Shown: positions 1 to 37,333 of the stretch, one piece after another | Layout: each line of letters starts with the position of its first letter | Position numbering within the stretch: position 1 is the stretch's first letter | Assembly (NCBI GenBank): GCA_947630975.1 | Contig: CANRJP010000015.1 | Span: 1-37,333 of the forward strand | From: an uncultured Clostridia bacterium | GTDB taxonomy: Bacteria; Bacillota; Clostridia; UMGS1883 | Direction: 5' to 3' | Length of the DNA: 37,333 nt | Made by a program: the position numbers and the translations under genes | Notes under the pieces: model-generated | Databases searched by the model: none | Told to the model about the DNA's origin: nothing | What the model saw: the letters and a program-made list of their open reading frames with translations, nothing else

Positions 1-606
1 TTCAGCGGCGGCGACGAGCCCGACGGCAGCGGTAAATTTATCGCCGCGGCCTTCCGCAATCCCCTTGTGCGGGACGCGGTCATGGAGCTGCTGAATAACC
101 GCGACGGCCTTATTTTGGGTATATGCAACGGCTTCCAGGCCCTTGTGAAGCTTGGGCTTGTGCCCTACGGCGAGATAAGGGACATGGACGAAAGCTGTCC
201 CACGCTCACCTTCAACAATATTGGCCGCCATGTGTCCCAGATGGTCTATACAAAGGTGGTCAGCAAACTCAGCCCATGGTTCGGCAAGGCCGAGCTGGGC
301 AGCATACACGCCGTTCCCGTGTCTCACGGCGAGGGACGCTTTGTCATTGAGCCCGGCCTGCTGGAGCGGCTGCGCCAAAACGGCCAGATAGCCACCCGCT
401 ATGTCGATCCCGAGGGCCGTCCCACCCACGATATAGCTTTCAACCCCAACGGCAGCATTGACGCCGTTGAGGGCATCACCAGCGCCGACGGACGTATCCT
501 TGGCAAGATGGGCCACAGCGAGCGCAAGGGCGACTTTGTGGCGTCCAACATTGTGGGCGATAAGGATCAGTTCATATTCGAGAGCGGCGTCGAATACTTT
601 AAATGA
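1..606 (+). CDS. purL: Phosphoribosylformylglycinamidine synthase, C-terminal glutaminase part (5' end outside window)
   Basis: The reading frame is open from base 1, so only the C-terminal 201 residues are present. They form the glutamine amidotransferase domain of the PurL enzyme, which makes FGAM from FGAR, glutamine and ATP in purine synthesis. The nucleophile elbow GICNGFQ is visible, with the catalytic Cys at residue 42 of the visible part. The His/Glu pair of the triad lies in GHSER (His172, Glu174). The end of the protein is normal for the large single-chain PurL or its glutaminase half; which form it is cannot be decided without the upstream sequence. The stop lies 11 bases before the start of the next gene, but that gene is a surface protein and not a purine gene. 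Confidence 0.93.
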   Translation, partial: FSGGDEPDGSGKFIAAAFRNPLVRDAVMELLNNRDGLILGICNGFQALVKLGLVPYGEIRDMDESCPTLTFNNIGRHVSQMVYTKVVSKLSPWFGKAELGSIHAVPVSHGEGRFVIEPGLLERLRQNGQIATRYVDPEGRPTHDIAFNPNGSIDAVEGITSADGRILGKMGHSERKGDFVASNIVGDKDQFIFESGVEYFK

Positions 607-617
607 GGTATAAAGCG

Positions 618-1904
618 ATGAAAAAGTTTGTTGTTTTGATTATGGCGCTCATGCTTGCGCTTCAGCCCGCGGCGGGCTTCGCGGCGGAAGAAGGGGACAC
701 GGCCGGTGCCTCGGAAAAAAGTTCGCTGTCCATGAATGACTTTGCCCGTATAAGGCATGACTACTTAGAGAGACATGACAGGGCGGAGGAGGACGCCGAC
801 GAAAAGACCGACGCCGACGAAAAGGCTGACAGCGACGAAAATGCCGACAGTGACGAAAATGCCGTCAATGACGGCGTCCTGAGAGTTGTGCCTGTCTGCG
901 ATGCCGGCGAGATACAGGCCGGCGACCAGTTTATGGTGAAAATAATGATTGACGGCGATAACGCCGGTTATATGAGCTACAGCGTAAACGGAGCCTTCGA
1001 CCCCGAGGCGGCCGAGCTTTTGGCTCCCGTATACAAGGACGACGGCTTTACCGTAATTTACAATAAATTCAGCAACGACGAGGGCTTTTTCCAGTTTGAC
1101 GCGGCTGATCTGTCCCTTCGCGGCAGCCATGACAACCTCCTCTGCTCCCTGCTTTTCAAGGCAAAGAAGGGCGCGGATTTCGTGGTGGACATGACCGGGG
1201 ACATGGGCGAGGTAAAGATTGGCCGGCTTGAGGCCGAGGACGGGAAAATCATGTACGATGTTAAGGCCGAAAATCTTACCGTACCTATATCCGGCGACGT
1301 TACCCGCGAGAACACCGTGCTGATAGAGGATAAAAAGCCCGTCACTCCGTATGACGACATGGCCGGATACGAGTGGGCCGAAGTGGCCGTGGGCGCCCTT
1401 GCCCGCTTGGGCATATTGGACGGCATCGCCGACGGCGAGACCTTTGAGCCGGGCAAAAATATTACTCGGGCCGAATTTACGGCCATGCTTATTCGCGGCG
1501 CGAAGCTCACCGGCACAGCCGACGGGCGGTTCCTCGACGTGGACGGGGACGATCCTTTTGCCGCCGAAATCTCCACGGCGCGGAAAAAGCAAATCATTTT
1601 CGGCGACGAAAACGGCAATTTCCGCCCCGACGACGAGATAACCCGTCAGGACGTGGGCGTAATGGTGTACCGGACGCTGACCTTGATGGATAAAATGGAC
1701 GACGCCCCCGAAGACCGCCTGGACGGTTTCGCCGATAAGGACGACATCAGCGATTATGCCGTGACGCCCATGGCCTCGGTGGTGCGCGCAAACATCATCA
1801 GGGGCGACGACGGGGGCTTTGTGAAGCCTCTCGAAAACATGACCCGTGCCGAGGCCGCCGTCCTGATGGAGCGTGTTATGGTACACATTAAGCTTGTACT
1901 GTAA
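618..1904 (+). CDS. Secreted cohesin-like / triple SLH-domain surface protein
   Basis: A 428-residue exported protein. The start at 618 (ATG-AAA-AAG) is preferred over the in-frame ATG at 603 because GAGG at 604-607 sits 10 bases ahead of it and a clean signal peptide (KK, hydrophobic core, AGFAA) follows directly. After the signal peptide comes a low-complexity acidic linker made of four 6-residue repeats (D-A/S-D-E-K/N-x, bases 792-863). A beta-rich segment resembling the cohesin/dockerin-binding fold (about residues 90-225) follows, then three SLH repeats (about 255-425; motifs ITRAEF, ITRQDV and MTRAEA). SLH domains bind secondary cell-wall polymers, so the protein is probably displayed on the cell surface. 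The cohesin assignment rests on pattern only and is less certain than the SLH repeats. Confidence 0.8.
   Translation: MKKFVVLIMALMLALQPAAGFAAEEGDTAGASEKSSLSMNDFARIRHDYLERHDRAEEDADEKTDADEKADSDENADSDENAVNDGVLRVVPVCDAGEIQAGDQFMVKIMIDGDNAGYMSYSVNGAFDPEAAELLAPVYKDDGFTVIYNKFSNDEGFFQFDAADLSLRGSHDNLLCSLLFKAKKGADFVVDMTGDMGEVKIGRLEAEDGKIMYDVKAENLTVPISGDVTRENTVLIEDKKPVTPYDDMAGYEWAEVAVGALARLGILDGIADGETFEPGKNITRAEFTAMLIRGAKLTGTADGRFLDVDGDDPFAAEISTARKKQIIFGDENGNFRPDDEITRQDVGVMVYRTLTLMDKMDDAPEDRLDGFADKDDISDYAVTPMASVVRANIIRGDDGGFVKPLENMTRAEAAVLMERVMVHIKLVL
792..863 (+). repeat. Four tandem 18-bp repeats encoding an acidic linker
   Basis: Four in-frame 18-base units encode DADEKT, DADEKA, DSDENA and DSDENA. 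They form the linker between signal peptide and folded part of the SLH protein. The number of units may vary between strains. Confidence 0.8.
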
Positions 1905-1915
1905 TTGAAAGTATA

Positions 1916-2250
1916 AAAACGGGGCCGTAAAAAAATGGCGCTCTGCAACATGGAGGCACGGGGGGCCGGCCGAAAAAATCGTGCAGAACGGACGAAAATC
2001 AGCTCTCGCAGGCGACAGGCGAAGCCTGCCGCCGAGAAAGCCCTCCCGACGGCGTACATAGGTACGCCGAGGGTGATTTTCGTTCGTAGTTCAAGGGCAT
2101 AAAAATGAGAAAATTCGCTCGTTAGGGCGAATTTTCTACATTATGCAATTATTTTGTTTTTATTATTGATTATATAACACTCAAATTTGCCTTAGATTAA
2201 ATCATTCAGCCCTTGAACGCTCTGCGCGACTTTTTTTACGGCCCCGTTTT
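1916..2250. mobile_element. MITE-like element, family I, copy A
   Basis: A roughly 335-bp non-coding element fills the gap between the convergent SLH gene and ridA. Its ends are an inverted repeat of about 20 bp: AAAACGGGGCCGTAAAAAAA at 1916-1935 and its complement at 2231-2250. Inside are nested inverted repeats: TTCAAGGGC with GCCCTTGAA, GACGAAAATCA with TGATTTTCGT, GGCGTAC with GTACGCC, and an 11-bp stem at 2108-2137. About 90% of the interior matches the element at 13960-14283, and the element at 21755-22283 is a relative in opposite orientation. No transposase is encoded. The right end stops 2 bases before the ridA stop codon. Confidence 0.82.
2108..2137 (-). terminator. Conserved hairpin, probable terminator for ridA
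   Basis: A perfect 11-bp stem (AGAAAATTCGC/GCGAATTTTCT) with an 8-base loop. Read on the minus strand it is followed by TCATTTTTAT, a modest U-rich tail. The same stem occurs in family I copies at 14144-14173 (downstream of capA) and 21864-21893 (downstream of spoVT), each time oriented so that the upstream gene reads into the T-rich side. Confidence 0.5.
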
Positions 2251-2252
2251 CG

Positions 2253-2624
2253 CTATATCTCGACTATGGCCTCGACCTCGATCAGCACGTCCTTCGGCAG
2301 TCTCGCCACCTCGACGCAGGAGCGGGCGGGATATGGCTCGGTGAAAAATTGGGCGTAAACTTCGTTGATGGCGGCGAAGTCGTCCATGTTCTTTATGAAT
2401 ACCACGGTCTTGACGGTCTTGCTCACGTCGCAGCCCGCCGCTTTGATGAGGTTGGTCACGTTAGTCAGGGCCTGCCGGGCTTGAGCCACGGCTCCCTGGG
2501 GTATGGCGCCGGTTGCCGGGTCAACGGGTATCTGGCCGCTCGTGTACAGAAAACCGCCGGCCTTGACGGCCTGGGAATAGGGGCCGATGGCTCCGGGGGC
2601 GGCGTTGGTGGAAATTCTTTCCAT
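2253..2624 (-). CDS. ridA: RidA family enamine/imine deaminase
   Basis: A 123-residue RidA (YjgF/YER057c/UK114) protein, which hydrolyses reactive enamine/imine intermediates released by PLP enzymes to 2-ketoacids and ammonia. Family hallmarks are visible: GPYSQAV near the N-terminus, the SGQIPVDP segment, and the C-terminal RSCVEVARLPKD...VEIEAI-like block with the substrate-binding Arg. The start at 2624 (MERIST) is chosen over the in-frame ATG six codons upstream because AAAGGA lies about 9 bases ahead and the length then matches the family. It is the last gene of the nadK-argR-recN-rseC operon, 21 bases after the RseC-like gene, and is followed by a family I repeat. Confidence 0.93.
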   Translation of the reverse strand: MERISTNAAPGAIGPYSQAVKAGGFLYTSGQIPVDPATGAIPQGAVAQARQALTNVTNLIKAAGCDVSKTVKTVVFIKNMDDFAAINEVYAQFFTEPYPARSCVEVARLPKDVLIEVEAIVEI

Positions 2625-2645
2625 AATAAAACATCCTTTCAAAAA

Positions 2646-3053
2646 TTATCTTAAAATACGAATTATCCGGCTGGTAAACCTTGTGGATTTTTTCGGTATT
2701 TTGTCAACGAAGTAAAAAACGGCGAGGGTCAGTATCAGCGCGGCCACCGCCGAAATGTCGGCTATGAGGGAGTCCGTAGTCAGGAAATTCGCCAGCAGAT
2801 AGGCCGCGACGGCGATGATGATGGGCAGGATATAGCCCACAAAGGCCAGCGTCAGATAGGCGCCGGGGTTCATTTCCACCTTTACCATGTCACCCACCTT
2901 GGCGTCCAGACCGTTCAGGGCCTTCATGGTGGAGGTGGTTGGCTTGCACCCGCCGCTGCAGCTGCTGCAATTCTCGCCGCAGGCCGAGGCTCTCCGCACC
3001 CGGACGATGGCGTTCTTGCCCTGAATTTCGACTACCTGTCCTATTTGATCCAT
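2646..3053 (-). CDS. SoxR-reducing system RseC/MucC family membrane protein
   Basis: A 135-residue protein of the RseC/MucC type. The N-terminal 40 residues carry a Cys-rich cluster (C-G-x-N-C-x-x-C-x-G-G-C), likely a metal or Fe-S site. Two membrane helices follow (about residues 68-90 and 96-115) and then a basic C-terminus. In other bacteria RseC works with the Rnf/Rsx electron-transport complex to reduce SoxR. No rnf genes are in this window, so its partner here is unknown. The start has AAGGAGG 7 bases upstream. It lies 12 bases after recN and 21 bases before ridA, consistent with one transcript. Confidence 0.85.
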   Translation of the reverse strand: MDQIGQVVEIQGKNAIVRVRRASACGENCSSCSGGCKPTTSTMKALNGLDAKVGDMVKVEMNPGAYLTLAFVGYILPIIIAVAAYLLANFLTTDSLIADISAVAALILTLAVFYFVDKIPKKSTRFTSRIIRILR

Positions 3054-3065
3054 ATTACGGCCTCC

Positions 3066-4703
<1,638 letters not shown>

Positions 4704-4716
4704 AATATCACCCTCC

Positions 4717-5172
4717 CTACTCCTCCGTCATGCTGCGCAGCTTGTACACCAGCCGGCGGGCGCTTTCCTCGCTGCGCACCACCATGATTATGGTGTCGTC
4801 GCCGGCGATGGTGCCCACCACCTCGGGCAGATCCATGGCGTCCAGCGCCGCCGCCGCGGCCTGGGCCATACCGCTGAGGGTCTTGACCACGATGTTGTTG
4901 ACGGCGTATTCTATTGATACTACGCTTTTTTCAAAAATTATGTTAAATCGCTCGTTCATGTCGGCGTCGCTGTTGATGCCGCTCTGGGCGTAGACATAGC
5001 GGCCGCTCTCGTTGAGCCGCTTCACTATCCGCAGCTCCTTTATGTCACGGGAGACCGTAGCCTGGGTTACGTCGTAGCCGATGGCGCACAGGGCGTCGGT
5101 GAGCTCCTGCTGTGTCTCGATGTTGTTTTCGCCGATAAGCTTGAGAATGGCGTTCTGACGCTTTATTCGCAT
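4717..5172 (-). CDS. argR: Arginine repressor ArgR
   Basis: A 151-residue ArgR/AhrC regulator. The N-terminal winged helix (residues 1-65) contains the recognition segment TQATVSRDIKELRIVK. The C-terminal hexamerisation and arginine-binding domain ends with GTIAGDDTIIMVV, whose GTIAGDDT contacts arginine in the family. AGGAGG lies just upstream of the ATG. It sits between nadK and recN, the usual clostridial order. A palindromic A/T-rich site over the operon promoter (6043-6067) could be an operator for autoregulation. Confidence 0.96.
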   Translation of the reverse strand: MRIKRQNAILKLIGENNIETQQELTDALCAIGYDVTQATVSRDIKELRIVKRLNESGRYVYAQSGINSDADMNERFNIIFEKSVVSIEYAVNNIVVKTLSGMAQAAAAALDAMDLPEVVGTIAGDDTIIMVVRSEESARRLVYKLRSMTEE

Positions 5173-5181
5173 ATTGACCTC

Positions 5182-6012
5182 CTAAATGCTGCTGGACAGT
5201 TTTTTCATTGCCAGCTCATAAAAATCGCTGCCCGGCCCCGCCGCCAGACGGGTGATGTACGGGCTTTTTCTCACCTCGACCCACTCGCCCTCCCGAACGG
5301 CGCCGATGTTGCGGCCGTCCACGGTCACCACCGCGTCGTCCTTCGTTTCGAGGGTGATGATTCGGTCGGTGGGCAGCACCATGGGCCGGGCCGACAAATC
5401 GTGGGGGCATATCGGTGAGAGGATAAACAGATCCATGTCCGGAGCGGCAATCGGCCCTCCGGCGGAGAGGGAATAGGCCGTGGAGCCCGTGGGCGTGGCT
5501 ATCACAAAGCCGTCGGCCCGCACTCCGGTCAGCAGCCGCCCGTCCATTCGGGCCTTTATGTGGTGCAGCCGTCCGGCTCCTCTGGACAGAACCACGTCGT
5601 TCAGGGCGTGGAATTCCCGCTCGGCTCCGTTCTCCCGCACTATGCGGCAGACCAGCATGGTGCGCTCGCGGTATTCCACGTCCGAGAGGACGAACTCCGC
5701 CGCCGCCTCGATGGGCGCGGCCTCCACCGTAGCCAGAAAGCCCAGCCGTCCGAGGTTTATCCCCACCAGTATATTGCCGTAGGGGGCGCAGCGTCCGGCG
5801 GTGCTGATTATGGTGCCGTCGCCGCCCAAGGTCGCCACCGTGGGGCAGAGGGTAAAAAGCTCCCGATCGGGCAGGGCCGTCACCGGCAGTATGCCCTCGC
5901 CCTCGGCGCTGGAATAGAGCGTCGCGCGGCCCTCGAGGGCGGCGATGAGGCGCAGGGCGGTCTCCCGGGCGTTTTCCTTCTCAAAGTTCACCACAAGCGC
6001 TATGTTTTTCAC
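5182..6012 (-). CDS. nadK: NAD kinase
   Basis: A 276-residue ATP-dependent NAD kinase producing NADP. Motifs are the GGDGT loop (ATLGGDGTIIST), INLGRLGFLA, the ATPTGSTAYSLSAGGPI block and the C-terminal VTVDGR strand. The start is a GTG at 6012 with GGAGGG 7 bases upstream. The longer frame that begins at 6057 is rejected because it would start upstream of the predicted transcription start (about 6053). First gene of the nadK-argR-recN-rseC-ridA operon, 9 bases before argR. Confidence 0.95.
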   Translation of the reverse strand: MKNIALVVNFEKENARETALRLIAALEGRATLYSSAEGEGILPVTALPDRELFTLCPTVATLGGDGTIISTAGRCAPYGNILVGINLGRLGFLATVEAAPIEAAAEFVLSDVEYRERTMLVCRIVRENGAEREFHALNDVVLSRGAGRLHHIKARMDGRLLTGVRADGFVIATPTGSTAYSLSAGGPIAAPDMDLFILSPICPHDLSARPMVLPTDRIITLETKDDAVVTVDGRNIGAVREGEWVEVRKSPYITRLAAGPGSDFYELAMKKLSSSI

Positions 6013-6042
6013 GGTTCGGCCCTCCTCACAAAAGCAAAAGGG

Positions 6043-6067
6043 TGCATAATTATACAATAATTATACA
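6043..6067. promoter_or_regulatory. Candidate ArgR operator (ARG box)
   Basis: TGCATAATTATACA at 6043-6056 fits the general ARG-box pattern TGNAT(A/T)4ATNCA. A second copy of ATAATTATACA follows at 6057-6067, 11 bp on, overlapping the -10 box. ArgR commonly represses its own gene. The 11-bp centre spacing is shorter than usual for tandem ARG boxes, so this is a moderate call. Confidence 0.35.
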
Positions 6068-6088
6068 CCCTTTTTGAATAAAGGTCAA
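6060..6088 (-). promoter_or_regulatory. SigA-type promoter of the nadK-argR-recN operon
   Basis: On the minus strand TTGACC (6083-6088), a 17-base spacer and TATAAT (6060-6065). It places transcription start near 6053, about 40 bases before the nadK GTG. Confidence 0.8.
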
Positions 6089-6114
6089 GTATTAATTGCT
6101 GCAAATCAAAACTG

Positions 6115-7674
6115 TTATTTTGCGTAGTCCACGGTACGGGTCTCGCGTATGACGTTGACCTTGATCTGTCCGGGATATTCCAAATCGCTCTCGATCTTCT
6201 TGCATATCTCCCGTGTGATGAAGCTCATGTCGTCGTCTCCGACCTGCTCGGGCTTTACCATAATGCGTATCTCCCGGCCCGCCTGAATGGCGTAGGAGTT
6301 GTTGACCCCGTTGAAGGAGTTGGCTATTTCCTCCAGCTTCTGGAGACGCTTTATGTAGGTTTCGATGTTCTCCCGCCTTGCGCCGGGACGGGCGGCGCTG
6401 ATGGCGTCGGCGGCCTGTACGATGCAGGCTATAACGGTGGAAGGCTCCACATCGCCGTGGTGAGCCTCGATGGCGTGGATTACCTCCTTGCCCTCGTGGT
6501 ACTTCTTGGCCAGATCCACGCCTATGCTGACATGGCTGCCCTCGATCTCGTGATCCACGGCCTTACCTATGTCATGGAGCAGACCGGCACGCTTGGCTAT
6601 AGTCACGTCCACGCCCAATTCTCCGGCCATAATGCCGGCGAGATAGGCGACCTCCATGGAATGCTTGAGCACGTTTTGACCGTAGCTGGTGCGGAACTTC
6701 AGCTTGCCCAGCAGCTTGATGAGTTCGGGATGTAGCCCGTGAACGCCGGTGTCAAAGGTGGCCTGTTCGCCCTCCTGCTTGATTGTGGCGTCCACCTCTT
6801 TCTTGGCCCGCTCCACCATTTCCTCAATGCGGGCGGGATGGATTCGGCCGTCGGTAATGAGCTTTTCAAGGGCGACCCTTGCCACCTCGCGGCGGATTGG
6901 GTCAAAGCCCGAGAGGATAACGGCCTCCGGCGTGTCGTCGATTATCAGGTCAATACCCGTCAAAGTTTCAAGGGCGCGGATATTGCGGCCCTCGCGTCCT
7001 ATTATCCTGCCCTTCATCTCGTCGTTGGGCAGGGATACGACGCTGACGGTGGTTTCGGCCACGTGATCCGCGGCGCATTTCTGAATGGCGGTGCTGATGA
7101 TGTCTTTCGCTTTCTTTTCTGCCTCGTCCTTCGCCTGTGTTTCGATTTCTTTGATCATGATGGCCGCCTCGTGGCGGACCTCGCTTTCAATGTTACGCAG
7201 CAAATACTCCTTAGCCTCATCGGCGGTCAGGCCGCTGAGCCTTTCCAGCACCTCGGTCTCCTTCCGATGCAGCTCCTCGATCTCGGCCTGCCTCGCCTCG
7301 GCGGCTTTTATTTTTTTGTTTAAAAGCTCATCCTTCTTTTCGAGAGCCTCGGTCTTTTTGTCAAGATTTTCTTCCTTTTGCTGTATTCTTCTCTCCTGTC
7401 GGCTGATTTCGCTGCGGCGCTCCTTAAACTCGCGCTCAGCTTCATTGCGGGACTTAAGTATCTCCTCTTTTGCCTCGACCAGGGCGACGCGCTTTTTGTT
7501 TTCGGCCTCGTTAGCGGCCTCGGCAAGTATTTTGTCGGCCTGTTCCTCGGCGCTGCCTATTTCGGCTTCCGCAATCTTTTTTCTATGGTCAATACCCTTC
7601 TTAAAGCAGATAAAACCTGTTACCGGTATCAGGAGAAGGAGAACCACAGCAATGGCAATGAGAACTGCTTCCAT
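6115..7674 (-). CDS. rny: Ribonuclease Y
   Basis: A 519-residue membrane-anchored endoribonuclease that starts mRNA decay. In order: one N-terminal membrane helix (residues 3-22), a long highly charged coiled coil (about 30-195), a KH domain ([15 protein letters not shown]), and an HD domain with [12 protein letters not shown] and the metal-binding [12 protein letters not shown]. The start at 7674 is set by AAGGAGGTG just upstream and gives the normal family length. The frame could be extended upstream, but the promoter lies inside that extension. It is transcribed alone. Confidence 0.96.
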
Positions 7675-7734
7675 TGAAACACCTCCTTCTCTATATATTA
7701 AATTTTTATGCAAGGGGCACAAAAATACACTTAT

Positions 7735-7763
7735 ATTATAAGCTATAATTTGTAAAATGTCAA
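7735..7763 (-). promoter_or_regulatory. SigA-type promoter of rny
   Basis: Minus strand TTGACA (7758-7763), 17-base spacer, TATAAT (7735-7740): a full consensus match about 55 bases before the rny start codon. Confidence 0.85.
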
Positions 7764-7866
7764 GGACTATTTTTTGAAAAAATGTAAACATTCCTTTAAT
7801 AAAAGGAAAGGAATGTAAAAAAAACTCGTGCAGGGCGTCATCACCAAGTTATGTAACTGTCGCATA

Positions 7867-8134
7867 ATAAAGCCTTCTCCTTGAGGAGAAGGTGGCACGA
7901 AGTGCCGGATGAGGTGTAGCCGCCGTAGGCGGCGTTAGCTTTACCGAGTGTGTTCTAAACGGACGCTTCGCGTCCTACACCTCATCAGTCGGCTTCGCCG
8001 ACAGCTTACGGGGGCCCCACAAACAACGAAGTTGTTTGTGGGGAGAGGAGGAGCAGCGAGGTGAGCCACGTTCCGATTTTTTAAATCGGAACAAGCGATA
8101 CCGAGCTTGCGACGACGATGGGGAAGCCTTTTTT
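7867..8134. repeat. Family V repeat: chain of triloop hairpins
   Basis: In the 745-base gap between rny and the next gene. It opens with the palindrome CCTTCTCCTTGAGGAGAAGG (7873-7892). Perfect hairpins with 3-base loops follow: GGCAC-GAA-GTGCC, GCCGCC-GTA-GGCGGC, GGACGC-TTC-GCGTCC, GTCGGC-TTC-GCCGAC, and a 13-bp stem at 8015-8043 with a GAA loop. The flanking motif GATGAGGTGTA recurs inverted as TACACCTCATC. The ends, AAAGCCTTCTCC and GGGGAAGCCTTTTTT, are roughly inverted. No protein is encoded. Such repeats are, to my knowledge, widespread in clostridial gut genomes. Confidence 0.7.
8015..8117 (+). repeat. Two-hairpin module, copy 1
   Basis: This 103-base segment is nearly identical to 22113-22216. 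It has a 13-bp triloop hairpin, a GGAGGAGCAGCGAGG-like linker, a stem GTTCCGATTT/AAATCGGAAC, a second small hairpin CAAGC-GATACCGA-GCTTG, and the end GACGACG. In the other copies the long stem is changed on both sides so that pairing is kept. Confidence 0.7.
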
Positions 8135-8218
8135 ATCTGTCATTGTTACCATAATAAACTCGCATATTTATGTTTTTAATTTGGGATTAGTATAAAAAAC
8201 TCTCTGTGTAATCCGGAG

Positions 8219-8418
8219 ACACGGGGGCTGTCAAAAAAATCGTGTTTTGCCCGGACACTCAAGGGCACAATAAATAAAAAACCGACTTTTTCTTGTAAAA
8301 AGACGGTTTTTCCACATCGATTAACAGTTTTGATTTTTTAATCAAAACACGCAATACCGAACACGCAATACCGAAGCTTGTGACGACGCAGATCTGCGCC
8401 ATTTTTTACAGCCCCTTA
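8219..8418. mobile_element. MITE-like element, family I, short diverged copy D
   Basis: The ends are GGGGCTGTCAAAAAAAT near 8223 and its near complement ATTTTTTACAGCCCC at 8401-8415, inverted relative to each other. The interior of about 180 bases contains GACTTTTTCTTGTAAAAAGAC-like and GTTTTGATT/AATCAAAAC (8327-8335/8340-8348) hairpins, and a third, partly duplicated copy of the ACCGAAGCTTGTGACGACG module. It ends a few bases before the stop codon of the gene at 8421. Confidence 0.6.
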
Positions 8419-8420
8419 AA

Positions 8421-8969
8421 TTACACGCCTAAAAGACTTTTCAGTATTCCCGTTCTCAAACCCATCGAGCAGAGCGTCAGCAAAACCAAAATTACCACCG
8501 CCACGGTGTTAAATATGATTCTGACGGACTTTTTCTCGAACCGCCCCGTGGTGCGGAGCCAAATATTCACATGAACGAGAACAAAGGCTGAAAACAGGCT
8601 CACATACACTATGGCGAAGGCCTGCGCCCAGTTGCCGGTGAAGCGTATGATCGCCGTCGTCCACAGCACGTAAATGAAAATTCCGCTGTAAAGCAGAAGC
8701 CCCCGCTGCTCCCGGTACACGGCCAGAGCCGCGAATAGCATCGCGCCCACTATGCTGCCCCAGAAAAGTATGCACACAAAGGTCACCGCGCCGGAGGCGG
8801 TGGCTATGCTGTAACCCATGTTCTGGAGGAAAAGCAGGAGTATGCCGTAGAGTATGGCAAGAGCGGAGATCAGCACCGCCTTGTCGGACAGCCGCTCGGC
8901 GTTCATCCTCGCCTCCACCTTCGAATTGTTATCTTTTGTATTTTTATTGGGTTTTAATCCCTTTTTCAT
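8421..8969 (-). CDS. Uncharacterised multi-pass membrane protein
   Basis: A 182-residue protein not recognised as a named family. A basic, Asn/Lys-rich N-terminus (about 30 residues) precedes five predicted membrane helices (roughly residues 33-55, 60-86, 92-112, 116-140 and 150-175). The start at 8969 is preferred over the upstream in-frame TTG because GGAGAGAGG lies immediately ahead. It is transcribed alone on the minus strand, divergent from asnS, and is followed directly by a family I repeat. No catalytic motif is visible. Confidence 0.7.
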   Translation of the reverse strand: MKKGLKPNKNTKDNNSKVEARMNAERLSDKAVLISALAILYGILLLFLQNMGYSIATASGAVTFVCILFWGSIVGAMLFAALAVYREQRGLLLYSGIFIYVLWTTAIIRFTGNWAQAFAIVYVSLFSAFVLVHVNIWLRTTGRFEKKSVRIIFNTVAVVILVLLTLCSMGLRTGILKSLLGV

Positions 8970-9074
8970 TGATCCTCTCTCCAAATCTTAAAGATGTCCA
9001 TGTATATCCTTTTATATTCTATAACAAATTTCCAATAAAGTCAAGAAGTTTAAGAAAAATTTAACAGTAAAGTA

Positions 9075-9103
9075 TGGACAAATTTATTTTTTTGTGAGAT
9101 AAT
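9075..9103 (+). promoter_or_regulatory. Probable promoter of asnS
   Basis: TGGACA (9075-9080), 17-base spacer, GATAAT (9098-9103), then about 50 bases of leader to the asnS ATG. No T-box leader is visible in this short gap. Confidence 0.5.
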
Positions 9104-9155
9104 TATAAATACGGTAACAGAATATCCTCATTTCAAAATATAAGGAGAGACATAT

Positions 9156-10550
9156 ATGAAACGCACGACAGTAAAAGAGCTTTACCGGTCAAAAGACCTC
9201 GCTGACGGCCAGCGGGTTCGTGTGGCGGGCTGGGTGCGGAGCATCCGCCTGTCGGGGGCCTTCGGCTTCGTGTCCCTGAACGACGGCAGCTTTTTCGAGA
9301 GTCTTCAGGTGGTTATTGAGCGGAGCCGGTTGGAAAACTACGACGGGATAGCCGGCCAGAACGTGGGCGCGGCTCTGTGGTTCGAGGGCGAGATACGCCT
9401 TACCCCCGAAGCGGCCCAGCCCTTTGAGGTCAACGCCGACCTCGCCTGGGTGGAGGGCGCGTCCACGCCCGACTATCCCCTCCAGAAAAAGCGCCACAGC
9501 AACGAGTACCTGCGCACCATCGCCCATCTGCGGCCGAGGACAAATCTTTTCTCGGCGGTGTTCCGTGTCAGGAGCCTGTTGGCTTTCGCCATACACAAAT
9601 TTTTTAACGAGCGGGGCTTCGTCTATGTCCACACCCCCATCATTACCGCCAGCGACTGCGAGGGCGCGGGGGAGATGTTCCGCGTCACCACCCTTGACGT
9701 GAACGACCCGCCCCGCACCGAAAGCGGAGACGTGGACTGGTCGAAGGACTTTTTCGGCAAGGCCGCCAACCTTACCGTCAGCGGCCAGCTCAGCGGCGAG
9801 ACCCACGCCATGGCTCTGGGCTCCATTTACACCTTCGGGCCCACCTTTCGGGCGGAAAAGAGCAACACTCCCCGTCACGGGGCCGAGTTCTGGATGGTGG
9901 AGCCGGAGATGGCCTTCGCCGACCTTGAGGACGATATGGCTCTGGCGGAGGATATGCTGAAATATATCATAAAATACGTGCTTGACAACGCCCCCGAGGA
10001 GATGGCCTTCTTCAACAAATTCGTGGATAAGGGCCTGCTGGAGCGGCTGAACTTCGTCATAAGCTCCGACTTCGCCCGAGTGACCTACACCGAGGCCATC
10101 GAGCTGCTGAAAAACAGCGGCCAAAGGTTTGAATACCCCGTGGAGTGGGGCGTCGACCTCCAGACCGAGCACGAGCGCTGCCTGACGGAGAAGGTATTCG
10201 GCCGGCCGGTGTTCGTCACCGACTATCCCAGAGACATCAAGGCCTTCTATATGCGGCTCAACGGCGACGGAAGGACGGTGGCGGCCATGGACTGCCTTGT
10301 CCCCGGGGTTGGAGAGATAATCGGCGGCAGCCAGCGCGAGGAGCGGTTGGAGCTGCTCGCCGCCCGCATGAAAGAGCTGGGCCTGAAGGAGGAGGACTAT
10401 TGGTGGTATCTCGACCTGCGGCGCTACGGCAGCGCCCGGCACGCGGGCTTCGGTCTGGGCTTCGAGCGGGCCTTGATGTATATCACCGGCGTCCAGAATA
10501 TCCGCGACGTCCAGAGCTTCCCGAGAACCACCGGCAGCGCGGAGTTTTAG
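9156..10550 (+). CDS. asnS: Asparagine--tRNA ligase
   Basis: A 464-residue class IIb aminoacyl-tRNA synthetase charging tRNA-Asn. The N-terminal OB-fold anticodon-binding domain covers about residues 1-110 ([22 protein letters not shown]). Class II motif 2 is [21 protein letters not shown] and motif 3 is [15 protein letters not shown], ending in the AsnRS-typical [25 protein letters not shown] lies about 8 bases ahead of the ATG. The stop is followed by a fragment of the family IV repeat end. Confidence 0.97.
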
Positions 10551-10570
10551 GTAATTAGGAATTAGGAATA
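10551..10570 (+). repeat. Family IV repeat end (solo)
   Basis: AATTAGGAATTAGGAATA directly after the asnS stop matches the ends of the family IV elements at 29718-29996 and 30612-31097. No partner end is seen nearby, so it looks like a remnant. Confidence 0.5.
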
Positions 10571-10635
10571 GCTCTGTTCTTTCCCGATTTTTATTGTAAC
10601 TCATATTTCTGATTAAACAGAAAGGGGACATATAA

Positions 10636-11475
10636 ATGAATTTGTTAGTGATAATCGCCGTGGTGGCGGCTGTCGTTGCCCTGAACCACTTTGTGGGCGC
10701 GTGGGCGGGCTTTATCGCGGTGATCGTATTCATCGCCGCCTTTGCCGTGCTTCGCCGGGCCGACATACTGATGCTCCGGGGCAACGGAATTTACAACAAG
10801 GGCGACCGGAAAAAGGGCCTTGAGCTAATGGAAAAGGCTTATAACACCGGCAAGCTCAAGGGAACCATGGCCGTGTATTACAGCTACTGCCTGATACGTG
10901 AGAACATGAACGGTAAGGCCGTGGAGGTGCTGGACAAATATATCGCCGAGGGCAAGGGCACCAAGGCCGACATATGCCGGGCCAAGCACAACAAGGCCAT
11001 CGTCCTGTGGAAGGAGGGGCGGCTTGACGAGGCCTTTGATATTATGAAGGAGGCCCACGCCGAGCTCCCCGCCACCGACACCTACGGCACTCTCGGCCTG
11101 CTCTATCTGGACAAGGCCAAGGCAGACCCCTCCATGGCCGAGGAGGCCGAGAGCTTCCTGAAGGAAGCCTACGACTACAACGCCGACGACCGCTCCATTG
11201 CCGACAATATGGGCACATGGTATCTGGAGAGGGGTAGCCTCGACGAGGCGGCGGAGGTATACGCTACCCTGCTTAAGACCCCCCAGCCCAGTCCCACGCC
11301 CTACTACCGGTACGCCCTTGTTCTGGAAAAGAAGGGCGACTACGAGGACGCCGAGGATATGCTCAATAAGGCCCTGCGCTGCTCCTTCACCGGCGTGACG
11401 GTGATAAAGCGTGAGGACGTCACCTCGGCCCTTGAGCGGGTGGAGAACGAGTACGAAAGAGAGGCCGGGGAGTGA
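10636..11475 (+). CDS. Membrane-anchored tetratricopeptide repeat protein
   Basis: A 279-residue protein with two hydrophobic helices at the N-terminus (residues 2-18 and 22-38) and then TPR-like helical repeats to the C-terminus, for example GNGIYNKGDRKKGLELMEKA, the LKEAYDYNADD region and YRYALVLEKKGDYEDAEDML. TPR arrays mediate protein contacts; the partner cannot be told. AAAGGGGA precedes the ATG. The stop overlaps the GTG of the downstream DUF218 gene (GTGA), so the two are translationally coupled. Confidence 0.8.
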   Translation: MNLLVIIAVVAAVVALNHFVGAWAGFIAVIVFIAAFAVLRRADILMLRGNGIYNKGDRKKGLELMEKAYNTGKLKGTMAVYYSYCLIRENMNGKAVEVLDKYIAEGKGTKADICRAKHNKAIVLWKEGRLDEAFDIMKEAHAELPATDTYGTLGLLYLDKAKADPSMAEEAESFLKEAYDYNADDRSIADNMGTWYLERGSLDEAAEVYATLLKTPQPSPTPYYRYALVLEKKGDYEDAEDMLNKALRCSFTGVTVIKREDVTSALERVENEYEREAGE

Positions 11476-12206
11476 AGGCCGCCGTGACGGCCATTGGAGC
11501 GGTTCTGCTTCTGGACGGGCTGGCAGTGGCCGCCGTCAGCAACCTCAACCTTGGCGTGCTGCTTTCGCTGGCGCTGGGAGCGGCCGTGCTGGCCTACGGC
11601 ATATTTTTCCGCCGGGTGAACGGCGCCCGCGGGCCGATAAAATGGCTTCGGAACCTGTGCTTTTTCGGCCTTGGCTGCGTTCTGGCCCTTTCCGTCTTTC
11701 TGGCGGTTTACGGCGGCATTGACAGCGGGACGGGGGACGTCGACGCCGTAATCGTGCTGGGGGCGGCGGTTCACGGCGACGTGCCGTCAAAGACTCTGGC
11801 CCGACGGCTGGATCGGGCGTTGAAGTTCCACGCCGAAAATCCGGAGGCTCTTATCGTGGTCTCCGGAGGTCAGGGCGTTCAGGAGGACATTTCCGAGGCC
11901 GAAGCCATGCGCCGCTACCTTGCGGACAGGGGCGTGCCCGACAGTCTTATCGTTACGGAGGATCGCTCGGTCAACACCCGGGAAAACTTCCGTTTTTCAA
12001 AGAAAATCCTTGACGAAAGGCTGGGAGAGAATTATCGGACGGCCTACATAACCAGCGATTTCCACATTTACCGGGCGGGTCTCACGGCCAAAAACGAAGG
12101 GCTGGGCCGTCCGGCCCACTGTCACGCCAATACCGAGTGGTACACCCTGCCCCAAAACTATCTGCGGGAGTGCCTCGCCGTGGTAAAAACATGGATATTC
12201 GGTTAG
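11472..12206 (+). CDS. YdcF/SanA-type DUF218 membrane protein
   Basis: A 244-residue protein with two or three N-terminal membrane helices (residues 3-50 and 58-80), followed by a DUF218 domain: DAVIVLGAAV, SKTLARRLDRALKF, LIVVSGGQG, the EAEAMRRYL helix, the SVNTREN block and TSDFHIYRA. The DUF218 family includes ElyC and SanA, which act in envelope biogenesis; the enzymatic activity is unproven. The start is a GTG overlapping the TPR gene stop by 4 bases. Confidence 0.85.
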   Translation: MKAAVTAIGAVLLLDGLAVAAVSNLNLGVLLSLALGAAVLAYGIFFRRVNGARGPIKWLRNLCFFGLGCVLALSVFLAVYGGIDSGTGDVDAVIVLGAAVHGDVPSKTLARRLDRALKFHAENPEALIVVSGGQGVQEDISEAEAMRRYLADRGVPDSLIVTEDRSVNTRENFRFSKKILDERLGENYRTAYITSDFHIYRAGLTAKNEGLGRPAHCHANTEWYTLPQNYLRECLAVVKTWIFG

Positions 12207-12249
12207 GGCAAGGTTCCCATGCCGACGAAAATTTAGTACAATTTGACGG

Positions 12250-12278
12250 TTGAAATTTTTTTACAATCGTGATACAAT
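12250..12278 (+). promoter_or_regulatory. Promoter of the ACT/UPF0210 pair
   Basis: TTGAAA (12250-12255), 17-base spacer, TACAAT (12273-12278), ending about 30 bases before the ATG at 12310. Confidence 0.7.
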
Positions 12279-12309
12279 CAGCAAAACTGAACATACGGAG
12301 GAACTTAAC

Positions 12310-12579
12310 ATGAAAGCAGTCGTAACAGTCGTGGGCAAGGACCGCACCGGCATCATCGCCCGGGTAAGCGGCTACCTGTACGAGAACAGCGTGAATATTC
12401 TTGACATCAGCCAGACCATCATGCAGGACATCTTCACCATGATAATGCTGGTGGATTCCGCCGAAAGCGGCCTCGATCTCTCCTCGCTCCAGACCGGCTT
12501 GGCAAAGGTTGGCGAGGAGCTTGGCGTGTCCGTCTCCATTCAGCGGGAGGAGCTTTTCAATTCAATGCACCGCATTTGA
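12310..12579 (+). CDS. ACT domain protein (UPF0237 family)
   Basis: An 89-residue single ACT domain beginning VVTVVGKDRTGIIARVSG, the classic ACT ligand-binding start. ACT domains sense amino acids or other small metabolites, and this family is nearly always paired with the UPF0210 gene that follows. The start at 12310 has GGAGG 8 bases ahead. The frame continues upstream to 12250, but that overlaps the promoter. The stop is 13 bases before the next start. Confidence 0.92.
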   Translation: MKAVVTVVGKDRTGIIARVSGYLYENSVNILDISQTIMQDIFTMIMLVDSAESGLDLSSLQTGLAKVGEELGVSVSIQREELFNSMHRI

Positions 12580-12592
12580 GGGGGTATGACCT

Positions 12593-13951
12593 GTGCTTAA
12601 CGTAAATCCCGTCGAAATTATCGAAACCCTGAACATGATAAAGGACGAGCACCTCGACGTCCGCACCATAACAATGGGGATCTCCCTCTTTGACTGCGTC
12701 AGCGACGACTGGCACAGGGCCGTGGACAAGGTGTACGACAAAATAACCCGCCTGGCGGAAAATCTGGTCTCCACCGGCGAACAAATCGAGGCGGAGTTCG
12801 GCATACCCATTGTGAACAAGCGCATTTCCGTGACGCCCGTTTCACTCATCTGCGCCCCCTGCGGCCACAGTCTGGAGTTCGCCCGCGCTCTTGACCGGGC
12901 GGCAAAGGCCACGGGGGTCAACTTTCTCGGGGGCTACAGCGCCCTTGTGGCAAAGGGCTATTCCAACGCCGACCGGGAGTTCGTCGCCTCCATACCCGAG
13001 GCTCTGGCAACCACGGACTTCCTTTGCTCCAGCGTCAACGTTGCCACCACCAAGGCCGGCATAAATATGGACGCCGTGGCTCAGATGGGCAGGGTGATAA
13101 AGGACACCGCCGCCGCCACGGCGGACAGGGGCGGCTTCGGCTGCGCCAAGCTGGTGGTCTTTGCCAACGCGGTGGAGGACAATCCATTCATGGCCGGAGC
13201 CTTCCACGGCGCGGGCGAGCCGGAGTGCGCCATCAACGTGGGCGTCAGCGGCCCCGGCGTGGTGAAGTGCGCCCTCGAGCGGGTAAAGGGCCGACCCTTT
13301 GGCGTCGTGGCCGAGACCGTGAAAAAAACCGCTTTCAAGATAACCCGCGTGGGTCAGATGGTGGCCGAGGAGGCCAGCCGCCGCCTCGGCGTGCCCTTCG
13401 GCATAGTGGATCTTTCTCTGGCTCCCACCCCCGCCAGGGGGGACAGCGTGGCACATATCCTTGAGGAAATGGGCCTCGAACAGTGCGGAACCCACGGCAC
13501 CACCGCCGCTCTCGCTCTGCTGAACGACGCCGTCAAAAAGGGCGGCGTAATGGCCAGCAGCTATGTGGGGGGCCTCAGCGGCGCCTTTATTCCCGTCAGC
13601 GAGGACGCCGGAATGATAGCCGCCGCCGAAAGCGGCTGCCTTACCCTTGAAAAGCTGGAGGCCATGACCTGCGTGTGCAGCGTGGGTTTGGACATGATAG
13701 CCGTTCCCGGCGACACCTCCGCCGAGACCATAAGCGGCATAATCGCCGACGAGATGGCCATTGGCGTGGTGAATACAAAGACCACCGCCGTCCGCGTCAT
13801 TCCCGCCGCGGGCAAAAAGGTGGGGGACAGCGTGGAGTTCGGCGGCCTGTTGGGCACCGCCCCGGTGATGCCGGTCAACGGCGCAAGCTGCGCGGACTTT
13901 ATCGCCCGGGGCGGACGTATCCCCGCGCCCATACACAGCCTGAAAAACTGA
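12593..13951 (+). CDS. UPF0210 (PFL/DUF711) family protein
   Basis: A 452-residue protein of the UPF0210/DUF711 family, structurally related to glycyl-radical enzyme folds though lacking a proven reaction. The GTG start at 12593 is supported by GAGGGGG 7 bases ahead. Recognisable blocks include the N-terminal [13 protein letters not shown], the Gly-rich [15 protein letters not shown] and the C-terminal [24 protein letters not shown]. The ACT protein just upstream is its usual partner and probably regulates it. The stop is followed by a family I repeat. Confidence 0.92.
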
Positions 13952-13959
13952 TATGGAAT

Positions 13960-14283
13960 GGGCCGTAAAAAAACTCACAATGTAATCTGGAGGCACGGGG
14001 GCCGGTCGAAAAAATCGTGCAGAAGGGACGAAAATCAGCTCTCGCAGGCGACAGGCGAAGCCTGCCGCCGAGAAAGCCCTCCCGACGGCGTACATAGGTA
14101 CGCCGAGGGTGATTTTCGTTCGTAGTTCAAGGGCTTAAAAATGAGAAAATTCGCTCGTAAGGGCGAATTTTCTACATTATGAAATTATTTTGCTTTTATT
14201 GACTGGTTATATAACACTCAAATTTGCCTTAAATTAAGTCATTCAGCCCTTGAACGTTCTGCGCAATTTTTTCACGGCCCCGT
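13960..14283. mobile_element. MITE-like element, family I, copy B
   Basis: About 324 bp between the convergent UPF0210 gene and the capA remnant, nearly identical to copy A over most of its length and in the same orientation. The left end is GGGCCGTAAAAAAA; the right end TTTTTTCACGGCCCCG stops one base before the capA stop codon. It contains the same nested stems, including the hairpin at 14144-14173. It encodes nothing. Confidence 0.82.
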
Positions 14284-14819
14284 TTACGCAGCTTCTTCCG
14301 GAGCCTCCTCCGACACGTTCACTATGCCGTCGAAGGTTTTTCTTATCCGTTCCACCGTAAGGCTTCCGCCGTACTTGGAATGGGTTCGGGCCAGCTCGTC
14401 ACTGTAGTCGTCCAGCATATAGACCGTATATTTCCCGCCGGAAACATGGGTAAAACAGGGCTCAAGGGAGTATTTTTCAATTCGGCAGCCGGATTCGTCC
14501 TTGACAAGGGTCACTCTTGCAACGCCGCCCAGCTCCTTCACCACCGAGTCCTGATTGGAGATGAAGTTCCCGAGGGAATAGAACACCACCGTCCGATAGC
14601 CGCTCTCTCCCACATAGTCCTCTACCGGCTGGACTACGTGGGGGTGGGCGCCGATTATCACGTCGACGCCGTTTTCGTTAAAAAATTTCAGCCAGTCCCG
14701 CTGGTACTCGTCGGGCTCGGTGTCGTACTCCGTGCCCCAGTGCGGGAACAGCACCACCATGTCGCTTTCGGCCTTGGCGCGGGCGATCTGTTCCGCGATG
14801 GCGGGCCGCGCCTCCGCGC
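14284..14819 (-). pseudogene. CapA-family protein, C-terminal remnant truncated by a MITE
   Basis: The C-terminal half of a poly-gamma-glutamate synthesis CapA-like metallophosphatase is readable from about EARPAIAEQIARAK to the stop: LFPHWGTEYD, DVIIGAHPHVVQP and VFYSLGNFIS are the conserved metal-site blocks. The N-terminal half (the usual GD-x-M segment) is missing. Homology stops exactly at the inverted-repeat element at 14820-14933, and nothing CapA-like is seen beyond it. The reading frame runs on through the element to 14994, so a hybrid protein could still be made but would lack half of the active site. Confidence 0.8.
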
Positions 14820-14933
14820 TAATACTAAACCCTATTAAAAGCGTCAACCGAGAGTGGAGGATTTTTTGTGCCAGACAAGGAAGAGACCGCAGGCAATACT
14901 GTAAATTGATGATTTTATTAGGGATTAGTATTA
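14820..14933. mobile_element. MITE-like element, family III, inserted in capA
   Basis: 114 bp bounded by 21-bp inverted repeats with two mismatches (14820-14840 starting TAATACTAAACCCT, and 14913-14933 ending AGGGATTAGTATTA). The same termini bound the 64-bp element at 33461-33524. A lone end occurs at about 8186-8196. No coding capacity. Confidence 0.75.
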
Positions 14934-15022
14934 AAGGCTCACCCCGCATTTTCCGCAGTCTGAGCAGCCGTTGCATATTAGCTTGCTGCCGCAACGCAGG
15001 CAGTTGTCACGGTAGTGGGGAA

Positions 15023-15178
15023 TTACAGCTCCTCGGGCGGGATGTTACGGCCGAATTGGTCCGTGAGCCGCCACTGTATTGGCCGCCCGCTGAAGTTTAC
15101 CCCGGACTTGTGGGCCATCTCGCTTTGAATTTGCTTGTTCGGCAAATAATAACGCTGGTCGTCCTTGATAAGCACCAT
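15023..15178 (-). CDS. Small hypothetical ORF (51 aa), possibly a gene remnant
   Basis: A 51-residue frame from ATG 15178 to TAA 15023, with protein-like composition (MVLIKDDQRYYLPNKQIQSE start). An in-frame stop lies upstream. No strong ribosome site is seen. Just after it, in another frame, is a Cys-rich stretch (CLRCG, CNGCSDCGKCG; about 14937-15015) resembling a zinc ribbon and ending at the family III element. I do not recognise either part. They may be fragments of one decayed gene cut by the element. Confidence 0.35.
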   Translation of the reverse strand: MVLIKDDQRYYLPNKQIQSEMAHKSGVNFSGRPIQWRLTDQFGRNIPPEEL

Positions 15179-15272
15179 ATCCAATTTCAGATTGTCAGCA
15201 CTAAAGGAAGATCTGTGTTCTCACAATTCATGCGCCGCAACTCCCAACTTTTCAGCATAATATTAGCTGCTG

Positions 15273-15647
15273 TTATTTTCGGTACATTTCATCAAGAGTT
15301 TTGCCGTCTTTATTTTTCCATTCGACCCATCCGTTGGTGCTTCCACCAAGTACAAACATTGCTGCCGAACTGGGAGAAGTGAACGGAACAGAAACATTCA
15401 GTATGTACTTGTCACCTTTAAGACCGATATCCCCGTTTTGAAGGGCTGTTTGCCGCTGCTTCTCAATTTTGTCGGAATGACACATGCGGCTCATATCAAT
15501 TTCAGAACCTTCAAGAACTTCAATTTTTTCACCATCATAAACACCAAGGGCATGAACTCCGTTGCGGGTGGTGTGCAATGTGTTGGCATCGTTTAAGGTT
15601 GTTTTGGAGTTTTCCATTGTATAGTTATTAACGCTATAACGTGCCAT
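15273..15647 (-). CDS. DUF4357 domain protein
   Basis: A 124-residue protein whose C-terminus (FVLGGSTNGWVEWKNKDGKTLDEMYRK) is the DUF4357 signature. That domain is often attached to nucleases or restriction-modification proteins. Here it is nearly stand-alone with a short N-terminal extension, so no catalytic site is visible. AAGGA lies 5 bases before the ATG. It is the second gene of a two-gene transcript, 10 bases after the 38-residue ORF at 15658-15774. Low GC relative to the core genes suggests acquisition. Confidence 0.7.
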   Translation of the reverse strand: MARYSVNNYTMENSKTTLNDANTLHTTRNGVHALGVYDGEKIEVLEGSEIDMSRMCHSDKIEKQRQTALQNGDIGLKGDKYILNVSVPFTSPSSAAMFVLGGSTNGWVEWKNKDGKTLDEMYRK

Positions 15648-15657
15648 ATATTATCCT

Positions 15658-15774
15658 TCACTTTAATTTATACTTCTTGCCTGCACCTCTGCCCACAATA
15701 TCAATTAGCCCATTTTCATTCATCCGGCGGGCAAGCTCCGCGGGGTCTGTAATTCCAAGCTTGTTTTTCAGCAC
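15658..15774 (-). CDS. 38-aa ORF resembling the ends of a Fic-type protein (probable internal-deletion remnant)
   Basis: GTG start at 15774 with GAGGTG 6 bases ahead and a good promoter further upstream. The N-terminal residues LKNKLGITDPAELAR look like the start of clostridial Fic/DOC-family proteins. The C-terminal NGLIDIVGRGAGKKYKLK looks like the winged-helix end of such proteins. The whole Fic core (HPFxxGNGR) is absent, so this is probably a Fic gene with an internal deletion, or a genuine small regulator. The Fic link is from memory of family sequences and needs a search. Confidence 0.45.
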   Translation of the reverse strand: MLKNKLGITDPAELARRMNENGLIDIVGRGAGKKYKLK

Positions 15775-15795
15775 GATAATCACCTCGATAAGAAT

Positions 15796-15824
15796 ATTAT
15801 ACATCAAAATTTATGTAAAATCAA
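15796..15824 (-). promoter_or_regulatory. Promoter of the 38-aa ORF / DUF4357 operon
   Basis: Minus strand TTGATT (15819-15824), 17-base spacer, TATAAT (15796-15801), about 20 bases before the GTG. It is divergent from the rpn promoter. Confidence 0.7.
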
Positions 15825-15950
15825 CTGATTGATAATTTTCACTTTAAATTTTTTGGGGGGTGAACAAATTATATAGAGTGTGTTTTCGTGAACACTTTTG
15901 CACTGATCTGCCGAGCAAGGTGTTCAAGCGTCTTTTGTCTGTAAATTGTG

Positions 15951-15979
15951 TTGACAATTTTATATTTTAGTGGTATACT
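15951..15979 (+). promoter_or_regulatory. Promoter of the rpn-like gene
   Basis: TTGACA (15951-15956), 17-base spacer, TATACT (15974-15979), followed by AGAGGGGAAG and the ATG at 16003. Confidence 0.8.
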
Positions 15980-16002
15980 GAAAATAGAGGGGAAGTGGTG
16001 CC

Positions 16003-16866
16003 ATGGCCGAGAGCATACTTGTGAAGCGCAACGTAAAGGACAGCGTGTTCACCAATCTGTTTCAGCATCCCAAATATGTGGCCCAGCTCTATGAGGCCCT
16101 GCATCCGGAGGTTGGAGCTGTTCCCGAGGAAAGAATAGAAATTGTCACGCTGAAAAATATCCTTACGGACAGCATCTATAACGACCTTGGCTTTACCGTG
16201 GATGGGCGGCTTGTTGTATTGGTAGAGGCTCAGAGCACATGGACAGTTAACATCATCATTCGCGGACTTATGTATCTGGTGCAGACTTATCAGGACTATA
16301 TCGAGAAAGAACAGCTAAACGTCTACGGAAGTTCGAAGCTGACCCTTCCCAAACCGGAGCTGTATGTTATTTACACCGGTGAGAAAAAAGTGGATGAAGG
16401 ATATATAACCCTTTCGGAGGAGTTCTTCGGCGGCGAACAGTCGGCCCTCGAGGTGAGGGTCGGTGTCATAACTGATGGTGAACAAGGGGATATTATCAAT
16501 CAATACGTGACCTTCACCAAAATCTACACTGAACAGCTTAAGAAGCATGGCCGCACCCGTGAGGCCATAGAGGAAACCATAAATATTTGCAAGGACGAAA
16601 ATGTGTTAAAGGAATATTTGTCGAGCCATGAAGGAGAGGTGCACGATATTATGTTTTCACTGTTTGACGATGAGCAAATTTTAAACGCTACACTTAGAGA
16701 CTATGAGAAAAAGGGCCGCGAAGAAGGTAAAGCCGAAGGTATTCTTAAAACCCTCAAGTCCATGATGAGCAGTCTGCACTTGACAGCCGAACAGGCCATT
16801 AACGCGGCCAATGTGCCTGAAAACGAGCGTAAAGCATATATGTCGAAGCTTCAGTCTGAAGCATAA
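16003..16866 (+). CDS. Rpn-family PD-(D/E)XK nuclease (recombination-promoting nuclease / putative transposase)
   Basis: A 287-residue Rpn-family protein. The nuclease core is in the N-terminal third: D61-LGFTV-D67-GRLVVLV-E75-A-Q77, the D...ExQ form of the PD-(D/E)XK site. A helical middle follows, then a charged region (EKKGREEGKAEG) and a C-terminal helical tail. In E. coli, Rpn proteins are DNA endonucleases tied to recombination and phage defence, and the full-length toxic form is antagonised by a short C-terminal product made from an internal start. Here codons 210-213 form AAGGAGAGGTG, placed 9 bases before in-frame ATG 16651 (Met217), a plausible internal start. Own promoter upstream; AT-richer than core genes. 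Confidence 0.85.
   Translation: MAESILVKRNVKDSVFTNLFQHPKYVAQLYEALHPEVGAVPEERIEIVTLKNILTDSIYNDLGFTVDGRLVVLVEAQSTWTVNIIIRGLMYLVQTYQDYIEKEQLNVYGSSKLTLPKPELYVIYTGEKKVDEGYITLSEEFFGGEQSALEVRVGVITDGEQGDIINQYVTFTKIYTEQLKKHGRTREAIEETINICKDENVLKEYLSSHEGEVHDIMFSLFDDEQILNATLRDYEKKGREEGKAEGILKTLKSMMSSLHLTAEQAINAANVPENERKAYMSKLQSEA
16651..16866 (+). CDS. Predicted internal in-frame product of the rpn gene (RpnS-like short form)
   Basis: In-frame ATG at 16651 preceded by AAGGAGAGGTG (16631-16641), which would yield a 71-residue protein equal to the C-terminus of the nuclease, without the catalytic core. The same Shine-Dalgarno and ATG are kept in the duplicated module at 16930-16952 despite many synonymous changes around them. 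By analogy with E. coli RpnS it could neutralise the full-length nuclease. Translation from this start is inferred. Confidence 0.5.
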   Translation: MFSLFDDEQILNATLRDYEKKGREEGKAEGILKTLKSMMSSLHLTAEQAINAANVPENERKAYMSKLQSEA

Positions 16867-16901
16867 CACTTCACTTCTTTAACATTTGTAAAGATGAAAA
16901 T

Positions 16902-17147
16902 GTGTTAAAAGAATATTTGTCAAGCCATGAAGGAGAGGTGCATGATATTATGTTCTCACTGTTTGATGATGAGCAGATTTTAAACGCCACACTTAGAGAC
17001 TATGAGAAAAAGGGCATAATTGAAACCACAAAAAAATTAGTGTTCCGCCTCCTCGGGAAGAACAAATCTGACGAGGACATAATGGACACGTTGGACATCT
17101 CCCGCGAGACATTGGCGCAGCTCAAGGCCGAATACGCAAAGGCATAA
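16902..17147 (+). CDS. Duplicated Rpn C-terminal module with a different tail (orphan short form)
   Basis: The region 16884-17014 repeats 16583-16713 of the nuclease gene with mostly third-base changes, covering ENVLKEYLSSHEGEV...LRDYEKKG. The tail then differs completely (GIIETTKKLVFRLLGKNKSDEDIM and on), but is also of a type seen at the ends of Rpn proteins. The open frame begins at GTG 16902. A better start is ATG 16950, with AAGGAGAGGTG 9 bases ahead, giving 65 residues. It may be the remains of a second rpn gene or a free-standing antitoxin for the upstream nuclease. A weak hairpin terminator follows. Confidence 0.6.
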   Translation: MLKEYLSSHEGEVHDIMFSLFDDEQILNATLRDYEKKGIIETTKKLVFRLLGKNKSDEDIMDTLDISRETLAQLKAEYAKA

Positions 17148-17202
17148 ACAAATACGGGTATGGATTTGGTCTAACGTAGTCCCGACCCATGCCCTTGTTT
17201 TA
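17146..17202 (+). terminator. Probable terminator after the Rpn module
   Basis: AAACAA-(ATAC)-GGGTATGG pairs with CCATGCCCTTGTTT with a small bulge, and is followed by TTAACG. Imperfect stem and short T run. Confidence 0.4.
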
Positions 17203-17256
17203 ACGGACGTAAAAACACCGTATAAATCACAATATTTATTGAAGAAAGTGGAATAG

Positions 17257-17844
17257 ATGGAAAATTTCAAATACAAAATTATTGCTTTACCGAAAGAGAA
17301 GTGGAAAGGCACAGTCATTCCTTTAGTTACGAGAAGCGACAGCTACTATGATTTTGAAATGTCGCCCCTTGACAGCGGCGGCTGTACGATCTCGCTGATA
17401 AAAAAACCGGCGGAGAGGGAAATAGTTCATACTCCCGAAGAATATGACTTTCCCGATTCACTGTATCAGGATCATTGGGAAAACGCCGAAGCCTATGGCA
17501 TAGTAAGCGAGGACGACGAGCTGCAAGCTTGCATTGAGGTTTGTCCGGAGGAATGGTCAAACAGGCTTACGGTCACAGAACTGTGGGTGGCTGATGAGCT
17601 TCGCCGTCAGGGAATAGGGAAAAAACTGATGGATAAGGCTAAAGAAATCGCCCTTAGTCAAAACCGGCGTGCCGTCATTTTGGAAACGCAGTCCTGCAAC
17701 ACGAACGCCATAGGTTTTTACCTCCATGAGGGATTTGAACTGATTGGTTTTGACACCTGCTGTTACACGAATAACGATATTGGGAGACGGGAAGTAAGAA
17801 TTAATCTGGGCTACTTTTTTCACAGGGATGCCCGCAGACGGTAA
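17257..17844 (+). CDS. GNAT family N-acetyltransferase, streptothricin-acetyltransferase-like
   Basis: A 195-residue protein. The acetyl-CoA binding motif A is visible as VTELWVADELRRQGIGKKLMDKA (R-x-x-G-I-G), then VILETQSCNTNAIGFYLHEGFELIGFDTCCY, a layout shared with streptothricin acetyltransferases (SAT). The substrate cannot be deduced; an antibiotic-modifying role is possible but unproven. The N-terminal 60 residues are less typical. The ribosome site is weak (GAAAGTGG). Followed by a strong terminator at 17867. Confidence 0.75.
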   Translation: MENFKYKIIALPKEKWKGTVIPLVTRSDSYYDFEMSPLDSGGCTISLIKKPAEREIVHTPEEYDFPDSLYQDHWENAEAYGIVSEDDELQACIEVCPEEWSNRLTVTELWVADELRRQGIGKKLMDKAKEIALSQNRRAVILETQSCNTNAIGFYLHEGFELIGFDTCCYTNNDIGRREVRINLGYFFHRDARRR

Positions 17845-17866
17845 AACCGAAAAAACATAACAGATA

Positions 17867-17910
17867 ACCGTCGCCTGCTGAGTTTGCCTCCGCAGGCGAC
17901 GGTCTTTTTA
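17867..17910 (+). terminator. Rho-independent terminator after the GNAT gene
   Basis: A perfect 12-bp GC-rich stem, ACCGTCGCCTGC (17867-17878) with GCAGGCGACGGT (17892-17903), a 13-base loop, then CTTTTT. Confidence 0.9.
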
Positions 17911-18013
17911 AAGGCAATGTAAAAAATAACATAACGATTCGCAATATATCTTTGGATTTTGATAAAAAAAGATATAATACAATCCCTTATGCTATCGTGA
18001 GGGAGTGTTTTTA

Positions 18014-18079
18014 TGAGTTATAAATTTAAGACAATACCGCACAGAGATTGTGCCCGTATTGCGCCGCAGATTTTTTGAC
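18014..18079 (+). pseudogene. 5' fragment of a gene cut by a family II repeat
   Basis: ATG at 18014, with GAGGGAG about 7 bases ahead and TATAAT at 17973-17978 upstream, but only five codons (MSYKF) precede the repeat element at 18028. The frame then ends inside the element after 21 codons. It may be the beginning of a gene destroyed by the insertion, or a chance ORF. Confidence 0.3.
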
Positions 18080-18200
18080 GGAATTACGAAAACGACGCCG
18101 GAATACTGTCGTATTTCAAGGAGTTTTCGTAAGATGTCGGAAAAGATGCAAGTAAGAATGGGTACAAAACTCCTTAGCGGTCTTTGTGCGGTATTGCCTT
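18028..18200. mobile_element. MITE-like element, family II, copy 1
   Basis: 173 bp. It begins AAGACAATACCGCACAGAGA and ends in TCTTTGTGCGGTATTGCCTT, its inverted counterpart. The interior holds a second hairpin, CGAAAAC...GTTTTCG. Nearly identical, in opposite orientation, to 20555-20728. Non-coding. Confidence 0.8.
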
Positions 18201-18536
18201 AAAAATGTTTTATTGATAAATCTCAGCTTTATTTTATCTGCAGATGTTTTGTTTTCATTTATATACTTATTCCACGGCCCGTTATTTTATAGCAAAAAGA
18301 TTATTTAAGAACAGTAATAAATCAGAATTTTTCGCAAAAAAACAAAGTGCAGAAAAAGATGACCCAAAAACTATGATAGAATAAAGTTGCTGACACAAAC
18401 ATTAAAATCAAATGGTGCATAGATGGATTGCCATTTTACGAACGCAGAGAGATATATCGATAAAAGTATGCAAATTAAACGAGCAAAACAGGTTCATGAG
18501 CGTAAATTATTTTGCACACAAATTTTACAAATACAC
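18201..18536. other. AT-rich non-coding stretch
   Basis: About 335 bases between the family II element and the promoter at 18537. No ORF with a ribosome site, no clear repeat and no strong hairpin were seen on either strand. Confidence 0.5.
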
Positions 18537-18565
18537 TTGACTTTTTGCTGCGAATAGTGTATAAT
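18537..18565 (+). promoter_or_regulatory. Promoter of the gene at 18593
   Basis: TTGACT (18537-18542), 17-base spacer, TATAAT (18560-18565). Confidence 0.8.
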
Positions 18566-18592
18566 AAAGATGACTGAGAGGAGGTGCAAAAT

Positions 18593-18976
18593 GTGAGCAT
18601 TCTAGACGACTTCTCAACGTTTAATTTTGGGGAAGGAGTGCCGTCTGTTTCTGTGACGCAAAACGGAGTGACTTTCAACAAGGCCGTGACAATGAAGCTT
18701 GGTTATCCGGAGTATGTAGTTTTACTTCTAAATGGTGACGCCGGGCAAATTGCCATCAGGGTATGTGATAAGAGTACACCGAATGCGGTTAAATTCTACA
18801 AGGAAAAAAAGTCCGGTGCTGTGTCCGTTAGATGGAATGGCAAGGATTTGCTGAACACGTTGCAATACATGATGGGGTGGGACTTGAAGAAAGAGTCATA
18901 CAAAACCGATGGTACGTTGCTGAGAGATGAGAATGCAATGGTTTTCGACCTAAGTAAGGCTTCTCTTATGAACTAA
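18593..18976 (+). CDS. Hypothetical protein, 127 aa
   Basis: GTG start at 18593 with GAGGAGGT 7 bases ahead; the frame could open three codons earlier, but inside the ribosome site. The soluble protein begins SILDDFSTFNFGEGVPSVSV and includes a VRWNGKDLLNTLQYMMGWD block. I believe similar small proteins occur in other Firmicutes, but no function is known to me and no catalytic motif is visible. It has its own strong promoter and a downstream hairpin, so it is a complete single-gene unit inside the AT-rich segment between the two family II elements. Confidence 0.65.
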   Translation: MSILDDFSTFNFGEGVPSVSVTQNGVTFNKAVTMKLGYPEYVVLLLNGDAGQIAIRVCDKSTPNAVKFYKEKKSGAVSVRWNGKDLLNTLQYMMGWDLKKESYKTDGTLLRDENAMVFDLSKASLMN

Positions 18977-19361
18977 AATAATAAGATAAAAAGCTCCATT
19001 GAGGGCAAGTCAATGAAGCTTTTGATGAAAAAAGCAAGTGGGGCCAACCGACTATACTATTTTCATGCCTTTTTAGTATACCACAACAAACCATTTTTTA
19101 CAATAGCCTTCTTAAATTTATCTCGAAAAAATCTTTTGGTAAAAAGGTATGCGGCAATAAAAATGTTTTTTGTAAATCTTCAAGGCTACATTTGTATTGC
19201 GTTATTTGCTCCACAAAACAGAGCAAAAATCAAATAATATTTCAACTGGTGTTGTGCGGCACGAAGTTATAGCAGTTTTGTCGATTGAACTTCTGTGCCT
19301 TGTGCGTTTATCCTTCCCTTAGCGCGACGTTGCCGTACAAAAATATATTAAGGAGATTATT
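18977..19361. other. AT-rich gap with a long leader hairpin
   Basis: 385 bases between two unknown genes. A 74-codon frame at 19013-19237 has no ribosome site and is probably chance. The notable part is an 11-bp stem, GGCACGAAGTT (19258-19268) with AACTTC-T-GTGCC (19288-19299, one bulge), about 60 bases before the start codon of the next gene. Confidence 0.5.
18989..19023 (+). terminator. Probable terminator of the 18593 gene
   Basis: AAAGCTCCATTGA pairs with TCAATGAAGCTTT (one mismatch), 7-base loop, followed by TGATG rather than a clean T run. Confidence 0.5.
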
Positions 19362-20324
19362 ATGAAATTTTTAGAATACTACGGTTTGTTAGGTATACGT
19401 CACAAAGACATTGATTTTTTTAACAGTGACATTTATCAAGACGCGGCTGTTTTTATAGACGCATTTGTAATTACATCCTTGACGGATCCATTTTGTTTGG
19501 CAGCTAAAAAAAGTATAGAATCTTTTTTCCATGAAGTAGTTTCAGCCTGTAAATTGAATAACATGGCGAGATTATATCAACTTTTTGAACATGCCTCCGA
19601 ACCGAACGAAACAAATCTCGGCTTAAGACGAAAAAGCAATTACGGTAAAGGGTCAACTTCCGAAGAACTTTCCCCATTATTCCTTGAATTTTATAATGTT
19701 ACTTGCCAACATCTTAATCCTAATACAGGTCCTTTATTCCAATGTATGTACCTGAGAAATTTTGACGCTGATAAAATGTCCGATTTGATTACCAATGTTA
19801 TCCGTAGACATCTGTCAGAATTTACTGTTGAGCAATGCAGAAAAATGGGTATTCCGCTTTCCAACTACAAAGTATTTATAGGATATTACTGGGATATACG
19901 TACTCTTCAGTGGAAAGAGTTATTTGAGTATGTACCTATAGTTGACAGCGAGAAAAAAATTTTGCTTGTTCCAAAAAATATTATACGGAAGAAACTTTCG
20001 GCTGATGTAAGTAGGTTTATTAGTATGTATATTTTCCGTGATTTACAAAAGTGGCATTTGACGAATAATACACCAGACTGTCATTACCGTGAGTTGAAAA
20101 ACGGCAAAATAAAAGTTTATCCCCCGACAAAAGAAGAACTGGAAAAAAAGGAGTTAAAAAATGTCACACATAAAGACTATGCGCGAAATTATAGCGAGGG
20201 TTGCTATAATTGTGAGCAAGAATTTTTTAATGATTTAACAGCAAGGATTCGTAATGGTTATGGAAAAATCTCTGATGAGGAACTTGATATGATGATTGAC
20301 CGCAATAATAGAAAATTGAGATGA
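19362..20324 (+). CDS. Uncharacterised 320-aa protein in AT-rich island
   Basis: Clean start with AAGGAG about 8 bases ahead of the ATG. A soluble, Lys/Asn/Tyr-rich protein with no signal peptide or membrane segment. Blocks that look conserved-like are LSPLFLEFYNVTCQHLNPNTGPLF, the D-K-M-S-D-L-I-T-N-V-I helix (about residue 145) and KKILLVPKNIIRKKL (about residue 205). The C-terminal third is charged and has a Cys pair (GCYNCEQEF). I do not recognise the family. Its position in a repeat-bracketed AT-rich segment near an Rpn nuclease, a DUF4357 protein and an IS remnant would fit an accessory or defence role, but that is inference only. Confidence 0.7.
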   Translation: MKFLEYYGLLGIRHKDIDFFNSDIYQDAAVFIDAFVITSLTDPFCLAAKKSIESFFHEVVSACKLNNMARLYQLFEHASEPNETNLGLRRKSNYGKGSTSEELSPLFLEFYNVTCQHLNPNTGPLFQCMYLRNFDADKMSDLITNVIRRHLSEFTVEQCRKMGIPLSNYKVFIGYYWDIRTLQWKELFEYVPIVDSEKKILLVPKNIIRKKLSADVSRFISMYIFRDLQKWHLTNNTPDCHYRELKNGKIKVYPPTKEELEKKELKNVTHKDYARNYSEGCYNCEQEFFNDLTARIRNGYGKISDEELDMMIDRNNRKLR

Positions 20325-20554
20325 TCCTAATAAGGTGCTGTTGGCTTTGCCTACGGCGCCTTATTAGCACTATATCAGATTTTATACGAAATAAGGACAA
20401 TAAAGCGAATATATTGCAGAGGAACATCGGCTAATAGTTAACCAGTCAAGAATACCTTTGGATAGTGGTGAATTTTACCAGGCACCTCATAAAATTTTGC
20501 GTAAAAATCATCTAGATGTACACTAAAAAATAGACAAGAAAAAGGAAATATGTT
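20325..20554. other. Hairpin and short unassigned stretch after the 320-aa gene
   Basis: AATAAGGTGC pairs with GCGCCTTATT (20328-20366, 17-base loop) just after the stop: a possible terminator without a T run. The following about 150 bases contain one 47-codon open stretch with no start site (about 20405-20526, ending HLDVH), perhaps a gene remnant. Confidence 0.4.
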
Positions 20555-20728
20555 AAGTCAATACCGCACAAAGACTGCTTGTGAGCTTTGCACCCGTCTT
20601 GCTTGCATCTTTTCCGACGTTTCTTACGAAAACTCCTTGAAATACGACAGTATTCTTTCGTCGTTTTCGTAATTCCGTCAAAAAATCTGCGGCGCAATAC
20701 GGGCACAATCTCTGTGCGGTATTGCCTT
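20555..20728. mobile_element. MITE-like element, family II, copy 2 (inverted)
   Basis: 174 bp, the reverse complement of 18028-18200 with about 20 differences. It ends GTGCGGTATTGCCTT, 29 bases before the IS3 orfA start codon. Together the two copies bracket 18.2-20.55 kb as a large inverted repeat. Confidence 0.8.
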
Positions 20729-20757
20729 AAAAGAGAAAACAAGAGAGGAGAAACACT

Positions 20758-21095
20758 ATGTCAAGTAACAAAACCCATTCAACAGAATTCAAGAAAACCA
20801 TCGTAAATTTGTATCATTCCGGTAAAAGCTGTTCACAGATACACTTGGAGTATGGAGTTTTAACCAGCGCTCTTTCTAAATGGGTAAAGCTTTACTCAGA
20901 GGTCAAAATTGACGACGATACCGTCATTACCGCTCAGCAGATCAAAGGACTTCAAAAGCGCAACGCTCAATTAGAGGAGGAAAATCTCATATTAAAAAAG
21001 CCATTGCAACATTCACTCCACACTTAGACAAAGATTGAACGCCGTCAAGGCCTTTTCCGCCCAACTGGACCAATGTCAATACCAATCAAGTAAAA
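20758..21095 (+). pseudogene. IS3-family transposase remnant (OrfA plus the start of OrfB)
   Basis: OrfA begins at 20758 with GAGAGGAG ahead. It has an HTH region (SCSQIHLEYGVLTSALSKW) and the Leu-rich coiled coil (LQKRNAQLEEENLILKK). At 20994-21000 the sequence is A_AAA_AAG in frame, the slippery site typical of IS3 elements. A -1 shift gives AIATFTPHLDKD, the usual OrfA end; without the shift the frame ends at 21027. The next frame carries an OrfB-like start (LNAVKAFSAQLDQ, about 21035-21075), but the DDE catalytic domain is absent, so the element is dead. Confidence 0.75.
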
Positions 21096-21168
21096 ATCTG
21101 CCACGGATAAAATTTCTCTCATTGCAAATAATACGTCTTGTAACAAAGCAAAAAGGAGAAATTGATAT

Positions 21169-21714
21169 ATGAAAGCAACAGGCATCGTGAGGAGGATAGA
21201 CGACCTTGGCAGGGTCGTCATTCCCAAAGAAATTCGCCGCACCCTGCGCATAAGGGAAGGTGACCCGCTGGAGATATTCACCGAGCGGGACGGAGAGGTA
21301 ATTTTCAAGAAGTATTCCCCCATCGGCGAGCTGGGCGACTTCGCCACGGAGTACGCCGAAACGCTGTCCAAGACCAGCGGCTCGCCGGTGCTCATCACCG
21401 ACAAGGACAACGTCATAGCCGTGTCCGGCGCGCCAAGGAAGGAACTTCAGGAAAAGCGCATCAGCGACCGTCTTGAGCAGCTTATGGACGAAAAGCGGCT
21501 TTTCGTCATGGAGCCCGGCGGCAGCGACCCCGTGCCCGTGGTTGACGGGGCGGACAAGTATTTCGCCGGAGTAATGGCCCCCATCATCAGCGAGGGCGAC
21601 ACGATAGGAACCGTAGTCATGGTGACTGACCTCACCGGCGACAGCATGGGGGAAGTGGAGCAGAAGCTCTGCCAGAGCGCCGCCGGGTTTCTTGGCAAGC
21701 ATATGGAAGCATAA
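21169..21714 (+). CDS. spoVT: Stage V sporulation protein T
   Basis: A 181-residue transcription factor of the forespore. The N-terminal SpoVT-AbrB swapped-hairpin DNA-binding domain is unmistakable (MKATGIVRRIDDLGRVVIPKEIRRTLRI). The C-terminal GAF-like domain covers about residues 60-180. In Bacillus, SpoVT adjusts sigma-G genes, which include germinant receptor operons such as the one that follows here. AAAGGAG is 9 bases before the ATG. The stop is followed by a family I repeat carrying a terminator-like hairpin. Confidence 0.95.
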   Translation: MKATGIVRRIDDLGRVVIPKEIRRTLRIREGDPLEIFTERDGEVIFKKYSPIGELGDFATEYAETLSKTSGSPVLITDKDNVIAVSGAPRKELQEKRISDRLEQLMDEKRLFVMEPGGSDPVPVVDGADKYFAGVMAPIISEGDTIGTVVMVTDLTGDSMGEVEQKLCQSAAGFLGKHMEA

Positions 21715-21863
21715 ATTATACTGACAAAAGTGTCGGCAAAATCCGACATTCTAAGGGGCCGTAAAAAATGGCGCAGAACGTTCAAGGGCTTAAAGTCTTT
21801 ATTTAAGGCAAATTGTAGAACGTTATATAATCGATCAGTAAAAACAAAATAGTGAATTAATGT

Positions 21864-21893
21864 AGAAAATTCGCCCTAACGAGCGAATTTTCT
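21864..21893 (+). terminator. Probable terminator of spoVT inside copy C
   Basis: An 11-bp stem AGAAAATTCGC/GCGAATTTTCT with an 8-base loop, followed by CATTTTATG. Same structure as at 2108-2137 and 14144-14173. Confidence 0.5.
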
Positions 21894-22112
21894 CATTTTA
21901 TGCCCTTGAACTACGAACGAAAATCACCCTCGGCGGCGTCGGGGCAAAGCCCGTCTATGCTCCGACACTTTTTTGCAAAAATGTCGTCGCGCGAGGGCTT
22001 GCCCCTCCTTCTTCGCAAAAGGTCATGCGGCGCTCCGGCTATTCGGGCGGGTAAGCCGCCCTCATTACGCCTACGCTTGCTACCAACCTTTTGCGAGTTC
22101 GATAGTACCACT

Positions 22113-22216
22113 CCCCACAAACAACTTTGTTGTTTGTGGGGAAAAGGAGGAACAGCGAGGTAAACCACGTTTCGATTTTTTAAATCGAAACAAGCGATAC
22201 CGAGCTTGTGACGACG
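22113..22216 (+). repeat. Two-hairpin module, copy 2
   Basis: 104 bases matching 8015-8117. The 13-bp hairpin has loop TTT instead of GAA, and the long stem is GTTTCGATTT/AAATCGAAAC, with a paired change relative to copy 1. It is followed by CAAGCGATACCGAGCTTG and ends GACGACG. Confidence 0.7.
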
Positions 22217-22356
22217 CCGTTCTGCACGATTTTTTTGACGGCCCCCGTGCATCCATGTTACAGAGCAACTTATTTTATAGCCCATTTTTAAATTACCGAA
22301 GTTGCCGGAGCGTGTATGTTACCAAATTTTTCGGGGCAAAATATACCGGAGAGGTG

Positions 22357-23973
22357 ATGCCCGTGAAGATCAGGGACATATTTTTATACTCTCCTCCGGA
22401 AAAGGAGGATGAATTTCTGCTGGACGAGCCGGGCCGCCCCGACCCGGACTATGAGCCGCAGATGAACGAGGGCGGCCGGGAGCTGTCGGGCAATTACAAA
22501 AAGGATAAGGCCGCCATGGACACGGCTCTGGCGAAAGATCTGAACGGCGACCTTAAAATCAGGGAGTTCACCCTGAGACTCAGCGGCCGCGACGTCAAAT
22601 GCTGCGCTTATTTCTTCGACGGATTGGTGGACAAGGCCGGCGTCAACGACTTTATCCTCCGTCCCCTGATGATGGGCAGCCGAAGCACCGAAATACGTTC
22701 GTACTCGGATATAATGAACGTGCTTTTGATCCAGAGCGAGGTCAAGGAGACAAACACTCTCGGCACCCTGACCTTCGACGCCAACTACGGCAGCGTTATC
22801 CTGCTTATCGAGGGCTACGGCAAGGCCATATCCGTGGACGCCAAGGGCTGGGAGCACAGGGGCGTTGAGAGTCCCGAGGTGGAAAAGGTCATACGGGGAC
22901 CCAACGACGCTTTCAGCGAACAGATAAGGGAGAGCACCGCCCTCATACGCCATCTGGTGAGGAACAAAAGCCTTGTCAGCAAGGAGTTTTCGGTGGGCAC
23001 CATCAGTCAGACCCCGGTTGCCCTGATGTATTTGCAAAATGTGGCGGGGGAACAGCTCGTCCGTGAGGTGGAACGGCGGATAACCTCCCTGAACATCGAC
23101 TATCTGTTCTCCTCCGCCGAACTGGAGCAGTATCTTGAAGGAAGCTCCCTCATCACCCTGCCCCAGTTCATGGCTACCGAGCGTCCCGACCGGGCGGCCC
23201 GAGCCTTGCTGCTGGGACGGGCGGTGGTGCTGGTGGACGGCTCTCCGTTCGCCATAATCATGCCCACCACGGTCTTTGAGCTGAACGAGTCCGCCGAGGA
23301 TCACTACCTTCGGGTACCCTACGTGAACATGATAAGGGTGATACGGATGATGGCCTTTATCTGCTCCCTGCTGCTGCCGGGCTTGTATGTGGCGGTGGTG
23401 AACTTCCACGGGGAGATACTGCCCACGGATATGCTCATCTCCATTGTGGCGGCACGGGACAAGGTGCCCTTTCCCACCATAGTGGAAATAATCATAATGG
23501 AGCTTTCGCTGGAGATAATCCGTGAGGCCGGCGCACGCGTACCCACTCCCTCGGGCACCACCCTGAGCATCGTCGGTGCCCTGATACTGGGTCAGGCGGC
23601 GGTCAGCGCCGGTATCGTCAGCCCCATACTCATCATAATCGTATCCATAGCGGCCATAGGCTCCTTTGCCACGCCCAACTACTATCTGGGCATTTCCGCC
23701 CGGATACTGCGGTTCGCGTATATTTTTCTGGGGGCGGTGGGAGGCTTTCTGGGCATAACGGCCGGAGTCTTTGTCAACGGCGTGCTCTGGGCCGACACCT
23801 ACAGCATGGGCGTGCCCATGTTCGTGCCCGTGGCCCCCATGACCCACGGCGGAGTGCCCAAAACCCTGCTCTATCCCAGAATATGGAAGCAGGACTACCG
23901 GGACGACTATGTCAACCCCCGGCGCCGCCGGAAGCAGGGATTTTTTTCAGCGGGGTGGAAGCATGGCAAATAA
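22357..23973 (+). CDS. gerAA: GerA-type spore germination protein, A subunit
   Basis: About 538 residues. A large N-terminal soluble domain (to about residue 315) precedes the membrane region with several helices (VIRMMAFICSLLLPGLYVAVV, VGALILGQAAVSAGIVSPIL, AYIFLGAVGGFLGITAG). The cytosolic hallmark block FPTIVEIIIMELSLEIIREAGARVP and the end VPMTHGG-like AVAPMTHGG are typical. GerA A subunits form the spore inner-membrane receptor that responds to nutrients. Start: ATG 22357 is given, but GTG 22363 has better spacing (8 bases) from GGAGAGG and may be the real start. Overlaps gerAB by 11 bases. Confidence 0.93.
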   Translation: MPVKIRDIFLYSPPEKEDEFLLDEPGRPDPDYEPQMNEGGRELSGNYKKDKAAMDTALAKDLNGDLKIREFTLRLSGRDVKCCAYFFDGLVDKAGVNDFILRPLMMGSRSTEIRSYSDIMNVLLIQSEVKETNTLGTLTFDANYGSVILLIEGYGKAISVDAKGWEHRGVESPEVEKVIRGPNDAFSEQIRESTALIRHLVRNKSLVSKEFSVGTISQTPVALMYLQNVAGEQLVREVERRITSLNIDYLFSSAELEQYLEGSSLITLPQFMATERPDRAARALLLGRAVVLVDGSPFAIIMPTTVFELNESAEDHYLRVPYVNMIRVIRMMAFICSLLLPGLYVAVVNFHGEILPTDMLISIVAARDKVPFPTIVEIIIMELSLEIIREAGARVPTPSGTTLSIVGALILGQAAVSAGIVSPILIIIVSIAAIGSFATPNYYLGISARILRFAYIFLGAVGGFLGITAGVFVNGVLWADTYSMGVPMFVPVAPMTHGGVPKTLLYPRIWKQDYRDDYVNPRRRRKQGFFSAGWKHGK

Positions 23974-25063
23974 AAACGACAGAAAGATCGGAGCGGCATC
24001 CCTGTCGATACTGTTTTTCAATCTCGCGCTGGCAAAGTATTTGCTTGTGCTGCCGTATTTCATGGTAAGCGCCGCCGGCAGCGCCGCGTGGATAGCCATA
24101 TTGCTGAAGGGACTGGCGTCGCTGCTGCTGTTCCTGGCGGTGTCCGCCCTGTACAAGCCCTATGTGGAGCTGGGATTGGGCGGATTGACCCGTAAGACCC
24201 TTGGCTCCGCCGTCGGCGGTGCGCTGAACGTGCTGCTCGCCGCCGTAATGGCGGTCAGAGGAGGGCTGCTGTTCCGCATACTGGCCGAGGCCATGCAGAC
24301 CCTTGAAACGGAAAACGCCACCGTGGAATACGTGGCCCTTTTCGTACTGGTGCCGGTGCTGATATGCGCCCTTCGGGGCTTTGGCTCGAATGTCAACGCC
24401 AGCATTCTTATCCTGCCATTTACGGCTCTGTCCGTGATTATGGTTTCGCTGGCGCTGATACCTCACTACAATTTGAACAACCTTATGCCCATTCTGGGAC
24501 TGGGCGCACGTCCCGTGATAATCCACTCCCTCTTTCGGCTCAGCGGGAACTTTGAGATGCTGTACCTGCTGACGCTGTCTCCGGGGGTAAAGGACTACCG
24601 AACCTTCCGCACGGGAGGTCTTGTGGGTATCGGCGCGGTGACGGCGGTGTCCTTCGTTTTAGCCCTGATTTACTGTTTGGCGGTGCCGTACCCGGCCTCC
24701 CGCAACTTCTTCTTTCCCCTTTATCAGTTGACGAGAATGATAAAGGCCGGTTCGTTTTTACAGCGGATGGAGCCTACGGTCATCTTTGTTTGGACGGGCG
24801 TAATAATCTGCGCTCTGTCCACCTCGGTCGTCGCCGGGGGGAGGCTGCTGGATTCCGCCTGCGGGGCCGGAGACCCGAGGGGCTTCATGCCCATGCTGGT
24901 GTTTATCGTATTTTTGGTGGGAACGCTGCCCGCCTCGGAGCTGGACGCCTACGACGTGTACAAGGTTCTGCTGAACTGGAGCCACTACTTTTATATCGCC
25001 TTTGTTTTCACGGTGCTGACGGTTGCCCGGCTGCGCCGGGTCGAAAGGGGGACGGCGGCGTGA
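23963..25063 (+). CDS. gerAB: GerA-type spore germination protein, B subunit
   Basis: A 366-residue integral membrane protein with about ten helices, of the APC-like transporter fold (spore permease). The B subunit binds the germinant in GerA-type receptors. The start at 23963 (MANKNDRKIGAASLSILFFN) is inside the end of gerAA and has GGGGTGGAA ahead; the longer upstream frame overlaps gerAA too far. The stop overlaps the gerAC GTG by 4 bases. Confidence 0.92.
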   Translation: MANKNDRKIGAASLSILFFNLALAKYLLVLPYFMVSAAGSAAWIAILLKGLASLLLFLAVSALYKPYVELGLGGLTRKTLGSAVGGALNVLLAAVMAVRGGLLFRILAEAMQTLETENATVEYVALFVLVPVLICALRGFGSNVNASILILPFTALSVIMVSLALIPHYNLNNLMPILGLGARPVIIHSLFRLSGNFEMLYLLTLSPGVKDYRTFRTGGLVGIGAVTAVSFVLALIYCLAVPYPASRNFFFPLYQLTRMIKAGSFLQRMEPTVIFVWTGVIICALSTSVVAGGRLLDSACGAGDPRGFMPMLVFIVFLVGTLPASELDAYDVYKVLLNWSHYFYIAFVFTVLTVARLRRVERGTAA

Positions 25064-26283
25064 AAAAGCTTGTACTGTGCCTTGCCGCCGCCCTGCTTTT
25101 GGGAGGCTGCGGCACCGTGGCCGAAATAAACGACAAGGCCTACGTCATAGCCGTGGGGCTGGACGAGGGAGACAACGGGCTGCTGAAGGTGACGTATATG
25201 TTCGCCTATCCCAGCGGCGGCGGAGAGGAGGCCGGGGGCGAAAAGACCGACGAAAAGGACATGGTGACGGTGGAGGCCCCCAGCCTGTACAGCGCCATGC
25301 GGCTGCTGGACACCTTCAAGAGTAAGCGCATCGACACCAACCACACAAAATTGGTGGCCTTTTCGCAGAAGCTGGCGGAAAAGCGCGGCATTTTCTCATA
25401 TATGGCGGATCTGGTGAATACCCGGGGCTTCAGGCCAAGCATCTATGTCTGCGTTTCTCAGCAGGAGCCGGATGAGCTGTTCAAGAGCATGGAGCCAAAG
25501 CAGGACGTGTATATCGAAAAGTTCATAGAGCATCTGTTTTCAAAGGTGGCGTCAAGCGGCACCAGCCGGGCCTACCTTTATAACAACTATTTCAGCGCCA
25601 TGGTCGACGAGGGCGGCTATATCCTGCCGCTGGTGGGCGTGACCGACGGCGACAGGGCAAAAACTGCGGCGGAGGGCTATCCGTATAAGCGGCCCGATGA
25701 CTTCGCCCTGAACTATACCGCCGAGGAGGTCCCGCTCTACGGCAAAGGTTCGGCGGCTCTTTGCGGCTGCGCGGTGTTCGTCGGCAACAAAATGGTGGGC
25801 ACTATGGGTCTTATGGAGCGGAGCATAGTTGAGATCTTGGAAAAAAATATGTTCTTCGGTCAGTTCTGCGCCCTTGTGCCCGGCACCGGCAAATATGCCA
25901 ACGTGGCTCTCAGTCAGAACTCCCGTCCCGTTATAAAAATAAAATCCGGCGACGTGCCGGAAATAGATATAGATATAGAACTGCGGGGCGAATATACCGG
26001 CATCGACGGGGCCTTCCACACGCGGGAGGATTACGGCAATTTTGTGGACTATCTGAACCGAACGTTCAGTCAAAAGACCGAGGAGCTGCTGGAGCGCACC
26101 CGAACCGAGTTTGGGGCCGACGTGCTGGGACTGGGGGACAGGGCGAAGATAAACTTCCTCACATATCAGGACTGGAGGGACTACGACTGGAAGAGCCGCT
26201 ACAAAAATGCGGTGTTCAAGGTCAGAGTAAACGTGGACATGAACGACTTCGGCGAGCTCAGATTTTCGCCGGAAAAACGGTAA
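25060..26283 (+). CDS. gerAC: GerA-type spore germination lipoprotein, C subunit
   Basis: A 407-residue Ger(x)C protein. The signal peptide ends in a lipobox LLLGGC (Cys about residue 16), so it is lipid-anchored on the outer face of the inner spore membrane. The NDKAYVIAVGLDEGD start of the mature protein, the DTFKSKRIDTNHTKLVAFSQ block and the C-terminal domain ending FKVRVNVDM are family features. GTG start overlapping gerAB (GTGA) indicates coupled translation. Which germinant the receptor sees cannot be told. Confidence 0.93.
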   Translation: MKKLVLCLAAALLLGGCGTVAEINDKAYVIAVGLDEGDNGLLKVTYMFAYPSGGGEEAGGEKTDEKDMVTVEAPSLYSAMRLLDTFKSKRIDTNHTKLVAFSQKLAEKRGIFSYMADLVNTRGFRPSIYVCVSQQEPDELFKSMEPKQDVYIEKFIEHLFSKVASSGTSRAYLYNNYFSAMVDEGGYILPLVGVTDGDRAKTAAEGYPYKRPDDFALNYTAEEVPLYGKGSAALCGCAVFVGNKMVGTMGLMERSIVEILEKNMFFGQFCALVPGTGKYANVALSQNSRPVIKIKSGDVPEIDIDIELRGEYTGIDGAFHTREDYGNFVDYLNRTFSQKTEELLERTRTEFGADVLGLGDRAKINFLTYQDWRDYDWKSRYKNAVFKVRVNVDMNDFGELRFSPEKR

Positions 26284-26298
26284 ACGGAGGCGGTAACG

Positions 26299-26466
26299 GT
26301 GTATTTTCTGCAATACGCGGCTCTGGCGGCCTTTGCCCTGGCGGCGGCGCGTACCTTTTCCTTTGGGGTGTACGGCCTCCGCCGGGGAAAGACCGGAGTT
26401 TTTGCCCTGACGGCGGTCATGCTTGTTTCCGCCGCCGTGCTGATGTGGCTGTATTTGAGCCGTTAG
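26299..26466 (+). CDS. Small two-helix membrane protein, fourth gene of the ger operon
   Basis: A 55-residue frame with GTG start at 26299, GGAGG 8 bases ahead and only 15 bases after gerAC. It has two hydrophobic helices (about residues 3-22 and 33-51) joined by a short basic loop (YGLRRGKTG). Some GerA-type operons in Bacillus encode a small two-helix D subunit that modulates the receptor. Size, topology and position here fit that class, though sequence similarity is untested. The stop is 5 bases from the stop of the convergent mutS2. Confidence 0.7.
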   Translation: MYFLQYAALAAFALAAARTFSFGVYGLRRGKTGVFALTAVMLVSAAVLMWLYLSR

Positions 26467-26471
26467 CTCCC

Positions 26472-28844
26472 TCACTTTATCTCGACTATTGTGACGCCCG
26501 TCTCGCCCTCGCCGTACTTGCCAAGGCGGAAGCTTTTGGCGTGGGGATGGTGGCGGAGCAGGTCGTGAATGGCGGAGCGCAAAGCTCCGGTGCCCTTGCC
26601 GTGGATTATGCTCACGGTCTCGAGGTGAGCCATGGCCGCCTGATCCAGATATTTGTCGGCGGCCATTATAGCCTCGTCCGCAAGCTGCCCTCGCAGGTCT
26701 ATCTCGCTCTTGACGGCGGCCACGCTGCCGCTGCTGCCGGGGCGGTACTCGGCGGCCCGCTTTTTCTTTTCGGCCTTCGCCTCCCGCAGGGCGGTGACGT
26801 TGGCGGTGATTTTCAGTATGCCCATCTGAACCTGAACGTTGCCGTTTTTGTCGGGCAGGGTGAGCAGGGTGCCGTTCTGGTTCATGGTGGTGACCTCCAC
26901 CTCCATGCCGAGCCTGAGTTTTTTCGGGTCGATGGAGCCGCCCTTGGCGCTGAACACGTCCTCGCTTATGGATTCCTCCATTTTGCCCATGTTCTGGCGC
27001 AGCTTCCGCCGCCCCTCCTCTATGGCCTTAAGGTTGTCCTCCCGGGCGTTCTTGAGCAGGGCCTGCATCTCGTGAACGATGGCGTCGGCCTCCTTCTTGG
27101 CCTGTTCGTAGACCCGCTTCGCGTCCCGTCGGGCGTCGGAGAGTATTTTTTCCTTCTGCTTCTCCACGGTCTCCCGCTGGCGAAGGGCGCTGTCACGGGC
27201 GGCGAGGGTCTCGGCCCGTGCCGCCTCCGCTCCCTCCAGCTCCCGCTGGGCGGCGGCGCGGCTGGCCTCGAGTGATGAAATTACGTCCTCGAAGCGGATA
27301 TTGTCATTGTTCACAAGCTGCCGGGCCCGGTCGATGACCTCCTCCTCCAGCCCCAGCCGTTTGGAAATGGCAAAGGCGTTGCTCTTGCCGGGGACGCCGA
27401 TGAGGAGCCTGTAGGTAGGGCGCAGACTTTCCACGTCGAACTCGCAGGCGGCGTTTTCCACTCCCGGCGTGGACAGGGCGTAGAGCTTCAGCTCGCTGTA
27501 ATGGGTGGTGGCGGCGGTGCGGGCGCCCACGCTCCGCACCCTCTCCAGTATGGCGGTGGCAAGGGCCGCGCCCTCCACCGGGTCGGTTCCGGCGCCAAGC
27601 TCGTCGAAGAGCACAAGGGAGCGGTGGTCGGCCTTTTTCAGTATGTCGATGATGTTCACGATGTGCGAGCTGAAGGTGCTTAGTGACTGCTCGATGGACT
27701 GTTCGTCGCCGATGTCGGCGAATACCTGACCGAACACGGCTATCTCGCTCTCCTCCGAGGCGGGAATGTGAAGCCCGGCCTGGGCCATCAGGGTCAGCAG
27801 TCCCAGCGTTTTCAGGGAAACGGTCTTGCCGCCGGTGTTGGGACCGGTTACGATGAGGGTGTCGAAGTCCGTACCCAGATAGATGTCCGTGGGCACCACC
27901 CTGTTTTTGTCTATCAGCGGGTGCCGGCCTTTTTTTATATTTACCCGTCCCTCGCTGTTGAGCCGGGGCGGATTTCCGTCCATGGAGCGGGAAAGCTTGC
28001 CCTTGGCGAAAATGAAGTCCAGCTCCATTATGGCGTCGTAGTCGGCGGCGATGAGCTCGGCGTCCTGTGCCACTCTTTGGGAAAACTCCGTGAGGATTTT
28101 TTCAATCTCCTCCTGCTCCTCGCCCAAAAGGGCACGGAGCTTGTTGTTTATCTCCACCGCCGCCATGGGCTCCACAAAGATGGTGGCTCCGCTGGCGGAG
28201 CTGTCGTGGATTATGCCGGGGACGGAGGCGCGGTACTCGCTCTTGACGGGTATTACGAAGCGGTCCCCCCGCATGGTGACGATGGCGTCCTGAAGCAGGG
28301 CGCTGTATTTTGGGGACTTTATCATGTCGTTCAGCACGTCCCGAACCTTGTTGTTCAGGTTGTGAATTTGGCGGCGGATGCGGCCCAGCTCGGGAGAAGC
28401 CTCGTCGGCTATCTCCTCCTCGCTGAGGATAGCGCCGAAGATGCTCTGTTCAAGCTTCCTGTCCTCTTCCAGTCCGGCGGCGGCTATTGAGATCTGGGGG
28501 AAGTCCTCCTCTGGGGCGTCACCGTCGAGATAGCCGATGAGATTTCGAGCTATCCGCAGACAGTGAGCCACGCACAGCAGGTCGCTCATGGTGAGCACTC
28601 CGCCGGCGGCGGCCCGCATGGCGGCGGCTTTAGCGTTTTTAATGGGGCTTATGGGCGGAGCGCCCTTTTTTATTATAAGATTTTCGGCCTCGGTGGTCTG
28701 GGCTATGAGGCGGGTCACCTCGTAGATGTCGTCGCCGGGCGTCAGCTCCAGACAGCGGTCTCTGGTGCCGGCGCAGACCGCGCCCTGGGCCAGTCGGCCG
28801 GTTATTTTGTCGAATTCAAGAATTCGAAGGGCCTTGGGTTCCAT
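26472..28844 (-). CDS. mutS2: Endonuclease MutS2
   Basis: A 790-residue MutS2. The core/lever and ATPase regions carry Walker A (VTGPNTGGKTVSLKTLGL), Walker B (SLVLFDELGAGTDP) and the ATTHYSELK segment. A long coiled coil (about 510-630) and KOW-like region follow. The Smr nuclease domain is at the C-terminus (EIDLRGQLADEA, HGKGTGALR). MutS2 acts on branched DNA and, in Bacillus, on collided ribosomes. AGGAAGTG precedes the ATG. It has its own promoter and is divergent from the HprK-like gene. Confidence 0.96.
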   Translation of the reverse strand: MEPKALRILEFDKITGRLAQGAVCAGTRDRCLELTPGDDIYEVTRLIAQTTEAENLIIKKGAPPISPIKNAKAAAMRAAAGGVLTMSDLLCVAHCLRIARNLIGYLDGDAPEEDFPQISIAAAGLEEDRKLEQSIFGAILSEEEIADEASPELGRIRRQIHNLNNKVRDVLNDMIKSPKYSALLQDAIVTMRGDRFVIPVKSEYRASVPGIIHDSSASGATIFVEPMAAVEINNKLRALLGEEQEEIEKILTEFSQRVAQDAELIAADYDAIMELDFIFAKGKLSRSMDGNPPRLNSEGRVNIKKGRHPLIDKNRVVPTDIYLGTDFDTLIVTGPNTGGKTVSLKTLGLLTLMAQAGLHIPASEESEIAVFGQVFADIGDEQSIEQSLSTFSSHIVNIIDILKKADHRSLVLFDELGAGTDPVEGAALATAILERVRSVGARTAATTHYSELKLYALSTPGVENAACEFDVESLRPTYRLLIGVPGKSNAFAISKRLGLEEEVIDRARQLVNNDNIRFEDVISSLEASRAAAQRELEGAEAARAETLAARDSALRQRETVEKQKEKILSDARRDAKRVYEQAKKEADAIVHEMQALLKNAREDNLKAIEEGRRKLRQNMGKMEESISEDVFSAKGGSIDPKKLRLGMEVEVTTMNQNGTLLTLPDKNGNVQVQMGILKITANVTALREAKAEKKKRAAEYRPGSSGSVAAVKSEIDLRGQLADEAIMAADKYLDQAAMAHLETVSIIHGKGTGALRSAIHDLLRHHPHAKSFRLGKYGEGETGVTIVEIK

Positions 28845-28888
28845 GGTATCACTTCCTAAATACTCTCATACAGGCTTTTTGCGCTTAA

Positions 28889-28917
28889 ATTATACCTCAA
28901 AAAAAGGCGGTTGTCAA
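28889..28917 (-). promoter_or_regulatory. Promoter of mutS2
   Basis: Minus strand TTGACA (28912-28917), 17-base spacer, TATAAT (28889-28894). Confidence 0.85.
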
Positions 28918-28941
28918 TACCGCCACGGCTGAAATCAACAC

Positions 28942-28970
28942 TTGCAAAATGTAAAAACATATAGTATAAT
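28942..28970 (+). promoter_or_regulatory. Promoter of the HprK-like gene
   Basis: TTGCAA (28942-28947), 17-base spacer, TATAAT (28965-28970), about 18 bases before the start codon. It is almost back-to-back with the mutS2 promoter. Confidence 0.7.
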
Positions 28971-28988
28971 ATATTTGAGGTGTTGAAA

Positions 28989-29720
28989 GTGCTTATTAAA
29001 ATCGCCGAAATGATAATAAAAATAAACTGCCGCTACGAATATCTGCCCTGGCTCTGTCAGAAATACATAATAGAGGAGGGCGAGCCCCTCTTTGAAATAA
29101 ACGTCACCCAGGAGGAGATAGAGACGGATCACCGGCTCATACTTGAGGAGCTGGGCTATGACCACGATCCGGGCTATCTGGAGAGCCTCGAAGCCTACCG
29201 TAAGATATGCATCAAGGCCCTCGAGTACGGGGCCATGTTCCTCCACAGCGCCTGCATCGCCGTGGATGGAGAGGCCTACTGCTTCACCGCCGACAGCGGT
29301 ACGGGCAAGAGCACCCACATCCGCCTGTGGAAGAAGCTTTTCGGCGATAGAGCCGTGATAGTCAACGGGGACAAGCCCCTTATTCGCAAGTTCGGCGGCC
29401 GCTACTATGTGTACGGCACTCCATGGTGCGGCAAAGAGGGCTGGAGCGAGAACATGGGCGCCCCAATCAAGGCTCTTTGTCTTGTGGAGCGCAGTCCCGA
29501 CAACCGCATTGCCCCCATGGACGGCTTCAATGTAATTTATACTATAATTGAACAGACCATCCGTCCCCGCACTCAGGATCAGCTTGACGCGGTGCTGGAC
29601 ATAATGGACGGCCTTTTAAGCAGTGTGCCCATGTACCGCCTGGGCTGCAATATGGAGGACGAGGCCGCCGTCGTGGCCTACGAGGGCATGAGCGGGAGGA
29701 AGTTAAAAAATGATGAATGA
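28989..29720 (+). CDS. HPr kinase/PEPCK-fold P-loop protein
   Basis: About 243 residues. The P-loop TADSGTGKSTHIRLW, preceded by FLHSACIAVDGEAYCF, is the HprK-like fold found in stand-alone kinases linked to peptide modification, such as lasso-peptide kinases and ScmC-like proteins. NGDKPLI follows as the second metal/nucleotide motif. The Ser-HPr-specific features of true HprK and its N-terminal domain are absent. Start: GTG 28989, with TTGAGGTG 6 bases ahead, is preferred over GTG 28980, which lies inside that site. No precursor peptide or modifying enzyme is next to it. The stop codon is formed at the edge of a family IV repeat. Confidence 0.75.
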   Translation: MLIKIAEMIIKINCRYEYLPWLCQKYIIEEGEPLFEINVTQEEIETDHRLILEELGYDHDPGYLESLEAYRKICIKALEYGAMFLHSACIAVDGEAYCFTADSGTGKSTHIRLWKKLFGDRAVIVNGDKPLIRKFGGRYYVYGTPWCGKEGWSENMGAPIKALCLVERSPDNRIAPMDGFNVIYTIIEQTIRPRTQDQLDAVLDIMDGLLSSVPMYRLGCNMEDEAAVVAYEGMSGRKLKNDE

Positions 29721-29996
29721 GGAATTAGGAATGAGGAATACCGGCGGGACAGCTGCATTATTTGTCGTTTGTGGAGTAACTGACGCAATGAGTATAAGTG
29801 ACAAGTAAAAAAGCCTTCATCTTTGAATAATTGCCTTGACCGCCGTAGGGGCGCCCATTGGGTGTCCGCCATCAAAAGTTTACGGTGACAATAATAAACG
29901 AAATTACAAATCAAAATTTTCTGTACCGTCATACATTTTCAACGATATAAATGAAGTAACTGCTACATTAATATTCCTCATTCCTAACTCCTAATT
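29718..29996. mobile_element. MITE-like element, family IV, copy 1
   Basis: About 280 bp between the HprK-like gene and the glycosylase. The left end is TTAGGAATGAGGAATA and the right end its complement TATTCCTCATTCCTAA; inner ends CAGCTGC and AACTGC are also roughly paired. The interior has no ORF with a ribosome site and contains a GGGGCGCCCATTGGGTGTCC-like stretch. It overlaps the TGA of the upstream gene. Confidence 0.65.
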
Positions 29997-30018
29997 TTTA
30001 ATGAGGTCAGGTGTTTTT

Positions 30019-30603
30019 ATGTACAAGCTGCCACGGGAATTTTACCTCTGCGACGGGATAGAGCTCAGCAAAAAGCTGCTGGGCAAAATTCTTGTGCGCG
30101 ATAAAGGCGGCGCTGTCACCCGCGCCCGCATAGTGGAAACGGAGGCCTATATGGGCACCGTGGATAAGGCCGCCCACAGCTATAAAAACAACTCCGGCGG
30201 CCGCTGCAATATCCAGTACGGCCCCGGAGGATATGCCTATGTGTATCTTATCTACGGTATGTACTCCTGCTTCAACATCGTTGCCAACGCCGAAAACATC
30301 CCCGAGGTCAGTCTCATACGCGCGTTGGAGCCTCTTGACGGCATTGACATAATGATGGCCCGGCGTAAAACCGACAAAATAAGAAATCTGTGCGGCGGCC
30401 CCGGCAAGCTTTGCATGGCCATGGATATTGACCGGTCGCTCTATGGGGCCGACCTTTGCGGCGGCGAGCTGTACCTCACGGACGACGGCTTTGACGGCTT
30501 CGAGATCGCGTCCGGCCCCCGGATAAACATCGATTACGCGGAGGAAGCCGCCGCCTTTCCGTGGAGATTTACGGTAAAGGGGAATAAGTTTGTGTCGAGA
30601 TGA
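30019..30603 (+). CDS. DNA-3-methyladenine glycosylase (AAG/MPG family)
   Basis: A 194-residue base-excision repair enzyme that removes alkylated purines. The blocks RIVETEAYMG (with the catalytic Glu), DKAAHSY, GGYAYVYLIYGMYSCFNIV, LIRALEPLDG and GGPGKLCMAM match the AAG family. In most family members RTxRN-like residues precede the active site; here the segment is NSGGRCNIQYGPGG. The start at 30019 (MYKLPREFY) is preferred over 30001, with AGGTG 5 bases ahead. The gene lies between two family IV repeats. Confidence 0.92.
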   Translation: MYKLPREFYLCDGIELSKKLLGKILVRDKGGAVTRARIVETEAYMGTVDKAAHSYKNNSGGRCNIQYGPGGYAYVYLIYGMYSCFNIVANAENIPEVSLIRALEPLDGIDIMMARRKTDKIRNLCGGPGKLCMAMDIDRSLYGADLCGGELYLTDDGFDGFEIASGPRINIDYAEEAAAFPWRFTVKGNKFVSR

Positions 30604-30696
30604 GGGGATTTGGAAATTAGGAATTAGGAATACTGACGGGGCAGTCACGGAGTCTTTTTGTGTGTACCGTAAGTGTAAAATTTAAATTAAAATCAC

Positions 30697-30725
30697 TTGA
30701 CAAAGTAAAAATAATCGTGTATAAT
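30697..30725 (+). promoter_or_regulatory. Promoter of the putative antitoxin RNA
   Basis: TTGACA (30697-30702), 17-base spacer, TATAAT (30720-30725): both hexamers are perfect consensus, yet no ORF with a ribosome site lies downstream on this strand. Confidence 0.8.
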
Positions 30726-30731
30726 AAAAAT

Positions 30732-30824
30732 AGATAGAGGCAAGACCGTAAAACGGTTAGCCGAAACGTTTCGTTATTTTAAAAAATAACTGCCCGCTTT
30801 AGCCTTGGGGGCAGTTATTTTTTT
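30732..30824 (+). ncRNA. Putative type I antitoxin RNA
   Basis: From the consensus promoter a roughly 93-nt RNA would be made, ending at the terminator at 30781-30824. It has a 5' hairpin (ACCGT-AAA-ACGGT, then TAGCC) and a second short stem (CGAAACG-TTTCG). Its 3' part is complementary to the 3' end of the toxin mRNA. This is the convergent layout of Fst/par and TxpA/RatA loci. Confidence 0.5.
30781..30824. terminator. Bidirectional terminator between toxin and antitoxin RNA
   Basis: AAAAAATAACTGCCC pairs with GGGCAGTTATTTTTT around a 12-base loop. There are T runs at the 3' side on both strands. Confidence 0.85.
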
Positions 30825-30886
30825 ATGATGATTATGATAAAGAGAACTATTGTTAAAAATAATAATAAAAATTCCCGTTCAGTCAT
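30815..30886 (-). CDS. Putative type I toxin, 23-aa hydrophobic peptide
   Basis: ATG 30886 to TAA 30815. The peptide has a charged start (MTERE), a single very hydrophobic helix (about residues 6-21, Leu/Phe/Ile-rich) and ends in two lysines, as in Fst-, Ldr- and holin-like membrane toxins. GGGAGGTGG lies 8-9 bases ahead of the ATG. That site is sequestered by ACCACC/GGTGGT (6-bp stem, bases 30892-30897 and 30918-30923), a usual safeguard in such mRNAs. It overlaps the terminator shared with the convergent RNA. Toxicity is inferred from architecture. Confidence 0.6.
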   Translation of the reverse strand: MTEREFLLLFLTIVLFIIIIIKK

Positions 30887-30970
30887 CACGTACCACCTCC
30901 CTTCCATTATGTAAAATGGTGGTTGGGAATGTGGCTAACCGTCCCACTACTTGCGCTCTATCCAAAGAAC

Positions 30971-30999
30971 ATTATAGCACATAATCTGACAAAATGCAA
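30971..30999 (-). promoter_or_regulatory. Promoter of the toxin mRNA
   Basis: Minus strand TTGCAT (30994-30999), 17-base spacer, TATAAT (30971-30976). It gives a leader of about 78 nt before the toxin ATG, which holds the Shine-Dalgarno-sequestering stem. Confidence 0.75.
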
Positions 31000-31089
31000 G
31001 ATTTTTTTGTATGACAGCACAAATTTACGTTGCCAACGACAAATAAAGTAACTGCCTCATTAATATTCCTCACTCCTCATTCCTCATTC

Positions 31090-32091
31090 CTAATTCTTCC
31101 CCGCTCTGCGCTCGCTGAGCCACGCGTATCCGAAGCCGATAACGCCGGAAATCAGGAAAATAAGGATAAACCTTACTGTGGAATGCTGAAACATCTGTAT
31201 GCCCCAAAACCTTTCGGCCACGTATTTTACGGTGTCCTCCACGGCGTGGTGGATTATGTATATTATCATGGACGCGTCACGGGCGTACCGTGCCAGCAGG
31301 GTTCCCCGGCCAATGGCGGGAAAGTTGAGCAGGTTCACAAACACGGCGAAGCTGAGCGGGGGAATTGACAGGAAGAAGGTACGGCTCAGGCTCAGTCCGG
31401 CCCTCATCATGAAAGTGGCCTCCAGCCACATAAGAGCCGCCGCCGCTGCCAGCACCGCCAGTCCCCGGCCCTTTGGCAGCAGCTCCAATATCCGGCCCTC
31501 CTTTCTGTGAATGAGCTGACCCATGTAAAAGAAGGGCAGGCCGTCGAAGAGAAAGTTCCGCGTGAAGCAGGCGTAGCGGTGTCCGTGGGAAAAGAGGTAT
31601 AGATCCAGCGCCACACCGGCGGCGAAGAGCACGGGCGCGGCGATGTAGGCGGCCCTGTGCAGGCGGAGCTTTTCCACCACGAGACCGATCACGAAAATAT
31701 AGATGAGGGCCAGCATATACCACATATGGGCGTGGCCGAAAAGGAACTTTGGCTCGTTGAACAGCAGCAGATACAGGAAGTTCCGGGCCGTGAGCCGTAT
31801 CTTAAAGCCCACCGCGAAGTCCCATATAAAAAGGAATACCGAGGAGCCGACGAGAATTCCGCCTATGGTGCTTATCTGCTTTTTGAGAAAGGCCGTCCGG
31901 CGCTCCGGCTCCTCCCGCCATGAAAAATAGCCCGACACCATGAAGAAAAACGGTACGGCTATCCGACAGTAAAGCCCGGCCCACAGAGCCCCGGCCGTGT
32001 CCATGTTGAAAAGGCGGTAGTGCTGGATTATCACTAAAGCCACCGCCACCATGCGGAAGATGTCTATCGATGTGTTTCTCTGTTTCGGCAT
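31090..32091 (-). CDS. Acyltransferase family 3 membrane protein
   Basis: A 333-residue polytopic protein of the acyltransferase-3 family (OafA/WecH-like), which transfers acetyl or other acyl groups to cell-surface sugars or peptidoglycan. The N-terminal block IDIFRMVAVALVIIQHYRLF includes the family's catalytic-type His after the first helix. About ten membrane helices follow, and HMWYMLALIYIFVIG is the usual mid-protein motif. The start at 32091 (MPKQRNTS) is preferred because GGAGGGG lies 6-7 bases ahead. The substrate is unknown. It follows the aminopeptidase by 46 bases. Confidence 0.85.
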   Translation of the reverse strand: MPKQRNTSIDIFRMVAVALVIIQHYRLFNMDTAGALWAGLYCRIAVPFFFMVSGYFSWREEPERRTAFLKKQISTIGGILVGSSVFLFIWDFAVGFKIRLTARNFLYLLLFNEPKFLFGHAHMWYMLALIYIFVIGLVVEKLRLHRAAYIAAPVLFAAGVALDLYLFSHGHRYACFTRNFLFDGLPFFYMGQLIHRKEGRILELLPKGRGLAVLAAAAALMWLEATFMMRAGLSLSRTFFLSIPPLSFAVFVNLLNFPAIGRGTLLARYARDASMIIYIIHHAVEDTVKYVAERFWGIQMFQHSTVRFILIFLISGVIGFGYAWLSERRAGKN

Positions 32092-32137
32092 AAGCTTCCC
32101 CTCCGTGCCCATACTATATTCCAGTTTATGCGGCGTT

Positions 32138-33385
32138 TTATTTTCCCATGACGGCCTCGATATCCTCCATGGAGCGGGGCGTTACGACGGACAGATTTTC
32201 ACAGCCGTTCTCGGTGACGAGACAGTTGTCCTCCAGCCGGAAGCCGATGCCCCAATCCTCGCAGTATATGCCCACGTCCACACAGAACACCATGTTGGGT
32301 GCGATGGGCATATCCGCCGGACAGTAGACCGTGTCGTGGGTGTCGTAGCCCACATGATGTGCTCCGCCGTGCCAGATATACTTGCCCACGTCCTCCAGCC
32401 GGTCGCAGAGACCCAGCTCCTTGAGCTGACCGAAGTTGTACCTGCGGACGGTGGCGTCCACCTCGCCCATGAGCATACCGGGCTTGATGATGCTGAACAT
32501 ATAATTCGAGGTGTTGTAGGCGCACTGATACAGCAGCCGCTGTTTTTCGCTGTATTTGCCGTTCACCGGCCATCCGCGTGAAACGTCGGTGCCCACGTTG
32601 TCCCAAACGGCGCCCACGTCGTTGAGCACCATGTCCCCGTCGAGGGCCTGACCCCGGTAATCATAGTAGTGGATGCAGAAGTTGTTCTTCCCGGTGCAGA
32701 TTATGGAGGGGAACATGGGACTGAGGACGCCGTGCTGAGCCAGAGTATAGTCCCATACGGCCTTGTACTGGTACTCGTACATTCCTGGCTTCGAGGCCTT
32801 CATCATGGCGGTGATGCCCTCGGCGGTGATGGCTTCGGCCTTGCGCATGGCCTCGATCTCGCAGGGCTTTTTTACGGTGCGCAGCACCCGAATGTGGTGG
32901 TTGAGGCTGCCTATCTTAAGAAAGGGATAGAGACGGGCGGCTTCACGGGCCTGTATGTAGGCGGGACTTGGAGCCTCGTCGGGAGTGAGCTTGTGCAGGT
33001 CGAGGTAAAGATTTTCATAGCTTCCGCTCTCGGCCAGACGTTTAAGCTCGGCGGGGAAGTCCGCCACATAGCGGCAGTCGCTGATGCCGGACTTTTCCAG
33101 CACCTCGTCGGCCTTTATGCGGACGCCGGTCCAGCGTTCGGCTATAAGGTCGGGGGGCAGGATAAACAGCGTCTCATCGACGCCACCCTCGTCTATACGG
33201 GCCAGCAGGATAAGACCCTGCTTCTCGATGCCGGTGAAATATACGAAGCTCCGGTCGGCGAAAAAGGGATAATACTCGTCGGCGGTCTTGCGGGGCGGCT
33301 GTCCGCTGAAAAGCACGGCAAGGCTGCCCTTGGGGAGCCTTGCGTAAAGGCTCCGACGGTTTTCAATGTGAAAAGATTTGTCCAT
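32138..33385 (-). CDS. M24B aminopeptidase P family protein
   Basis: A 415-residue Xaa-Pro aminopeptidase-like protein. The N-terminal creatinase-like domain covers about residues 1-160 and the pita-bread domain the rest. Metal-site segments are VLNDVGA (Asp), NVGTDVSRGWPV (Asp), HHVGYDTHD (His) and GFRLEDNCLVTENG (Glu). The segment that is normally E-P-G reads CVDVGIY, so one of the two Glu ligands appears to be Asp. GGAGGAATG precedes the ATG. It is probably co-transcribed with the acyltransferase. Confidence 0.9.
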   Translation of the reverse strand: MDKSFHIENRRSLYARLPKGSLAVLFSGQPPRKTADEYYPFFADRSFVYFTGIEKQGLILLARIDEGGVDETLFILPPDLIAERWTGVRIKADEVLEKSGISDCRYVADFPAELKRLAESGSYENLYLDLHKLTPDEAPSPAYIQAREAARLYPFLKIGSLNHHIRVLRTVKKPCEIEAMRKAEAITAEGITAMMKASKPGMYEYQYKAVWDYTLAQHGVLSPMFPSIICTGKNNFCIHYYDYRGQALDGDMVLNDVGAVWDNVGTDVSRGWPVNGKYSEKQRLLYQCAYNTSNYMFSIIKPGMLMGEVDATVRRYNFGQLKELGLCDRLEDVGKYIWHGGAHHVGYDTHDTVYCPADMPIAPNMVFCVDVGIYCEDWGIGFRLEDNCLVTENGCENLSVVTPRSMEDIEAVMGK

Positions 33386-33414
33386 ATATCATTCCTCCAA
33401 TTCGGTTTGATTAC

Positions 33415-33443
33415 ATTATACAACAAATTTTGGTATTTGTAAA
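33415..33443 (-). promoter_or_regulatory. Promoter of the aminopeptidase gene
   Basis: Minus strand TTTACA (33438-33443), 17-base spacer, TATAAT (33415-33420), about 25 bases before the start. Confidence 0.65.
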
Positions 33444-33460
33444 GGGGAAAATGGGGGTTG

Positions 33461-33524
33461 ATACTAATCCCTGATAAAAACATCACACCGAAAAGATTTG
33501 GTGCTTTTTATCAGGGATTAGTAT
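33461..33524. mobile_element. Minimal MITE-like element, family III
   Basis: 64 bp with perfect 20-bp inverted ends (ATACTAATCCCTGATAAAAA at 33461-33480 and its complement at 33505-33524) and a 24-base centre with a CACC/GGTG stem. Same ends as the element in capA. Confidence 0.7.
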
Positions 33525-33525
33525 T

Positions 33526-33563
33526 AAGGCAATACGGGCACAATCTCTGTGCGGTATTGCCTT
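33526..33563. repeat. Mini family II element
   Basis: A 38-bp near-palindrome, AAGGCAATACGGGCACAATC...GTGCGGTATTGCCTT, identical to one end of the 174-bp family II copy 2. It is one base from the family III element. Confidence 0.7.
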
Positions 33564-33574
33564 AAAAAAGTTGC

Positions 33575-33634
33575 GCGGAGCCGCGCCGGAACAAGCTCGG
33601 TATAGCCTGTTTCGACATGGCTCCGCACGTCTTT
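33575..33634 (-). terminator. Terminator of the S11 carboxypeptidase gene
   Basis: On the minus strand GCGGAGCC pairs with GGCTCCGC and is followed by GCAACTTTTTT. The loop contains CTATACCGAGCTTG, a diverged relative of the two-hairpin module. Confidence 0.6.
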
Positions 33635-33651
33635 TCATCAGTATTATTTTG

Positions 33652-36153
33652 TCAGCAGACGCCCGCTATTATGAGCAGAACTCCCGTGTCGTAGTCCCAT
33701 ACGACGGTATAGCCGAAGGCTTCGGCCACCTCTTTTACGGGTACGAACAGCGTGCCGTCGACGGTTTCCGCCGCCGAGGGGAGGTCGATGTTCTCCGCCG
33801 AAACGCTGCCGTCCAGCACATTCAGCGAGGTCTTTACCATTATCGGCGAACCGGGCGTCAGGTAAACGGTCACGGTGTCGTCGCTGATGGCTGTCTGGCC
33901 GGTATCTCCCTTCCATTCCACATATTTGAGGAGGGTCTCCATGAGAGCCCTGGCCGGAGCCATGAGGGCGCCGTTGGAGAAGTAGGGCTGGGGGCCGTCA
34001 AAGTTCATCACATAGTTGCCGTCTATATTTATTTCCACCGGGCCGTCCGTCGGTATGGCCGGCACCTCCGGTTTTACCTGAGCCCATGAGGTGTCGACGC
34101 CCAGCAGGGAGAAGCCGTAATTGAACATCTTTATTGTGTCGGTAAAGCGGGACTCGTTGGAATCCGAGGGAAGAGTGACCGTTATCAGTCTTTTGCCGCC
34201 CAGCCAGGCGGTTCCGCACATACAGTAGCCCGACGCGTCGGTCATACCGTTCTTGAAGCCGTCGGCGCCCGCGTAGTAATAGTCGGTGAAAAGCTTGTTG
34301 AGATTGTAGTAGGTCTGACCGTGGAAGTAGACGGAATCCCGCTTTGTCCTTTCAAGTATCTCGGGATAGTCATTTATCATTTTGCGCGCCATTATCGCCA
34401 CTTCGCGGGCGGACATCAGATTTTCCTTTTCGGTGGCGGGGTTAAGGCAGACGCCCGTTCCGTTATAGAACACGGAGCCGATGCCTATTTCCCTTGCCTT
34501 TTGGTTCATGCGCTCCACAAACTTGGCCTCGCTCCCGCAGAGGAGCTCCGCCACGGCCGTGACGCAGGCCGCCGCCGAGTCTATGACTATCATATCCAGC
34601 ATCTCGTCAAGGGTGTAGGTCTGGCCGTAATCAAGATTGACCATCATTTTGTAGTCCTCGCGGCGGGATAGGTCGTACACGTTTCTGCTTATCGGCACCA
34701 CTGTGTCCAGAGTGACCTCGCCGTTCTTTATGGCGTCCATCACCACGTAAACGGACATCATTTTTGCGATCGAGGCTACGGGCCGCTGCTCGTCGGCGCG
34801 GTAGGCGAAAAGCTCGTTGCCGGTGTCATAGTCCATGATAAAAGCGCACTGCGACGTCAACAGCTCGCCGCCCACATAGGGAAGCGCCCTGCTGACCGAG
34901 GTGTTGATATAGAGCGCCCGGTCGCTCTCGCTCCAGTCGGTCTGATATATGCTCCTGAATTCGTCGGCGGAGATACCGGTGCAGCCGCCCAGGTCGTAGG
35001 CCGTTCCTATCCGGTGAGCGGTGACGCCGTCATGTATTACAACATTGATGTTTCGGTTCCGGTAGATGGTGAAGGCGGCGCCGTCTTTGCCCTTATAAGG
35101 CGAAACGTCCATGGGCACGGGCTGCTTGGATATGTTCCTGACGGCCGTGACGGTTCTTGTGTCGCTGTCATAGCTCACGTCAAAGCCATAATAGGACAGA
35201 TTTTCGACCACGATGGTGACGGGCGCCTCGCCCTTGCACTCGAAGGTCGGCATCTCCATACCGTCGATGAACACCCGGTTCGAGGTGTAGCTCAAAGTGT
35301 TGTAATTTTTCGCCGCGACCTCGAAGCCGTAATCCAGCAGACGGGAAATGTCCACAAACCTCTGATCGGTGGAGGAGGAGCGCATGGTGACCGCTATGAT
35401 CCTCCGCCCGTTGCGGACGGCGGTGCCGCAGAAGCAGTACTTGGCGGCGCTGGTGGTGCCGGTCTTGAGACCGTCCGCCCCCTCGTAATAATAGGTGTCC
35501 AGCAGATGGTTGGTGGTCTTATAGGTGTTGCCGTGGAAATATACCGATTTCAGGGAGCTGCGGTTGAGTATGTCCGGATAGTCCCTGATGATGTTTCTCG
35601 CCAGAGTTACCATGGCCACGGGAGTAACCTGATTGTTGGCGATGCCGCAACTGTCATAATAATAGGCGTTAATGCCCATTTCCGCCGCCTTGGCGTTCAT
35701 GCGGGCAACGAAGGCGTCCTCGCTGCCGCCGCCCACCAGCTCGGCGAGAGCCACGGCCGCGCCGCTGGCGGAGTGAGCCACGACCACGCTCAGCATTTCG
35801 TCCACGGTGTAGGTTTGATTGTAATAAAGGGGCACAACATTGGTATATAAGGAATTTCTGGAAATGTCGTACACTTTTTTGCTTATGGGCACGACGGTGC
35901 TCATAGATATTTCCCCGTTGGCGATGGCCTCATAGACGCAGTAGACGTTCATTATCTTCGTCATGCTCGCCGGAACAAGGGGCACGTCTCCCTTGTACTC
36001 GTAAAGTATTTCGCCGGTGGTGTAGTCCATGACGCAGGCGCCGGCGGATGAAATGTATTTCCCGCCCACCTCGGCGGCGAGGGCGCCGCCGACGGGCAGC
36101 AGCGCTAATTGCAGTACCAGTACCAACGCCAGTACTCTGACAAACGTTTTCAT
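33652..36153 (-). CDS. Double-domain D-alanyl-D-alanine carboxypeptidase (peptidase S11) with C-terminal stalk domain
   Basis: An 833-residue secreted protein: signal peptide (to about residue 26), S11 domain 1, a linker domain, S11 domain 2, and a C-terminal copper-amine-oxidase-N-like stalk domain (about 710-833). Domain 1 has S-M-T-K in PASMTKIMN and KTGT in DGLKTGTTS; its second motif reads HSASGA instead of S-x-N. Domain 2 keeps S-I-A-K (VASIAKMMS), but the KTG motif reads DGFKNGMTD and the S-x-N motif DSAAAC, so its activity is doubtful. S11 enzymes trim the stem peptide of peptidoglycan. AAGGAGAG lies ahead of the ATG. Usual family members have one catalytic domain of 380-450 residues. 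Confidence 0.88.
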   Translation of the reverse strand: MKTFVRVLALVLVLQLALLPVGGALAAEVGGKYISSAGACVMDYTTGEILYEYKGDVPLVPASMTKIMNVYCVYEAIANGEISMSTVVPISKKVYDISRNSLYTNVVPLYYNQTYTVDEMLSVVVAHSASGAAVALAELVGGGSEDAFVARMNAKAAEMGINAYYYDSCGIANNQVTPVAMVTLARNIIRDYPDILNRSSLKSVYFHGNTYKTTNHLLDTYYYEGADGLKTGTTSAAKYCFCGTAVRNGRRIIAVTMRSSSTDQRFVDISRLLDYGFEVAAKNYNTLSYTSNRVFIDGMEMPTFECKGEAPVTIVVENLSYYGFDVSYDSDTRTVTAVRNISKQPVPMDVSPYKGKDGAAFTIYRNRNINVVIHDGVTAHRIGTAYDLGGCTGISADEFRSIYQTDWSESDRALYINTSVSRALPYVGGELLTSQCAFIMDYDTGNELFAYRADEQRPVASIAKMMSVYVVMDAIKNGEVTLDTVVPISRNVYDLSRREDYKMMVNLDYGQTYTLDEMLDMIVIDSAAACVTAVAELLCGSEAKFVERMNQKAREIGIGSVFYNGTGVCLNPATEKENLMSAREVAIMARKMINDYPEILERTKRDSVYFHGQTYYNLNKLFTDYYYAGADGFKNGMTDASGYCMCGTAWLGGKRLITVTLPSDSNESRFTDTIKMFNYGFSLLGVDTSWAQVKPEVPAIPTDGPVEINIDGNYVMNFDGPQPYFSNGALMAPARALMETLLKYVEWKGDTGQTAISDDTVTVYLTPGSPIMVKTSLNVLDGSVSAENIDLPSAAETVDGTLFVPVKEVAEAFGYTVVWDYDTGVLLIIAGVC

Positions 36154-36204
36154 TTTTTTCTCTCCTTTTTCTGTTTGTTTACTGAAGGCGATGCCTTCCC
36201 GTAA

Positions 36205-36233
36205 ATTATATCACAGGCCCGAAAGTTTTGCAA
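36205..36233 (-). promoter_or_regulatory. Promoter of the S11 carboxypeptidase gene
   Basis: Minus strand TTGCAA (36228-36233), 17-base spacer, TATAAT (36205-36210). Confidence 0.75.
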
Positions 36234-36260
36234 GAGTATTATAAAAAAATTGCCGCCGGA

Positions 36261-36303
36261 CGAAAAAAATACGCTCTCCGGTGTGGGGAAAGCGTATTTT
36301 TCG
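36261..36303 (-). terminator. Terminator of the LTA synthase-like gene
   Basis: AATACGCT pairs with AGCGTATT within longer A/T flanks (36261-36275 and 36291-36303), with a T7 run on the minus strand. Confidence 0.8.
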
Positions 36304-36316
36304 TGTTGCTACGGTT

Positions 36317-37333
36317 TCACGCGGCCTCGGTTTCGGCCCCGTCGGTAACCCGCTCAGCGGGAATCTGCTCGGCGTCAGCGGCGCCGGTATCGGCCTCATC
36401 ACCGGTGTCGGCGGCGGTGTCGGATGACGTGTCCGGCAAGGTGACCTGGGCCCCGTATATGACCTCGTCGGTGTAGCTCAGCACTTCGCGCTTGCTGGAG
36501 GGCTGTCCCACCCGTATGGAATCGCCGTGGTTCAACTCCACCCCGGCCAGCGTCAGACAGGAGGAACTCAGCCGGCTGGTGCGGCTCATTTTTTCGCCGT
36601 TGATGTAAATTATGCTCTTATCCGTAAAGCCGCTGCCGTGAACATACAGATTTTGCCCGATGAGGGTCACATAATCCAGCGTCACCGGCACGGTGCCCAT
36701 GCGCATATCCGTGGGCTGATAGTAGTCCGGCGTGGGCCAGCCGTAGTGCTCGCCGTAGAGAGAGTCGTACTGGAGCAGCTCCAGCTTCGACTGGTACTCC
36801 GGGTCGTTGCCGCAGCTTTGGTTAAAGCGGTTTATGGTGCCTATCTGGTAGCCAAGAAGGGAGGTGACATAGCTGCTGAGGAAGTTGGACTCCATCTTGG
36901 TGTAGGGCTGGCGTTGGAGGCCGATGTTGTCCCAAATCACATACTCGGTGGTGTATACGTCGCCAAGCTCCAGCTCGTCGGCGGTGAAGTCCAGACTGGG
37001 CAGATGGTCGCCGTAGAGAACCAGCACCGTTGGACGGCCCCGCTCCTCCAGCTTGGAGATTAGGTCGCCCACAAAGGCGTCCATTTCGTAGACCATGTTG
37101 GAGTAGTATTCTATCATGGAGGTGCGCTCGTCGGAGAAAACGCCCCTTTCCATATTTATCGCAAGCTCAAGATCCTCGATGGGCTCGGAGGGATATTTGC
37201 CGTGGCCCTGAACCGAGACGGCCCAGACGAACTTGTGCTCGTGATCCTGATCGGTGTCGATGGCGGTGAGGATCTCGTTGGTGAGTATTTTGTCCTTGCA
37301 CCAGCCGTAGGCCGTGCGCTCGATGTTGTTCAT
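36317..37333 (-). CDS. LTA synthase / sulfatase family protein, C-terminal part (continues beyond the window)
   Basis: 338 residues, open to the window edge. The Met at 37333 is the first codon visible and probably internal. Sulfatase-fold blocks VSVQGHGKYPSEP and VLVLYGDHLPSLD are those of lipoteichoic-acid-synthase-like and phosphoglycerol transferase proteins, where the DH of GDHLP binds metal. The catalytic Thr segment and membrane helices would be upstream. After the catalytic part come a TIG/IPT-like beta segment (LIGQNLYVHGSGFTDKSI) and a disordered acidic Asp/Ala/Thr tail, an unusual C-terminal extension. Confidence 0.82.
   Translation of the reverse strand: MNNIERTAYGWCKDKILTNEILTAIDTDQDHEHKFVWAVSVQGHGKYPSEPIEDLELAINMERGVFSDERTSMIEYYSNMVYEMDAFVGDLISKLEERGRPTVLVLYGDHLPSLDFTADELELGDVYTTEYVIWDNIGLQRQPYTKMESNFLSSYVTSLLGYQIGTINRFNQSCGNDPEYQSKLELLQYDSLYGEHYGWPTPDYYQPTDMRMGTVPVTLDYVTLIGQNLYVHGSGFTDKSIIYINGEKMSRTSRLSSSCLTLAGVELNHGDSIRVGQPSSKREVLSYTDEVIYGAQVTLPDTSSDTAADTGDEADTGAADAEQIPAERVTDGAETEAA

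Follow-up and report, generated by a model that had tools for sequence, protein, structure and literature searches.

A divergent Rpn-like nuclease gene with a conserved internal start, followed by the C-terminal module of a differently tailed paralogue, in an uncultured Clostridia bacterium

Why should a nuclease gene be followed by a second copy of its own C-terminal coding region that ends in a different tail, and is either copy likely to give rise to a separate protein? This question is raised by a locus lying within a 37,333-nt stretch of DNA from an uncultured Clostridia bacterium of the gut (the whole stretch is referred to below as the window; features are on the forward strand unless stated otherwise). 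In Escherichia coli, Rpn genes encode a toxic nuclease together with a short C-terminal antitoxin, which is made from an internal start and binds the full-length form (Zhong et al. 2023, PMC10327210). Specificity in that system is set by repeat number, and a second, free copy of the short form can lie downstream and is expressed, as in the case of YpaA (PMC10327210). The analysis presented here suggests that the window locus is probably a divergent toxin-antitoxin locus of the Rpn type, with an intragenic antitoxin and a free-standing rpnS gene left by a sister gene with another tail (tail B, see below).

The locus is one copy, spanning positions 15933-17168, of a dispersed gene family. Its promoter is of the sigma-70 type (TTGACA-17-TATACT, 15951-15979), with 11 of 12 consensus matches and a TG ahead of the second hexamer. 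Since the repeat unit shared by the paralogues begins at 15933-15949, the promoter has been copied along with the gene. The open reading frame at 16003-16866 encodes a protein of 287 aa with a tail designated type A. The D...ExQ nuclease core recognized in an earlier note on this DNA is present, being formed by D61 (16183-16185), E75 (16225-16227) and Q77 (16231-16233); R87 (16261-16263) completes the active-site codons at 16183-16263, and D13 is encoded further upstream (16039-16041). All five residues are invariant in 18 of 18 homologues (alignment A2). They are the counterparts of D11, D63, E82, Q84 and R94 of E. coli RpnA, mutation of which abolishes or alters activity (PMC5350276), the correspondence having been assigned by residue order, the ExQ motif and the Q-to-R spacing (10, identical in both proteins).

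In the AlphaFold model of the 287-aa protein (pLDDT 78) a nuclease core is formed, with D61 and E75 on adjacent strands. The best VIA-align rows were mostly PD-(D/E)XK nucleases at modest scores, all below Z 8 (EndoMS, Z 6.9; Shedu, 5.0; McrC, 4.8; EcoT38I, 4.7), while Foldseek gave no significant match to PDB and viral structures and a profile search of PDB sequences with the nuclease gave no match. The protein scored below the curated cut-offs of the Rpn and YhgA-like families (20.9 vs 52.1 bits for TIGR01784, 13.3 vs 21 for PF04754 and 13.2 vs 27.4 for PF12784) and is therefore named Rpn-like rather than a member of a curated family. TIGR01784 is nevertheless its best sub-threshold NCBIfam match, and this model is matched by 10 of the 18 homologues (best E 3e-7). 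The invariant residues provide good support for a divergent Rpn-like nuclease, which is probably of the PD-(D/E)XK type.

The nuclease was unmatched in PADLOC. Relatives of the gene were not found among the viral contigs searched, and there is thus no sign of phage carriage. Adjoining the gene, on the reverse strand, is a DUF4357 open reading frame of 124 aa (15273-15647), for which PADLOC gave a match (E 3e-26) to the candidate defence family PDC-S14, restricted to the C-terminal third of that family; it is perhaps a remnant of a defence protein or a stand-alone domain. A 320-aa open reading frame at 19362-20324 matches another candidate defence family, PDC-M36A (E 6e-16). Two further segments of the flanking region are dispersed repeats, as judged from their recurrence elsewhere: 14820-14903 on contigs C80 and C36 of the same genome, and 18026-18209 on its contig C169 and in a sister species (L023).

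Within the nuclease gene, a Shine-Dalgarno (SD) site, AAGGAGAGGTG (16631-16641), is followed after 9 nt by an in-frame ATG at 16651, from which an RpnS-like short form of 71 aa with tail A (16651-16866) would be produced. Both elements are present as described in the earlier note, and the start codon is kept across homologues. As in RpnL/RpnS genes, the conserved SD and start codon stand ahead of the C-terminal domain. Between this start and the tail is a linker of four-residue repeats (REEG KAEG, 16717-16740), whose units vary in number and make-up in nearly every paralogue.

The Glu codon at the core of the SD site is GAG in 14 of 14 lineages, compared to 6.2 expected from own-gene codon usage (frequency product 6e-6, with not all of the 14 lineages being fully independent). 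It is the sole one of 66 conserved degenerate codons that has no synonymous variation among these lineages. All eight further sequences also carry GAG, giving 22/22 in total, and no homologue that keeps the residues while losing the SD codons, a case that had been named beforehand as evidence against an internal start, was found in either group. A synonymous-shuffle test of SD strength, performed gene by gene, was weak (most P values 0.05 to 0.5; Fisher chi-square 57 on 38 df), because the K-E-V residues themselves almost spell an SD; per-site and sliding-window tests were used in its place. In the window genus (10 genes), synonymous diversity is lowest in the 8-codon stretch HEGEVHDI (rank 1/215; pS 0.046 against a mean of 0.50), and in Monoglobus (25 genes) the same rank is held by HESEVHDI (1/215; pS 0.042 against a mean of 0.43). 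In both clades the trough spans the SD and the spacer and stops at the ATG. The SD is thus conserved beyond amino-acid need, as the earlier note had proposed to examine.

The site is also retained where its surroundings change. L124 has E-A and L027 has E-D in place of E-V, and the two genes keep AAGGAGG(C) and AAGGAGG(A), respectively. Some homologues have the Met displaced by one codon (DMM, DML), and a Met is found at SD distance nonetheless. In distant genera it is the letters pairing with 16S rRNA (AAGGAGG) that are conserved, and a Met codon follows at a distance of 7 to 9 nt. Chance can be set aside, since the same site occurs in paralogues, in a second species and in other genera, and the arrangement, too, in several of them. 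It could be argued that the constraint is due to a different signal overlapping the coding sequence (an internal promoter or a recombination site, for example) rather than to a ribosome-binding site: internal transcription starts exist in E. coli rpn genes (PMC10327210), a weak promoter-like match (9/12) lies within the second copy of the module, and the spacer of the Monoglobus tandem modules is also conserved. We regard this as improbable, given that the low-diversity stretch extends over SD and spacer as far as the ATG in either clade, and that distant genera keep the rRNA-pairing letters and the Met at its distance even when the Met has shifted by a codon. The comparative evidence, namely SD-codon conservation and the synonymous trough, provides good support for the internal SD-ATG start as a selected feature, and hence for the reading of the gene as a nuclease with an intragenic start.

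Directly behind the gene, 135 nt (16881-17015) repeat positions 16582-16716 with 92% identity, the differences being 11 synonymous and 0 nonsynonymous. The duplication is slightly longer than the approximately 130 bp of mostly synonymous change seen before. The SD (16930-16940) and ATG (16950) are unchanged in this second copy, which therefore constitutes, as in the case of YpaA, a stand-alone open reading frame with its own SD and start behind a full-length gene. Its putative product is an RpnS-like short form of 65 aa (16950-17147), with no linker repeats and with tail B. The tails of the two copies after EKKG are indeed unrelated; however, the one that had been taken as different is the usual one in at least four of the full-length paralogues of this genome.

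The module did not prove to be a re-tailed duplicate of the gene in front of it. The module (16881-17147) is 96% identical to L003, a B-tailed paralogue, compared to 92% identity with the upstream gene, and the 3' flank of the module (17148-17168) is also that of L003. In the intervening segment (16867-16880) the sequence follows the 3' flank of the A-tailed paralogue L002, and this likeness stops at 16880. The module thus represents the 3'-terminal part of a sister gene with tail B, now located behind an A-tailed gene. Duplication of the directly upstream gene, which is the reported origin of the downstream copy in E. coli, was ruled out here by the closeness to L003 and the L003-type flank. 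It should be noted that the synonymous-only differences reach upstream of ATG 16950 (7 synonymous and 0 nonsynonymous there), so the pattern mostly dates from the time when the module was part of a full-length gene and is no proof of present selection. A similar junction is found in the sister species (L022), in a contig that stops within the module. In L026, a sister copy, most of the module has been lost and the remaining stub finishes with the ETTK of tail B, and there is no module behind L002; the module is therefore dispensable.

AlphaFold predicts one long and two short helices for the 65-aa form. In a superposition of this model with E. coli RpnA-S (7th0), 46 of 46 residues are aligned at 1.7 A (Z 6.1), but generic helix-turn-helix folds score alike, and the match alone is not proof of relationship. 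With its predicted three-helix short form and the four-residue repeats in the first helix, the window gene agrees with RpnL/RpnS.

The genome contains eight long copies of the gene, two of which are cut short, in an open frame or at a contig end. Their protein bodies are 93-98% identical and diverge after EKKG, the body-tail junction being marked by a varying count of four-residue repeats, e.g. REEG and MEKG. Tail A (ILKTLKSMMSSLHLTAEQAINAANVPENERKAYMSKLQSEA, 16741-16863) is carried in this genome by the window gene and L002, and is shared with L022 and L026. Tail B (GIIETTKKLVFRLLGKNKSDEDIMDTLDISRETLAQLKAEYAKA, 17013-17144) is the commoner tail among the full-length copies of this genome, being that of L003, L004, L005 and L006; it is also the tail of L023, L024 and L025 in the sister species (G007), which has the same pattern of tails and repeats. 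On body trees the tails are interspersed: the three A-tailed genes need three changes, which is the maximum, and the Monoglobus body tree (25 genes) needs seven, with a well-supported sister pair, L042/L054, carrying different tails. Tails have thus been exchanged among bodies. The tail exchange suspected in the earlier note is borne out by this incongruence, and the two outcomes that it had offered for the module, altered specificity and a scar, are not mutually exclusive.

A second Rpn subfamily of the same genus, Transposase_31 by Pfam, comprises L012, L027, L028 and L030. The bodies of L012 and L027 are unlike that of the window gene and score above the Pfam Transposase_31 (YhgA-like) cut-off. 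The tails of this subfamily are related to A, so tails are common to distantly related bodies, and the subfamily has its own internal SD-ATG (AAGGAGGTCATAGATATG or AAGGAGGATGTAGATATG).

Two further free-standing modules, L010 and L011, were identified in the genome. L011 lies directly behind a B-tailed gene whose stop codon overlaps the SD (GCGTGAGGTGCATGTTATTATG); the possibility that L004 and L011 form a single split locus was ruled out by differences both within the overlap of the two and in the sequences downstream of each. In the sister species, the Transposase_31 paralogue L027 is followed directly (TAA-AAAGAGGATGTAGATATG) by its own module. In these two cases, with bodies that are unrelated, the preceding stop codon is thus followed by a module beginning exactly at the SD. 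In Monoglobus from rabbit gut, downstream sequence could be read for 28 genes; between one and three free modules were found after 20 of these, and contig L079 carries at least three in a row plus one partial. The shared sequence begins right at the SD in all 26 distinct Monoglobus modules, which were found by spacer DNA alone; this boundary reflects one event, since a single spacer is common to all of them. L011, L027 and the window type represent further separate events, and SD, ATG and frame are kept in all.

Over the first 15 codons of the Monoglobus free modules, which were picked by spacer DNA without regard to protein, pS is 0.58 and pN 0.05, and these modules are therefore under purifying selection, even though about 4 of the 24 that could be assessed are frameshifted. 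Such constraint favours a translated function and, together with the recurrence of the modules, lends support to the earlier view of the module as a stand-alone short form. The tail type of module and gene in front differs in 8 of 17 pairs (7.9 expected by shuffling), linker lengths agree in 2 of 18 (2.5 expected) and identical linkers were found in none. With agreement at chance level, the modules are not matched to the genes that they follow.

The spacers of the Monoglobus arrays (L036-L083) place TAATCACT-like units (CTATTCGCTAATCACTAATCACTA) in front of every free module. They are far more conserved (p-distance 0.09) than the synonymous sites of the modules (0.45-0.59) and may be a recombination substrate or a functional leader.

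How would such a locus work? According to the reading that we consider probable, the full-length protein would be a DNA-cutting toxin of the PD-(D/E)XK type, and ribosomes starting at the SD-ATG at 16651 would make the C-terminal three-helix domain alone. By analogy with E. coli RpnS, this short form may dimerize with its counterpart in the full-length protein, thereby blocking the nuclease, so that the 71-aa form would guard its own gene. The module behind it would be a second, free-standing rpnS gene: a B-tailed sister may once have stood in tandem with the A-tailed gene, or been overwritten by it, leaving its SD, ATG, tail and 3' flank. The 65-aa form should not neutralize the upstream gene, as tail and repeat number differ; if active, it would instead target those paralogues, encoded at other sites of the genome, that carry tail B. 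We infer from the comparison of sequences and models that the short forms are translated and act as specific antitoxins; the same applies to any role in defence against phages.

A serious competing possibility, to which we would give somewhat less than an even chance, is that the full-length gene has a genuine internal start while the module is only a scar: what recombination has left of a tandem paralogue, no longer expressed and without a function today. Its origin from an L003-like gene, flank included, its decay to a stub in L026 and its absence behind L002 are what such a remainder would look like, and, as it lacks linker repeats, none of the copies observed in this genome would be its matched partner. 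The open reading frame, SD and ATG of the module are intact, however, and the same arrangement occurs in a second species (L022); free modules also recur from separate events, always with SD and ATG kept, and those of Monoglobus are under purifying selection. Modules could also be silent cassettes, whose tails and linker repeats are recombined into an expressed gene, shifting the specificity of toxin and antitoxin together. The shuffling of tails across bodies, the chance-level agreement of module tail and repeat number with the gene in front, and the arrays of two or more modules are compatible with this idea. We consider it fairly unlikely, because pure donor cassettes would need no SD, no ATG and no unbroken frame from the ATG, no donor-recipient pair was found in mid-exchange, and exchange between full-length genes would explain the shuffling equally well. 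That the tandem arrangement is an artefact of assembling near-identical repeats is very improbable: although this metagenome-derived genome is split into 191 contigs, with several of the copies located at the ends of contigs, the window copy is in the middle of its contig, the junction is seen again in a different assembly (L022), and arrays are found in many separate Monoglobus assemblies.

Within the preferred reading of a toxin-antitoxin locus with a free-standing rpnS gene, a more specific scenario can be drawn, which we put forward as speculative and rather unlikely in this form. Tail switching would leave a displaced antitoxin, the old C-terminal end staying downstream and shielding the cell from copies of the former specificity. 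The Monoglobus arrays would then document earlier specificities and serve as a stock of spare antitoxins, to be used against paralogues or rpn genes entering the cell.

In E. coli, both the intragenic RpnS antitoxin and a single copy of it downstream have been described before (Zhong et al. 2023), and an intragenic Rpn antitoxin has been shown there and for one Clostridioides difficile gene expressed in E. coli. New with respect to the open-access literature, although later work may exist, are modules bearing the tail of another paralogue, tandem arrays of modules, and the synonymous constraint on the internal start in Clostridia. The synonymous trough provides independent comparative evidence that the internal start is selected and general, and the same approach offers a cheap test for other candidate genes-within-genes. 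Since toxin and antitoxin are encoded by the same codons, a change of specificity is a puzzle; the arrays of modules with shuffled tails turn it into a testable question, namely by what route such a nested gene might switch specificity while its host survives.

Of the known systems, the closest is RpnL/RpnS of E. coli (rpnA to rpnE and rpnP2), which likewise combines a nuclease of the PD-(D/E)XK type (the probable type of the window protein), an internal SD and start before the C-terminal domain, a three-helix short form with variable four-residue repeats in its first helix and, at some loci, a downstream free-standing copy. Variable linker repeats are a common trait of known Rpn proteins and of the window family. 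The differences concern the body, which in the window is too divergent for the curated Rpn models, and the downstream copy, which in E. coli clusters with its own upstream gene, whereas the window module bears the tail of another paralogue; in Monoglobus, the tails are random relative to the gene and the arrays reach three or more modules. YpaA, the free-standing RpnE-S behind rpnE, which was detected by SPA tagging, is similarly a short gene placed directly after a full-length one, but it is derived from rpnE itself, while the window module comes from another paralogue and has no repeats. The YhgA-like Transposase_31 family (PF04754), under whose cut-off the window protein falls, is represented in this genome and the sister species by L012 and L027, whose tails are of the A type and which have an internal start like that of the window gene; L027 is followed by a free-standing module of its own.

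Follow-up and report, generated by a model that had tools for sequence, protein, structure and literature searches.

The gerA-gerB-gerC operon in the window, the 37,333-nucleotide stretch of DNA from an uncultured Clostridia bacterium that was analysed as a whole, ends with a fourth gene encoding a predicted two-helix membrane protein of 55 residues that belongs to a family termed here D-short. The D-short frame is a real, conserved protein-coding gene rather than a chance frame, and its inheritance follows one clade of the GerC lipoprotein. The protein is best described as a putative D-type subunit of a particular germination receptor lineage, without detectable relation to GerUD of Bacillus megaterium. 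The probability that D-short is an accessory inner-membrane subunit of one GerA-type receptor lineage, setting its stability or its germinant sensitivity, is estimated at roughly 0.65.

The ger operon and its fourth gene

The operon lies on the forward strand and comprises gerA (22357..23973; Pfam PF03323), the spore permease gene gerB (23963..25063; PF03845) and gerC (25060..26283; PF25198 and PF05504), which encodes the Ger(x)C lipoprotein and has a GTG start. The first two genes overlap by 11 nt, and the gerB stop overlaps the gerC GTG by 4 nt. The start of gerA was placed by choice at the ATG at 22357, with a GTG at 22363 as the alternative, and the Pfam scan was made on the frame from 22360. 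The gerC stop at 26281-26283 is followed, after a gap of 15 nt, by the D-short gene (26299..26466, forward strand), which runs from GTG to TAG over 55 codons and is preceded at a distance of 8 nt by a GGAGG ribosome site (26286..26290, same strand). The first-pass annotation had proposed a frame of this length with a good ribosome site 15 bases after gerC, and had read it as a fourth gene of the gerABC operon; both proposals are borne out by this arrangement. D-short is the last gene of the operon, as mutS2 on the opposite strand ends at 26472 and the 5 bases between the two stops leave no room for a further operon gene downstream. A single GerC match was found in the genome that carries the window, and D-short adjoins that gerC.

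The operon is flanked by mutS2 on one side and, directly upstream, by spoVT (21169-21714; NCBIfam TIGR02851 over cut-off). A conserved spoVT/mutS2 neighbourhood was considered and rejected; tblastn searches with the window proteins (E 0.001) found neither gene in any of 20 stretches of related DNA, each 5 to 16 kb long, and both were therefore left outside the system. An Rfam scan of the window gave no match above the gathering score. Elsewhere in the window, a 246-codon frame at 28980-29720 carries a P-loop-like motif recognized by eye, TADSGTGKSTH, and has no Pfam match up to E 1. Just 5′ of spoVT, an 89-codon frame (20758-21027), judged by eye, resembles the first part of an IS3-type transposase and is possibly a remnant.

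A possible promoter upstream of gerA, GTATG-N18-CAAAATA (22314..22343, forward strand), is sigma-G-like when judged against the sigma-G consensus. It scores 11 of 12, a value equalled in 15 of 200 base shuffles. Scores of 11 or 12 were found in three of 13 relatives, in which the gerA start was taken as the start of the tblastn match and not as a mapped start codon; two of these sites (G003 and G010) occupy a place similar to that in the window, and the third (G079) lies further upstream. The evidence for this site is weak, and this, together with the lower scores in the other 10 relatives, is counted against an accessory subunit.

Conservation and coding evidence

The conservation of the frame after gerC in related genomes, one of the checks proposed by the first-pass annotation, was followed from the genus outwards. 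A tblastn search with the window protein found relatives in six of the seven other genus genomes (E 3.3e-21 to 2.3e-7); in the remaining one, G002, GerC itself has no match at E 0.001. Beyond the genus, the same search gave only chance-level matches, at E 0.147 or worse, in four of 32 genomes. A small hydrophobic D-short frame was present downstream of gerC in all 16 family loci read, including one that is cut by a contig end (G008) and one that the start-codon rule overlooked (G003, where ATA stands in place of a start codon); no GerC match was obtained in five of the 21 family genomes searched. The search of the family for relatives that lack the frame or carry stops in it, either of which had been named as grounds for giving it up, thus left the frame standing.

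The start region varies within the genus. In two genomes, G003 (L018) and G001 (L019), the position of the D-short start just after gerC reads ATA and is preceded by a G-rich stretch. The first in-frame ATG, GTG or TTG in G003 comes no earlier than halfway along helix 1; in G001, an ATG occurs in frame 38 nt upstream of the gerC stop. At a further locus, L031 in G017, the gerC match is broken by three stops and the D-short frame downstream is open.

Codon comparison of six pairs of D-short genes gave dS/dN values of 0.67/0.16 (the window gene versus that of G007), 0.63/0.04, 0.92/0.24 and 0.93/0.18 for the four closest pairs, and of 0.98/0.39 and 1.69/0.35 for the two wider ones. This pattern reflects purifying selection on a protein, with non-synonymous change of about the same order as in gerC. 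Two-helix frames of 38-110 codons are also strongly enriched 3′ of gerC in general, being found at 104 of 170 loci (those among 175 with 400 nt downstream free of N), compared with a mean of 2.8 and a maximum of 7 in 50 shuffles of the same loci and with 7 on the reverse strand.

Two families of small proteins encoded after gerC

Two sets, D-short and D-long, account for most of the frames after gerC. D-short proteins have 49-61 residues and a majority motif near YTxSYGxYxxKxxN that covers the end of helix 1 and the turn, and their alignment (A1, 46 members) has no invariant or nearly invariant column. D-long proteins have 69-79 residues in their alignment (A2) and mostly 69-84 overall, with an ExPxLxK...KELxxF signature and a C-terminal PxP part. 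Comparison of the two profiles with hhalign gave a probability of 3.9%, and no relation is visible. The profile of the family to which the window belongs (15 sequences) matched the D-short profile of the class built without that family (31 sequences) with a probability of 97.7% and an E-value of 2.2e-12.

Counted by loci and not by genomes, D-short follows gerC at all 16 loci of the family. Among 120 loci of the class, D-short is found at 33 and D-long at 41, gerB comes next at 13, an unassigned two-helix frame at four and none at 29. Nine loci from other families of the order have gerB next in six cases, no frame in two and D-long in one; the lack of D-short at all nine is counted against the accessory-subunit reading. 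In the wider phylum, 30 loci comprise 21 with D-long, seven with gerB next, one unassigned and one without a frame. The class and phylum loci are a non-random selection consisting of the best-scoring GerCs, 60 further chosen places and 30 loci from 42 chosen genomes with a single GerC. Two loci were left uncounted, L028 because its gerC is cut by a contig end and L030 because it is the same gene as L032, and a frame at L106 in the order that the hydrophobicity scan scored as two-helix appears spurious, this locus being filed as gerB next. The HMM label is circular for 15 of the 16 family loci, since these helped to build profile A1; support independent of that profile comes from the tblastn search with the window protein alone and from the comparison of the family profile with the class profile made without it.

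D-long constitutes a second, unnamed two-helix family located after gerC in many clostridia and some Bacillales (loci L038 to L203, and L268, L269 and L272). Plasmids of Paenibacillus polymyxa, Cytobacillus spongiae and Peribacillus likewise encode it 3′ of gerC, and tblastn searches of the plasmid collection with single D-short proteins gave no match. Six clostridial D-long proteins had no Pfam or NCBIfam match above cut-off, and three from Bacillales had none in Pfam. Some genomes, for example G030, G033 and G134, carry both families, each beside its own gerC.

Linkage to gerC and to one GerC lineage

At a threshold of E 0.01, the D-short profile matched 66 of 196 class genomes. Its 63 strongest places (E 1.1e-5 or better, in 58 genomes), of which 36 are in the profile and 27 outside it, all lie on the same strand as a GerC match and at most 298 nt after it, with a median distance between the two domains of 48 nt; our own scan supplied the GerC position for four of the 63. 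An in-frame stop interrupts two of the 63 (G172 and G070), which is counted against a subunit function. Among 17 weaker places, two are beside a GerC and the rest look like chance. At a threshold of E 0.001, the profile matched 28 of 199 genomes of the wider phylum, that of the window included, and the family is therefore not confined to the class. Five of these phylum loci were read, and D-short follows gerC on the same strand in four. The fifth, L281 in G245, has D-short beside gerC on the opposite strand, and this too weighs against an accessory subunit. The gene order in G136 is A-C-D-B, which indicates that D-short stays with gerC rather than with the end of the operon. The D-short proteins at L283 (G388) and L150 (G077) are identical over the matched stretch although their genomes belong to different groups, as would result from transfer or from contamination of metagenome bins.

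A FastTree phylogeny was made from the C-terminal parts of 174 GerC proteins, with L031 left out on account of its broken gerC. A single branch with a support value of 100 sets off 51 tips, and all 48 D-short tips are among them, so that D-short marks one receptor lineage. Its presence requires four state changes on the tree, compared with at least 35 in 300 shuffles of the labels, and no D-long locus falls within the clade. For the other three GerCs of the clade (G086, G095 and G207), D-short was not detected around the operon, which is likewise counted against the accessory-subunit reading; a small two-helix frame was seen around the operon of G095 alone and is unlike D-short.

Predicted structure and membrane orientation

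The two membrane helices ascribed to the frame by the first-pass annotation are recovered both by the hydrophobicity scan of the window protein and by AlphaFold2, where the best of five single-sequence models predicts a helical hairpin with helices at residues 3-29 and 33-54 (mean pLDDT 80.5, pTM 0.47). A fold search with this hairpin gave no PDB match at E 0.001 or better and 34 at E 2 to 10, which is uninformative for a hairpin of 55 residues. Of the 46 aligned members, 39 have a loop with a net positive charge. Compared with both ends together, the loop is more positive in 30 members, equal in eight and less positive in eight, and the 16 in which it does not exceed the ends are counted against the accessory-subunit reading. 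The positive turn of the predicted hairpin would be expected to face the spore core. The same topology as in the Bacillus D subunits had also been proposed, and on this point the analysis departs from the earlier claim; passages of PMC4661057 describe the loop of GerUD as mapped outward by fusion data, and the charge of the D-short loop, taken by itself, suggests the opposite orientation.

Comparison with known small receptor proteins

D-short resembles GerUD and other Bacillus D subunits in being a small two-helix membrane protein with short termini, encoded in or beside a gerA-type operon. The differences are in size, loop and gene position. GerUD has 76 residues and an outward loop of 20 residues, whereas D-short has 49-61 residues and a short basic loop predicted to face inward; the gerUD gene, identified here on pBM700, is divergent and upstream of gerUA, whereas D-short follows gerC. 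Profile comparison of D-short with GerUD by hhalign gave 0.5%, with no detectable relation, and comparison with one Paenibacillus D-long plasmid protein gave 0.1%. Given these values and the 3.9% obtained for the D-long profile, direct kinship to GerUD or to D-long was dropped; of the named Bacillus D subunits, the comparison covered GerUD. D-long shares with D-short the position after gerC, the two helices and a basic loop, and differs in its additional C-terminal part with a P-x-P motif, in the lack of a profile relation and in falling outside the D-short GerC clade.

Within Pfam, a point of contact is the family PF13129 (DUF3953), which has no assigned function. At a threshold of E 0.01 it reaches five of the 46 D-short members, the best match having an E-value of 4.8e-15. 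It does not match the window protein, for which Pfam, NCBIfam and PHROGs were all without a match, and it exceeds the gathering cut-off in two of 10 members scanned singly. Among the 196 class genomes it is over cut-off in four, always at D-short places, compared with 58 genomes for the D-short profile at E 1.1e-5. The model also has matches in two control genomes, those of Bacillus subtilis and Sulfolobus acidocaldarius, and exceeds its cut-off in one. The shared place, size class and two helices, along with the reach of DUF3953 to both D-short members and B. subtilis, would fit a true homologue of the Bacillus D subunits that has diverged past recognition. The three profile comparisons, made with GerUD, D-long and the Paenibacillus D-long protein, speak against such descent, which is rated as unlikely; being a statement on descent, it is compatible with the accessory-subunit reading.

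The proposal that proteins of this kind are little described in clostridia agrees with the literature searched. Among the titles, abstracts and passages retrieved from open-licence papers, none describes the D-short family. The nearest clostridial passage, in PMC5083711, concerns Clostridium botulinum Group III and describes a putative subunit of 74 residues, GerX(x), as well as a conserved hypothetical protein of small size next to a different receptor cluster; it also refers to unrelated small proteins described earlier near receptor clusters. GerX(x) resembles D-short as a small hypothetical protein and putative subunit in a clostridial ger cluster, and is set apart, on the description in those passages, by its length, its one predicted helix and its A-C-x-B-B-B cluster. 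Passages of PMC4161481 describe operons of three to five genes and do not use the term D subunit, and those of PMC11841064, PMC3994143 and PMC8863042 treat Bacillus D subunits in a sentence or two. According to the passage of PMC8863042, D subunits went undetected in that Bacillus study, and an untargeted proteomic survey may likewise overlook D-short. A study of D proteins by Ramirez-Peralta et al. (2013) is cited in passages of PMC4661057.

Possible function in the germination receptor

As a subunit, D-short would be expressed in the forespore along with the receptor. In the inner membrane of the spore it would form a helical hairpin whose basic turn, RRGK, faces the core and whose two ends lie outside. 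The hairpin may pack against membrane-embedded portions of the receptor or close to the anchor of GerC, and this packing could set receptor stability or germinant sensitivity, by analogy with the role of GerUD for GerU in B. megaterium. Passages of PMC4661057 report that the apparent Km of GerU is higher in the absence of GerUD, at 7.5 mM instead of 1.7 mM for glucose and at 5.4 mM instead of 1.7 mM for proline. That D-short is functionally a D subunit is suggested by this analogy. A further step would make D-short the dedicated fourth subunit of a receptor lineage that is distinct and widespread, with an origin separate from that of the Bacillus D subunits and with an inverted orientation in the membrane. 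Two-helix subunits would on that view have been recruited to germination receptors on at least three occasions (D-short, D-long and GerUD); this is put forward tentatively, at about one chance in three.

The same passages of PMC4661057 lend themselves to another interpretation, in which the hairpin assists only the insertion of GerA, GerB or GerC in the forespore, as a chaperone or placeholder helix, and stays outside the mature receptor. Single helices and even a reversed GerUD were still functional, which argues for a non-specific membrane role, and its authors proposed a chaperone function for GerUD. The motif shared among D-short proteins and their co-inheritance with one GerC clade suggest a specific partner instead, and a helper in assembly only is given about one chance in five. 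Still less probable is a small membrane protein with a separate role in sporulation that merely rides in the operon. Such a protein would be in keeping with the three of 51 tips in the receptor lineage where D-short was not detected, and it sits poorly with a gene that is beside gerC at all 63 strong places in the class and follows gerC in G136 even though gerB is last there. A chance open frame without product can be dismissed, for although a comparable two-helix frame arises in 34 of 2000 dinucleotide shuffles of the sequence downstream of gerC in the window, and the GTG start and the ATA in two genus genomes could be read in the same way, the conservation, the codon pattern and the linkage to gerC stand against it.

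The accessory-subunit reading is thereby preferred. As a real and conserved gene that travels with one receptor lineage in many clostridia, D-short is probably a little-noticed fourth part of the receptor switch that wakes spores. Its family is very short and few of its members are reached by the library models searched, so that descriptions of clostridial receptors as products of three genes may be incomplete. The operon in the window encodes the only GerA-type receptor found in its genome, and a fourth subunit would therefore belong to the one known nutrient switch of these spores. With a defined receptor lineage now named, the role of D subunits could be addressed there by one small deletion.
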